A stretch of DNA of 44,175 bases from Promethearchaeota archaeon. GTDB taxonomy: Archaea > Asgardarchaeota > Lokiarchaeia > Sigyniarchaeales > SOKP01. This document shows, one piece after another, positions 1 through 44,175 of the stretch. The notes below the pieces were generated by a model. That model did no database searches and was not told the origin of the DNA. It saw only the letters and a list, made by a program, of their open reading frames with translations. The DNA lies in the NCBI GenBank assembly GCA_030667705.1, contig DAOUVJ010000005.1, positions 1-44,175 on the forward strand, in the 5' to 3' direction. The position numbers were made by a program, and so were the translations under genes. Positions within the stretch are counted from its first letter, which is position 1; each line of letters opens with the position of its first letter.

Positions 1-245
1 TCGATTTTTAGCTAATGTGAAAATAATATTTATAATTATGAATAAATAGACTAAGATAATTGGAGCGCTCATATTTTGTAAATTTTACAAATTAACCCCT
101 GATAAGATTAAAGAGCATCAAGAAAGAGTGATAGAACTTAAATTATAACTACATTTTTTCTTTTTATTTTAAAACTAAAGGAAATGGACGCTAATTCCAT
201 AAGTTGTATAAAAAAGAAATTAAAATAATGTTAATTTTATTAAAA
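1..245. other. left-edge intergenic stretch
   Basis: No gene can be supported here. A short open stretch on the + strand (about 50-148, ending TAA at 146) has coding-like composition near its end but lacks a standard start and is only about 32 codons long, so I leave it uncalled. The A/T-rich tail at 200-245 lies just downstream of the corrinoid-protein stop and may serve as its 3' end. Confidence 0.4.
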
Positions 246-881
246 TTATTTTCCTGCTAATTTTTTAATATGCCTGACTCCATCGACAGCGTCATCTGCG
301 AAATCGTCTGCGCCTAACCGTTTAGCAAGTTCCATATTCAAGGGAGCTCCACCAACGATTAATTTTACTTTATCTCTAATTCCAGCTGACTTTAAAGCCT
401 CGTGGGTGGTTTTGATGTGTTCCACAGTCATGGTCAATAGGGAGCTTAAAGCTACGATTGTGGCTCCTGTTTCTTTTACTTTTTCAACAATAACATTTTC
501 ATCAACATCCATTCCTAAATCATGCACTTCAAAACCACTGCTCAATAATAATGAGCCTAAAATATTCTTTCCAATGTCATGGTTGTCCCCTTGTACTGTG
601 GCCAATATTATCTTAGTTTTATCTATTGACTTGTCTGATGCAGCTAAAGCTGGTTGAAGCACTTTAAACGCTTCTTTCATTGTTTCTCCAGCTAAAACTA
701 GTTCTGTCAAGTAATATTCCTTCTCTTCATATCTACGACCAACTTCATCCATTCCTTTGGTTAATGCATTTAGAACATCAAATGGATCCTTTCCATCTGC
801 ATCTAAAGCCTCTTTTACAGCTGCTTCTATATCATCAACTTCCAATTCAATTATAAGTTCTGTTAACTTCTCAAAATCCAT
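246..881 (-). CDS. methyltransferase corrinoid protein (MtaC/MtbC/MtmC family)
   Basis: This is a cobalamin-carrying protein of the one-carbon methyl-transfer type. It accepts a methyl group from a substrate-specific methyltransferase and presents it to a second methyltransferase in the cytoplasm. Residues 1-85 form the four-helix cap domain. Residues about 88-211 form the Rossmann-like B12-binding domain. The cobalt-ligand motif D-x-H-x-x-G is intact (D99, H101, G104), followed by the usual GSLLLSSGF and SxLLTMT segments. The 211 residues match the family. No partner methyltransferase lies inside the window; the gene on the far left is not visible, so the substrate (methanol, methylamines, methoxylated aromatics or other) cannot be told. 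The start ATG has an upstream GGAT-type site and an A/T-rich box near 935-948. Confidence 0.9.
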   Translation of the reverse strand: MDFEKLTELIIELEVDDIEAAVKEALDADGKDPFDVLNALTKGMDEVGRRYEEKEYYLTELVLAGETMKEAFKVLQPALAASDKSIDKTKIILATVQGDNHDIGKNILGSLLLSSGFEVHDLGMDVDENVIVEKVKETGATIVALSSLLTMTVEHIKTTHEALKSAGIRDKVKLIVGGAPLNMELAKRLGADDFADDAVDGVRHIKKLAGK

Positions 882-1123
882 TATATATCCATCCTAAGTA
901 AGTAACTAAGTAATTTATTAATAATATACCTTAAAAATTATAAATATTACTACTCCAATTCTATTGAAATCTAAAGCTCACAAATCAATCTCAATAAGGA
1001 ATTAAATCATAAAACTTTTAGTTTAAGATTTTTTCATATTAAAAAAAGAGAAGGAGGGAAGACCGAAAATTAAAACCTTTATTAAGGTTTATTTTTAGAC
1101 AAAGTTTAGTTACCATTTAATTA

Positions 1124-1204
1124 GGAAATTTCCTCATCACGCGATAAACGCGCGTGATTTAGGGGATATTTTAGTTTATTTTTTTCCGGAAGAATATTTC
1201 TTCC
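1124..1204. repeat. cluster of three inverted repeats
   Basis: Three dyads sit within 81 bp: the perfect palindrome GGAAATTTCC (1124-1133); ATCACGCG (1136-1143) with CGCGTGAT (1151-1158) around a 7-nt loop; and GGAAGAA (1188-1194) with TTCTTCC (1198-1204) around a 3-nt loop. The CGCG-rich arm stands out in this AT-rich sequence. It could be a structured RNA, operators, or a terminator-like element. No function is assigned. Confidence 0.55.
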
Positions 1205-1307
1205 CTCTAATAATTAAAGATCACAAGTTGTTATTTAAAGTTATTTATAATGAGAAGCAATATTCAATCGTTTTTAGAAGGAGCTAAATAGTATTTTAAG
1301 TGAATAT

Positions 1308-1318
1308 GAACTATAAAA
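1308..1318 (+). promoter_or_regulatory. TATA-like box of the ABC exporter pair
   Basis: AACTATAAAAA is centred about 31 nt before the ATG at 1345. That spacing predicts a leaderless or nearly leaderless transcript and fits the absence of a Shine-Dalgarno site before this ATG. Confidence 0.45.
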
Positions 1319-1344
1319 ATCATTATTATTAATGACGAATAATT

Positions 1345-2088
1345 ATGGAAAGAGAATTTTTCGAGGAAATTCACAGTTCAGATTCAGCGGACCATCGTAA
1401 ACTAATAAAAGATAATGATTTAGTGATCTTAGCGCGTGATTTGGTAAAAAATTATGAAATAGGAGATTTTATAGTAAAAGCTGTGGATCACGTGTCTTTG
1501 GAAATAAAAAGAGGTGATTTTTTCGTAATTATTGGGCCTTCAGGCGCAGGAAAGACCACGTTACTAAATTTAATAGGAGGACTTGATCTTCCAGATCAGG
1601 GTATAATATATTATAATGGCGTGCTCATATCGAGCATGAATGAGGAGTCATTAGCAATCTTTCGTTTGATGAATTCTGGTTTCATATTTCAAAATTATAA
1701 TCTCATCAGCACTTTAACTGCTGAAGAAAATGTAATGTTTCCAATGAGTCTGGCAGGAATTAGTTTAAAAGATCAAAGAGAACAAGCTGTTAGCTTATTA
1801 TTGAAAATGGGGCTGGAAAATAGAAGAGAACATCTACCGTTTCAATTATCTGCTGGTGAGCAACAAAGGGTGGCAATAGCACGAGCACTTGCCAACAAAC
1901 CTCCAAACATTTTAGCAGATGAACCGACTGCTAATCTAGATAAAAAAACAAGCATTTTCATTCAAAAATTATTTAAAGAATTGAAAGAAGAAGGAATTAC
2001 AATGGTCATAGCTACGCATGATGATGGTTTAATTGAATTGGCTGATCGAATTATTGTATTTGAAGATGGCATGATAAATAATACTTAG
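1345..2088 (+). CDS. ABC transporter ATP-binding protein, MacB/LolD type
   Basis: This is the ATPase of a MacB/LolD/FtsE-like ABC system. Such pairs act on substrates or lipoproteins at the outer membrane face rather than importing solutes. Walker A is GPSGAGKTT (residues 64-72), the Q-loop lies in FIFQNYNL, the signature is LSAGEQQR, Walker B is ILADEPTANLD, and the switch histidine is in ATHDD. The first 25 or so residues are a variable acidic extension before the first beta strand. The FtsX-family permease follows at once, so the two form an operon. The substrate is unknown. Confidence 0.92.
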   Translation: MEREFFEEIHSSDSADHRKLIKDNDLVILARDLVKNYEIGDFIVKAVDHVSLEIKRGDFFVIIGPSGAGKTTLLNLIGGLDLPDQGIIYYNGVLISSMNEESLAIFRLMNSGFIFQNYNLISTLTAEENVMFPMSLAGISLKDQREQAVSLLLKMGLENRREHLPFQLSAGEQQRVAIARALANKPPNILADEPTANLDKKTSIFIQKLFKELKEEGITMVIATHDDGLIELADRIIVFEDGMINNT

Positions 2089-2111
2089 GGTTAGGGTGAG
2101 GTGAATATTTT

Positions 2112-4022
2112 ATTTCGTTTGATTTTGCATTGAAAGATTTTTACAGGAACAAAGAAATTACCTTTCCATACGTTATTATCGTTAGTTTGATAATAGCTCT
2201 AGCTGAATTCTTAATATTATTTGCTTCATCAATAGGATTGAATCAACTAATAACTTACAATTTTCAAAATGAATTTTATTTTTCAGGAGGACTAAGTCAT
2301 CTTTATTCTAATTTCACAATTTTAATAATTAGTTTAATACTTATATTAGCTTTTATAATGATTCTGGTTGTCTCAAGTAGTTTAATCCTTTCAAAAAAAC
2401 GTGATATTGCAATAATGAAATCCTTAGGGACGATTCCTAGAAGATTGTATAGTTTTTATTTAACAGAAGTATATATTGTATTCTTTATTGGTTTCTTTAT
2501 AGGTCTTATTGTTGGTTTGGTCGCCTTTGGTGTATTTTCCTTATTTATGAGTAGTTTAGGGTTATCAGGATTTTTCTATTTTGATTTTTTTTTTACACCA
2601 ATTTTATTTCTATCCGGTATCCTTGGTATTTTTTTCGTACCTGGAACCATTATACGGAAATTAGCGAATCGATCGGCTGTAAAAATCTTCTCTAAAGACA
2701 TTCCATTTGACTTAGATGCTTCGAAAAGGATTTCCGTCATACCTAAATGGATTTCTGCCATGGGATTTAATTTTAAAATCTCTGTATTAAATACATTAAG
2801 ACGTAAAGGAGAATATAAAAGATTTTTAATTGTATTTTCCATAATTTCGGTTATTATTTTTACTTTGGGCCTGGGAACATTCGTATTAAGCCAATCTGCT
2901 CAGAATTGGGTACACAAAGCACAAGGAAATAATTTAATTGTGATTGGGAACGAAAATTTAATTGAACAATATGCATTGATGTATGAAATGTTTTCTGACC
3001 CTTCAATCATCGTGAACACGGATGCATTTAATTTTCTTGATCCTCAATACTTATTTAATTTATCTGATATTGAAGAATTTGCACATATTCCAGAAATTTC
3101 AAAAATTGATGAACGTCTCCTAACATTTAGCGATGCTAGTGAGTTAAACGGAATCATATATCTTGAAGAAGGTGGTTATCAGACAGTTGGTCAAGAAAGA
3201 TCAGGAAATTTCCCAATTTTAGGAGTCAATACCAGTAACTTAATCCAGAACTTTGAATTGGATGGTAGTTACTTTACTCCTTCTGACTCATTCATGTACA
3301 TGTTAATTGGTGATGGTTTAGGTTATAACTTTTTCGACTCCCCATTTGATCAGAGCATGAGAATTGAAGAGCTTCAACATACTTTTCATGTAGCAGGGAT
3401 AGTAATTGATACTTTTTATAGTGGTTATGCGGCTTATATTGATAGTGAGATAATGAGAGAAGAACTGAATTTTACAAGTCATGAAATAAATCTTGTCATA
3501 TTGCAATTACAATCTGGAGTTAATGATGAAATTGAAGACCAATTAAATTTAATCATTTCTGGAAATTTAGGTGAAAATTTTAGCATGCTCCCCCTAACCT
3601 CTACTTTTCAAAAAAATCAAGATTTTATCAATAATTTAGGCTTATTTCCAAATATTATTATTGTTGTTCTTTCGGTAATTTCCTTATTTTCATTATATAA
3701 TTACCAAAAAAGTGGGATTACGGATAAAGCAAAAGATTTTTTAATCATGAGAGCGATAGGTTCAGGCTATAAGAGCATTAAAAGAATTTTATTTCTTGAG
3801 ATGTTTTATGTCATAATTCCTTCATTATTTTTTAGTTTAGGGATAGGAATGATATTGAATGCTTTAGTACTATTTGATAGAGTTACTTTACCCCCCTTAT
3901 CTGTTCCATTTATTCTTATAGGGATCCTAATTGGCCTATTTTTGCTATTTAGTTATCTATCTATATTCTCTCTAATGAAAAAAATCAAAAAATTTTCGAT
4001 TAAGGATTTTGAAATATATTGA
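2112..4022 (+). CDS. FtsX-family ABC permease (MacB-like), probable ATT start
   Basis: This is the membrane partner of the preceding ATPase. The FtsX arrangement is seen twice: hydrophobic segments near residues 13-35, 60-87, 112-140 and 152-175, a further one near 231-252, a large extracytoplasmic domain (about 255-500), then segments near 503-524, 551-580 and 590-615 (numbered from the TTG at 2130). The only standard start is that TTG, which lacks a nearby ribosome site. A strong site GAGGTGA (2098-2104) sits 7 nt before an in-frame ATT at 2112, and the six extra codons restore the SFDFAL lead-in usual before the first helix of such permeases. I therefore prefer ATT 2112. TTG 2130 is the conservative alternative. 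Confidence 0.88.
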   Translation: MSFDFALKDFYRNKEITFPYVIIVSLIIALAEFLILFASSIGLNQLITYNFQNEFYFSGGLSHLYSNFTILIISLILILAFIMILVVSSSLILSKKRDIAIMKSLGTIPRRLYSFYLTEVYIVFFIGFFIGLIVGLVAFGVFSLFMSSLGLSGFFYFDFFFTPILFLSGILGIFFVPGTIIRKLANRSAVKIFSKDIPFDLDASKRISVIPKWISAMGFNFKISVLNTLRRKGEYKRFLIVFSIISVIIFTLGLGTFVLSQSAQNWVHKAQGNNLIVIGNENLIEQYALMYEMFSDPSIIVNTDAFNFLDPQYLFNLSDIEEFAHIPEISKIDERLLTFSDASELNGIIYLEEGGYQTVGQERSGNFPILGVNTSNLIQNFELDGSYFTPSDSFMYMLIGDGLGYNFFDSPFDQSMRIEELQHTFHVAGIVIDTFYSGYAAYIDSEIMREELNFTSHEINLVILQLQSGVNDEIEDQLNLIISGNLGENFSMLPLTSTFQKNQDFINNLGLFPNIIIVVLSVISLFSLYNYQKSGITDKAKDFLIMRAIGSGYKSIKRILFLEMFYVIIPSLFFSLGIGMILNALVLFDRVTLPPLSVPFILIGILIGLFLLFSYLSIFSLMKKIKKFSIKDFEIY

Positions 4023-4096
4023 TATGATAAAAGTTAAATTTATAATGTTAGATGAAATATATATTGAAATCGTTCTTTTTCAATAAGTGAAAACTA

Positions 4097-5353
4097 ATGT
4101 CTCCTCAAGATGATTCCGAAGACATCAATACCTTAAGGGAGCTAATTAATGAGTTAAATAAGGAAATCAATAAAAAAAACACCGAAATCGTCCTTTATTC
4201 AGAAAAAACGCACATTCTCGAAGATGAGATCATCAAATTGAGGGAACTTCTGCCTGATGATCACTCCAAAAAAAAGAGAAAGAAAGTTCAAGAAACAAAA
4301 TTACAACTGGAGCTAGAAGCAAAAGATCAAGAAATGAGAGAACTTAAAACCCGAATGAGCTATTTAAGAATAGAAAATATAAATTTTCAAAAAGAACTAA
4401 AAAAACTAAAAGGGTCAGATTCCACGGTTATAAATGTTGAGGACTTGAGAGAAAAAGCTCCTTTAAATGTCTTAGTAAAAGAACTTCAGGAAAAAATAAA
4501 TAAGCAAGAATCATTAATTAGGAGATATCAATATGCTAATAGTGGGATCGATGATTTTCAAGATATTATAAAAGCTAAAGATATCGAGATCGAAAATCTT
4601 ACTAATAAAATCCAGGATTTAGAAGAAAACAATTCCAAAAAAAATAAGGATAATATAAATAAGAAAATATTGACGGATTTACAAAATAATCTCAATAAAT
4701 TAAAGAGACAAAATGAAGATTTAAAATCTAAAATCAATGAAAAACTCCAGAAGAGTAAAACTGAAGGCAAAGAAAAAAAAGATAGAGTTATAGAGTTAGA
4801 AGATGAGATTAAAACTTTAAAAAGTAAACTAAATCAAAAAAATACCGAAATTAATAATCAAGAAGGACCCTTAGAACAAGTAGTTGAAGAATTACAGAAC
4901 AAGCTAAATAAAGCAAAATCAAAAATTAATATCCTTAAAGATCAACTAAAAGAGATTAAAGCTCAAAATATAACAAATTCTCCTCATGCAAATGAATCCC
5001 ATATTGGTACTACTGATAAGATAAAAATGCAAAGAGATTTGGCAAGTTTCTTACAACAACAATTAGATGACGCTAAAAGAGCAATAAAAACAAAAGTGGA
5101 AGAAATTGGCACGATCAAGAATGAAGCTATAAGAATAAAAAGACTATATGAAGATTTAAAAACAAAAATTCAATTCAAGGATAATTCCATTAGGGAATTG
5201 CGTAAAGAGACTTTGAAACTACAAACTCAACTTCATTCTACTCGCTTGCAAGAAGAGAATCCCTCGTATGAATTGAGACTTCAAGAATTGAAGAGCATGG
5301 TAGAAGATTTAACAAAGCAAAACATTCAATTAAGAATAAGAAAAAACACTTGA
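4097..5353 (+). CDS. long coiled-coil protein, function unknown
   Basis: The 418 residues are almost entirely charged, with heptad-like spacing of Leu/Ile and high Glu, Lys, Asn and Gln, so an extended alpha-helical coiled coil is expected. No catalytic motif, signal peptide or membrane segment is visible. Short breaks near residues 105-120 and 290-300 divide the coil. It lies 75 nt after the FtsX permease and 15 nt before the RNase Z gene, on the same strand, and may be cotranscribed with the latter. SMC-like or cytoskeletal scaffolding roles are possible, but there is no head domain, so the function is open. Confidence 0.75.
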   Translation: MSPQDDSEDINTLRELINELNKEINKKNTEIVLYSEKTHILEDEIIKLRELLPDDHSKKKRKKVQETKLQLELEAKDQEMRELKTRMSYLRIENINFQKELKKLKGSDSTVINVEDLREKAPLNVLVKELQEKINKQESLIRRYQYANSGIDDFQDIIKAKDIEIENLTNKIQDLEENNSKKNKDNINKKILTDLQNNLNKLKRQNEDLKSKINEKLQKSKTEGKEKKDRVIELEDEIKTLKSKLNQKNTEINNQEGPLEQVVEELQNKLNKAKSKINILKDQLKEIKAQNITNSPHANESHIGTTDKIKMQRDLASFLQQQLDDAKRAIKTKVEEIGTIKNEAIRIKRLYEDLKTKIQFKDNSIRELRKETLKLQTQLHSTRLQEENPSYELRLQELKSMVEDLTKQNIQLRIRKNT

Positions 5354-5367
5354 AACATTGATTCTAT

Positions 5368-6348
5368 ATGGATATAATTATTTTAGGATCAGCGGCAGCA
5401 ATTCCAATGAAAGAAAGGAATTTACCTGCCATTGCATTACGTTATCAAAACGAACTAATTCTTTTTGATTGTGGGGAAGATTTACAACGTAGAATTATTG
5501 AAGCAGGTTTAAAATTTAATAAACCAATGAAAATTCTAATCTCACATTTTCATGGTGATCATGTTATTGGTTTACCCGGATTACTGTTCCGATTCGGATT
5601 AATCGAGAGAGATGCACCTCTTACAATATACGGTCCAAGAAATCTGTTCTTATATCTAAACTTTCATAAAAAAATTCTTGGACTAAAAGCAAATTATCCA
5701 TTTAAAATAATAGAAATTGATCAATTGAGTAATAAAATAATTGAGTATGATGGTTTAGATTCGGAATCGCCAATAAATGAAGAAAAAATTGAAAATAACA
5801 TTATTTTCAACGGAAAGAAATATTCATTAAAGTTTACAACTGTCGAACACTCTGTTATTTCATTTGCATATTCATTTATCGAAAAGCCGAGAAGTGGAAA
5901 ATTCAATCCTGAACGAGCTATTGAGCTAGAAATTCCTGAAGGAAGATTATGGAAAAGAATGCAGGAAGGACAAACTATAGAATATAAAGGTCGTGAAATA
6001 AATCCTGAAAAAGAAAAAATTGTTGGTCCTAAACTACCTGGTCGAAAAATTACTTATTCTGGAGATACTTTACCATCTAATAATTTAATATTGCTTGGAA
6101 AAGATTCAGATGTGTTAATACATGAAGCGACATTTTCAAATGAACTAAAAAAAATAGCTAAAGAGAAAAAACATTCTACTTCAGTGGATGCCGCTGAATG
6201 TGCTCTGAAAATGAATGCAAAGAAGTTAATATTAACTCATATTTCTTCTAGATATCAAGAAGATGCTATAATTTTATTAGAAGAAGCGAAAAAATTGTTT
6301 CCAAATACGATCTTAGCAGAAGATCTGATGAAAATTACACTAAAATGA
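5368..6348 (+). CDS. rnz: ribonuclease Z (tRNA 3' endonuclease)
   Basis: RNase Z removes the 3' trailer from tRNA precursors. It is a cytoplasmic metallo-beta-lactamase-fold nuclease that binds two zinc ions. The signature H-x-H-G-D-H is present (H60, H62, D64, H65), followed by IGLPGL. Further metal ligands lie in TVEHSV, in SGDT (the GDT aspartate) and in the closing LTHISSRY histidine. The segment with KPGxF-like residues (EKPRSGKFN, near 172-180) matches the usual family region for tRNA CCA recognition. Length (326 residues) fits the short archaeal/bacterial form. The gene is convergent with the small MoaD-like gene. Confidence 0.93.
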   Translation: MDIIILGSAAAIPMKERNLPAIALRYQNELILFDCGEDLQRRIIEAGLKFNKPMKILISHFHGDHVIGLPGLLFRFGLIERDAPLTIYGPRNLFLYLNFHKKILGLKANYPFKIIEIDQLSNKIIEYDGLDSESPINEEKIENNIIFNGKKYSLKFTTVEHSVISFAYSFIEKPRSGKFNPERAIELEIPEGRLWKRMQEGQTIEYKGREINPEKEKIVGPKLPGRKITYSGDTLPSNNLILLGKDSDVLIHEATFSNELKKIAKEKKHSTSVDAAECALKMNAKKLILTHISSRYQEDAIILLEEAKKLFPNTILAEDLMKITLK

Positions 6349-6393
6349 AATTCATTAAAAGAAGAAAACAAAGATATCTTTTTATAGATTTTT

Positions 6394-6603
6394 CTAAAAG
6401 CCACCAGCGATGTGTGGAAGTATAGTAACGGCATCTGTTTCTCTAATAACGGTATCCTCATAGGCACGTTTGCCATTTACCAGTATTCCAAAGCATTTTC
6501 CCTCCAAATTAAGCTCTTTCAGGAGATCTTTAACTAACATGCTCTTTTCTGGTTTAAATATTTCATAAATTCCCGTTTCTAATAGTTCATGAGTTTGTTT
6601 TAT
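6394..6603 (-). CDS. MoaD/ThiS-family ubiquitin-like sulfur carrier, non-standard start
   Basis: This small beta-grasp protein (about 69 residues) reads KDLLKELNL, then FGILVNGKRAYEDTVI, then TDAVTILPHIAGGF before the stop. The pattern is that of MoaD, ThiS and archaeal SAMP proteins, whose C-terminal Gly-Gly is adenylated and carries sulfur or is conjugated to targets. Here one extra Phe follows the Gly-Gly, so trimming would be needed before activation. No ATG, GTG or TTG lies before the first strand. The site AGGTGG (6610-6615) precedes in-frame ATT (6604-6606) and ATA (6601-6603). ATA has the more normal spacing and is used for the coordinates. A start at the internal ATG (6538-6540) would lose the first strand. 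The gene stands alone, convergent with rnz. Confidence 0.72.
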   Translation of the reverse strand: MKQTHELLETGIYEIFKPEKSMLVKDLLKELNLEGKCFGILVNGKRAYEDTVIRETDAVTILPHIAGGF

Positions 6604-6981
6604 AATGTACCACCTAATGGTAAATAATTTGAACTATTATAATTAAAACTGTATTCCTATTTAAAATTATTTCCTATCCTATTAAAGATGTTAATCCATT
6701 CATATTATTAACAATAAATCAATTGTTGGTAGTTAGAAAAGGCGAGTTTAAATTTTGAGCAAAAAATATCCGAAATAATATATTTTCAGTAAAATAAAAG
6801 GCTTTTTATGGTAACTTAAATTTTATTTCATAACGTTTAAATCCTATTAGCGGGTTGATCTTAAATACTTCAAGAGAGTTTTGTTGATTATAGAGATTAC
6901 TTAGAAAAATTAAGAGATTTTATAGATCAAGGCGGAATTAATAAGAATAATAAGGATATAAACCTAATTATAAATCAAGTA
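6604..6981. other. 378-bp intergenic region, may hold the true 5' end of the next gene
   Basis: A/T-rich boxes on both strands flank this divergent gap. On the + strand, boxes lie near 6836-6843 (GTTTAAAT) and 6861-6867 (TTAAATA). The frame of the solenoid gene stays open from 6865 to 6981 with coding-like composition (it includes DYRDYLEKLRDFIDQGG) but offers no ATG, GTG or TTG. An ATA at 6865 would be near-leaderless relative to the first box. Confidence 0.4.
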
Positions 6982-8511
6982 ATGGAAGAATCAGCAAATT
7001 TAGCTAATGATATTGCCGAAACGGGGGAATTTCTTGAAGCTGGAGAATTTTTGTATTCGGTCGCATCCTTAATTGAAGAAATAGATCATTCGAAATCATT
7101 AAAAATACTTGAATTAGTAGAGAGATATTGGGAAAAACAAATCTCTTCTTATAAACTTCAAGCTAAATTACACGAAATAGCTGAAATATATACTCGTTTA
7201 GCGGACTTGCATGCTGATAAATTTAAAGATCAAAAACTCGAAAGAAAAAATATTCGTAACAGTATTAATTTTTTAAAACAAGAAAGTAAATTATTAAAGG
7301 ATTTTAACGAAATAAGGAAACTAGCTCAAAATTACCAAAATATCGCAGAATTATATCTAAAAATTTTAGATTATAAAAGAGCTACTAGATTTTATGCATT
7401 TGTTATTGAAGTTTCAAAGAGTCTACGTTATTTTGATTTACTAGCATATTCTTATCAACAAATTGCATCATGTTTTCAAGAATTAGATGATTATGATCGT
7501 TCTAATAATCTAATTTTAGATGGTATCGAATACTTCCTTGATTTATATGAAGAATATGAAGAAAAAAATGATAATTTGACTGTTGCGCAATTATCTCAGG
7601 TTTTGAGAAAACTTTACCAATTAACCGATGATAACAAGCAATTTATCAATTATTCCAAAAAGGAAGCGGGAGCTTATATAAATTTGGCTGAATATTTAGA
7701 AAAAAAACCCGAAAACTTTCAGAAAATAGCTACATTTTACAGAGGCGCTGCTCTTTGTTATCAAGAAATCGATAATAATCTAATTGAATCAGCCTCCTGT
7801 TTCGTATTAGCAGGCAATTATTCCGAAAAAATTGAAGATTATAACGAATCAGCAGTTAATTTTTTTAACGCAGCTGTTACATTTAAGGAAATGAATAATT
7901 TAGATATGACCTACAAGCATTTTATAAAAGCAGCTGATAATTATTGGAAAGATGGTAATGTTAATGATTCAACAGAGTGCTATTTAAACGCATATGATAT
8001 AGCGGTTGAAGGAGATTTAGAATATAACCAATATGGATTATTTAACCAAATTGTGCGTGGATTGAGTATTATAGCGAAAGAAGGTTTAAAAAATAAGAAA
8101 TTTTATACTGCCGCTACTTTAATATTGGAAAGCATCAAATTTTATCAGAAGCTTGATACAGCAAAGGATTTTCTCCTAAAAGAAATGGTAAGGAACGTTT
8201 ATAAATATTATTATAAAGCAGCAAATTTAAAAGAAATTGGTAAGTCACACATCGTTCAATCCTACGTTTTAGCAGCTATTTCTTCGATCTTAAATGGAAG
8301 AATTGATAAAGCTCGAGAGATAATATCAAAATTAAATTCTACTGGAAGTACTGAAAGAAAATATAAAGAATTGGTTGAAACAATGATTATTTGGATAAAT
8401 CAAGGAAAACAAATTGAATTTGAGAAATTCTCTTACCCCCTTCAACGAATTATAGAAAATTCTGAAGAAATCATGTATCTTTTGCGTCTTTTTAAAGGTT
8501 ACAAAATCTAA
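6982..8511 (+). CDS. TPR/SNAP-like helical solenoid protein
   Basis: The 509 residues form repeated helix pairs with TPR-type spacing: segments such as EIAEIYTRLADL, LAQNYQNIAELYLK, AYSYQQIASCFQEL, AALCYQEIDN and AVNFFNAAVTFKEM each carry the small-large-aromatic pattern of TPR or alpha-SNAP repeats. There is no membrane segment or catalytic motif. It is likely a cytoplasmic scaffold that binds a partner protein. The resemblance to the eukaryotic SNAP family is general and should not be read as homology without a profile search. The ATG at 6982 lacks a Shine-Dalgarno site, and the open frame upstream suggests up to 39 more N-terminal residues. A HAD phosphatase follows 51 nt later. Confidence 0.75.
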   Translation: MEESANLANDIAETGEFLEAGEFLYSVASLIEEIDHSKSLKILELVERYWEKQISSYKLQAKLHEIAEIYTRLADLHADKFKDQKLERKNIRNSINFLKQESKLLKDFNEIRKLAQNYQNIAELYLKILDYKRATRFYAFVIEVSKSLRYFDLLAYSYQQIASCFQELDDYDRSNNLILDGIEYFLDLYEEYEEKNDNLTVAQLSQVLRKLYQLTDDNKQFINYSKKEAGAYINLAEYLEKKPENFQKIATFYRGAALCYQEIDNNLIESASCFVLAGNYSEKIEDYNESAVNFFNAAVTFKEMNNLDMTYKHFIKAADNYWKDGNVNDSTECYLNAYDIAVEGDLEYNQYGLFNQIVRGLSIIAKEGLKNKKFYTAATLILESIKFYQKLDTAKDFLLKEMVRNVYKYYYKAANLKEIGKSHIVQSYVLAAISSILNGRIDKAREIISKLNSTGSTERKYKELVETMIIWINQGKQIEFEKFSYPLQRIIENSEEIMYLLRLFKGYKI

Positions 8512-8562
8512 TTCTTTCGAATTATTTGATAATTTGGAGCAACAATTACATAGTGAATATTT

Positions 8563-9240
8563 ATGACAAACGTAAATAAAATTCTTGTTAGTTTTGATTT
8601 AGATTATACCTTAATATATAATAGTCAAGGTATTGTAAATTCATTCAATTACGCTCTAAATAAATACAATTTACCTCCGAAAAAGCCAAATGAAATTGAG
8701 AAAATGATTGGAGAACCTTTAGATCACATGTTCTCAGAGTTTTCTAGCATGGATCCAACAATTTTATCCTCAGCTTTTCGAGAGTTTTATAGTAGAAAAG
8801 GAATTTTTCAATCTCAACTAATACCCGGTGTCCAAAATATTCTTAAGATGTTAAAGAAACACAAATTCCAATTAGGAGTGATTACTTCTAAAAAGCAAGA
8901 AATAGCAGAGCAAATTATTCGATATTTAAAAATTAGAGACTATTTTGAGTATGTAATAGGAGAGACTCCTGAAAGAAAAACTTTAGGGAAGCTTGATCCA
9001 TCATTAAAAGCAATAATATCTAACAAATTTCCCGAGCATCAAGTCATTGTAGTTGGTGATCATCCAAAAGATGCAAAACTCTCCAATAATTTAGAGTGCT
9101 TTTTTATTGGTGTTTTAACTGGTCATTACGGTAAAGAAGAGCTCAAGAAGGAAAAGCCTAACAATTCTATAATAGTCAGTAGTGTTAATGAAATATCATT
9201 TGATCTTATTGAAAATCTCCTAAAAAACAAAGTAACTTAA
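8563..9240 (+). CDS. HAD-family hydrolase (phosphoglycolate phosphatase-like)
   Basis: A phosphoaspartate hydrolase of the haloacid dehalogenase superfamily. Motif I is F-D-L-D-Y-T (D12 nucleophile, D14 acid/base). An alpha-helical cap follows (about residues 24-85). Motif II is the threonine in GVITSKK, with the nearby lysine, and motif IV is VVGDHPKDAK. The 225-residue length and cap type match Gph/PGP-like enzymes, which remove phosphate from small metabolites such as 2-phosphoglycolate; the actual substrate cannot be read from the sequence. It is probably cotranscribed with the preceding solenoid gene. Confidence 0.85.
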   Translation: MTNVNKILVSFDLDYTLIYNSQGIVNSFNYALNKYNLPPKKPNEIEKMIGEPLDHMFSEFSSMDPTILSSAFREFYSRKGIFQSQLIPGVQNILKMLKKHKFQLGVITSKKQEIAEQIIRYLKIRDYFEYVIGETPERKTLGKLDPSLKAIISNKFPEHQVIVVGDHPKDAKLSNNLECFFIGVLTGHYGKEELKKEKPNNSIIVSSVNEISFDLIENLLKNKVT

Positions 9241-9268
9241 AATAAAAAATAGAAAAAAAGATAGAGTA

Positions 9269-10726
9269 TTATTCTTTTTCCCAAGATTCGTATTCTTTCA
9301 TGAATTCTTCTGGTTTCCATTGAGTATCCATGAATTTAGGAATACCAGAACTATCTCTTGGTCCTACTACAACAAAAGCATCTGCTTCATCTTCTAAAGC
9401 ACCACTAATACGAGCAGCCATTCCAGGGAGAATTAATATTCGATGTTTTACATTATCAAAAGGTTTGAATTCATTTACTGCTTCTCCTATTCCACTCGCG
9501 CTGAATTGGCCTCCAGCAACTGCTGATTCAATACCAATACCTTCAGTATCAGCTACTAATAACCAACAAGCAATATTAGAGCCTTGTAGATCTTGTTCAA
9601 CAGGAATTTTTGTCATTCGATAATTACTTGTGACAAAAATTGGAGCCATATCTCCTGGTTCACCAACTTTATAAATACCTGGATCCACAGCAGGATATAT
9701 TCTTGGATCACTATATACACTTTGCCTTAAAGTCATCAAAGCCAACAGTGCCCAAATATCCTCTTTTTCTTGACCAGTATGCATTATAATAAGACTCGTT
9801 CCAATAGACTCCATGATCGCGCCCATAATTATTTCTTCAAATTGATGTCTCCACAGATCCTTTTTATCATCAACCTTAGTTTGCGCCCAATAAACGGCTG
9901 GTACACCCATAACAGGCCAACCTGCGTTCACATCTTCTTTATCAATAGCAGCTGTTCTCAATTTAATTATATTATCATAAGTTACAGCTAATTTACCCGG
10001 ACCAAAGTAAGTTCCAGCATCTAATATAATTGATCTTGCGCCTAACTGTTGAAGTGTTGCACTGAGTGATAGCAGTTCATCAATATTAGTTGAAACTGCA
10101 GCAACGGGTAAATTATTTTGAACTGCAAACGTTCCAACTTGTTCCCAAGTATCCTTAGTTGCAGCATAAAGTAATGGATTTTTCTCTTTGATATCAGCAG
10201 CAGCAGCTAGAAGTATATCAGGATTTAAGCAACATAAAATAATAGGTAAATTTGATACGTCTGCTAGTTTTTTTGCAGCAAGCTTAAATTGTTCTTTCTC
10301 TCCAGACACATTTCTTAATGCTATACCATTAACTTGTAAGACCTCTCCAATACGATTAATGGTTAAATCCGCTAAATATTTTACTTTTTGTTCCAAATCA
10401 GGGTCATCATCTGCAATTTCTATGAAAATTCCCGTTTCATTATAGTATGTTAATTGGTGACGCATTAAAACCTCCTCACCGCCAACTGTTACTGCTCTCT
10501 CTCCCGTGCCAATGATAACCGGTTTCTGAGGGGGAGTAATGAGTTTTATGAGTTTATTCCGTTTTTTAGCTTGCTTGGAGTCATTCATGAGGTGAGTACA
10601 GTCTTTTACATGGATCTTGCGTTCAAGCAAACCCGTAGCAAATGCCATGCACGTGTCGTAGCCACAATCCTTACAATTGGATTTGTCCAATAACGAATAA
10701 ATGTCCAATGGTGATGCTCGGCCCAT
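9269..10726 (-). CDS. cdhE: acetyl-CoA decarbonylase/synthase gamma subunit (corrinoid iron-sulfur protein, large subunit)
   Basis: CdhE, with CdhD, carries the methyl group between tetrahydropterin and the acetyl-CoA synthase active site in the archaeal Wood-Ljungdahl pathway. The N-terminal Fe4S4 domain is intact: C18, C21, C26 and C43 in the C-x2-C-x4-C-x16-C spacing. A TIM-barrel-like middle domain (about 90-320) and a C-terminal cobalamin-binding part (about 330-485, with segments TDTEGIGIESAVAGG and ILPGMAARISGALED typical of the family) follow. The 485 residues are full length. The start ATG is preceded by GAGATGATT. Unusually, no other ACDS gene (cdhA, B, C, D) is beside it, so the complex must be encoded in several loci. 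Both flanking genes are unrelated. Confidence 0.95.
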   Translation of the reverse strand: MGRASPLDIYSLLDKSNCKDCGYDTCMAFATGLLERKIHVKDCTHLMNDSKQAKKRNKLIKLITPPQKPVIIGTGERAVTVGGEEVLMRHQLTYYNETGIFIEIADDDPDLEQKVKYLADLTINRIGEVLQVNGIALRNVSGEKEQFKLAAKKLADVSNLPIILCCLNPDILLAAAADIKEKNPLLYAATKDTWEQVGTFAVQNNLPVAAVSTNIDELLSLSATLQQLGARSIILDAGTYFGPGKLAVTYDNIIKLRTAAIDKEDVNAGWPVMGVPAVYWAQTKVDDKKDLWRHQFEEIIMGAIMESIGTSLIIMHTGQEKEDIWALLALMTLRQSVYSDPRIYPAVDPGIYKVGEPGDMAPIFVTSNYRMTKIPVEQDLQGSNIACWLLVADTEGIGIESAVAGGQFSASGIGEAVNEFKPFDNVKHRILILPGMAARISGALEDEADAFVVVGPRDSSGIPKFMDTQWKPEEFMKEYESWEKE

Positions 10727-11077
10727 TATTTAATCATCTCTCTCTTTAATTTGACTTTTATTGATTTTATTATGAATAATTATGTTTAGAATTAATTATG
10801 AATTGTAATTAAAAATTTGGATTTTTACCATATTAAGGCAAATTAACGAAAGAATAATGATAAGGAGTAAGAATTCTCTTTTCAAAACTGTAATTTTTTA
10901 TTTTTGAAAATTAGAAGAGAGAAATAGGGAGAAGAACTGCTTTTTAAAAAAGAAGGGGTAATTTTTTGCGAATGGATAAAATTTTGTTTCAATCCTTCTT
11001 CCCATTCTCTCAGCGAACCATTGAAAAATACTATTTCTTATTTGAAACTGGTGTTTATAAAGACAACTCATTTTTAA
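10727..11077. other. 351-bp intergenic region upstream of cdhE
   Basis: This holds the cdhE promoter side (A/T-rich, no clear single box) and the 3' end of the NYN gene. An imperfect inverted repeat of TCTTTTCAAAA and TTTTGAAAATTAGAAGA lies at about 10877-10917. A 38-codon frame on the + strand (10972-11088), with an AAGGGG-like site and an A/T-rich box 26 nt upstream, is listed separately at low confidence. Confidence 0.4.
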
Positions 11078-11088
11078 TTAACACGTGA
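10972..11088 (+). CDS. possible 38-residue small ORF
   Basis: An ATG-to-TGA frame of 38 codons, aromatic and charged, with no recognised motif. A run of T/A (10941-10951) is placed as a TATA box would be for a leaderless start. It overlaps the 3' end of the convergent NYN gene by 11 nt. Composition is not decisive and it may be chance. Confidence 0.2.
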   Translation: MDKILFQSFFPFSQRTIEKYYFLFETGVYKDNSFLINT

Positions 11089-11578
11089 TATCGCCCAAAA
11101 TCTCATTGATGAAGTATACATTTTCATCCCCAACCTCTGTGAGAAGTTGATGAGATAATGATCTTTTAAAACTCCAAATTTCAATCATTTTCTTCAAATC
11201 TCGTAGTTTTCTGACAATTTCAATAAAATCTGAATCCCCTGAAACCAAAATTGCTTTATCATATGAGTCTTCATCAGCGAGCTCTATAATATCCCTGTAG
11301 ATGAAAATATCAAGCCCTTTTTGCATTTTTTTACCTTCTGCAATTATTTTTATCGGTCTCGCTTGAATTACATATCCCTGAGATGTCAAATATTTAAGGA
11401 AACGTTTCTTCTTGGGATAAAGTTCCTCGGGAATGCCCATGTACATGAAAGCCCCTACTAGATGATCATCCCTTGTCAAAATCTCTTTAAATTTTTTATA
11501 ATCTATTCGAATTTGAAGATTTAACAAGTTATAAAATAAATTTGCGTGGTCAATGAAAATTATAGCCCTTTGTCTCAA
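11078..11578 (-). CDS. NYN-domain (LabA/DUF88, PIN-like) nuclease
   Basis: NYN proteins are PIN-fold, metal-dependent ribonucleases. The first acidic residue lies in AIIFIDHANLFYN (near residue 10), the second in KGLDIFIYRDIIELA, and the third in the strongly typical ILVSGDSDFIEIVRKLR. Length (166 residues) equals a single catalytic domain. The only standard start is TTG at 11578; an A/T-rich box about 27 nt upstream (around 11605) suggests that it is leaderless. The target RNA is unknown. The SWIM gene lies upstream on the same strand, 152 nt away. Confidence 0.88.
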   Translation of the reverse strand: MRQRAIIFIDHANLFYNLLNLQIRIDYKKFKEILTRDDHLVGAFMYMGIPEELYPKKKRFLKYLTSQGYVIQARPIKIIAEGKKMQKGLDIFIYRDIIELADEDSYDKAILVSGDSDFIEIVRKLRDLKKMIEIWSFKRSLSHQLLTEVGDENVYFINEILGDITC

Positions 11579-11653
11579 CCTATTAGAACCCCGAAGTATA
11601 TTATTTTAGACACATTTTATTCTATAGATTGATATTTAAACATGGTGGATTTT

Positions 11654-11671
11654 TCAAAAATTGGAGCTTTT
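11654..11671 (+). repeat. short direct repeat, copy 1
   Basis: TCAAAAATTGGAGCTTTT recurs at 12461-12479 with one inserted A. The two copies flank the SWIM-domain gene. Function is unknown. Confidence 0.45.
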
Positions 11672-11730
11672 TACACTTAAAAAAAGATTTTTTTAAAAAT
11701 ACCTCCTCGTTTAATAGATCTAACCTAAAC

Positions 11731-12369
11731 TTAGCTTTTACATTCAGAAATGTGTTTACAGACTTTTTTTCGGAATACAAATTGAGGGCATGTACATGTA
11801 AATGAACCGTCTCCCTTCTGAGTTACAGTATAAACCTTACTTTTATCACTTGAACTGGCGATCTCCCATTGTTTTACGCCGCTTTCTTTGTCCTCCTTCT
11901 GAGGTTTAGCTGGATTTACTTGTTCTGATTTTAAATCCTTAAAAAATTCCTCGAGATCTGAAATTCCATGGTCTTTTGGGAGGATCTTTATTGGAAACTT
12001 CTCGTATTGGGAAGGGTTGTAATCAATTTGAGCAGCACCGTTTTTAAAAAACTTTTTTAATTTACAGGCGAACGGGAGTTTTTTATTTTTTTTTACATAA
12101 TCAACTAAACTCTTGCCCAGAATTTCCTTAACTTCATTTTTATCGGCGATATGAGAACCTTTATCTGTAATAACATTATACTTAATAGTTGGAAAATTTG
12201 TCTCTTCCATAATTTCCTTGTGGATAATTATATCATCTTTTTCTACTTCATAGTTCTTAATACCGCCTAACTTCATCAAGAAACCAAAACTAGATGCGTG
12301 AATGTGATGAAACCAATCGCCTCCTAAGTCATCATCTAATTTATTTAGATCAATTTTCATTTTAATCAT
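11731..12369 (-). CDS. SWIM zinc-finger protein
   Basis: The C-terminus holds a SWIM zinc-binding motif, C-x-C-x9-C-x-H (C192, C194, C204, H206), in the context TYxVTQKGDGSFTCTC. SWIM domains bind nucleic acid or protein partners, for example with recombination or helicase factors. The first 150 residues are an unrecognised alpha/beta domain (opening DLNKLDDDLGGDWFHHIHAS) with no catalytic motif I can name. A linker of low complexity (PAKPQKEDKESG) separates the two. The start ATG is followed by a second in-frame ATG three codons later, so either may be used. Confidence 0.8.
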   Translation of the reverse strand: MIKMKIDLNKLDDDLGGDWFHHIHASSFGFLMKLGGIKNYEVEKDDIIIHKEIMEETNFPTIKYNVITDKGSHIADKNEVKEILGKSLVDYVKKNKKLPFACKLKKFFKNGAAQIDYNPSQYEKFPIKILPKDHGISDLEEFFKDLKSEQVNPAKPQKEDKESGVKQWEIASSSDKSKVYTVTQKGDGSFTCTCPQFVFRKKVCKHISECKS

Positions 12370-12460
12370 TTTGTCATATTTTTGTCTTAAACGTTAGTAA
12401 TCGATGGATATTTTTAAATCTATATTATTATCCCATTTTTTTATAAAAATGTTGAATTTC

Positions 12461-12479
12461 TCAAAAAATTGGAGCTTTT
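12461..12479 (+). repeat. short direct repeat, copy 2
   Basis: TCAAAAAATTGGAGCTTTT, the partner of 11654-11671. It lies in the leader of the signal peptidase gene and contains the TTG at 12469, the longest possible start of that frame. Confidence 0.45.
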
Positions 12480-12507
12480 ATATCCAAATTTAATATCATT
12501 TACAGCC

Positions 12508-13725
12508 ATGAAAAAATCGGATTATATTTTGATTGCAGTCACAATTTTAGTATTCACTTTTGTATTAGCACCAATCATTATCTTTAACGATTCCTTGTAT
12601 ATAATAAAAGGGGGCTCAATGGAGCCGAATCTTTATCATGGAGATCTAGTTATTGTAATAGATAAAGAACCAGCAGACATTCAAGCGGGATATCAAGATG
12701 GTGACATTGTCGTAATTAAGGGACCTGAGTATTATACAGATCAAGGCGCTGAACCAGATTTCTGTAGTACCCCTAATAATACTAGAATCATCCATCGAGT
12801 AATTGACAAGAAACTAATTAATGGTACGTGGTATTTTCTAACTAAAGGGGATAATAATGCGATGATTGATGGTTCTATTCGTACAATCGTTAAATCAGAG
12901 GATTATTCCATATTTGAATATAACGAATCAAACGGAGTTTACATTACTGAAGATGCTATTCTAGGGGTAGTTATATCCGATTTTAAAATTCCCTTCATTG
13001 GATATTTGCAAGAATATGGATTATTAATTTCTATAATTCTTATAATTTCAATGCTTATATATCAATTATTCTCTAAGAAATGGCAGTTTCAGCTATTTAA
13101 AAGCAAGAGAGGTGAAAAAAAGTTGATAAAATCCAAATCTTACTTGATTTTATCCAGTATTTGCTTGATAATATTGTTTTTACAGATTGTATTGATGATG
13201 AATCCATGTTTTCTTAACATGCCTAACAATTCCATGAATCCAACCCTGAACCAAAATGATTTAACAATCTCAACAACTAAAGATCCTGCTGATATTTTGA
13301 TTGGCGATATCGTAATTATTAAAAGTCCCCATTATTTTTATGATAGGGGTTTTCCTCCAATACTTTGGAGTAATTTCCCAAATTCTTCTTATATCATTCA
13401 CAGGGTTGTAGATAAAATGAACATGAATGGAAGCTGGCATTTCAAGACTAAAGGAGATAATAGTGGGTACGAATTTGATGGAATGTATAGAACATTAATA
13501 TCAAGCCCGGGTTATTTATTATTTGAATACAATAAAACTAATATCATATATATTCCTGAAGAAGCTATTTTAGGTGTAGTGGAATTTAAAGTCCCGTTTA
13601 TTGGATTTTGGAAGGATAATTATTTATTCAACTTATTTATCATTATCACCCTTCAAATGCTAATCATAATTTTTAAAAAAACAAACATGAAAATTAAGCT
13701 CATAATACGAGATATCAATAAATAA
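12508..13725 (+). CDS. tandem (two-unit) signal peptidase I, archaeal/ER type
   Basis: Signal peptidase I (family S26) cuts signal peptides on the outer face of the membrane. The chain contains two copies of the whole enzyme. Unit 1 has an N-terminal membrane helix, the catalytic serine in GGSMEP (codon 12616), the catalytic histidine in IIHRVI (codon 12793), the box TKGDNN with a following Asp, then PFIGYL and a membrane helix. Unit 2 repeats this: helix, serine in NNSMNP (codon 13231), IIHRVV, TKGDNSG with following Asp, PFIGFW and a C-terminal helix. The His in place of Lys marks the archaeal/eukaryotic Sec11 type. A TTG at 12469 would add 13 residues; the ATG at 12508 gives the natural lysine-rich start before the first helix. 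Confidence 0.9.
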   Translation: MKKSDYILIAVTILVFTFVLAPIIIFNDSLYIIKGGSMEPNLYHGDLVIVIDKEPADIQAGYQDGDIVVIKGPEYYTDQGAEPDFCSTPNNTRIIHRVIDKKLINGTWYFLTKGDNNAMIDGSIRTIVKSEDYSIFEYNESNGVYITEDAILGVVISDFKIPFIGYLQEYGLLISIILIISMLIYQLFSKKWQFQLFKSKRGEKKLIKSKSYLILSSICLIILFLQIVLMMNPCFLNMPNNSMNPTLNQNDLTISTTKDPADILIGDIVIIKSPHYFYDRGFPPILWSNFPNSSYIIHRVVDKMNMNGSWHFKTKGDNSGYEFDGMYRTLISSPGYLLFEYNKTNIIYIPEEAILGVVEFKVPFIGFWKDNYLFNLFIIITLQMLIIIFKKTNMKIKLIIRDINK

Positions 13726-13834
13726 ACAAGATTTTTTCTATGAATTCAGATTTAATTTTTTCAATAATGATTCTTCTTAAAGTAAATCGAAACGTATTTA
13801 TGGACCCAAACATTGATAAATTTAGAAACAAAAA

Positions 13835-14554
13835 ATGAAAACAGAAACAAAAAAAGACGAAAATAACGATTTTTCGTGCCAATCCACTATTAATCCTAGC
13901 GAGTGGAAGGGAAGAACAATAGAAATTGATGACGCTGGGACAGGTGATCTCGTAGGAAATGCCTTTATTGGCTTTCGAGATACGAGCACGGGAAGAATTA
14001 TTTATCAATCAGTTCCTGTTGGCCTCTATGACGAGGTGAACAAGAAAAAGGAAGAGGATCAACCAAAGAAACACATTCTAAAGGTAGTTATAAAAGCTCT
14101 TAGAATACTTAATCACCAAGAAGGTGATAGAGTACTTATTTGTCGTGGTAATTGCTTTGATCTTGTAAGAGAATATTTTGACGAGAACAAGATTTACTAC
14201 GAGCCAGCAGTGGTAGAAGGAGTACTTCAAGACGCTGTGGAAGATAGATTTATTCAACACCTTAGAAAGTTAGGAGTAAGTTCGAAAAAACTAACAACCG
14301 AAGCAGGTTTCCAGAGATACTTTGTCTTGTTTAACTGGGTGTGCCAAGATTTTCCAAATCGAGAGCGCTACGTTAAAACGGGCTTCCCATCATGGAAAAA
14401 GAAGTGGCGCATCATTGCGTTAGAGCGATACCAAAAATCTAATAAAGGAAGAACTCAAAGAAGAGATTTAATCGAGCGAAGGGCGAATGAAATCTATAAC
14501 GTCATGCTTGAGAATCCTATTTCTGCAAGAAAGATTGAATCTAAAAGTAGATAA
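13835..14554 (+). CDS. uncharacterised protein with RNase-H-like N-terminal motif
   Basis: I do not recognise the family with certainty. Residues about 28-48 read IEIDDAGTGDLVGNAFIGF, which resembles the D-E-A-G-x-G-x3-G catalytic strand of RNase HII. Later segments fit an RNase-H-like order: a second strand (RIIYQSVPVG), a helix, a strand VLICRGN followed by FDLVREYF, and an acidic stretch LQDAVEDRF that could supply further metal ligands. The C-terminal third is basic (WKKKWRII, KGRTQRRDLIERR), as for nucleic-acid binding. A nuclease role is an inference. A 12-codon leader frame (13800-13838) ends in ATGA overlap with the start codon, possibly by chance. Confidence 0.7.
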   Translation: MKTETKKDENNDFSCQSTINPSEWKGRTIEIDDAGTGDLVGNAFIGFRDTSTGRIIYQSVPVGLYDEVNKKKEEDQPKKHILKVVIKALRILNHQEGDRVLICRGNCFDLVREYFDENKIYYEPAVVEGVLQDAVEDRFIQHLRKLGVSSKKLTTEAGFQRYFVLFNWVCQDFPNRERYVKTGFPSWKKKWRIIALERYQKSNKGRTQRRDLIERRANEIYNVMLENPISARKIESKSR

Positions 14555-14651
14555 GACAAAACTTTATAATTGTTAGAAAAACCTTAAACTTATTTTCTTT
14601 AAATTTGCTTAATCCTATTTCTTATTACTATAATCAAAATTATTTCTTTTT

Positions 14652-14674
14652 AAAAAAAAAGCATCTTGATGCTT
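14652..14674 (-). terminator. terminator-like hairpin after the glycerophosphodiesterase gene
   Basis: AAGCATC and GATGCTT form a 7-bp stem with a 2-nt spacer (14659-14674). On the minus strand a T tract follows at once. The hairpin starts 2 nt beyond the stop codon. Confidence 0.65.
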
Positions 14675-14675
14675 A

Positions 14676-16223
14676 TTATTGGATTTTTCTTTCTTTAAGT
14701 AAAACAAATTTTGTAATAAGAAAAGAACTTAAAGTTGCGATGTATATAATGCTCCAAAGAATATTGTAAATTTCAATATTGAGATGCCAGATTGGGGCTT
14801 TCAAATCATTAAAAGTGTGTACTTCGTTAGTCATGACAAAAGACGTCCCTAAGCACCAGAGTTGATTGAATCTTTCGATACTATCGATTGTATAGACCAT
14901 GACAGGGATGTTATTTGAATAAAATGATCTATACAGATCATTAGAGTATTCATCTCCCGTTTTGATAATGGAATAATTGTATGCAGACATTTTGAATTCT
15001 TCTAAAGAAGGATTAGATCTCATGTCCATGCCTAATAAGATATCAGTGGTATTTTTTTGGTTGATCAAATCAATCCATTCAACATCGCTAGTGAATATCA
15101 TGACTCTTGTTAAATTAATTCCCGATTCGAGCGTTTCGTTTAAAATAGTTTCAAAATAAAGATCACTATAAAGATGGCTGGATGATGGTAATTTAGTATC
15201 AAAATCTATGAAAAAGTTATTATCTCGTGTAAAATTTAAAACTTCTTCAAAAGTGGGAATTTGCATGCCCCTGTAATTGTCTCCCTCTTCTTTTGAAATA
15301 AGACCAATAGCTAAAGTTCCGTATGGATCTTTGTCAACAAACCAACCTCCTGCATCTAATTGTCTGAGTTCAGAAAGCGTGAATGTTTCAGCGAGATCGT
15401 TCTTACGATATGGAAAAATTTCCTCTACATTAGTAGTTCGAGTGAGAGTATCATCATGCAACAAAAATAATTCTCCGTCAATGGAAATTCTTATGTCGAC
15501 TTCCCAACCTACAGCCCCGTGTTCTACCGCTAATTCCCCTGCTACGATAGTGTTTTCGGGAGCTAAATGTGATGCGCCTCTATGCGCTATAAGGTGGGGT
15601 TTGGGAGGTAGATCACCGAAAATCACATTTGAGGGGATTAACAATAGCGGGGACGCGAAAACGAAAAGATATCCAGTAATTAACAGTCCTAAAATAACTT
15701 TTGATTTTATTTCTGCATTTAATATCCTATTTGATAAATGATTTTTCCACCGTGGGATTGATTTTAGCAAAGGATATAACCCCACGATGAGTAAGAGTGA
15801 AAGTGGTATTGTAAAAAATATACTATAAAATTCAATAACTTGAGGAATTAATCGGGAGTATTGTTCCAAATAGTATAATAATAATGCGAAAAGAATTGAA
15901 TAGATGAGCATTAGAACTATTGGTATGATCTTGTTTAGGATACAAGGTTTAATCTCGTTATTTTTTTTAATGTTCCTAAGATGCCCGTGAAGAATGGCAG
16001 CTCCATAAATTAACGGAAGTAATAATATCACAATAATTATGAATACGAGGTTTATATCAAAACCAACATAATCAGAAACAATTAAATTGATGTCTCCCCA
16101 ATATACGTGAAAAATTAGCATTATTAATGTTAAAACAGTCATGTTTATGATTAAAGCTGAATCAAGAATTAACCATTTTTTACCTCTTCTTCTTAGAAAC
16201 GAGTTGATATCCATTTTTATCAT
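14676..16223 (-). CDS. membrane-anchored glycerophosphodiester phosphodiesterase
   Basis: GDPD enzymes hydrolyse glycerophosphodiesters, or lipid headgroup linkages, to an alcohol and a glycerol phosphate. About six hydrophobic segments occupy the first 205 residues. The GDPD domain (about 212-475) opens with LIAHRGASHLAPENT (catalytic His, Arg and the metal Glu) and continues with WEVDIRISIDGELFLLHDD (metal Glu and Asp, second catalytic His). A last membrane segment closes the chain (about 482-505). The domain order resembles bacterial UgpQ/GlpQ2-like proteins with an N-terminal membrane block, so the active site probably faces outside and may act on lipids. A 74-residue gene lies 29 nt upstream on the same strand, probably in one transcript. 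Confidence 0.88.
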   Translation of the reverse strand: MIKMDINSFLRRRGKKWLILDSALIINMTVLTLIMLIFHVYWGDINLIVSDYVGFDINLVFIIIVILLLPLIYGAAILHGHLRNIKKNNEIKPCILNKIIPIVLMLIYSILFALLLYYLEQYSRLIPQVIEFYSIFFTIPLSLLLIVGLYPLLKSIPRWKNHLSNRILNAEIKSKVILGLLITGYLFVFASPLLLIPSNVIFGDLPPKPHLIAHRGASHLAPENTIVAGELAVEHGAVGWEVDIRISIDGELFLLHDDTLTRTTNVEEIFPYRKNDLAETFTLSELRQLDAGGWFVDKDPYGTLAIGLISKEEGDNYRGMQIPTFEEVLNFTRDNNFFIDFDTKLPSSSHLYSDLYFETILNETLESGINLTRVMIFTSDVEWIDLINQKNTTDILLGMDMRSNPSLEEFKMSAYNYSIIKTGDEYSNDLYRSFYSNNIPVMVYTIDSIERFNQLWCLGTSFVMTNEVHTFNDLKAPIWHLNIEIYNILWSIIYIATLSSFLITKFVLLKERKIQ

Positions 16224-16252
16224 TTAATATAATTTATTAATAAGTTAGGAAT

Positions 16253-16477
16253 TTAGTCGTAATCCTTTATGAAGAAAATCTCGTTGCCCACTCTTTTAAG
16301 GTACCCTAAATAGCAAGCTTGACCAAAATGAGCATAAAATTTCTTTTCAATTATATCCTCTTCTTCAGCAAATTTCTTAAAATCCGAAAGAGACATTTTC
16401 CCATCTATGCTATAAGTTTTAGCGATTCTTATTAGCGTTTTTACATTATTATTTAGATAAATTTTTCTTTCTGACAT
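16253..16477 (-). CDS. small uncharacterised protein, helical then beta
   Basis: The 74 residues carry several predicted helices (NVKTLIRIAKTYS, SLSDFKKFAEEEDIIEKKFYAHFGQACYLG) ending in a short beta hairpin (LKRVGNEIFFIKDY). The layout is like a winged-helix domain, but no family is recognised. It precedes the glycerophosphodiesterase gene by 29 nt and may regulate it or merely share its transcript. Confidence 0.6.
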   Translation of the reverse strand: MSERKIYLNNNVKTLIRIAKTYSIDGKMSLSDFKKFAEEEDIIEKKFYAHFGQACYLGYLKRVGNEIFFIKDYD

Positions 16478-16571
16478 TTTTTATTATTTTTTTATTTATT
16501 TATTAAATTATTTATTAATAAGCATTATTCTGAAAGAATAAGTGTTTTTTCAATAATAAAAGAAAAAAAAA

Positions 16572-16602
16572 AAATATGTAGCCATGCTCCTCAGCGAGGA
16601 GT
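16572..16602 (-). terminator. terminator after the 39-residue microprotein gene
   Basis: CTCCTC and GAGGAG (16587-16602 region) pair around a short loop. On the minus strand a run of 12 T follows about 11 nt further. It begins directly after the TAA at 16605-16607. Confidence 0.6.
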
Positions 16603-16604
16603 AA

Positions 16605-16724
16605 TTAAGGCATTCCGCCGCCTGGTGGGAACCAATTGGCGTGTGAGGCTGAAATTAAGGAGATTCCAAAAGAAATCACACTTAGGGCTGAAATTAAGAC
16701 AACCCAAATTCTATTTTTATCCAT
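16605..16724 (-). CDS. 39-residue membrane microprotein
   Basis: This small gene starts at ATG 16724, has a Shine-Dalgarno-like AGGTAA at 16732-16737, and has a TATA-like box at 16779-16788; a terminator-like hairpin follows. The product has a charged start (MDKNR), one membrane helix (residues about 6-26, with the repeated word LISA), and a polar end NWFPPGGGMP. The nucleotide word CTTAATTTCAGCC occurs twice inside it. No homologue is known to me. The full set of transcription and translation signals makes a real gene likely. It could be a subunit of a membrane complex or a signal-anchored peptide. Confidence 0.68.
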   Translation of the reverse strand: MDKNRIWVVLISALSVISFGISLISASHANWFPPGGGMP

Positions 16725-16778
16725 TTCTAAGTTACCTGTTATATTATTTATTTGTTGCTACTGATTAGTTTATCACCG

Positions 16779-16788
16779 TATATTTAAA
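16779..16788 (-). promoter_or_regulatory. TATA-like box of the microprotein gene
   Basis: On the minus strand this reads TTTAAATATA. It is about 55-60 nt before the ATG, predicting a leader of about 30 nt that contains the AGGTAA site. Confidence 0.45.
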
Positions 16789-16876
16789 CTCACCGTAAAC
16801 TTCGATTTTTAAAAAAATAACTATATAAACTCCTACGATATGATTTGTTTATGCTTCAGAAGTTAAGAAAAAGAAA

Positions 16877-16910
16877 ATAGGATATAAAAATTATGCATGC
16901 ATAATCCTAT
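16877..16910 (-). terminator. palindrome downstream of the 1201-residue gene
   Basis: ATTATGCATGCATAAT (16890-16905) is a perfect 16-bp palindrome. On the minus strand it is followed by TTTTTATA, as in a terminator. An outer pair, ATAGGAT (16877-16883) and ATCCTAT (16904-16910), allows an alternative longer fold. A second weak hairpin, ATGTG and CACAT, lies at about 16925-16940, nearer the stop codon. Confidence 0.5.
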
Positions 16911-16957
16911 TAATATTATACTTTATGTGTGCGCCCACATCTGTTCGCATGTTATTT

Positions 16958-19900
16958 TTACTCTTCTAATTTTAATTTCGGATATTGTGGTGCGAAATTT
17001 TCCCCAAATAGTTTATGATTCATGTAAATTTTATCAAAATCATTCCATTTCAAGTTGATAAATGGGTTATACTTATCTAAATCAATTCCTTTGAAAATCT
17101 CATTTAACCATTTCTTTGACTTAAATAACTCGCTGAAAAAAATAAAATGTTCAATATTTAAAAATTCAAATACGTCGAATATAACGTCGATATAGGGGCT
17201 AATTTCCATTTCAGGTAATCTTAATTTAATATACAACCCATTATTGAATTTTTTCAATTCTTCAGAAGAATTAACAAAAAATTCACCCTCTATTTCACTA
17301 ATGGTTACAACGTTAAAGAACTGGAATAATTTCATGATAGTTTTCACTTGTTCTTCATTAAGGTCTGGGATGATGAAGTATAGGCATTCTCTGAGCTTTA
17401 AATTCTTAAATTTCAGTGATGGATGGATTAATTTATCTTTTAAAAGTCTTACAACAACTGGTTCTAGTTGTGCTCCCTTTTTAGTACCCCAGAAACTCTT
17501 AATATTAGATTTCCTCCTGATAATTTTTAGTAAATCTTTAAATTTGGGATTTACAGGTGATATATATGAATCAATCTGAGTTTTCTCAAAATTCAAAGTT
17601 CTGAAGTTTGGATTATAAGGATTATATGATGTGTCAAATAGAACTCTCTGAACGTATTGTATGAATAGATTATAATCAATTCCCCATCCATTTTGTGTGA
17701 TGTTTTTAGAGAAATCGAATATTTCATGAGTTTTTAGAATAGAAAATAAGCAATATTCATTAATGATTTTCTTAGATTTTAATAACCAATTATAATATTT
17801 TCTATTTGGAGTCGCCCTCGGAAATATGTACTTAACCAAGAAGCTATATGTATCAAACCGAGTCGAATTAAACCTCATGGACACGAAAGAATTAATAAGA
17901 AGTAATTCTGGTACTATTTCATTGAAATCTGTTGGTTGAAAATACAAATAATATTTCTGTAACCCAAATTCTTGAAGGATTGGTTTGAATCGAATGGAAT
18001 TTACAAATTGAAAGAAGGGTTTTTCTCTTAAATCTTGATAATCTTTTGAATTTAATAAGTAATATTTTAATCTTTTATTAAAATCTAATAATCTCTCCAA
18101 TTGATTTAGGTCAAAACGTTGAGGTTCTATCATTCTTCTTTGGTTCAAGTCATCTATAAAGGAAATCAAGTTGGTATTATTGAGCCAAAAAACACTGGAA
18201 TCCATGGGTGCCTGAATATTAAAGGGAGTTAATTTTTTTCCAAATCGATCTCTAATCGATTTCTTGAATTCTGAATAGAGATGGGATGTATAAAAAAAAG
18301 TCCCGTCAATAAAATCATAAAAACTCTTGCGGGAAAATGCAGTATAAAATCCCTGGTGAATGTAACGGGCAAAAATTATTAAATCCTCTTTTAAATGATT
18401 ATGAACGATAGAATAGAATTCATATTTTTCCTTCATATCCATTCCTTGAATTCCAAATCGGCAAAAAATCAACTTTTGGTCATCCATGACTTCATTAAAT
18501 TCATAATAAACATAATAAGGCACAGTATGTGATAATTCTTCTATAAAACTCAGAACCCGGGGTGTGTTATTTGCTACTAAAATGAATGAAATTGTTGAAT
18601 ATAATGCAGAAATCATTGAATCAAGCATTTTTGGAGATATAATAGGGGGATTTGAAGTTGAAAAATCTTCAAGCCTATTCTCAACTTCTACACTTGTTAT
18701 GGTTCTCAATTGGGAATCCCTATATATCAAATCTAGTTTTTCTTCTTTAGCATGATAGATCATTGTGGAAGTTTCGGGATTTTCAAGTATATATTTTATT
18801 GAATTAAAATTAAAAATTTTTAGTTCTCCACATATTGATAAATATTCATGAATATTCATTAAAGCTTGATATTCTTCATTAAAGAGTTTTCTATTGCGGA
18901 AATATAGGGGAATAAGTTCAATGCCCAGTAAATCCCGAACTCGTTGATTATTAAGATTAAGATTTTCATGAAGTACCATTGAGATTCCATTCTTTTTAAC
19001 GAAATCATTAAAAGAAACAGGATCGTTTATTGATGGATTTCTCTTTAAGATTTCCATAGCTAATTTTAAAGATTCTATAATCTGTCCCATGTATTCCTTA
19101 AGTGTAAAGAAACTAAATCTTTGATTATTTTGGAGTAAATTTAAAAACTTTTTTTTAGAATTTTCTGATTCAGAAAACCGATCAAGCACGTTTCTTAACT
19201 GACTTATGATTTGTTTCTGGTAGGAGATCTCTTTTAGTACATCTGATTTTAAATCTCTCAATGTAGATTCACGTCTTTCAAATCCAAATCCACTAAAAGA
19301 TAAAATTCTTGCTCTGTCTAAAATTATAAAATCAAGTAAAGAAAGCTTCTTCAGAACTACTTTTTTCTGGTATCTTGTCTTGAAAAGAAGCTCGAAGTCT
19401 TTACGATATCGTTTTCGCTGAGCGTGTAATAACTTACCCATTTCAGTAAGATTCCTGTAAAAATTAAGGTTTAAATAGTAGTGTGCTGTCTCTGGAGTGT
19501 AAAGTTTAATTTCCTGGAAGAAACCTGTATCTTCGAAAAACTCAATAGATTGCATTAAATCCTTTAAATAAGAATTCGGTATGATTATATACCCAAAGAA
19601 TTCCCTAACTATACCAAATGCAGAAAGTTGTGGCCATAAGAAAAATGGTAAGTTCTCCATAAACATTTTAATATTTCTCCATCTACAATATGGATGAAAC
19701 CGAATGTAGATGATATAGATTCCCATATTAATTGTAAACCAATCCAAATGGTAATCAGGTGCACAAAAGGAATGTCGATTTAGCCATCTCACGTTAGATG
19801 TAAATTTACGAAGACTCAAGTCCGTTTTAATGAATCCACTTTCTTTAAATTTTTTAAAGTAATCTTGATATGTAAGTAAAGCTCGATAATTTTTGACTGA

Positions 19901-20563
19901 AAAGAATATTTCTTTAAGAATTTTTATAGTTTCAAGAATATCATCGTCTTGAAGATATCGTCTAGTTCGAATCATGAATTCAATTACAAGTCTATCAAAA
20001 ATAATACTATTGAGTAAATCTGAATCGAGAGAGTTGATTAATTGGAAAAGAAATGGAATAATATTTTCTTTTGAATCAGGATCCTCTAATTTAAAGAATT
20101 TTATCAACTTATCGTCATTTTTTGCTAAATTAGACCCGTAATCCTCATAGCTTCTAATAAATTTCTTCCATTCTGTAATGTTATTCAAAGTTTCGAGTTC
20201 AAATTCTATTATCATATAAACTACGAATTGAACCATTTTACTTTTTCGATTTCTAGGAATGATGAATAACTTGTAGCATTCTCTGAGCATTATTTGAGGA
20301 ATAAATTTCATACACGTTAATGAAATTTGAATAGTTGATCGATCATCCTCGAAGCGTTTTACACCAAATTCAAATGGAACATTTAAATTTAAATCTCTTT
20401 TTTCCTTTTCTAAAAAATTAATTTTAATTTCAGTTTCATGTGGTTTGCTTCCCAGAGCTTCTTCAATATTTAACATGAGTGAATTAAAGATATCTTGCAC
20501 TTTTTCAAGATTCTTCCCTTTTGAGAAAGAATTTAATAAATTTAGATCAATACCTAATCCCAT
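16958..20563 (-). CDS. 1201-residue protein of unknown function
   Basis: I recognise no domain. The protein appears to be soluble: there is no signal peptide and no convincing membrane helix despite many Phe, Ile and Tyr residues. Composition (Phe, Asn, Lys, Leu rich) is uniform over its length, and mixed helix and strand content suggests several globular domains in a row. No Walker, zinc-finger or nuclease motif is visible; isolated Cys are scattered. A ribosome site AAGGAT precedes the ATG closely. It is monocistronic, with a palindromic terminator-like element downstream and a divergent promoter region upstream. Its size makes it one of the largest orphans in this window, with the 642-residue protein at 25927 the other. 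Confidence 0.85.
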   Translation of the reverse strand: MGLGIDLNLLNSFSKGKNLEKVQDIFNSLMLNIEEALGSKPHETEIKINFLEKEKRDLNLNVPFEFGVKRFEDDRSTIQISLTCMKFIPQIMLRECYKLFIIPRNRKSKMVQFVVYMIIEFELETLNNITEWKKFIRSYEDYGSNLAKNDDKLIKFFKLEDPDSKENIIPFLFQLINSLDSDLLNSIIFDRLVIEFMIRTRRYLQDDDILETIKILKEIFFSVKNYRALLTYQDYFKKFKESGFIKTDLSLRKFTSNVRWLNRHSFCAPDYHLDWFTINMGIYIIYIRFHPYCRWRNIKMFMENLPFFLWPQLSAFGIVREFFGYIIIPNSYLKDLMQSIEFFEDTGFFQEIKLYTPETAHYYLNLNFYRNLTEMGKLLHAQRKRYRKDFELLFKTRYQKKVVLKKLSLLDFIILDRARILSFSGFGFERRESTLRDLKSDVLKEISYQKQIISQLRNVLDRFSESENSKKKFLNLLQNNQRFSFFTLKEYMGQIIESLKLAMEILKRNPSINDPVSFNDFVKKNGISMVLHENLNLNNQRVRDLLGIELIPLYFRNRKLFNEEYQALMNIHEYLSICGELKIFNFNSIKYILENPETSTMIYHAKEEKLDLIYRDSQLRTITSVEVENRLEDFSTSNPPIISPKMLDSMISALYSTISFILVANNTPRVLSFIEELSHTVPYYVYYEFNEVMDDQKLIFCRFGIQGMDMKEKYEFYSIVHNHLKEDLIIFARYIHQGFYTAFSRKSFYDFIDGTFFYTSHLYSEFKKSIRDRFGKKLTPFNIQAPMDSSVFWLNNTNLISFIDDLNQRRMIEPQRFDLNQLERLLDFNKRLKYYLLNSKDYQDLREKPFFQFVNSIRFKPILQEFGLQKYYLYFQPTDFNEIVPELLLINSFVSMRFNSTRFDTYSFLVKYIFPRATPNRKYYNWLLKSKKIINEYCLFSILKTHEIFDFSKNITQNGWGIDYNLFIQYVQRVLFDTSYNPYNPNFRTLNFEKTQIDSYISPVNPKFKDLLKIIRRKSNIKSFWGTKKGAQLEPVVVRLLKDKLIHPSLKFKNLKLRECLYFIIPDLNEEQVKTIMKLFQFFNVVTISEIEGEFFVNSSEELKKFNNGLYIKLRLPEMEISPYIDVIFDVFEFLNIEHFIFFSELFKSKKWLNEIFKGIDLDKYNPFINLKWNDFDKIYMNHKLFGENFAPQYPKLKLEE

Positions 20564-20891
20564 TATCCTTAATCCGTTTTGAGTACATTATTTATCTCAG
20601 TTTATCCTATAAAATTAGACCTATTAACATATAAATTTTACTTATAGCTCAAAATTAAGAAGATAAGAAGTAAGAAGGAAAATAATATCCATAAGATTTT
20701 ATTCAAAATAAGATATAGAGGGCGAAAATCCAAATTTTTTTACAGATTTTTTTTCCATTCTAAGAATGAATTAAATGAGAACTATAAAAACTCCTATGAA
20801 ATTTTTACCTTCTTCAACTAGTTTTTATAAAAAAGTAAGATTAGAACCATTTTTCACAAAAAATATAACATTTTAATTATTTAATTAAATA
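20564..20891. other. 328-bp divergent promoter region
   Basis: It separates the 1201-residue gene and the acyl-CoA synthetase gene. A/T-rich TATA-like boxes lie near 20607-20614 (minus direction, CCTATAAAA-like) and at 20777-20786 and 20822-20832 (plus direction). No coding frame and no strong dyad were seen. Confidence 0.45.
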
Positions 20892-22310
20892 ATGGAAAAT
20901 CAAAATCGCTTGAATCAGCGTCTCTTTAATCCAAAACATATTGCGTTCATTGGAGCTTCGGAGAAAAGTGCTCTAGGGTCGATGTTATATCTAACAGCAT
21001 TTAAGAAGTCTCAATGGGCATCCACATTTTATCCTGTAAACCCAAAATATGAAAAAATAATGGATTGGAAATGTTATTCCTCAGTATTAGACATTCCTTT
21101 CCCGGTTGATACGGCTTACATATCTGTTAAAACCAAGATTATCCCAAGTGTGCTAATTGAGTGTGTAGAGAAAAAAATATCATGGGTAATTATTTTTTCA
21201 TCTGGGTTCTCTGAAACTGGAGATAAAGAGGGAATTAAATTAGAGAATCAGATAAAAGAGATTATTAAGGACTCTAATACACGTGTTATAGGCCCAAATT
21301 GTTTAGGTCCATTCAATGGAGAAAATGGAATGGCATTCTCTTTTACCCCTAATAAAGGGATTTCTGGAGGAATATCCTTCATGTCTCAATCTGGAGGGCA
21401 TCTTACTCAACTATTGGATGTTGGAGCTAAACGTGATTTTAGATATCGATATGGCGTATCTTTTGGAAATCAAGTTCATTTAAACGCTATTGATTTTTTA
21501 CGATTTTATCACAATGATATTAAAACAAAGCTCATTGCGGCTTATCTTGAGTCATTTGGCTCTGGTTATGGGAATGATTTTTATTTAGAATTGAAAGCGA
21601 CCACTAAAAATAAACCAGTAATAATTTGGAAAGGTGGTTATACTAACGATGGATCACGCGCAGCATTTTCTCACACGGGTGCAATGGCAAGCGAAATTAA
21701 ATTATGGAACGTGCTTGCAAAACAAGCAGGAGCGGTCATTGTACGTAATAATATAGAGTTTTGGAATGTTATTAAAACGTTTGAATTGTTAGTACCACAA
21801 TTTTTACCCAAAGGAAGAAAAGTGGGGATAATCACCCCTGGAGGGGGATCCTCCGTAAATGCAACAGATTTACTTGCGGTAAATGGATTGAAAGTACCGG
21901 AACTAACATTAGAATCGCAAAAAAAGATATCTGAAATTTTACCAAAAGAGAATGTTAACGTAAAGAATCCAGTTGATCTAGGTGCCGTTGGGTTTGTCCT
22001 AGATATCTTCATTAGATGTATTGAAGTAGTTGCTAAAGATCCTATTGTTGATATATTATTAATTCCATTATGGCCTCATTTTTTGTACAGTCACGTTTTT
22101 ACCAAAATGATCAAGACGTTAAAAAAAAGTGGTAAACCTTTTGCGTTCAGTTTACCTAGTATTTCAGATTCTTTAGATGTCGCAAAGAAGTTTTCTAATG
22201 TTCAAAAAATACTACACAAACAAAGAGTTTTATATTTTTTCAATCTGAGCGAAGCAGCCAGGAGTTTATCATTATTATGTGATTATTCTGAATATTTGCA
22301 ATCACATTAG
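20892..22310 (+). CDS. NDP-forming acyl-CoA synthetase, alpha subunit
   Basis: The ADP-forming acetate/acyl-CoA ligase converts acyl-CoA, ADP and phosphate to acid, CoA and ATP, the main energy-yielding step of peptide and organic-acid fermentation in archaea. Residues about 10-130 are the CoA-binding Rossmann domain (IAFIGASEKSALG, VIGPNCLGPFN). The two succinyl-CoA-synthetase-like flavodoxin domains follow (ISFMSQSGG, VSFGNQ, then PVIIWKGG). The phosphorylated histidine is in AFSHTGAMA, and GIITPGGGSSVNATDLL begins the last domain. The 472-residue length is that of a separate alpha subunit; the ATP-grasp beta subunit is not fused and not next door, so it must be encoded elsewhere. Confidence 0.92.
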   Translation: MENQNRLNQRLFNPKHIAFIGASEKSALGSMLYLTAFKKSQWASTFYPVNPKYEKIMDWKCYSSVLDIPFPVDTAYISVKTKIIPSVLIECVEKKISWVIIFSSGFSETGDKEGIKLENQIKEIIKDSNTRVIGPNCLGPFNGENGMAFSFTPNKGISGGISFMSQSGGHLTQLLDVGAKRDFRYRYGVSFGNQVHLNAIDFLRFYHNDIKTKLIAAYLESFGSGYGNDFYLELKATTKNKPVIIWKGGYTNDGSRAAFSHTGAMASEIKLWNVLAKQAGAVIVRNNIEFWNVIKTFELLVPQFLPKGRKVGIITPGGGSSVNATDLLAVNGLKVPELTLESQKKISEILPKENVNVKNPVDLGAVGFVLDIFIRCIEVVAKDPIVDILLIPLWPHFLYSHVFTKMIKTLKKSGKPFAFSLPSISDSLDVAKKFSNVQKILHKQRVLYFFNLSEAARSLSLLCDYSEYLQSH

Positions 22311-22313
22311 TAA

Positions 22314-22658
22314 TCATGTAATCTTTTTTACCACGTTTTTCAAATATTTCCTCATGAAATACCTTTCAAGCATGCAGTAGTCTATTATTTGATTGTTACT
22401 TAATAATTTATCTTTATTATTTGATAAGGAAAGATGTATTTCCATGACTTTGTGAAGTATATCATATAGTTCCTCATCAAGTGGTTGTAAATTGACATGT
22501 TTAAAATTCTGATTAAATTGTTCAGAAATTAGCATGATTTGAGTTAAATCATCTCCTTCAAGAGGTGAATCATTTGGAGCCTTAATAGAAGAGTTTTGGT
22601 TAAGGAGATAGTCTCCTTCTAATGAACCCCCAATTATTTTCACTTTTCCAGAACTCAT
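22314..22658 (-). CDS. small uncharacterised protein (114 residues)
   Basis: No family recognised. The N-terminal 45 residues look disordered or beta-like (MSSGKVKIIGGSLEGDY, with a second SPLEGDD), the rest is helical and ends in a basic tail (RYFMRKYLKNVVKKIT). A good ribosome site, AGAGGT, precedes the ATG by 8 nt, which supports translation. It converges on the acyl-CoA synthetase gene with only 3 nt between the stops. Confidence 0.65.
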   Translation of the reverse strand: MSSGKVKIIGGSLEGDYLLNQNSSIKAPNDSPLEGDDLTQIMLISEQFNQNFKHVNLQPLDEELYDILHKVMEIHLSLSNNKDKLLSNNQIIDYCMLERYFMRKYLKNVVKKIT

Positions 22659-22972
22659 ATTGAGAGACCTCTTAACATTATTTTTTGAATAAATTTGTCA
22701 AATTTGCCCCAAAATCAACGCATAATTCTTTTTTTGTCGGCATTTAGAGCTACGTTAAAATGCTTTTTCAAGGCACTGAGATATTAACGCTAATAATTCA
22801 ATTTTACATATACTATTATTAACTTTATATTAAACTTCGTTTGAGATACATATTAATGGATTAATAATCCCCAAAATAGTCAAAAACTAACAAGGAAAGA
22901 GAAAAGAGATCACATTTAAAATGAATTAAAGAGATCAATAAATTAAATTAATAATTATCAAATGAATAAAAA
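22659..22972. other. 314-bp divergent intergenic region
   Basis: It holds promoter-like A/T boxes for both neighbours (for example around 22826-22834 on the + side). Nothing else is visible: no repeat, dyad or coding frame that I can support. Confidence 0.4.
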
Positions 22973-23992
22973 ATGTCTTTTATAACAGGTCTTAAGGTCC
23001 TTTTTAGAAAATCATTCTACACGTTCATCATTACTTCTTTCACATTGGTTTGGTTGCTTATTTTGATATTTAATTTCGCTCCCGTGCCCTTTTTATTTGT
23101 AATAATTGTTATTTTGGGTGGTGGATTACTATTTTTTGAAATTTTTTTCATTGTAATATCACTATTCCAACCAATCGAAAAAGTAAAATGGTTCATTTCA
23201 GCTATCATTTTTGTTATGTCCATGGTAATCGCAGCTTTTTTATGGGGAACAATCTTCTTCCCCACCTCTGATATCTTTTTCATTATAATGTTGAATGCAA
23301 ATTTATTTTTCACAGCATTTTTTGGTTTTAAACTATGCATGGATTCAGCTACTAAAGTTGATAATTATGTGTATAAAGGTAAAAAATCAAGAATAGCATT
23401 AAGAATAGTTGCCTTCATATCATTTGGGATATTGAATTGGTGGTTGTTAAATTTTACTGTGAATTTTTTTAACAGATTTTTAACTCCATTACAGCAAGCT
23501 GCCGGGTCAATATTGAGGATAATACTATGGATTGATTTGATTTTAATGGGAATTGTTATAATTCGTCTTTTGGTAACGAAAAAATTTGCCGCCTATATCA
23601 CTCTCTTTTTTCTTCTAACAACTTTTTACATGTTATACCTAATTTTCGATTTTATCTATGGTCGTTTTTTCAGTAATGAATCATCTGACATATTCTACAT
23701 GGTACTGTCATTCTTCATGGATGTAGTCTTATTACTTTATATTTTAGGAACAGTTTTTGATAAAATTGAATTCATTAAGAAAAAATTAAGACACTTAAGG
23801 GTAGACACAATTGCATTGTTTTTAATTACCATGAAATTATATGTACAAATTTCCAAATTAATTTCTAGAGCAACATCAGAAGAATACGTTCTATTACAAC
23901 AATTGGGGATTTTTATCATCTTTTTATTTTTCACTTTCGTATTTGGGATCCATTCTATTTTCACCCATAAATATAATAAAATCGAAGAATAA
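22973..23992 (+). CDS. polytopic membrane protein, unknown function
   Basis: The 339 residues contain about nine hydrophobic segments (roughly 16-38, 40-65, 73-94, 98-117, 145-165, 182-202, 206-228, 238-260, 310-330) with short charged loops such as KVDNYVYKGKKSR and KIEFIKKKLRHLR. No transporter or enzyme signature was recognised. It converges with another small membrane protein gene at 24071. Confidence 0.75.
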   Translation: MSFITGLKVLFRKSFYTFIITSFTLVWLLILIFNFAPVPFLFVIIVILGGGLLFFEIFFIVISLFQPIEKVKWFISAIIFVMSMVIAAFLWGTIFFPTSDIFFIIMLNANLFFTAFFGFKLCMDSATKVDNYVYKGKKSRIALRIVAFISFGILNWWLLNFTVNFFNRFLTPLQQAAGSILRIILWIDLILMGIVIIRLLVTKKFAAYITLFFLLTTFYMLYLIFDFIYGRFFSNESSDIFYMVLSFFMDVVLLLYILGTVFDKIEFIKKKLRHLRVDTIALFLITMKLYVQISKLISRATSEEYVLLQQLGIFIIFLFFTFVFGIHSIFTHKYNKIEE

Positions 23993-24070
23993 ACTCCAAA
24001 AAAAGTATTTTTTTTATTTTTATTTTACAAATTTTTATATTAAATAAAAAAAAAAAGAAAAGTGCCTACT

Positions 24071-24583
24071 TCAGTACATTTCTGTTTTTGTAAATAGCAG
24101 GGCAAAAGCACCATATAAGACGCCATTAGTTATCCCACCAATTGATGAAAGCACTATGGTTATTATATTAGCAGGTAACATATAAGCAATTAAAGTTGCA
24201 GGGCTTAAATATACTAACGCGCTAATTGCTATTGCACTAACCACTGTAGTGAGTAAAAAACCTCCAAAACTCGCACCCTTTTTTTCCCCTACCCTACCAG
24301 CTACAATAGCGGCTATAAATAGCGAAACTATGTACCCGATGAGTTCAATTAGTACATCTGGGCTTAATGGACCAGTTACTTCAAAAAATATACTACTAAA
24401 AACAATTCCCGGGAAATTGATAATAGGTCCAAACAAGATTAGAACTATTATAAAGGGATCAGCGGTTATTACAGTGAAAACATCGTTCAAATCACCACTT
24501 ATTGTCTCAGAAATAATCACAAAAAGGAAATTTAGCCCAATGTAGGTGAGTAAACTAAAGCCGAAAGATTTTCCGAATCCCAA
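24071..24583 (-). CDS. small polytopic membrane protein (170 residues)
   Basis: Four or five membrane segments with Gly-rich stretches (VAGRVGEKKGASFGG, SSIGGITNGVLYGAFALL) and few charges. It looks like an archaeal conserved membrane protein or a small channel-like protein but matches no family I can name. It stands alone between two convergent or divergent neighbours. Confidence 0.7.
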   Translation of the reverse strand: MGFGKSFGFSLLTYIGLNFLFVIISETISGDLNDVFTVITADPFIIVLILFGPIINFPGIVFSSIFFEVTGPLSPDVLIELIGYIVSLFIAAIVAGRVGEKKGASFGGFLLTTVVSAIAISALVYLSPATLIAYMLPANIITIVLSSIGGITNGVLYGAFALLFTKTEMY

Positions 24584-24761
24584 TTTATTTTCACTAACTC
24601 ATTATATTATATAGCTAATTAATCATACAGAACCTATATAAATTTATATTAGACCAATTTTTTCTGATTCAAAATTGAAGATAGAAAAAAGAAAAAAAAA
24701 ATTATTTTCCAATAAAATCGAGATTTAAATAAAATACACCTCTACTAATATTGTTTAGCTC

Positions 24762-25799
24762 ATGAAAGAGATTCATAAAAAACTAGGATTGGGAAAATTA
24801 AAACACGAGTTTCTGAATGAAATACTAAGGACCCATGTTTCTGATCTTGAAATTAAGGATGAGAGAGTTGTCGTAGGTTCTAAAGTAGGAGAAGACGCAG
24901 CAGTGATTGATATGGGTCATAGTTATCTGGTTGCTAAAACTGACCCCATAACTTTCGCTACTGACGAAATTGGTTTCTATGCCGTTCATGTCAACGTTAA
25001 TGATGTAGTTTGTACTGGAGCAACCCCAAAGTGGTTTCAATCTACAATTCTGTTACCTGAAAAACATACTTCAACAGATTTAGTAGAATCTATATTCAAG
25101 GACATACACGATACATGTCAATCCTTAAATATTACAGTTGTAGGAGGGCATACTGAAGTAACTTCAGGTCTTGCTCGTCCCATTATTGTAGGATCATTAT
25201 TAGGAGAAGTAAAAAAAGAAAAATTGGTTAAATCTTCTGGAATAATTCAAGGTGATACTTTGATTCTAACAAAGGGGATATTTATAGAAGGAACCTCAAT
25301 AATTGGAAGAGAAAAAGAGGCTCTTTTAAGACAAAAAGGATTTAACGATGTTTTTATTGAAAAATGTAAGAATTATCTTCACAATCCAGGAATAAGTGTC
25401 ATGAAAGAAGCTCTTTTAGCAAATAGTAAATTTGACATTCACGCAATGCATGATCCAACAGAAGGGGGCTTAGCAACTGGCATTGCTGAGTTAGCAATTG
25501 CTTCAAATTTAGGAGTCTTACTTGATGAACAAATGATCAAGATATTACCAGAACCCAAAACATTAAGTAAAATCTTTAACTTGAATCCGTTCGGTACAAT
25601 ATCTTCTGGATCACTACTAATTGCCATAGAAGAAACAAATTCAGGTAAATTAGTAGAACTATTGAGAGATAAAGGTATTGATGCACAAATTATTGGTCAG
25701 TTTGTAGAAAAGGAAAAAGGTTTGAGAATTAAAAAACTAGATGATAGAGTAGAGCCAATGTTCTATTCTGAAATCGATGAAATTTTAAAAATTTTTTAA
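24762..25799 (+). CDS. PurM/AIR-synthase superfamily protein, HypE-like
   Basis: This superfamily binds ATP and phosphorylates or dehydrates small carbonyl or amide groups (PurM, ThiL, SelD, HypE). The N-terminal ATP/metal loop reads KVGEDAAVID, followed by AKTDPITFATDEIG and VNVNDVVCTGATPKW, then the VVGGHTEVTSGLARPIIVGSLLGEV strand-helix unit; the second domain has HAMHDPTEGGLATGIAELA. The order and the length (345 residues) are closest to HypE, but the C-terminal Pro-Arg-Ile-Cys tail that HypE needs for carbamoyl transfer is missing: the chain ends EILKIF. Other hyp genes and hydrogenases are absent nearby. The substrate is therefore uncertain. The ATG lacks a ribosome site; an A/T-rich box near 24729 suggests it is leaderless. 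Confidence 0.82.
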   Translation: MKEIHKKLGLGKLKHEFLNEILRTHVSDLEIKDERVVVGSKVGEDAAVIDMGHSYLVAKTDPITFATDEIGFYAVHVNVNDVVCTGATPKWFQSTILLPEKHTSTDLVESIFKDIHDTCQSLNITVVGGHTEVTSGLARPIIVGSLLGEVKKEKLVKSSGIIQGDTLILTKGIFIEGTSIIGREKEALLRQKGFNDVFIEKCKNYLHNPGISVMKEALLANSKFDIHAMHDPTEGGLATGIAELAIASNLGVLLDEQMIKILPEPKTLSKIFNLNPFGTISSGSLLIAIEETNSGKLVELLRDKGIDAQIIGQFVEKEKGLRIKKLDDRVEPMFYSEIDEILKIF

Positions 25800-25890
25800 T
25801 TTCTTTAATTTCTCCTATTAGTTAATAAGCTAATATTTTTATTTCTGAAATCTCATTAAATATTATTAAGGGTTAATACATTCAAAATAC

Positions 25891-25900
25891 ATTTATAAAT
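25891..25900 (+). promoter_or_regulatory. TATA-like box of the 642-residue gene
   Basis: TTTATAAATA is centred about 31 nt before the TTG at 25927, so the transcript probably begins within a few nt of that codon. Confidence 0.5.
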
Positions 25901-25926
25901 AATAATTAATTATTCCATGATCTAAA

Positions 25927-27855
25927 TTGTCGAGCAATTTATATGAAATACTTGAAACACTGGGAGATAGAATGAAGGGTGAAGGAGTTTCCCTGAAATT
26001 AAATTCAAACTCATTTTTTAACATTTTAAAAAGTGACTCTCATGAATTAGAAGTGTTTCAAAACGAAATACAATTTAAATGGGAGGAGTTTAAACTTCAA
26101 AATAAAACCAGAGTTATAAAAAAATCATATCCCACTTTTTTTTATTTACACTTCACTGATTTTTTTCAAAATTTTCTAGAAAAATTCTGTGGTTTTGATA
26201 GTAAGTCTTTAGAACTGATAATTAAAGAAAAAGTTTCAGAAGAGAATCTATTCTTAGAATTTAACTATAAAATGTCAAGTGAGGAATCAAGAAGTTTCAA
26301 GCAATTTGGTAAGAATTATGGAAATATAATAAATGGAATTACGACTCCGATGGGGTACCTTTACATTGTAGTTTCTATCCTTGGTGTAATCTTGAGGAAA
26401 CTGATGGGAGAACCTTTTTATGTGGTTTTAGATGGAGCTGTTATGCGAGAAGAAGAAGACAATACTTACATGAATTTTTTGATTGTTATCAAGGATAGTA
26501 AAGATGATCTTTTTGAATATTATTATAACATGTTTTTGTATTACTTTCTGAAACCTTTCAAGGGGATTCCTGAAGATTATTACGGGAAATTATTAGAAGG
26601 TAGAGAAAAATTATACAACTTAGCAATTAAAAAGTATCCTTTTGCCAAAGAGAAATTAGTAGATTTACTTTATTATTTTTATAAGAAATGCAATTTGTTG
26701 CATGATTTCTCCCCGTTATTAGATTTCATCAATTTTGTTTGTGCTCGTGTAGAAGATTCTGTTTACTCTAAAGTAGATGTAATTAAAGAACAATTTCTAG
26801 TAAATTTTGATTATTCAGAAGGAAAGAAAGATTCTATTATAAAAATTTTTAACTATATCGATTTTAAATCAACTTTATATTCCACTTTTCAATCTAATAA
26901 TCTCCCAAGTTCTAAAGCTCAATTTAATTTATTCTTACTCTACTTGAAAGTTTATTTTGGTAGTGGTAACATTGAAGCATTTGGAGAAGAAGGAGGAGGA
27001 TTACTATTTTTACCCGAAAAGTTCAAAGTAGCACTCAATCATTATAATGATCACCATGAGAATAAGTTGGATGAAAAGGCTTTTGTAAGAGTCCAGAATT
27101 TCATTGAAAATGCTTCAATTCTTTCAAGTATTAATAATGTAGACATTCTTTTTGAGAAAATATTTAATGGCCATTTAACAAGCATTAACTATACGTTTTT
27201 TAAGACTTTTTTACATAGCCTAAATTCTAAATTAGCCAAGGTGATTGAAAGCGAGAATAAAATCATAAGTGAGAAGTTTAATGATGAACCTTTCACGTTT
27301 AAAGATATTGTCGATCATGTATGCCGAATACTATATACTTTAATAGATCAAATTTTTATTCGTAAAAAACCTAATCAAGCTTCAAAAAATTTCATTGACC
27401 CAAGAAGTCGTTATATTGGAAAAAATATTGCGTTACGAGTATTAGAATTATTTATTTTCCAAGATCTAAACGTTTCTGACGATGTTTGGCCGGACTATGT
27501 TATCAGCATGAATAAAGATGAACTAAAAGGAGACTTGAAATCGTTTGGAGTAGATATTCCAGAGAAATATTTCTATAACGTAGAAGATATTCTTAGATTT
27601 GTTGTTACCTATAATTTTCAAACATATTCTGATAAAATTCTTCTAGAAGAATTTTTTGTGAATGAAGTTATTGCTCCTCTAAACGAATTTATTTTAATGA
27701 TTCGAAAATCAATCAAAGATTTGAAAAATAAGGAGGAAATTTTAAAATCTCTAAATGACTTCTTTCTAATAGATATTTCACCTGAAGATAAAACAGTTAT
27801 AGAGGAATTAAAATTTGCAAATTTACAATTACTTCCAATCTGGCTTGAAGATTGA
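25927..27855 (+). CDS. 642-residue protein of unknown function
   Basis: No domain recognised. The chain is rich in Phe, Tyr, Asn and Lys and appears soluble; a single semi-hydrophobic stretch (about 139-157, GYLYIVVSILGVILRKLMG) could be a buried helix. Sections look mainly helical, with a Gly-rich turn (GEEGGGLLF, near 356). A TTG start, placed a few nt after the expected transcript start, is the only standard start; an in-frame stop lies three codons upstream. It converges with mobB, with 3 nt between the stops. A relationship with the 1201-residue orphan (similar composition) is possible but I could not align them by eye. Confidence 0.82.
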   Translation: MSSNLYEILETLGDRMKGEGVSLKLNSNSFFNILKSDSHELEVFQNEIQFKWEEFKLQNKTRVIKKSYPTFFYLHFTDFFQNFLEKFCGFDSKSLELIIKEKVSEENLFLEFNYKMSSEESRSFKQFGKNYGNIINGITTPMGYLYIVVSILGVILRKLMGEPFYVVLDGAVMREEEDNTYMNFLIVIKDSKDDLFEYYYNMFLYYFLKPFKGIPEDYYGKLLEGREKLYNLAIKKYPFAKEKLVDLLYYFYKKCNLLHDFSPLLDFINFVCARVEDSVYSKVDVIKEQFLVNFDYSEGKKDSIIKIFNYIDFKSTLYSTFQSNNLPSSKAQFNLFLLYLKVYFGSGNIEAFGEEGGGLLFLPEKFKVALNHYNDHHENKLDEKAFVRVQNFIENASILSSINNVDILFEKIFNGHLTSINYTFFKTFLHSLNSKLAKVIESENKIISEKFNDEPFTFKDIVDHVCRILYTLIDQIFIRKKPNQASKNFIDPRSRYIGKNIALRVLELFIFQDLNVSDDVWPDYVISMNKDELKGDLKSFGVDIPEKYFYNVEDILRFVVTYNFQTYSDKILLEEFFVNEVIAPLNEFILMIRKSIKDLKNKEEILKSLNDFFLIDISPEDKTVIEELKFANLQLLPIWLED

Positions 27856-27858
27856 ATA

Positions 27859-28371
27859 TTATAATAAATTAAATATTTTAATAAAACCCTCGAAATTTTT
27901 ATTTACATCAATTACCGGAATTTCAAGATAGTTATCTATTGGTTTTTTCTGAGTTGTAATGCGCCCTGAGATCATCCTTACATTTTCTGATAATTGAGTT
28001 TGAATGTTATCAGTATTTTGTACACATAGAATAGAAGGATAAGATAATCCCCTAAATCCTTCAATAAATAGAAGATCTAATTTAAAAGGACCTTCTACAA
28101 TCCAATTTATAAATAATGAAATATCCATCTCTTTTGTAAAAAAAAGGGCGACTTCGTGGAATTTATTTGTGATAATGGATAAATTAGCACCAGCTTTAAT
28201 ATATCGGGATGAATCTTTCCCTTCAGAGTCTACTGGATGCTCGTGTACATTTTTAATAACTCCAATATCAAAAAGAAACCTAGTTTTTAATTTTTCTATT
28301 ACATTTTCGATAAAATATGTTTTTCCACTCCCAGAATATCCAAAAAGGCTAATTACTTTAAAATTCTTCAC
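27859..28371 (-). CDS. mobB: molybdopterin-guanine dinucleotide biosynthesis adaptor MobB
   Basis: MobB is a P-loop GTPase that assists MobA in attaching GMP to molybdopterin. Walker A is GYSGSGKTYF (residues about 11-20), the GTPase region DSEGKDSSRYIKAGA matches the MobB switch-like segment, and DLLFIEGFRGL matches the usual V-E-G-F-k motif. Length (170 residues) is that of MobB alone, without MobA or MoeA fusion. The start codon is GTG at 28371 and lacks a ribosome site. Presence implies a molybdo- or tungstoenzyme elsewhere in the genome. Confidence 0.9.
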   Translation of the reverse strand: MKNFKVISLFGYSGSGKTYFIENVIEKLKTRFLFDIGVIKNVHEHPVDSEGKDSSRYIKAGANLSIITNKFHEVALFFTKEMDISLFINWIVEGPFKLDLLFIEGFRGLSYPSILCVQNTDNIQTQLSENVRMISGRITTQKKPIDNYLEIPVIDVNKNFEGFIKIFNLL

Positions 28372-28373
28372 CC

Positions 28374-28396
28374 TTATTAATAATAATAATAATAAA
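28374..28396. repeat. trinucleotide (AAT/ATT) microsatellite
   Basis: A run of about six to seven AAT units sits directly upstream of the mobB GTG, in its promoter and leader region. Slippage here could change promoter spacing. Confidence 0.5.
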
Positions 28397-28505
28397 ATCT
28401 TGAAACCAAGAGGCTTTAATTAATGCTAAAATAAATATATACATCAAATTTAATTATTTAGATATAGAATATATTGATATAAAATATAAAGGTAATTCGC
28501 ATATC

Positions 28506-30476
28506 ATGCCAAAAGAAATCATCGTGTTCGATGCCAATTTTTTCATCTGTATGTTATCGATTCGTGCTAAAGATGTGTTAAGGAACTTAGAAATAGCAGG
28601 AAAAGACTTAGATTTGGATTATTACATCTCTGAAGTGGTCTTCGGGGAAATAAAAGGACCTCATACTTACCGAGAAAGATTAGCTCGATTTGTTAATGTT
28701 GAAAACGTTACAGACTCAGAAATTACAATCGTTAAAGATAATTTGAGTAAATTTAATGTAAAATTTCCGGCCCAAGACCCTGATCTCTCGTTACTGGTGT
28801 TAAGTGAAAGGTTAATAGAAGAAAATCCAGATATAAAAACTCATTTGGTTACGGACGATTTCAAATTGGCGAAAAATGCCTCACTTCTCTTTAGAAATAA
28901 ATTAAATATCCTTTCACTTTCAAGTTTATTATTGAAAGTTCAAAGAACCATACCTAATAAGCAATTAAGAGCCTATTTTAAAAATATTTGGAAAAAGAGT
29001 TTAAACTACACTTTAAGTTACATGATAGAACGTTCTAAAGTTTATCCCGCTGAACAAAAGATTCAATGGTTAATTGAAAGAGCAGTATCGGTTACTGAAG
29101 ATTCCATTCTCGCAAAAGATGATGCTGTTAAATTTAAGATAGGTAGATCAAAATATATTGAAGAAATTGAAATAGCTGAGAATTATATTGAAAATCAAAA
29201 TTTATCAGCTAGTAAAGAGGAAATGGTAACAAGTATCATGTATTTCCTTGAAAACTTAAAAATAGCTCGGGAATATGTAAACAAAGCACGTGAAGCGATA
29301 ATCAAAAATGAAAGTAAAGATGCGGTTTCGTTTTTGAAGAAAGGTAATGGATTTTTGGTCTCTCTTCTTCAATTAGCGGCAGGTAAATTAACGACTGTGA
29401 AAGATTATGAAATCGTACAACAATTAATATGCTCTGAAATTTCAAAAATGGAATTTTTACGGGCATTCTTATTAGTTACTCTTGGTCGCATAAACAATGC
29501 TATTGATTCTCTTGAGAGAGCTGCTTTATTTTCAACCATTATTCAAAATTATCACACTTGTTTGACTTTGAACTACTTAAAAGCTTTAATCTTACTATTT
29601 CATGGTCTCTATAAATCAGCGATTCGTCAATATAATTTTACGGAAGAATTATCAGATATCTACAATGATGATAAATTGAAGTTAAAGTGTGCGATTGGGA
29701 AAGCAATAGCTATATACATTGAAGGTGAAGATAGAGAAACTGCTATGGGAATAATGGAAGAAATATCTAATATGGACTTGGAAAAGAATTTCTTAGATGC
29801 TATTATTGTATTTAGTGAGCTTGGAGATTATTTCTTAGCATTGGGGCATTCTCAAATCGCTGCCAACCTGTATAATGAAGCCCTTGAGATAAGTATTGAT
29901 TATAAAATGAAAATCAGGAGCGATACCCTAATTGAAAAATTAAAAAGGGCCTACATTGCTACAGTTTTAAATGGTTATTCCGCTGAGGACATCATGGTTG
30001 ATAAATTAGATGTACTACTCGGTAAGGCTTATTCCGTAAAGGACGTGGAGAAGTATAATGAACAAATTAAAAAGATCGCTAGTTTCAACATATTATTTTA
30101 CACTCCTTTTCCATATATAACTGGCAAGAAGAAACACATACCCTATCTAAATTTACCGAAGGAATTACAAGATGATTATCTTGAGGTTGTTCACTTCGAT
30201 AAGGTAAAAAATGAAACTGTTAACCAATATTTATTCATAGTCTCTCATTATGAACTGGGCTTATTAGGTGTCTTATTAAAAACAAATGATACTATCATTG
30301 GCATAGCAGAAAATTACACGCTTAAATTAAAACCTACATCAAAGGTTAAGATCTATAAACCGTCAGAAAAATTAAAAGATACATTTTTAATCCGTGCGAT
30401 GATTGAACCGACCAAAATCGATCAATGTGAGATAATTTATTCCCTTCCTTCGTTCTTTAAAACGTTAAATCTGTGA
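28506..30476 (+). CDS. PIN-domain nuclease fused to a TPR-like solenoid
   Basis: The first 150 residues are a PIN ribonuclease domain: an initial aspartate in VFDANFFI (D9 region), a glutamate in VVFGEIKG, an aspartate in AQDPDLSLLVL, and a final aspartate in LVTDDFKLAKNA. Archaeal rRNA-processing Nob1-like and VapC-like proteins share this core. The rest (about 160-656) is helical, with repeats such as ARLLAAGK-like and RINNAIDSLERAALF, NYLKALILLFHGLYKSAIRQYNF, LGHSQIAANLYNEALEI, and ends in a beta-rich tail. Fusion with a long solenoid suggests a scaffolded RNase acting on a specific RNA-protein particle. It is followed by a T-rich terminator-like element. The neighbour ribosomal protein eS26 is on the other strand. 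Confidence 0.87.
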   Translation: MPKEIIVFDANFFICMLSIRAKDVLRNLEIAGKDLDLDYYISEVVFGEIKGPHTYRERLARFVNVENVTDSEITIVKDNLSKFNVKFPAQDPDLSLLVLSERLIEENPDIKTHLVTDDFKLAKNASLLFRNKLNILSLSSLLLKVQRTIPNKQLRAYFKNIWKKSLNYTLSYMIERSKVYPAEQKIQWLIERAVSVTEDSILAKDDAVKFKIGRSKYIEEIEIAENYIENQNLSASKEEMVTSIMYFLENLKIAREYVNKAREAIIKNESKDAVSFLKKGNGFLVSLLQLAAGKLTTVKDYEIVQQLICSEISKMEFLRAFLLVTLGRINNAIDSLERAALFSTIIQNYHTCLTLNYLKALILLFHGLYKSAIRQYNFTEELSDIYNDDKLKLKCAIGKAIAIYIEGEDRETAMGIMEEISNMDLEKNFLDAIIVFSELGDYFLALGHSQIAANLYNEALEISIDYKMKIRSDTLIEKLKRAYIATVLNGYSAEDIMVDKLDVLLGKAYSVKDVEKYNEQIKKIASFNILFYTPFPYITGKKKHIPYLNLPKELQDDYLEVVHFDKVKNETVNQYLFIVSHYELGLLGVLLKTNDTIIGIAENYTLKLKPTSKVKIYKPSEKLKDTFLIRAMIEPTKIDQCEIIYSLPSFFKTLNL

Positions 30477-30480
30477 ATTA

Positions 30481-30513
30481 TTCTTAAACTTTTCTCTCTT
30501 TGGCTAATTTGAT
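30481..30513. repeat. 33-nt direct repeat, left copy
   Basis: It matches 30992-31024 at 29 of 33 positions without gaps; a 16-nt core (CTTTGGCTAATTTGAT) differs at one base. The right copy is part of the 3' end of the eS26 gene. Read on the minus strand in the eS26 frame, the left copy would give QISQREKSLR against QISQRNKNLR in eS26, so the differences are conservative. Confidence 0.6.
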
Positions 30514-30572
30514 TTAAACCCTTTGGTAAGATTATTGTGTTATTCATCTCACTTTAAAGAAAACGTATTTTC

Positions 30573-30611
30573 GTCCCGTTAGGACTGTAAATTTTTATTT
30601 TTATTTTTTTA
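30573..30611 (+). terminator. probable terminator of the PIN-TPR gene
   Basis: GTCC and GGAC pair around a 5-nt loop (30573-30585) and are followed by long T runs up to 30611. It is 97 nt past the stop codon, so it is only a weak candidate. Confidence 0.4.
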
Positions 30612-30614
30612 TGA

Positions 30615-30866
30615 ATAATCTTAAAAACTTTTAGAATTCGGGTACTTAACCCATCTACAATATCAAAACTGTTACTTGAATATCGCATTAATCACCTTAC
30701 TTCTCAAAAAAATCGATTAGAAAGGCATTCGATTTCAAAGGGAGATTCTATTGGAAAATATTACATGTTTACTTCAAGGGATTTAGATAAATTTAAAAAT
30801 AAAATGAATCTCAAGCAAATTGATTTTAAGTTTATATTGATGAACAATTCTCATATCTGGTTGTGA
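30615..30866 (+). pseudogene. startless coding-like frame, possible gene remnant
   Basis: The frame is open for 84 codons with no ATG/GTG/TTG near its beginning. The translation (including NPSTISKLLLEYRINHL and SRDLDKFKNKMNLKQI) looks protein-like, with a helix-turn-helix flavour. It ends inside the first stem of the RNA candidate. It may be a decayed gene fragment of an inserted element, or chance. Confidence 0.25.
30831..30838 (+). promoter_or_regulatory. TATA-like box of the RNA candidate
   Basis: TTTATATT is centred 25 nt before G30859, the first base of the closing stem of the structured segment. This is normal archaeal TATA-to-start spacing. Confidence 0.5.
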
Positions 30867-30960
30867 CACTTCAGCAAAGCAGAGTTAGTGCAAGCTTTGC
30901 CACCGAAGGATCCAAGTTTACAATGCAGCACAAACGGAGCGGCGCGAGTTGCGCACAACC
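30859..30960 (+). ncRNA. candidate structured RNA of unknown class
   Basis: About 102 nt, clearly richer in G and C than its surroundings, fold as a multi-branched molecule. Closing stem: GGTTGTG (30859-30865) with CACAACC (30954-30960). Arm A: CTTC (30869-30872) plus GCAAAGC (30874-30880) with GCTTTGC (30894-30900) plus GAAG (30905-30908), interrupted by a one-sided internal loop. Arm B: TCC plus GTTT (30911-30919) with AAAC plus GGA (30932-30938). Arm C: GCG (30942-30944) with CGC (30952-30954 region). The TATA-like box and a T-rich tract after 30985 favour the + strand. It lacks the conserved T-loop of tRNA, the RNase P core and SRP domain IV. Alternatives are a 3'-derived RNA of the eS26 transcript (minus strand) or a guide RNA. 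Confidence 0.55.
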
Positions 30961-30983
30961 TGATGAAGTATGAATAATATGAA

Positions 30984-31256
30984 TCATTCTTTTCTTAAAT
31001 TTTTATTTCTTTGGCTGATTTGATGGCTGTGGACTGCACAGGATATACAATAGTAATTTTTTTTGGTAGGAGTTTGAATAATCGTTCCTGTTTTTTTTAG
31101 TTCAGCGTACATTCTTCCATCAACTAAAGAAACTCTTCTAGTCACCGCTTTGGCTTTACTTCTCGGTACAAATCTCCCGCATTTGGAGCACTGAACTCTT
31201 GCATAGTGTCCCTTACTGGAACCACTCTTACCGCTACTCTTTCTCTTCTTTGGCAT
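30984..31256 (-). CDS. rps26e: small-subunit ribosomal protein eS26
   Basis: eS26 sits at the mRNA exit channel of eukaryotic-type small ribosomal subunits; among archaea it occurs in some TACK and Asgard lineages. The protein has a basic start (MPKKRKSSGKSG), the GHYARVQCSKCGRFVPRSKA core with C23 and C26, and the second zinc pair in YYCISCAVHS (C70, C73). It has 90 residues, close to archaeal homologues and shorter than eukaryotic ones. A TATA-like TTTAAATA lies about 45 nt upstream (near 31300). Its last codons form one copy of a 33-nt direct repeat. It is a strong lineage marker. Confidence 0.93.
   Translation of the reverse strand: MPKKRKSSGKSGSSKGHYARVQCSKCGRFVPRSKAKAVTRRVSLVDGRMYAELKKTGTIIQTPTKKNYYCISCAVHSHQISQRNKNLRKE
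30992..31024. repeat. 33-nt direct repeat, right copy (inside the eS26 3' end)
   Basis: Partner of 30481-30513, 511 nt away. It covers codons for the QISQRNKNLR region of eS26, ending 5 nt before the stop codon region. Confidence 0.6.
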
Positions 31257-31413
31257 GTTTTGAATCCGTTTTTAAATTATTAGTATTTAATGCTAAATAT
31301 TTAAATAAGGCAAAATTTAAAAAATTTATTCTTTCAGCTAAAAAATCTCATATTTTAAAGAAATTAACTTATCTTGCCAGATCCATTCATAAATTTCCTT
31401 TAATTAATTTCCT

Positions 31414-32109
31414 TCAATTATCGTTCTTGCTTAAAGATTTATAGGAATAAGTAAAACGTTGAATAACAGTATAAAGACATAATCCAGTAAATATTAAAAT
31501 AAATATTTGACTAAATAATGGGCTAGGCGTTCCAAAAATGAGATCTGTCAGGAAATATGCCCAAACTTCAGCTATCAAGAAAAAGAACATGATTATCACG
31601 CGTTCTGCTCTTTCCATGATTCCAACACCACTCATTTCAAGACCCTCACTTTCTGCTTTTGCTCGAATATAGGAGATCATGATAACGAGGAATATTAGGA
31701 TATATCCAACAATATAATTGATCAAATTTCCGTATATCATGCCAAAAATGATTGTAGCATCAGATAGACGATCTAAATTCGAATCCAAGAAAGCTCCTGC
31801 TTTTGAATTTTGATTAGTTCTCCTTGCTACTTCCCCATCAAAAACATCGAAAGCACCTGTCCAAAAAAAAATAAACGGACCAATCCACCCCCACCATATT
31901 GAAAAGTGTAATCCTCCCATCCCTATATATATCGCTGAAAGAAGAGAACATAAAAATCCAAAAAATGAAAGCATGTTTGGGGAAACATTGTGCTTAATAA
32001 AAAAATTTGCTGGACCATCGATGAATCTGCCCAAAAACCTTCTATAACCCTCTTGCTTATTGTGCTGCTCTATTTCATTCAATTTGGAATCTGTTTCTCC
32101 TTCATTCAA
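31414..32109 (-). CDS. CDP-alcohol phosphatidyltransferase (archaetidylinositol phosphate synthase-like)
   Basis: These membrane enzymes join a CDP-linked lipid to an alcohol such as inositol phosphate, glycerol phosphate or serine. The signature D-G-x2-A-R-x8-G-x3-D-x3-D is intact in FDGEVARRT, AGAFLDSNLDRLSD. Six hydrophobic segments follow the usual pattern. At 231 residues it is of normal length. The neighbouring helix pair and the DGPANFFIKHNVSPNMLSF opening match the archaeal AIPS/PgsA-type group; the exact alcohol cannot be told. The start is TTG at 32109 and is not certain. It lies between eS26 and trmY on the same strand. Confidence 0.88.
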   Translation of the reverse strand: MNEGETDSKLNEIEQHNKQEGYRRFLGRFIDGPANFFIKHNVSPNMLSFFGFLCSLLSAIYIGMGGLHFSIWWGWIGPFIFFWTGAFDVFDGEVARRTNQNSKAGAFLDSNLDRLSDATIIFGMIYGNLINYIVGYILIFLVIMISYIRAKAESEGLEMSGVGIMERAERVIIMFFFLIAEVWAYFLTDLIFGTPSPLFSQIFILIFTGLCLYTVIQRFTYSYKSLSKNDN

Positions 32110-32149
32110 TGTGATAATTTAAACATTCTGTAAGATATAAAATTTTTCA

Positions 32150-32740
32150 TTATAATTTGAGTAATCTTATTTTAATCAGCCTTATTACTGAAGATGCTAG
32201 GTATGATTGCTCACCCAAGCTCAAGTTAGTAAGATTTAATCCCATTAACTCCTTTTTATCCATAAAATTACCCGTTTGGTCTCCTATGATAAATACATGA
32301 TCTTTATTTCGATGATTTTTCGCCATGAATTTAGCGAAATCTTCCCCATCTTCGTTTAAAGTGAAAACTTCAAAACCATTATTAATGAATTCTTCTATGG
32401 CTTCAAAAATGCTGATTTCTGTTGTTTTTATTGAACTTAAGGGGTTATTATTAGCTTCATTATTGTTTCCATGTAAGATATAATCGATAAAATACTTAGC
32501 TAACAAAAGTTCGTTTTTTGGAAAATTTTTATTCAAATTTTCAGAATTGAATATAAACGTTCCATACTTATCAATAAAAACCCAAATTTGGATATTTTCT
32601 TCAAATTCATAATTTCGATATAATGCTGCTAAAATACACCGACAGAGGACGTCTATTCTTCCAGAGGATCCAGGAAGGTCTTTTATGGTAGAGCGTTCAA
32701 GATTTACGGTTTCTGAATGAATAATAAAAATTAATGTCAT
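32150..32740 (-). CDS. trmY: tRNA (pseudouridine-54 N1) methyltransferase
   Basis: TrmY is a SPOUT-class (knotted) methyltransferase that makes N1-methylpseudouridine at position 54 in the archaeal T-loop, using S-adenosylmethionine. Typical segments are FIIHSET at the start, DLPGSSGRIDVLCRCILAALY (family signature), VFIIGDQTGNF for the SAM knot, and LSLGEQSYLASSVIRLI at the end. Length (196 residues) is as expected. It is downstream-linked to the CDP-alcohol transferase gene (40 nt gap) on the minus strand and divergent from the Lrp-like gene. Confidence 0.93.
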   Translation of the reverse strand: MTLIFIIHSETVNLERSTIKDLPGSSGRIDVLCRCILAALYRNYEFEENIQIWVFIDKYGTFIFNSENLNKNFPKNELLLAKYFIDYILHGNNNEANNNPLSSIKTTEISIFEAIEEFINNGFEVFTLNEDGEDFAKFMAKNHRNKDHVFIIGDQTGNFMDKKELMGLNLTNLSLGEQSYLASSVIRLIKIRLLKL

Positions 32741-32850
32741 GGAATTAATATCCGATTAAATTATTTTTTATGATAATCTTATTCTTAAGTGATTGTTATA
32801 TTAAATGAATCAATAATATTAAATTATTAAATTTGAGAAAGTGCTGATCT

Positions 32851-33765
32851 TTGGATGAAATTGACCTTAAAATTTCAATGTTGTTATTGGCTAATTCAAG
32901 AACACCGTACAAACAAATAGCTGATGTATTTCATATTAGTGTCAATTCAATCCATAAACGTGTTAAATCGTTAGTAGAATCAGGGATCATCAAAAATTTT
33001 AAAGCAAGGTTAGGTTTCGCGAATTTTCCTAATATATCAAACCTTGTCATGTTTGGCATACCGACTGTAAAAGATAAGAAACTTCTCATGGAAAAATTAG
33101 GTGAAAATGAGTTTATTTATAATATTTCACGTGCTAGTGGAAATCTATTTTATATTCATGCTTATATTCGAAACATGAATGAGTTAGATTCATTAGTTAC
33201 CTTTATACGAAAAACGGGAAAAATTAGTGAACTCACAGTTGGTATTGATCGAATGATGCCCCCAATATTAATAAAAGATAAAAAAAACCTTACTAATTTA
33301 GACTATCTTATTGTAAATTCTTTAAAAAATAATTCTAGAAAAACCATTTCTGATGTAGCAGAAGAAGTAGGAGCTTCCACCAAAACAATTAAGAGACGAT
33401 TAGATAATTTGATTGAGAACTTTTTAATAGAACTCCAAATAAATTGGTATCCAGATTTAATTTTTACCATTATAATCTTGAAGTTAAAATCTGATTCATT
33501 AATAGATGATAGAGACTTAATTAACAGCTTAAAGAAAACTCATGGCTCCAAAATTGTTTTTTCATGGTCTTTCAGTAATTTACCGCATTTAAAACTAATT
33601 TGTGTTTGGGCGGAATCAATGAAAGAACTTCAAGATATAGAATCTTCACTTCTTTCTGAAAATTATGATTCTGTAGAAGTTACAATACTTATTGAAGGTA
33701 AAAATTTCCCCACATGGAGAGAAACTTATCTTAAAGAGAAGATTCAAGAGATAAATCGCTTATAA
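32851..33765 (+). CDS. Lrp/AsnC-like transcription regulator with two HTH domains
   Basis: The first winged HTH lies at residues about 1-50 (DEIDLKISMLLLANSRTPYKQIADVFHISVNSIHKRVKSLVESGIIKNF), a second one at about 145-200 (TNLDYLIVNSLKNNSRKTISDVAEEVGASTKTIKRRLDNL); the regions after each resemble the ligand-binding or linker parts of Lrp proteins. The two-HTH layout (304 residues) is seen in archaeal regulators. The start is TTG at 32851, with a GAGAAAGTG-like site before it. It may control the ABC exporter downstream or a distant regulon; no operator was found. Confidence 0.82.
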   Translation: MDEIDLKISMLLLANSRTPYKQIADVFHISVNSIHKRVKSLVESGIIKNFKARLGFANFPNISNLVMFGIPTVKDKKLLMEKLGENEFIYNISRASGNLFYIHAYIRNMNELDSLVTFIRKTGKISELTVGIDRMMPPILIKDKKNLTNLDYLIVNSLKNNSRKTISDVAEEVGASTKTIKRRLDNLIENFLIELQINWYPDLIFTIIILKLKSDSLIDDRDLINSLKKTHGSKIVFSWSFSNLPHLKLICVWAESMKELQDIESSLLSENYDSVEVTILIEGKNFPTWRETYLKEKIQEINRL

Positions 33766-34089
33766 TTAAAAGTTCCTCATTCTTTCAATATGATGGTGAT
33801 AATTAGGTAATAAAATTTTAAAATTTCTTTATAAACATAATTTAAATTTCCTCGAATGAAGCGAAGAAGTCATAGTTTAGAGAAATGATCATTTTTTTTT
33901 GTACGATTTATCACCCAAGTGGGTTAAAATCCTCCCATTTTGCTTATATTTTTATCTCATTTCTGCTATAACTGGTTATCATTAACAATAAAAGCGAATC
34001 ATGTTATTTCTATATCAAACATTGGACTAAAGATAATTTATATTAATATCAAAATTAAATTAATTAAAGATCATGGAAGTGATAAAAAA
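33766..34089. other. 324-bp region before the ABC exporter
   Basis: No gene. The ABC frame stays open from 33940, but that part has intergenic composition. A small hairpin, ACCC and GGGT (33913-33924), may end the Lrp-like transcript or act as an operator. TATA-like TTTATAAA-type sequence lies around 33828-33836. Confidence 0.4.
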
Positions 34090-34908
34090 ATGTCAGAAAC
34101 TAAAATAAAACCATATGAAAAACCTGAAAACATCATAAATCCCAACAGTGAATTTTCGATAGAAGTACAAAATCTAAGAAAAGTATTCAGAGGGAAAAAG
34201 GGATATGATGATGTTATTGCTGTAGATGATGTCACCTTTAAAGTGAAATCTGGAGAATTATTCGGTTTTTTGGGACCGAATGGTGCTGGAAAAACAACAA
34301 CAATTAACATGTTGATTGGACTTATAAAACCAACAAGCGGAACTGGAATTGTTAACGGATATGACTTACATGATGGTCTCTCTCATATCAAAGAATTAAT
34401 TGGAGTATGTCCGCAGGAACCATCAGTTTTTAAATTTCTTACTGGGATAGAGAACATCGAACTTTTTGGGAAGCTTCATTCTATGAAAAAAGCTGAAATA
34501 AAGGATAAGACCAATAAACTATTAGAAATTCTAAACTTATCAAAAGGAAGTAGAAGAAAAACTAAAGGATATAGTGGTGGAATGCTAAGGCAACTGAACA
34601 TGATGATTGCATTAATTCATGATCCTAAAATAGCGTTTTTAGATGAACCCACAGTGGGTATGGATCCAAGAGCTCGAAGAGCGACCTGGGAGTTCATTGG
34701 ATCACTTAAAACTAAAAATAAAACCATATTCCTAACTACACATTATATTGAAGAAGCAGAAGCACTTTGTGATAGAGTTGCTATAATTGATTACGGTAAA
34801 ATAATCGAAATCGGAATACCGCAAGATTTAATAAAGAAATATGAAGTCGAAAATTTAGAGGGAGTGTTTATGAAAATTACTGGAAGAAGAATCATGGAGG
34901 GAGTATAA
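34090..34908 (+). CDS. ABC transporter ATP-binding protein, DrrA/CcmA type
   Basis: The ATPase of an ABC-2 exporter. Walker A is GPNGAGKTT, the Q-loop is VCPQEPSV, the signature is YSGGMLRQ, Walker B is IAFLDEPTVGMDP and the switch histidine is in TTHYIEEAE. Drug, lipid or polysaccharide export is typical. The frame reads open from 33940, but the ATG at 34090 gives the natural protein start (MSETKIKPYEKPEN), preceded by GGAAGTGAT. The stop overlaps the next ATG at 34908 by one base (TAATG), so the two are translationally coupled. Confidence 0.92.
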   Translation: MSETKIKPYEKPENIINPNSEFSIEVQNLRKVFRGKKGYDDVIAVDDVTFKVKSGELFGFLGPNGAGKTTTINMLIGLIKPTSGTGIVNGYDLHDGLSHIKELIGVCPQEPSVFKFLTGIENIELFGKLHSMKKAEIKDKTNKLLEILNLSKGSRRKTKGYSGGMLRQLNMMIALIHDPKIAFLDEPTVGMDPRARRATWEFIGSLKTKNKTIFLTTHYIEEAEALCDRVAIIDYGKIIEIGIPQDLIKKYEVENLEGVFMKITGRRIMEGV

Positions 34909-35648
34909 TGAATACCCAAAGAATTCTAGCTCTGTTGAAAATGGAACTTTATAAAATATTTAGGGAACCAACATACTTATTTTTAATGATTTTATTCCCC
35001 GCGGTTCTTACAATCACCTTTGGATTCGCTTTTGGCGATCCCGAACTAGGTATGAGTTTTAATCTTATGGCTCCAGGATTATTTGCATATGCGTGCATAT
35101 TTATAATAATGACTGTTGCACAATCATTTGCCGACTTTAGAGAACAAGGATTACTAAGAAGACTCAATACTACGCCAATGTCGTCTACTGATTTCATGTT
35201 CAGTAATATACTTTCTAACATGATAATCTCCATGCTGCAAGTTGTAATTGTTTTCGTTTTAGCATTATTATTTGGCTTTAGATCTAATAGTGACATTGTA
35301 GGAATCTTGCTTGCATTTTTGCTAATGGCTTTATTCTCACTAAGTTCTGTAGGATTGGGACTCATAACAGCATCAGTTTCTAAAAGTGCTGGAACAGCCA
35401 CAGGGATTTCATTTATTTTTATACTACCACAAATGTTCTTTGGAACTTTTTTACCAATAACGACCACTACTAGAGTTATTGCAGTCTTCCTTCCTAGCTA
35501 TTACGCAACTGATGCATTGACATCTATATTTAGCGGTGCTAATTTGCTGAGTGCTAACATCTTAGTTGATTTCGCTTTTATTGCAACATTTAGCCTGGTT
35601 ATTGTGATTTTAGGAATTCTAATCTTCAAAAAATACGGAAACAAATAA
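34908..35648 (+). CDS. ABC-2 type permease (DrrB-like)
   Basis: The membrane subunit of the exporter. The 246 residues have six hydrophobic segments, an N-terminal amphipathic stretch (MNTQRILALLKMELYKIFREP), and the ABC-2 signature region FADFREQGLLRRLNTTPMSSTDFM. A GGAGG site lies 7 nt before the ATG, inside the end of the ATPase gene. The substrate is unknown. Confidence 0.9.
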   Translation: MNTQRILALLKMELYKIFREPTYLFLMILFPAVLTITFGFAFGDPELGMSFNLMAPGLFAYACIFIIMTVAQSFADFREQGLLRRLNTTPMSSTDFMFSNILSNMIISMLQVVIVFVLALLFGFRSNSDIVGILLAFLLMALFSLSSVGLGLITASVSKSAGTATGISFIFILPQMFFGTFLPITTTTRVIAVFLPSYYATDALTSIFSGANLLSANILVDFAFIATFSLVIVILGILIFKKYGNK

Positions 35649-35762
35649 ATTTTTAACAATTTTTTTTATATTATTTTTTAAAAGTAATTCTTAACCTTTT
35701 TAGATCAAAAAAGATCAAAAAAATCAGATTATAAGAAATAAAAATAGAAATAAAAAAAGAAC

Positions 35763-35783
35763 AGGAATTTGAAAGAGAAATTC
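35763..35783 (-). terminator. terminator-like hairpin after the CbiN-like gene
   Basis: GAATTT (35765-35770) pairs with AAATTC (35778-35783), followed on the minus strand by T-rich sequence. Confidence 0.45.
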
Positions 35784-35795
35784 TTTATTTTAAAG

Positions 35796-36095
35796 TTATC
35801 CTTTCTTTTTCTTTGAAATTAGGTAGAATACTCCGGTCATTAATGTTATAGAAAGAACGATACCGATAATTCCTGCTACGTAATCATTCGTAATGAATGA
35901 TAGGATTGGTATCCAAGGAGAAATTAAATTTTCAAGCCATTCTTCACCATGTATATCGATTAGAACTCTTTCTAATCCATCAGGATTTTCAGAAAGAAAC
36001 CCAATTGTAAAACCTGTTGCTAATACTAACATTAAAGCCGCAACTATAACCAGAACGGTGATTATCGGCCATTTGTATCTTTTAAAATTGGTCAA
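35796..36095 (-). CDS. CbiN-like PDGLE-domain protein of the cobalt ECF transporter
   Basis: CbiN-type subunits are small membrane proteins with two helices and an outer loop; they assist the substrate component CbiM. The 99 residues show helices near 11-33 and 72-92 and the key loop NPDGLERV (residues about 37-44) of the PDGLE family. The start codon TTG (36095) overlaps the cbiM stop as TTGA, so the two are translated together. Confidence 0.9.
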   Translation of the reverse strand: MTNFKRYKWPIITVLVIVAALMLVLATGFTIGFLSENPDGLERVLIDIHGEEWLENLISPWIPILSFITNDYVAGIIGIVLSITLMTGVFYLISKKKKG

Positions 36096-36769
36096 TTCTC
36101 TATTACCCCCATTATTGATTCAGTAGTAATAAATTCTGGTTTTGTTTTATATATATAATACACAATTAAAGCTGAAATTATCCCTTCTCCTAATCCTATT
36201 ATCACGTGCCAGAAAACCATCGATAATATAGCAATTTCCATTGGAATGGCTCCTCCAATTGCAATTTCAATACCACAAATGAAAGAAGCAAAAACAATTG
36301 CGATATAAGATCCTATACCAGTAGCTATTGTAACTTTTATCTCTTTTTTTAGTTTTGTGTTATTTAAAAGCTTAACCAGCAACACCACTATATAGAATCC
36401 TATAATCCCTCCGATGATTCCCATATTAAAAGTATTTGCTCCTAATGCCGTAATTCCACCATCTCCAAAGAGGCTTTGAACGACTAGTATTAGGAATAAT
36501 ACTATAACCGAAGCCCAAGGACCTAATATTATGGCTACTAACGTTCCTCCAACTAAATGACCCGAAGTACCTCCGGGAACAGGATAATTTACGAATTGGA
36601 ATGCAAAAATAACAGCTGCCAATACGCCAATGTATGGAATTAATTTTTCAGAATCTTCTTCCTCAAAAATATTCCCCATTCTAAAATATCCTAATATCAT
36701 TATAGAAATGCTAACAATCCAAAGTATTATAGTCGTGATTGGGTCCAGTAACCCGTCAGGTATATGCAT
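36092..36769 (-). CDS. cbiM: cobalt transport protein CbiM (ECF substrate-binding component)
   Basis: CbiM binds Co2+ at its N-terminus. The chain begins M-H-I-P-D-G, and His2 with the free N-terminal amine makes the metal site. Six to seven membrane helices follow, with the family segments PVPGGTSGHLVGGTL and ALGANTFNMGIIG and a HVIIGLGEGIISALIVYY end. Length is 225 residues. GGTAAATT precedes the ATG. With the CbiN-like gene it forms a minus-strand unit, divergent from cbiQ-cbiO. Nickel transport cannot be excluded, but two cobamide enzymes in this window fit cobalt. Confidence 0.93.
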   Translation of the reverse strand: MHIPDGLLDPITTIILWIVSISIMILGYFRMGNIFEEEDSEKLIPYIGVLAAVIFAFQFVNYPVPGGTSGHLVGGTLVAIILGPWASVIVLFLILVVQSLFGDGGITALGANTFNMGIIGGIIGFYIVVLLVKLLNNTKLKKEIKVTIATGIGSYIAIVFASFICGIEIAIGGAIPMEIAILSMVFWHVIIGLGEGIISALIVYYIYKTKPEFITTESIMGVIEN

Positions 36770-36969
36770 TTTTTAATTTACCTTATATTTTGTTATCGAA
36801 ATTTTTTTCTAATATGAATAATATTTTCTTATAAGGAAGTATTATTTTTAAAGAATATGAAAAATTTATGAAATAGTATGATCCAGCATGATAATGCCAT
36901 TAAAGATTTACTTAACGCTAATTAGAATGGTGTGATCTAAATTTTAGAAATTGGAGGAGTTTAAAGAAA
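36770..36969. promoter_or_regulatory. shared promoter region of the divergent cobalt-transport units
   Basis: A compact 200-bp region drives cbiM leftward and cbiQ rightward. GCAT-GATA-ATGC (about 36888-36899) and the nearby repeated word ATGAT (in TATGATCCAGCATGATAATG) give a small dyad that could be a metal-regulator site. GGAGG (36953-36957) serves cbiQ. A B12 riboswitch was not recognised. Confidence 0.4.
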
Positions 36970-37773
36970 TTGGAAATAATACTGCCTTTCAAACATGAAG
37001 ACGAGAAGAATATTTTAAATAATATTCATCCATTAACTCGTTTTGTGCTTCCATTTATTTTGGTTATTCCTTTCCTCATTATAAATGATATTTATTTAAT
37101 ATTAACAACAATATTAGTCATTTTAATTTTTAATTTAGTCTTTCGCCTGCAAATACTAACCATATTTTCAAGACTTAGAGCGCTACTTCCATTTGTACTC
37201 CTTATCACGGTTTTTGTACCCTTGTATATAGGGGACACTATACTTTTTCAATTAAATATAGGGATTTTATTGAATATTTATGAGGAAGGGCTAATATTTG
37301 CTATAACACTATTTTTTAGAATTTTCGGCGCTGCTTTTGTATTTTTAACGTTTTTATCTTCATTAACTTACTCAGAATTTATAGAAGCTTTAACTAAACT
37401 TAGAGTAATTCCCTCATTTTTTACTGGTAGCATTATTATCATGCTCCATTACATTCCGATCCTTGCAAAATCTAACAGAAAGGTATTAGACGCGCAAAAT
37501 TTAAGAGGAAAAAATATGACATCCTATTGGCGACGACTAAAAACTCACGCATTCATAATGGGTAAAAATCTCGTAAGTAATATGGAAAGAAGCGAAAAAC
37601 TATATGAAAGCTTGAAAATGCGGGGTTTTTCTGGTAAGATTACTTTTGCTCCAAAGAAATTGAAGGTTGTAGATATATCGATCGTTTTATCTTTTTTTAT
37701 TATTTCCTTCTTTTTGAGCTACTTGATTAATTTAGAACTACTTTATACGGAGGTTTTTAAACTATTTTTCTAA
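36970..37773 (+). CDS. cbiQ: energy-coupling factor transmembrane protein CbiQ
   Basis: CbiQ (EcfT) transmits ATPase motion to CbiM. Five to six membrane helices are seen, with the two coupling motifs: ARG-type R-S-E-K-L-Y-E-S-L-K-M-R-G and LDAQNLRGKNMTSYWRR near residues 170-215. The first residues are EIILPFKHEDEKNILNNIHPLTRF. The start is TTG 36970, 12 nt after GGAGG. Length is 267 residues. The cbiO ribosome site lies inside its last codons. Confidence 0.92.
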   Translation: MEIILPFKHEDEKNILNNIHPLTRFVLPFILVIPFLIINDIYLILTTILVILIFNLVFRLQILTIFSRLRALLPFVLLITVFVPLYIGDTILFQLNIGILLNIYEEGLIFAITLFFRIFGAAFVFLTFLSSLTYSEFIEALTKLRVIPSFFTGSIIIMLHYIPILAKSNRKVLDAQNLRGKNMTSYWRRLKTHAFIMGKNLVSNMERSEKLYESLKMRGFSGKITFAPKKLKVVDISIVLSFFIISFFLSYLINLELLYTEVFKLFF

Positions 37774-38516
37774 TAGAAGTTGAAAACTTGAATTTTAAAT
37801 ACAATTCCAATTTTTCTATCGATAACCTATCATTAAAAGCAAAAGAAAATTCAATCTATGCTTTAACAGGGAATAATGGCTCTGGGAAAACCACCTTATT
37901 AAGATTATTAGTTGGTTTACTGAAACCTAAATCCGGATCTATCAAAATTTTTAATGAAACATTAACAAGAGATAAAAATCAATTATGGAAACTAAGACAA
38001 AAGATTGGTTTTCTATTTCAGAATCCTGATGATCAATTGTTTGCTCCAACAATAGAAGAAGATGTAGGTTTTGGAGCGCGAAATCTTGGACTTGAAGAGA
38101 ATGAAGTGATAAAAAGAGTTGATTGGGCACTAAAGGCTGTCGACTTAATAGAATATAAAAAATACTCTCCATACGACCTGTCGTGGGGTCAAAAGAAACG
38201 AGCTGCATTAGCAGGTTTGCTAGTATTGAAGCCAAAATTATTAATTTTAGATGAGCCATTCGCAAATCTTGATTTTAATTCAATTTATAATCATTTAATA
38301 ATTTTAGAAACACTTAGAAAAGAAGAAAATATGACAATTCTATTTACTACTCATAACCTCTTTTTCGTTGAAAATTGGGCAGATAAGATGATGGTTTTAA
38401 AAAACGGGAGCGTTTTATTTGAGGGAAAACCTAGCATCGGTTTGGAAGATCCATCAGTTTTAGATTTATTAGGATCTTATGAAGAACTATTAAAGGTAAT
38501 AAAAAAAAAAAAATAA
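37764..38516 (+). CDS. cbiO: energy-coupling factor ATPase CbiO, probable ATT start
   Basis: The ATPase of the cobalt ECF importer. Walker A is GNNGSGKTT, the Q-loop is FLFQNPDDQLF, the signature LSWGQKKR, Walker B LLILDEPFANLD and the switch histidine in FTTHN are all present. The first standard start, TTG 37788, would begin at NFKY and cut off the conserved first strand; the upstream frame reads IEVENLNFKY as in CbiO proteins. GGAGG (37749-37753) lies 10 nt before an in-frame ATT at 37764, so I set the start there, overlapping the cbiQ stop by 10 nt. TTG 37788 is the alternative. Confidence 0.92.
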   Translation: MFLIEVENLNFKYNSNFSIDNLSLKAKENSIYALTGNNGSGKTTLLRLLVGLLKPKSGSIKIFNETLTRDKNQLWKLRQKIGFLFQNPDDQLFAPTIEEDVGFGARNLGLEENEVIKRVDWALKAVDLIEYKKYSPYDLSWGQKKRAALAGLLVLKPKLLILDEPFANLDFNSIYNHLIILETLRKEENMTILFTTHNLFFVENWADKMMVLKNGSVLFEGKPSIGLEDPSVLDLLGSYEELLKVIKKKK

Positions 38517-38544
38517 CAAAAAGTTTTTAGATCCTTTTTTCTAC

Positions 38545-38570
38545 GGGGAAACTGTATTTTTCCCCCAATT
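38545..38570 (+). terminator. terminator-like hairpin after cbiO
   Basis: GGGGAAA (38545-38551) pairs with TTTCCCC (38559-38565) around a 7-nt loop, with ATTTTTA just after. It lies 29 nt past the stop. Confidence 0.6.
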
Positions 38571-38884
38571 TTTAGGACTGGTTAGAGTGGTTCTAAAAGA
38601 AATCTTAGGGAGGCGTCTAGAATTTATCTCTATATATTTTGGTTATGTTTTTAAAGTGGAACCTAAGAACGCTCTTCATGTTCTATTTCAATTATACATG
38701 AAAAAAATCGCATCCTTTGTATTACCTCATCATGCTCGAAATGGGTAAATATTTTTAACTTTTTTTGATCAGGTATTCATTATTTTTTTTATCTCCAGAC
38801 GAAATGTTAAGAATGAAGAGTACAGCATATAAGATCCGATCATGGATCACGTTCTATCATTATTAAGGCGTTGGAATTAATCAC

Positions 38885-39082
38885 GTGAAATTACCAATTT
38901 GGATTCTGATTCCTCATGAGGAAGTCTATTCTCTTTTATTAATATTATTAATATTCGGAGTTCCTTTATTGATCTCAATTATCAAGGATTTCATTTTTTG
39001 CATGTGTATCACGAAATACAAGTTTATATTTAAAGGGGAAAAAATGCACTTTTTACCCTTCCAGGTTCTTCACGGAAAGTGA
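38885..39082 (+). CDS. possible 65-residue membrane protein
   Basis: A GTG-start frame with one strong hydrophobic helix (LLLILLIFGVPLLISIIKDF) and a Cys pair (CMC). No ribosome site of good quality. It could be a real small membrane protein or a chance frame in AT-rich DNA. Confidence 0.28.
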   Translation: MKLPIWILIPHEEVYSLLLILLIFGVPLLISIIKDFIFCMCITKYKFIFKGEKMHFLPFQVLHGK

Positions 39083-39335
39083 TTTCAAGGGAATACATAA
39101 ATTTAAAAGTTACACTCATGCAATTTGCAATTTGATGCACAAAAAATTATTTTTTTTCACCAAAGAGAAGCTGAGTCCAAGTTCTTTGCCCGTTAAACTG
39201 CTAAAAGACAGAGTGATGTCACAAAAAAATAATCTTTAAATACTAGTTAATAATAATTTATAAACATATAATTTATAAATAAAAAGATAAGCAAAAAAGA
39301 CATCGGTTTTAGGCTTCAGAGGATTTTGGGATTAT

Positions 39336-39566
39336 ATGTTAGTGTTAGCTATCGCCGATTTCAAGCGGTCGGGAGATGTAACAGGGTTGATGAAAAAATT
39401 GAAAATTAAATTTTATGAAGTAAAAAATTTTCTCAGGATTTTGTTTTACAGGATCATCGATCACAATGCAGATCAATTTGCTTTTTTGTTTATAAATATC
39501 GATAATATTATGTTTACACATTTCAAGAACTCAAATAATAGCGACTTGAAAAAAAAAAGGTATTAG
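39336..39566 (+). CDS. possible 76-residue ORF, doubtful
   Basis: The beginning (MLVLAIADFKRSGDVTGLMKKL) looks coding-like and faintly like the first strand of a metallophosphoesterase, but the second half overlaps the promoter box and leader of the next gene and reads as non-coding. It may be a decayed fragment. Confidence 0.22.
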   Translation: MLVLAIADFKRSGDVTGLMKKLKIKFYEVKNFLRILFYRIIDHNADQFAFLFINIDNIMFTHFKNSNNSDLKKKRY

Positions 39567-39586
39567 AGAATGAGAAGAATGAAAAA
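39486..39586 (+). repeat. 100-nt promoter/leader block, copy 1
   Basis: Matches 41578-41677 almost without gaps. The first 18 nt (TTGTTTATAAATA, then CGAT) agree in 17 positions and the last 44 nt in all but two, including a run of exactly ten A. The middle is less alike. It contains the TATA box, the presumed transcript start and a small leader frame. Confidence 0.75.
39489..39498 (+). promoter_or_regulatory. TATA box of the first anchored-protein gene
   Basis: TTTATAAATA, the same as at 41581-41590. A transcript would start near 39520, giving a leader of about 100 nt, long for this genome. Confidence 0.6.
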
Positions 39587-39623
39587 GAATGGATTTGAAT
39601 TAAATGAGAGGGTTGAGAGATGA
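39570..39623 (+). CDS. leader ORF (17 codons) overlapping the next start
   Basis: The frame begins MRRMKK and ends at a TGA that overlaps the main ATG as ATGA. The second paralog has the same arrangement (16 codons, start MRRMKN). Only the first half is alike between the two; the second half differs, but both keep the ATGA junction. Possible translational coupling or an attenuating leader peptide. Confidence 0.4.
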   Translation: MRRMKKNGFELNERVER

Positions 39624-41464
39624 ACAAAGCTAAAAAAATGTTAAGTAATCGCTTAGCAATAAAAACGACAAATAAAAAAATATTGCTAATATTGCTGGTG
39701 TTTAGTGTGCTTCTTGGCAATTCTCTTCTTGTAATGGGGGCTCCTGCTCCAAAATCTTCCACGCCACCGACTTATGGGTGGCAAGAAACTACCTATAATT
39801 ATAATCTCTTTCGAGAATGGACAGGAGAACCTGTTACTACAAATTATGATGGCTCCTACACTGATCATTTTACCAAATATTTTGGGTATTTAAACGATTC
39901 CACGGATACTTACATCCAAGAAACACGGACAATTGACTATAATGCTAATTATTCCATGTTTTCTAATGTGACCTATCTTGGAAATATCACAATAGATATG
40001 GAATTGGATGTATTTCTTGTAAATTTAGATTATGAGGATGCTGTACAGCTTTATTGGGTTGCTTTAAAACAAGGTACATTAGACATGGAATGGTTCAACC
40101 GATATTATGAAGAAGATTTTGAATATTATGAAGAATTCTCTCAAGACGTGAGTTCGGAATTCGTTGAGTATAATAAAACTACTTGGGAAGTGTTGAATAC
40201 TTGGACTCGTGAATATGATAAGATAGGAGAAATTAACATGTCGAGGGATGAGGATCCTGATGATGTCTTGATTCATTATACCTATGACATGGAATTTTCC
40301 ATGCCCCTAATTTTAACGATGCAATTGTTCACGACAAAAAATAAAGATAGAATTGCGTGGGCTGAACTTTTTTATGATTTTATCATATTCAAGGATAGAG
40401 ATCACGATGGGATTTATTCTGCTGGAGAAAAATCTCAAGGCACTGTAGATAAATTCCAACTTCAAATAAGTGATGAGTATTGTGGAGGTATCCAACCAAT
40501 AGCATGGAATACTAGATTTGATTACGAGAGGATTGATTTTAGTGGTCAGATTGGCGATTTGCAGAATACTCTATATTATACAACCCCCAATACTACTGCT
40601 GTTAGCACGATTGCGGACGGGATAACTTTTACTTCCCCTTCAATGGATAGCAACGGAATCGTGTCTTGGGAAATACTATATCCTGATTTCCCAACAATCG
40701 CAAGAATTTGGGATAAAGAGAAACCCATGGAGGAATGGTATAGTAATAATTATAATTCGAGTCTAAGCGACCTATCCCCGACTGATTATAGATATGCTTT
40801 TGATTATAATGCTTCGGAGGAGAGTGCTAATCTGGATTATACTTTTGAAATATCTAAAATAACTGATCCAGAGTTTTATAGCGCTGCTCAAGGATATGGG
40901 TTAAGCTTACCACATTACAGTTATTTCCTTTCTTCTTTCGATATCAATGAAATCGATCAAAACGATTTAACCGTTCCTTGTGATATGTTTAGTTTTGAAT
41001 CCAACGGAACTACAGTAGCGGAATTTAATCTGATTAATCCTCAAAAGAAGAATTATACTCTCTATGATTTCCCAGATGTTGGAATAAATACTGAATTGGA
41101 ATCATTTGGAGGGAGCATTCATAGATTGCTCATGGAACGAGAGGAAGCGAATTCAAACGCGGGTAACCCTTTTATTAATCTGATTTACTCAATTGAAGAC
41201 ATAGTGCAAGCTGATCCCACATTTACTGTTGTAGAGGACATGTATCGGGTTGAAACTGTAAACTATCCCCTTTGGAATGGAGAGCGCTTACTTCACGATC
41301 CTACGCTTACAATTTATTATGATCCTCAAACTACGCCCAATGAACCTCCTGGTGAGCCACCGGCTATTCCCGGTTATAATATTTATTCCATCCTATGTGT
41401 ATTGGCAATAGGAAGCTTAATTATATTAGCTAAAAATAAATTCAAGGGAGCAATCCCGTCCTAA
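39620..41464 (+). CDS. secreted, C-terminally anchored surface protein with EF-hand-like loop (paralog A)
   Basis: A signal sequence covers about residues 17-41 (basic start, helix KKILLILLVFSVLLGNSLLVMG, then APAPKS). The long outer part (about 42-585) is beta-rich and Asn/Asp/Tyr rich, with many N-x-S/T sites, as in archaeal surface-layer glycoproteins. DRDHDGIYSAGE (near residue 260) fits a 12-residue EF-hand-type calcium loop with Asp at 1, 3, 5, Gly at 6 and Glu at 12. The end is a short motif AIPGYN, a hydrophobic helix and a basic tail (KNKFKG), like archaeal C-terminal sorting tails. The partner at 41708 is a clear paralog (shared LDMEFSMPLIL, FPHYxYFLSS, LIHDPTLTIY-type words). Function unknown. 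Confidence 0.85.
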   Translation: MNKAKKMLSNRLAIKTTNKKILLILLVFSVLLGNSLLVMGAPAPKSSTPPTYGWQETTYNYNLFREWTGEPVTTNYDGSYTDHFTKYFGYLNDSTDTYIQETRTIDYNANYSMFSNVTYLGNITIDMELDVFLVNLDYEDAVQLYWVALKQGTLDMEWFNRYYEEDFEYYEEFSQDVSSEFVEYNKTTWEVLNTWTREYDKIGEINMSRDEDPDDVLIHYTYDMEFSMPLILTMQLFTTKNKDRIAWAELFYDFIIFKDRDHDGIYSAGEKSQGTVDKFQLQISDEYCGGIQPIAWNTRFDYERIDFSGQIGDLQNTLYYTTPNTTAVSTIADGITFTSPSMDSNGIVSWEILYPDFPTIARIWDKEKPMEEWYSNNYNSSLSDLSPTDYRYAFDYNASEESANLDYTFEISKITDPEFYSAAQGYGLSLPHYSYFLSSFDINEIDQNDLTVPCDMFSFESNGTTVAEFNLINPQKKNYTLYDFPDVGINTELESFGGSIHRLLMEREEANSNAGNPFINLIYSIEDIVQADPTFTVVEDMYRVETVNYPLWNGERLLHDPTLTIYYDPQTTPNEPPGEPPAIPGYNIYSILCVLAIGSLIILAKNKFKGAIPS

Positions 41465-41577
41465 ATTATTTTTTTTTATTTATATGTAAATAAATACCCA
41501 AAAAGAAACGATAGAAACATGAATAAGAGAGAGGATAAAATGAAAGAAAATAACGTTAAGATGATTTCTGTATTGGA
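41465..41577. other. spacer between the two paralogs
   Basis: T-rich 3' end of the first gene (41467-41484), then about 90 nt without a supported gene; a 15-codon frame with a GAGAGAGGAT site (41540-41587) runs into the promoter box and is probably chance. Confidence 0.4.
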
Positions 41578-41677
41578 TTGTTTATAAATAACGATTTTAT
41601 AAGGTTACAAGTTTCCAAATATCAAGATATAACGACCTGAAAAAAAAAAGGTATGAGAGAATGAGAAGAATGAAAAA
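41578..41677 (+). repeat. 100-nt promoter/leader block, copy 2
   Basis: Partner of 39486-39586; see that entry. The two blocks are the same length to within one nt. Confidence 0.75.
41581..41590 (+). promoter_or_regulatory. TATA box of the second anchored-protein gene
   Basis: TTTATAAATA, about 127 nt before the ATG at 41708; the transcript would start near 41612. Confidence 0.6.
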
Positions 41678-41711
41678 TTACAAATATTGGATAGGGAGAG
41701 TTAAGAAATGA
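41661..41711 (+). CDS. leader ORF (16 codons) overlapping the next start
   Basis: Starts MRRMKN and ends IGRVKK; its TGA overlaps the main ATG as ATGA. A GGGAG site within it lies 10 nt before the main start. See the copy at 39570. Confidence 0.4.
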   Translation: MRRMKNYKYWIGRVKK

Positions 41712-43477
41712 AAAAACCTAAAATGATGATAATGTTAGTATTTTTGTTAATACCGATTATTTCTCCAGCTATTTCTTTAGTAGCAGCTCAAGAGACCGTG
41801 GATCCAAAAGATATTAACTATAGCTGGGAGTTGGAAACCTTCTCCGCACATATTGGTAAGGTCTGGGATAATGAACTATTTCTAATGAATGAAAGTGGCG
41901 CATATATCGATTCGTTTAATCATTCTCGGGGGTATGCAATTAGCGACACCGAATGGATTGAGGAAGAATCAGTATTTAATTACAACGTGAATTATAGTTA
42001 TTTTTCAAGCCTATACTTGCTCGGAGATTATTCGTTAGATGTGAATTTAGACGTGTATAAAGTGGATATATCCTATGGGAATTCAGTAGATTTCACTTGG
42101 GTTGCTTTAAAAAACGGCACTTTGGGTGCTGAATATAACATCTACAATATAAACCACGATTTCAAGCATGAAAATTCATTTCATAAAACGATTGATACCA
42201 CTTATAAAAAGTATAATTCTACCACGATGGAATTATTGGATACGTGGAACGATACGATTGAAGATATTGGGAGTTGGACGTCTGAAGACGGACCTCAATC
42301 AGAATATACCGTTCATCAGACGTTGGATATGGAATTTTCCATGCCATTAATCTTGACATTCCAAGTATATGAAGCCCAAAATGCAGAAAAAATAGCCTGG
42401 GCCGATATGATTTCGGATTTTTATATATTTGAAGATGTAGACAAGAATGGAATATATTCCGTTGGTGAGACAAGCATGGAACAAGAGATGTTTCGAATGA
42501 CCACCAGCGATGAATTGCGGGGTACTTTTATGCCTTGGGCGTTTGATTATACGGTCCATACAGACTATTGGTCTCCTGAAACTTCTATCAACGATACACA
42601 TAACTTTAAATTTCCAGAAGATAGAGAAGTAAATGATTTTAGCAAGAATATTGAATTCACTCCTCCCACACTCGTAAATAACGAGATCGAATTTGACATC
42701 CTTTATCCTGATTACCCTATTTATGGGTATGTTCAGAGAGGGGAAGATTGGTTCATTTCTGGTCCTAATTATACGGATTCGTCTCCTGGTAATTTTTCAT
42801 ATGGGTATAATTATGAAATAACAAACGAAACCGCCAACCTCGACCTTACAGCAGGCTTGCCAAGACTTAGCGACATCGATTTTTTTAATACGGTTGAGAA
42901 TTTTAGCTTGGCGTTTCCACATTATACCTATTTTCTATCATCAGCAAGTATCGAAGAATCCGAGAACTTTGTATTGACCATTCCCGCTGATACATTTCAA
43001 TTCGATGTAGATGGCATGGCAGTCGCAGAAATGACCATGGAAGATGAGAAAAAACATTATTCTCTCATGGATTATCCCGATATTGGAAATAATATGACAT
43101 TTGAAGCGATCGGGTCAACCGTGAGTGATTTAGTGACCAATGAGTTAGAAACCAATCCTACTACGCCAAGAAATTGGTTTGTTGACACAATTTTTACTCT
43201 TAATGAACTTGACTTGGTGAAGCTTGACCCGCAGCTTAATGACGCATTTTCCTTGTATACCATCGAAATGCAGAATTATCCCACTTGGAGCGGATATCAA
43301 CTCATTCATGATCCCACTTTAACCATTTATCATGGGGATACTAATTCTCCACAACAGCAAAATCCCGATGCAATTGCAGGATATGACTTGTTTATTTTCT
43401 CGGGATTGGTCGGTATCATTACAATCATATTGCTTAAAAAGAAAAATATTAAAAAATCCAACCAACTTCATCTTTAA
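41708..43477 (+). CDS. secreted, C-terminally anchored surface protein with EF-hand-like loop (paralog B)
   Basis: Signal sequence at residues about 1-28 (MKKPKMMIML then hydrophobic, then AAQE). The outer domain shares its order with paralog A: FNYNVNYSYFSS, LDVNLDVYKV, FTWVALKNGTLG, LDMEFSMPLIL, the calcium-loop-like DVDKNGIYSVGE (Asp 1, Asp 3, Asn 5, Gly 6, Glu 12), AFPHYTYFLSS and LIHDPTLTIYH. The tail is AIAGYD, a helix and a basic end (KKKNIKKSNQ). Conservation of the loop in both copies supports metal binding. The C-terminal end resembles archaeal sorting domains, but no sortase-like gene is in the window. Role unknown: adhesion, sheath or S-layer are options. Confidence 0.85.
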   Translation: MKKPKMMIMLVFLLIPIISPAISLVAAQETVDPKDINYSWELETFSAHIGKVWDNELFLMNESGAYIDSFNHSRGYAISDTEWIEEESVFNYNVNYSYFSSLYLLGDYSLDVNLDVYKVDISYGNSVDFTWVALKNGTLGAEYNIYNINHDFKHENSFHKTIDTTYKKYNSTTMELLDTWNDTIEDIGSWTSEDGPQSEYTVHQTLDMEFSMPLILTFQVYEAQNAEKIAWADMISDFYIFEDVDKNGIYSVGETSMEQEMFRMTTSDELRGTFMPWAFDYTVHTDYWSPETSINDTHNFKFPEDREVNDFSKNIEFTPPTLVNNEIEFDILYPDYPIYGYVQRGEDWFISGPNYTDSSPGNFSYGYNYEITNETANLDLTAGLPRLSDIDFFNTVENFSLAFPHYTYFLSSASIEESENFVLTIPADTFQFDVDGMAVAEMTMEDEKKHYSLMDYPDIGNNMTFEAIGSTVSDLVTNELETNPTTPRNWFVDTIFTLNELDLVKLDPQLNDAFSLYTIEMQNYPTWSGYQLIHDPTLTIYHGDTNSPQQQNPDAIAGYDLFIFSGLVGIITIILLKKKNIKKSNQLHL

Positions 43478-43545
43478 TTTTTTATTATAAACAATCAAAA
43501 TTCAAAATATAATATTTCAAAAAATAGAAAAAAAGGGAAAACAAA

Positions 43546-44175
43546 TTGAGCAATACAAGCCGAGGAATTAATTCCATTGATTTAAATGAAGACTTGGAAA
43601 ATCCCTTAGCTCAATTAGTTCAGTCTTACTACCCCCAAAGTCCGAAAGAAAAGTATCGTTATTATAAATACCCTGAATTACATGATTACAGGCAAGGAAA
43701 AGTACATGCTTTTATCAGGCGAATGTACGATTATTATTTGAAAAAAGAGAATATCAAATTAGAAGTTATCAAACTGGAAAAGTCTGAAGTTCACCTGATA
43801 ATGAAGATTTATTTCAATAAATCTAATAATTTAAAGGTACCAAAAGCAGATGAAGTTTTTCTTAAAGTTTTAAAAACTCGTACTCAAGAGTTCGATAAGA
43901 ATAAAAAGGAACACGAAAAAGAAGTACGCGAGTTTAGGCGATTCATGCAAAAGGAAAACGGACCTGATTTATATCCATCCAAAAATAAAGCGGAATTGCA
44001 AAAATTGCGTAAATTGTCTCATGCCCAAAAAAGAGAAGAAATCATACGCAAGTTTCAACTTAAAATAAGCTCTAAACTCGTGAAATATGACGTTAATTTA
44101 CCAGATTTAAGAGAATCTCCCACAATATTAAGAAACAATGAGAATTCTCCCCTTATTAATGAAGGAAGTAAAGAA
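43546..44175 (+). CDS. 5' part of an unrecognised protein, cut by the window edge
   Basis: Starting at TTG 43546 the frame is open for 210 codons to the end of the window. The product is charged, Lys/Glu rich and helical in the middle (KTRTQEFDKNKKEHEKEVREFRRFM trimmed here to its character: a basic-acidic helix), with an acidic Asn/Ser-rich end. No motif is recognised. The TTG has a weak GGGAAAA upstream; the gene starts 69 nt after paralog B and may belong to the same transcript. Confidence 0.6.
   Translation, partial: MSNTSRGINSIDLNEDLENPLAQLVQSYYPQSPKEKYRYYKYPELHDYRQGKVHAFIRRMYDYYLKKENIKLEVIKLEKSEVHLIMKIYFNKSNNLKVPKADEVFLKVLKTRTQEFDKNKKEHEKEVREFRRFMQKENGPDLYPSKNKAELQKLRKLSHAQKREEIIRKFQLKISSKLVKYDVNLPDLRESPTILRNNENSPLINEGSKE

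What the first reader, a model, noticed from the sequence alone, without database searches (positions are those of the whole stretch)
30859..30960. GC-rich multi-branched RNA candidate with its own TATA box
Seen directly: a 7-bp closing stem and three internal arms, all Watson-Crick, 25 nt after a TATA-like box, in an otherwise AT-rich gap. GC-rich islands in AT-rich archaeal genomes are a known sign of functional RNA. I could not match it to tRNA, RNase P, SRP, tmRNA or a known riboswitch. A new small RNA class, a guide RNA or an eS26-linked RNA are open options.
Basis: partly seen in the sequence, partly recalled or inferred. Interest (0 to 1): 0.78.

Follow-up and report, generated by a model that had tools for sequence, protein, structure and literature searches.

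The report
Stray retron DNA copy in Lokiarchaeon
The GC-rich "RNA candidate" is a stray genomic copy of the part of a retron RNA that a reverse transcriptase turns into DNA; such copies are scattered through the genomes of Lokiarchaea, which suggests that retron DNA gets inserted into chromosomes there.

Summary
The island at 30859-30960 is real but is not a gene with its own promoter. It is part of a 131-bp element (30843-30973) that is dispersed: 7 matches in the host MAG, matches in 36 of 65 genomes of its Lokiarchaeota family, and absent next to eS26 in relatives. A covariance model built only from Type XIII retron RNAs of other genera (six at RT loci plus one lone full-length RNA) matches the window's MINUS strand (71 bits, E 3e-19). 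The window copy holds the msd (the reverse-transcribed part) and lacks a1, the msr hairpin and a2. Dispersed copies end at the two predicted msd edges. In G045, which carries the retron, eight copies are 97-100% identical to one of its two tandem ncRNAs. Two clean empty sites in sister genomes show insertion without target duplication. I conclude that the window holds an old retrocopy of retron msDNA; copying and integration are inferred from anatomy. New here, as far as I could check: ncRNAs of Lokiarchaeal Type XIII retrons, in tandem sets downstream of the RT with diversified covarying msd stems, and wide dispersal of msd copies. Nearest precedent: the Nannocystis exedens msDNA-like repeats.

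The parts
30843..30973 (-). Solo msd copy of a Type XIII retron ncRNA (RNA sense = minus strand; the plus strand is the cDNA sense, 5' end AACAATTC)
   Evidence: R1 match; R2, built without own-genus sequence, matches 31052-30825 minus with 71 bits, with a good alignment over the msd only
30859..30960 (-).
   Evidence: helix 4: 5 of 6 pairs changed on both sides
30888..30931 (-). Distal msd hairpin: GTGC..GCTTTG / CAATGC..GCAC (one mismatch) around the conserved loop 30900-30920 (RNA sense ..GGATCCTTCGGTGG)
   Evidence: arms exchanged between retron RNAs yet complementary
30941..30954 (-). Small hairpin GCGC-GAGTT-GCGC of the msd
   Evidence: helix 5, hardly variable
30851..30973 (-). Outer short stem TCATAT (30851-30856) / GTATGA (30968-30973)
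   Evidence: helix 3, little covariation
30500..30842 (.). AT-rich rest of the insertion, origin unknown
   Evidence: absent from relatives with empty site; only weak matches elsewhere
30481..30513 (.). Diverged (88%) duplicate of the eS26 3' end (30992-31024) at the far edge of the insertion
30831..30836 (+). TATA-like word TTTATA outside the element, on the strand opposite to the RNA; probably chance
30984..31256 (-). Ribosomal protein eS26 gene, convergent neighbour
   Evidence: PF01283, 57 bits
28506..30476 (+). TPR-like protein gene, convergent neighbour on the other side
   Evidence: TPR_12 match below the curated cut-off

Best explanation
The feature is a retrocopy of retron msDNA. A Type XIII retron (reverse transcriptase, SWIM-domain protein, ncRNA) once active in this Lokiarchaeal lineage made msDNA: its RNA closes on a long a1/a2 stem, the RT starts just upstream of AGC-a2 (RNA ...GAATTGTT|AGC) and stops at the foot of the msr hairpin (RNA |GCTTATCATAC...), giving a hairpin-rich cDNA of about 125-135 nt. 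That cDNA was captured in the chromosome, here between the convergent ends of eS26 and a TPR gene, probably during end-joining repair. The copy cannot be retrotranscribed by itself because a1, msr and a2 did not come along. SHOWN: homology to retron-linked RNA, msd-only content, fixed ends across copies, copies near-identical to the resident retron RNA in G045, empty sites. INFERRED: passage through cDNA, the priming nucleotide, the joining route, a defence role of the retron.
For: RT_XIII and SWIM_XIII genes with ncRNAs on the same strand downstream in G035 (x3), G045 (x2), G054 (x3) and at 3.2 kb in G084. Covariation of the ncRNA: 12 of 28 pairs changed on both sides, 18 cells against 5.6+-1.9 shuffled, 0/500. 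R2, built without own-genus sequence, matches the window minus strand. Copies confined to the msd; copies with readable edges begin at or just inside TTGCC (TTACC in G041) and none passes GTTA into a2. G045: eight copies 97-100% identical to one or other tandem ncRNA of the same genome. G084: copy on C199 nearly identical to the msd of its retron. In own-genus and g8 copies the RNA 5' edge recurs at GCTTATC at unrelated sites. Two clean empty sites and an empty eS26 locus in five relatives.
Against: No RT_XIII was found in 24 genomes of the own genus, so the source is not seen there. G054, with an intact retron in 10 contigs, has no dispersed copies, and none beyond the tandem set was found in G035. 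One G045 copy is an msr-hairpin piece (L222) and two G041 copies include the msr hairpin (L209, L210). The window insertion is larger than the msd. msDNA was not shown to exist.
Confidence: 0.85

Rival explanations
1. The copies are DNA-level mobile elements (MITE-like or IS200/IS605-like hairpin elements) derived from retron msd sequence and moved by a transposase in trans.
For: Short, hairpin-rich, multicopy, without a gene; near-identical families as in G039.
Against: Ends vary by several nt and by truncation; no target duplication and no common target word at the two clean sites; in G045 both tandem retron RNAs are represented among the copies.
Confidence: 0.08
2. The copies are decayed remains of complete retrons or complete ncRNA genes whose a1, msr and a2 have eroded.
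For: L209 and L210 keep the msr hairpin; the own genome has an orphan SWIM_XIII-like ORF with an msd piece nearby.
Against: Near-identical recent copies in G039 and G045 lack everything outside the msd; erosion would not stop at the same two edges; two sites show a precise msd insertion in a collinear region.
Confidence: 0.04
3. A functional small RNA gene on the plus strand with its own TATA box, or a domesticated msd copy with a regulatory role at this locus.
For: GC island; conserved stem; TATA-like word at about -28.
Against: Absent next to eS26 in relatives; RNA sense is minus; TATA outside the element and common by chance; fold no better than shuffles.
Confidence: 0.03

Closest known systems
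Nannocystis exedens msDNA-like chromosomal repeats (Lampson and Rice 1997; Lampson et al. 2002; known to me through the review PMC6868368, originals not read)
   Same: Chromosomal copies of retron msDNA-like sequence without an RT nearby, interpreted by their authors as possible retrotransposition
   Different: Here in archaea, with a Type XIII retron, in dozens of genomes, copies confined to the msd, with source-copy pairs and empty sites; the review describes repeats of msr and msd in N. exedens
Type XIII retrons (PADLOC RT_XIII and SWIM_XIII)
   Same: RT and SWIM genes score 541 and 598 bits with these models
   Different: The models do not describe the ncRNA; here it lies downstream of the RT in tandem sets, whereas the standard retron layout in PMC6868368 has msr-msd upstream of the RT
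Canonical retron ncRNA (msr-msd)
   Same: a1/a2 closing stem, msr hairpin, msd hairpins, AGC next to a2
   Different: Three tandem copies in one locus differ mainly in the msd distal stem; the window copy lacks a1, msr hairpin and a2
Eukaryotic SINEs and processed pseudogenes (from general knowledge)
   Same: Non-coding RNA apparently copied by an RT in trans; many copies keep the RNA 3' end and lose the 5' part
   Different: No target-site duplication at the two clean sites; the unit is the msd, not the transcript; the end bias may partly reflect detection

Membership tests
Functional retron ncRNA (msr-msd) - the window copy | a1/a2 inverted repeats closing the RNA | tested here: not met
   Window flanks do not align to a1/a2 in R2
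Functional retron ncRNA (msr-msd) - the window copy | msr stem-loop | tested here: not met
   Absent; eS26 coding sequence lies in its place in the alignment
Functional retron ncRNA (msr-msd) - the window copy | msd hairpin region | tested here: met
   R2 71 bits; alignment from the basal stem to GAATTGTT
Functional retron ncRNA (msr-msd) - the window copy | RT gene of a retron nearby or in the genome | tested here: not met
   No RT_XIII-like match in G000; MAG 92.5% complete
Type XIII retron (G035, G045, G054, G084 loci) | RT and SWIM proteins of the type, adjacent | tested here: met
   PADLOC scores for G035; homologues in the others
Type XIII retron (G035, G045, G054, G084 loci) | Structured ncRNA with a1/a2 stem on the RT strand | tested here: met
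Type XIII retron (G035, G045, G054, G084 loci) | Production of branched msDNA | not testable with these tools
   Needs expression and msDNA isolation
Retrocopy of msDNA | Copy limited to the reverse-transcribed part, with recurrent edges | tested here: met
   exceptions L209, L210, L222
Retrocopy of msDNA | Near-identical source RNA in the same genome | tested here: met
   G045, G084; not for the own genus
Retrocopy of msDNA | Empty site in relatives | tested here: met
   not found for 12 sites of G039, G041 and G045
SINE-like target-primed retrotransposon | Target-site duplication | tested here: not met
   None at the two clean sites; window locus has a diverged 33-45-bp duplication, inconclusive there
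Rfam families (all 4227) | Score above the gathering threshold | tested here: not met
   sub-threshold chance matches only

The most novel reading that the evidence does not exclude
Type XIII retrons act as a recurrent source of insertions in Lokiarchaeia: msDNA is regularly joined into chromosomes, producing SINE-like families (18 copies in G039, most near-identical), marking rearrangements, and now and then supplying gene ends (e.g. a small-GTPase gene in G000:C150 whose start codon appears to lie in an msd fragment).
Probability: 0.3. Interest if true: 0.85.

Novelty: new variant of a known kind. Interest (0 to 1): 0.72.

Why it matters
Retrons are usually described as fixed elements; [quoted passage not shown] If the reading is right, retron cDNA has entered archaeal chromosomes repeatedly, in relatives of the eukaryotes, and retrotransposition without target priming becomes directly testable. 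Tandem ncRNAs with swapped, covarying msd stems also suggest that one RT serves several msDNAs, a layout worth testing for phage sensing and for genome editing.

Tried and rejected
Rfam at gathering and relaxed thresholds and ARAGORN: nothing. eS26-linked RNA: rejected by synteny. attC/integron site, self-cleaving ribozyme, group I/II intron piece: considered by eye, no defining motif seen, not tested with models. AT-rich flank as part of a larger repeat: only weak matches. Viral contigs: no RT match and no match to the 5' module. Phages: no SWIM match. Methylobacterium bullatum Type XIII locus: RT and SWIM found, but no tandem ncRNA in the flanks checked. G054: predicted dispersed copies were not found. 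Empty sites for 12 G039/G041/G045 insertions: none found across the junction. Literature: no paper on Type XIII ncRNAs in the held library, and the retron classification paper I looked for by DOI is not held, so I cannot exclude that tandem ncRNAs of Type XIII have been reported. Model R1 was built without structure, which costs sensitivity for variable stems.

Full report
WHAT IS IN THE SEQUENCE. The 7-bp stem and the GC-rich island are real, but thermodynamically the fold is ordinary, and the TATA-like word is one of many in AT-rich DNA. There is no tRNA and no Rfam match.

IT IS A DISPERSED ELEMENT. Searching the own genome and 57 relatives with 30840-30980 gave 7 matches in the own genome and matches in 20 of 58 genomes. 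Flanks are unrelated between most copies, while a 131-nt unit recurs. Relatives with a syntenic eS26 gene lack it. A sequence-only model (R1) found matches in 36 of 65 genomes of the family. Of about 62 matches in that table outside retron loci, by my count, 12 are near full length, 37 keep only the cDNA 5' end (RNA 3' end), 8 keep only the other end and 5 are internal. The cDNA 5' module is also the best conserved and so the easiest to detect; this bias is therefore only suggestive.

THE SOURCE RNA. In G035 (same family) three tandem copies sit immediately downstream of a reverse transcriptase gene that has a SWIM-domain gene in front of it. PADLOC models call them RT_XIII (541 bits) and SWIM_XIII (598 bits). 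Such pairs occur in 4 of 228 genomes of the phylum, all in this class: G035, G045, G054, G084. Each has ncRNAs on the RT strand: three tandem in G035, two in G045, three in G054, and one in G084 at 3.2 kb from the RT. The RNA sense is the MINUS strand of the window. The RNA has an a1/a2 stem, an msr hairpin, and an msd made of a basal stem, a small hairpin and a long distal hairpin. On a 7-sequence alignment (six RNAs of RT loci and the lone full-length ncRNA of G084:C172), 12 of 28 pairs change on both sides; 18 cells change on both sides against 5.6+-1.9 in shuffles, 0 of 500 shuffles reach it, and all slid controls are far lower. The distal hairpin was left out of that count because it does not align; tandem RNAs of one locus differ there by exchanged but still complementary arms.

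THE WINDOW COPY IS MSD ONLY. The full-RNA model R2 was built without any window or own-genus sequence. It matches the window minus strand (71 bits, E 2.7e-19); the alignment is good from the basal stem to GAATTGTT and not meaningful over a1, msr hairpin and a2. Across 83 genomes of the class R2 gives strong full-length matches only at the retron loci and at G084:C172; nearly all others are confined to the msd (the weak spans listed as 1-196, the window's among them, are end-to-end fits). In G039 (18 copies), G041 and G045 the copies begin at TTGCC or a few nt inside and none runs past GTTA into a2. In G045 eight copies are 97-100% identical to one or other of the two tandem ncRNAs of the same genome. 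In G084 a copy on contig C199 matches the msd of its resident retron almost exactly. Exceptions: an msr-hairpin piece in L222, and two G041 copies that include the msr hairpin (L209, L210).

INSERTION. Two sister copies have clean empty sites: the G006 copy against G012 and G004, and the G000:C100 copy against G005. Both show insertion without target duplication and without visible loss of target, with about 2 bp of microhomology; the second has 5 extra nt at the cDNA 5' side. At the window locus the insertion is larger: the msd copy, some 330 bp of AT-rich sequence of unknown origin, and a diverged 33-45-bp duplication of the eS26 3' end. In G039 one insertion cuts a helicase-like gene whose homologues in G045 align up to the insertion, and flanks of several copies match different places on either side; rearrangement and misassembly cannot be told apart here.

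INTERPRETATION. The simplest reading is that msDNA made by Type XIII retrons was captured in chromosomes, probably at breaks, and that the window holds one such old copy in a neutral spot between two convergent genes. Homology and msd-only content are shown; passage through cDNA and the joining route are inferred. The missing RT in the own genus fits loss of the source or incomplete MAGs; the own genome keeps an orphan SWIM_XIII-like ORF. Dispersal is not universal: G054 has none.

COMPARISON. msDNA-like chromosomal repeats were reported in Nannocystis exedens and interpreted as possible retrotransposition (cited in PMC6868368; originals not read). The same review shows msr-msd upstream of the RT as the standard layout. 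[quoted passage not shown] I found no paper on Type XIII ncRNAs or on msd copies in Asgard archaea in the held library, which is incomplete. Hence: a new variant of a known kind, not a new class.

Noticed in passing
L068 12059-12779; L135 7437-7910; L136 7191-7900: Tandem retron ncRNAs of one locus are nearly identical except in the distal msd stem, whose arms differ yet remain complementary, as if one RT served several msDNAs.
   Followed up: partly
L150 11203-12414 (G000:C116), msd fragment at about 12617-12663: Own genome has an intact 403-aa SWIM_XIII-like ORF without an RT, and a piece of msd 0.2 kb away in the opposite sense.
   Followed up: partly
L025 about 676-740 (G000:C150): A small-GTPase gene begins inside or at the edge of an msd fragment; the start codon and first residues appear to come from retron-derived sequence.
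   Followed up: no
L222 718-753 (G045:C805): An isolated 36-nt stretch identical to the msr hairpin of the resident retron, i.e. a copied piece outside the msd.
   Followed up: no
L209 and L210 (G041): Two copies that include the msr hairpin plus msd but no clear a1/a2; G041 has no RT_XIII match.
   Followed up: no
L196 610-736 (G039:C241): An msd copy cuts a helicase-like ORF; the sequence on its other side is unrelated to the homologous gene in G045.
   Followed up: partly
L190 (NZ_LR743510.1, Methylobacterium bullatum): Unannotated Type XIII SWIM and RT pair on a 2.8-Mb bacterial replicon; no tandem ncRNA seen in the flanks checked.
   Followed up: partly
L129 5400-8630 (G084:C7): The stretch between the RT and its ncRNA holds a long repetitive, TPR-like open region; not annotated further.
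   Followed up: no

Follow-up and report, generated by a model that had tools for sequence, protein, structure and literature searches.

A promoter and leader shared by two distant tandem paralogs of a Lokiarchaeal genome: probable renewal by copying and a conserved core at a putative upstream ORF

Two tandem genes in the window (the whole stretch of 44,175 nucleotides that was analysed) share a promoter and leader, although their proteins have diverged widely. This leader was probably renewed by copying, and its conserved core is probably a translation-initiation or coupling region. We consider the explanation as a whole, in which the leader was copied late and then drifted around a core that serves translation initiation or coupling, to be rather likely. 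Both regulatory-region transfer and gene conversion are known kinds of event, to which this case adds an example in an unusual arrangement. The window is contig C47 of a 3.1-Mb MAG (228 contigs, 92.5% complete, 5.4% contamination), and its relevant features are listed in Table 1. By eye, both proteins have signal-peptide-like N-termini and anchor-like C-terminal tails. Their scores with Loki-CTERM (NF033507), 17.1 bits for gene 1 and 17.4 bits for gene 2, are below the curated cut-off of 19.9. Pfam gave nothing for either gene, and 'Loki-CTERM' as a term was not found in a literature search. Structure prediction for gene 2 with five other rows reached a mean pLDDT of 52, so this model was too poor for a fold search.

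Table 1. Positions in the window of the two leaders, their upstream ORFs and the genes that follow.
Feature	Position	Strand	Basis or remark
TATA-type promoter part, copy 1 (TTGTTTATAAATAnCGAT)	39486..39503	+	17/18 identical to copy 2
Copy 1, drifted middle stretch	39504..39543	+	25/40 identical to copy 2
Leader core, copy 1, containing the A10 run, an SD-like AGGT and the opening 17 nt of the small ORF	39544..39586	+	41/43 identical to copy 2
17-codon upstream ORF, TGA stop overlapping gene 1 ATG	39570..39623	+	sequence
Gene 1, 614 aa	39620..41464	+	ORF; clade with G004, G008
TATA-type promoter part, copy 2	41578..41595	+	alignment with copy 1
Copy 2, drifted middle stretch	41596..41634	+	alignment with copy 1
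Leader core, copy 2	41635..41677	+	alignment with copy 1
16-codon upstream ORF, TGA stop overlapping gene 2 ATG	41661..41711	+	sequence
Gene 2 (589 aa), distantly paralogous to gene 1	41708..43477	+	ORF; clade with G010, G022, G012

The match between the two leaders is strong and uneven. In a gapped alignment the TATA part, the middle and the core showed the identities given in Table 1, and the post-core stretch (39587-39619) was identical at 18/33 positions. Identity rose again at the start of the coding sequence, where 20 of the first 25 nt agree, and was near background on either side of the block, with 21/46 on the upstream side and 39/76 deeper in the gene. The sequence-only reading had counted 17/18 matches at the TATA end and 42/44 at the leader end with an exact A10 run, and the gapped alignment bore out all three: 39543-39586 is identical between the copies at 42/44 positions, and the A10 run is the same in both. 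Its 100-nt upstream block is indeed shared, but it extends over roughly 150 nt, is unevenly conserved and continues past the start codon for about 8 codons of the gene. The local alignment score of the leader pair was 113, as compared to a mean of 24 and a maximum of 41 in 200 shuffles (z 23.6). Among 16,471 pairs of upstream regions from its own genome, the pair ranked first with a score of 127, the next being 54; these pairs came from the upstream regions of 182 genes (mechanical ORFs of at least 100 aa) in 421,567 bases, window included, and the background stretches were contigs known from earlier matches rather than random ones. The same sample held 72 paralog pairs, and the other 71 leader pairs scored 39 or less. 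Within the gene family, the two window leaders scored 113 and the next of the 120 pairs 48, among 16 leaders that comprised the 13 of an earlier comparison, that of G048b and the two in the window. Since the block is A-rich, a chance or low-complexity likeness might be imagined, but the pair ranking and the shuffles refute it and leave it a practically negligible probability.

The proteins give a different picture. BLASTP aligned the products of genes 1 and 2 with 203/585 identical residues (35%), and at the fourfold third positions of shared amino acids only 18/69 agree. This is the chance level, so the fourfold sites of the pair are saturated. Thus, on proper alignment the proteins are not as similar as the leaders, in agreement with the earlier observation that the proteins are widely diverged and the leaders are not.

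In the family tree (20 rows, with the partial G008 sequence kept and the partial G009 sequence left out), gene 1 grouped with G004 and G008 (support 99/97) and gene 2 with G010, G022 and G012 (100/100). The AU test rejected gene 1 and gene 2 as sisters with P = 2.2e-59. Genes 1 and 2 are therefore not sister duplicates; they belong to separate clades, each with orthologs elsewhere in the genus, and judging from the tree these clades split before the genomes of the genus parted. Gene-1-like copies were found in G004, G008 and G009, and gene-2-like copies in G010, G012 and G022 (58 and 65 genomes, own included). None of these six genomes, several of which are fragmented or cut, had both gene types together, except for a weak, stop-ridden 26% match in G004 (L019).

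The shared block was absent from all five orthologs with readable upstream DNA, namely G004 and G008 for gene 1 (G009 is cut off) and G010, G022 and G012 for gene 2. More broadly, the window leaders were compared with 13 family upstream regions, five of them from orthologs, and all 26 comparisons gave z of 1.8 or less. This set was formed without G048b, G072, G081, G069, G078 (no start by rule) and the truncated G009; the TTG start of G010 and the GTG start of G022 were chosen by rule, and a stretch of contig C43 described below was compared alongside and is not among the 13. Upstream region and gene tree are thus incongruent: the tree splits the window pair, whereas the leaders match only each other.

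Leaders in this family decay fast. Only one of 10 pairs tested, G010-G022, keeps a trace of similarity (z 4.7; proteins 73% identical). The tandem sister pair G048a/G048b of a second genome (L010 and L016, contig C146) has unlike leaders with a score of 26, at 323/576 identical amino acids (56%). With such a turnover, the absence of the block from the orthologs reflects decay in part. The upstream DNA of the orthologs is unrelated to that of the window genes, but the locus itself is not the same: in the six stretches compared, no neighbour protein of the window was found beside an ortholog. Matches to three ABC-type proteins of the window, and one short match, are located elsewhere on the G012 contig.

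The separate clades and the ortholog leaders that lack the block suggest that promoter, leader and start came to be shared after the proteins had split, as if copied between neighbours in this lineage. The same two lines of evidence favour renewal over a leader as old as the gene duplication, held by strong selection in this genome and lost in the others. The latter reading would account for a core that is far better kept than its surroundings, as expected under selection, but it requires that both ortholog clades, as well as the other family members compared, lost the leader; moreover, the drifted middle can still be aligned though the fourfold sites of the two genes are saturated. We regard so old a leader as quite improbable. 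The Jukes-Cantor distance of the leader middle was 0.52, compared to 0.95 for the fourfold sites of gene 2 and its G010 ortholog. The lesser divergence of the middle fits copying after that divergence, although with 40 middle sites such a date is rough, and horizontal transfer of gene 1 or gene 2 would alter it. We infer that, in this Lokiarchaeal lineage, one tandem paralog may have received from the other a copy of about 150-165 nt that spans promoter, 5' leader and start codon region, through ectopic gene conversion or duplication of a small segment. By the time of this copying the proteins would long have been separate, and gene 2 would probably have parted from its nearest ortholog. Afterwards the stretch would have drifted, with the TATA region, core and start spared.

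When tandem paralogs undergo gene conversion, a short tract is left far more similar than the remainder of the two genes. The tract in the window likewise stands out by its similarity from the remainder of genes 1 and 2; unlike in such conversions, it consists of promoter and leader and not of the coding body, and because its middle has decayed, no clean conversion tract can be delimited. The case also resembles horizontal regulatory transfer, or switched intergenic regions as described in the available part of the Piggy paper (PMC5890482), in that the upstream region and the gene behind it have conflicting histories, as if the former had been replaced by recombination. It differs from the intergenic switching presented there in that two paralogs of one genome are involved, the shared region enters the gene start, and the putative event is read from sequence.

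The unevenness of the match is informative about function. Identity differed between core and middle with a Fisher P = 2.5e-4, or 0.0018 without the A10 run; this contrast, over 43 and 40 sites, was picked after the alignment had been seen. The core may have been held by selection, or it may have been copied again later. In the latter case, an older copying of the whole stretch would have been followed by a recent short conversion of the core under no special constraint. Two copyings would explain the uneven identity without selection, and the long exact runs in the core could seed recombination; they also demand two events, and the parts of high identity are those that function predicts, i.e. 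the TATA region, the beginning of the gene and, between them, the SD-like motif together with the small-ORF start. For this distribution of the best-kept parts we favour function and hold a second copying to be unlikely. The sequence-only reading had offered selection or gene conversion as alternatives. Renewal is favoured by the tree and the ortholog leaders, constraint on the core by the contrast with the middle, and both may apply in turn.

Within the core, small ORFs of 17 and 16 codons start at 39570 and 41661, respectively, behind AAAAAGGTAT. In both copies the TGA stop of the small ORF overlaps the ATG of the gene (ATGA). The first 17 nt of the two ORFs are identical and the remainder has diverged with a net length difference of 3 nt, the frame and the overlap being kept. 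A conserved ORF start, a diverged remainder and a kept overlap make initiating and ending at these places a likelier function than the peptide. We suggest that the A-rich tract, the SD-like AGGT and the start of the small ORF form a translation-initiation region, and that ribosomes finishing the putative small ORF would re-initiate on the gene via the ATGA overlap. An upstream ORF touching the start codon was found in 14 of 217 sampled genes, the window pair included, and an upstream ORF of this kind in none of the 13 other family leaders examined. As touching ORFs are not rare and the two copies count as one event, statistical support for coupling is weak. SD-like 4-mers precede 85 of 332 starts as compared to 48 of 332 places inside genes, and with so modest an enrichment the reading of AGGT as an SD motif is uncertain. 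Taken together, these data lend modest support to the core being a translation-initiation or coupling leader.

According to the available text of two studies, reinitiation in Haloferax volcanii and E. coli requires short overlaps (PMC10666635), no other spacing in bacteria and archaea is nearly as common as NTGA, and ribosomes could be handed to the next gene by a short upstream ORF (both PMC12548453). The ATGA overlap in the window and the co-direction of the upstream ORF with the gene are similar to termination-reinitiation coupling as treated in the available parts of PMC6728339, PMC10666635 and PMC12548453. Compared with the coupling presented in those parts, the ORF here is 16-17 codons long, the tail of its peptide is unconserved, and the arrangement is known from sequence alone.

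A structured leader RNA or riboswitch was also considered. Leader RNA structure, one of the earlier proposals, found no backing: the two leaders folded no better than their shuffles (z 0.02 and -0.78), and Rfam gave no match up to E 1 for 39300-41800. The structured RNA is thus unsupported.

We searched for further copies of the block. In its own genome, the 28-nt core pattern with up to 3 mismatches occurs twice, before the two paralogs only; the BLAST-type search of this fragmented MAG covered the best 40 of 72 candidates. At the same threshold the pattern was absent from 226 other genomes of the phylum, and a viral collection contained no exact match to it. For the TATA part, the only zero-mismatch sites in the own genome are these two, and four more sites at 2 mismatches are as many as the reversed control gave. 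The extended promoter motif ATATCGATAATATTAT.TTTACA had 25 sites in 24 genomes of the genus (the window's own included) vs. 18 for the reversed pattern. When 65 family genomes (own included) were searched with the two leaders in turn, matches at E ≤ 0.001 among the best 13 candidates each were found in at least 8 and at least 13 other genomes. Of 22 places with such weak matches, 14 were read: 10 lie in ORFs, one spans a gene junction and three are upstream of other genes. The nine core-type places read comprise eight inside an ORF and the one across a gene junction; the five TATA-type places comprise two inside an ORF and three upstream of unrelated genes (L112, L115, L116). At these three places (L112 1501-1533, L115/L116 1495-1525) the DNA closely matches the part of leader 1 that comprises the TATA and the sequence downstream of it (TATCGATAATATTAT, overlapping palindromes).

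These searches bear on the idea, raised from the sequence, that the block is an operator or leader common to several coregulated surface genes. A TATA region and core common to two genes of one family would agree with such a regulon, as would the few TATA-type matches before other genes in relatives (L112, L115, L116). The genome search called for at the outset turned up two copies here and none within 3 mismatches in the 226 other phylum genomes, and the count of the extended promoter motif in the genus is close to that of its control. A regulon is accordingly very improbable, although further copies in the missing parts of the MAG would revive it.

That a leader is common to two paralogs need not mean that it is anciently conserved, and here the tree and the ortholog leaders suggest a later renewal. 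The contrast of drifted and frozen parts then suggests which piece is likely to be functional, namely a candidate coupled leader ORF. In this group of archaea, translation signals are hard to test directly. More generally, Asgard archaea might swap promoter-leader cassettes between distant surface paralogs, with the core as a coupled leader ORF setting translation; we put this forward tentatively and on balance doubt it. If true, expression modules would spread apart from coding sequence.

A second contig of the genome carries a related end. At about 9030-9192 on the minus strand, C43 carries the final 46 codons of a gene nearly identical to gene 1 (160/163 nt), with different DNA behind them (L020/L068). 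This end is either a further copy or a strain variant, and is perhaps a sign of recent rearrangement at the locus. The 200 nt after it aligned to leader 2 with a score of 37, which was reached by one of 200 shuffles and exceeds that of any of 180 other upstream and 296 downstream regions. With leader 1 the score was 28, which is unremarkable (reached by 5 of 180 upstream and 8 of 296 downstream regions), and global alignment pairs the stretch instead with about 41485-41560. It is a candidate for a decayed third leader.

Between gene 1 and the second TATA region, the window contains a 22-codon ORF (41519-41587) whose end falls within that TATA region. An internal ATG of this ORF, at 41540, is preceded by AGAGAGGATAAA, an RBS-like stretch, and the ORF is perhaps a relic of an older start of gene 2. 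Giant ORFs lie directly downstream of a family gene on the same strand in G004 (L088 5510-15208, 3232 aa) and in G012 (L091 1525-7332, 1935 aa). The gene family may belong to a large surface assembly.
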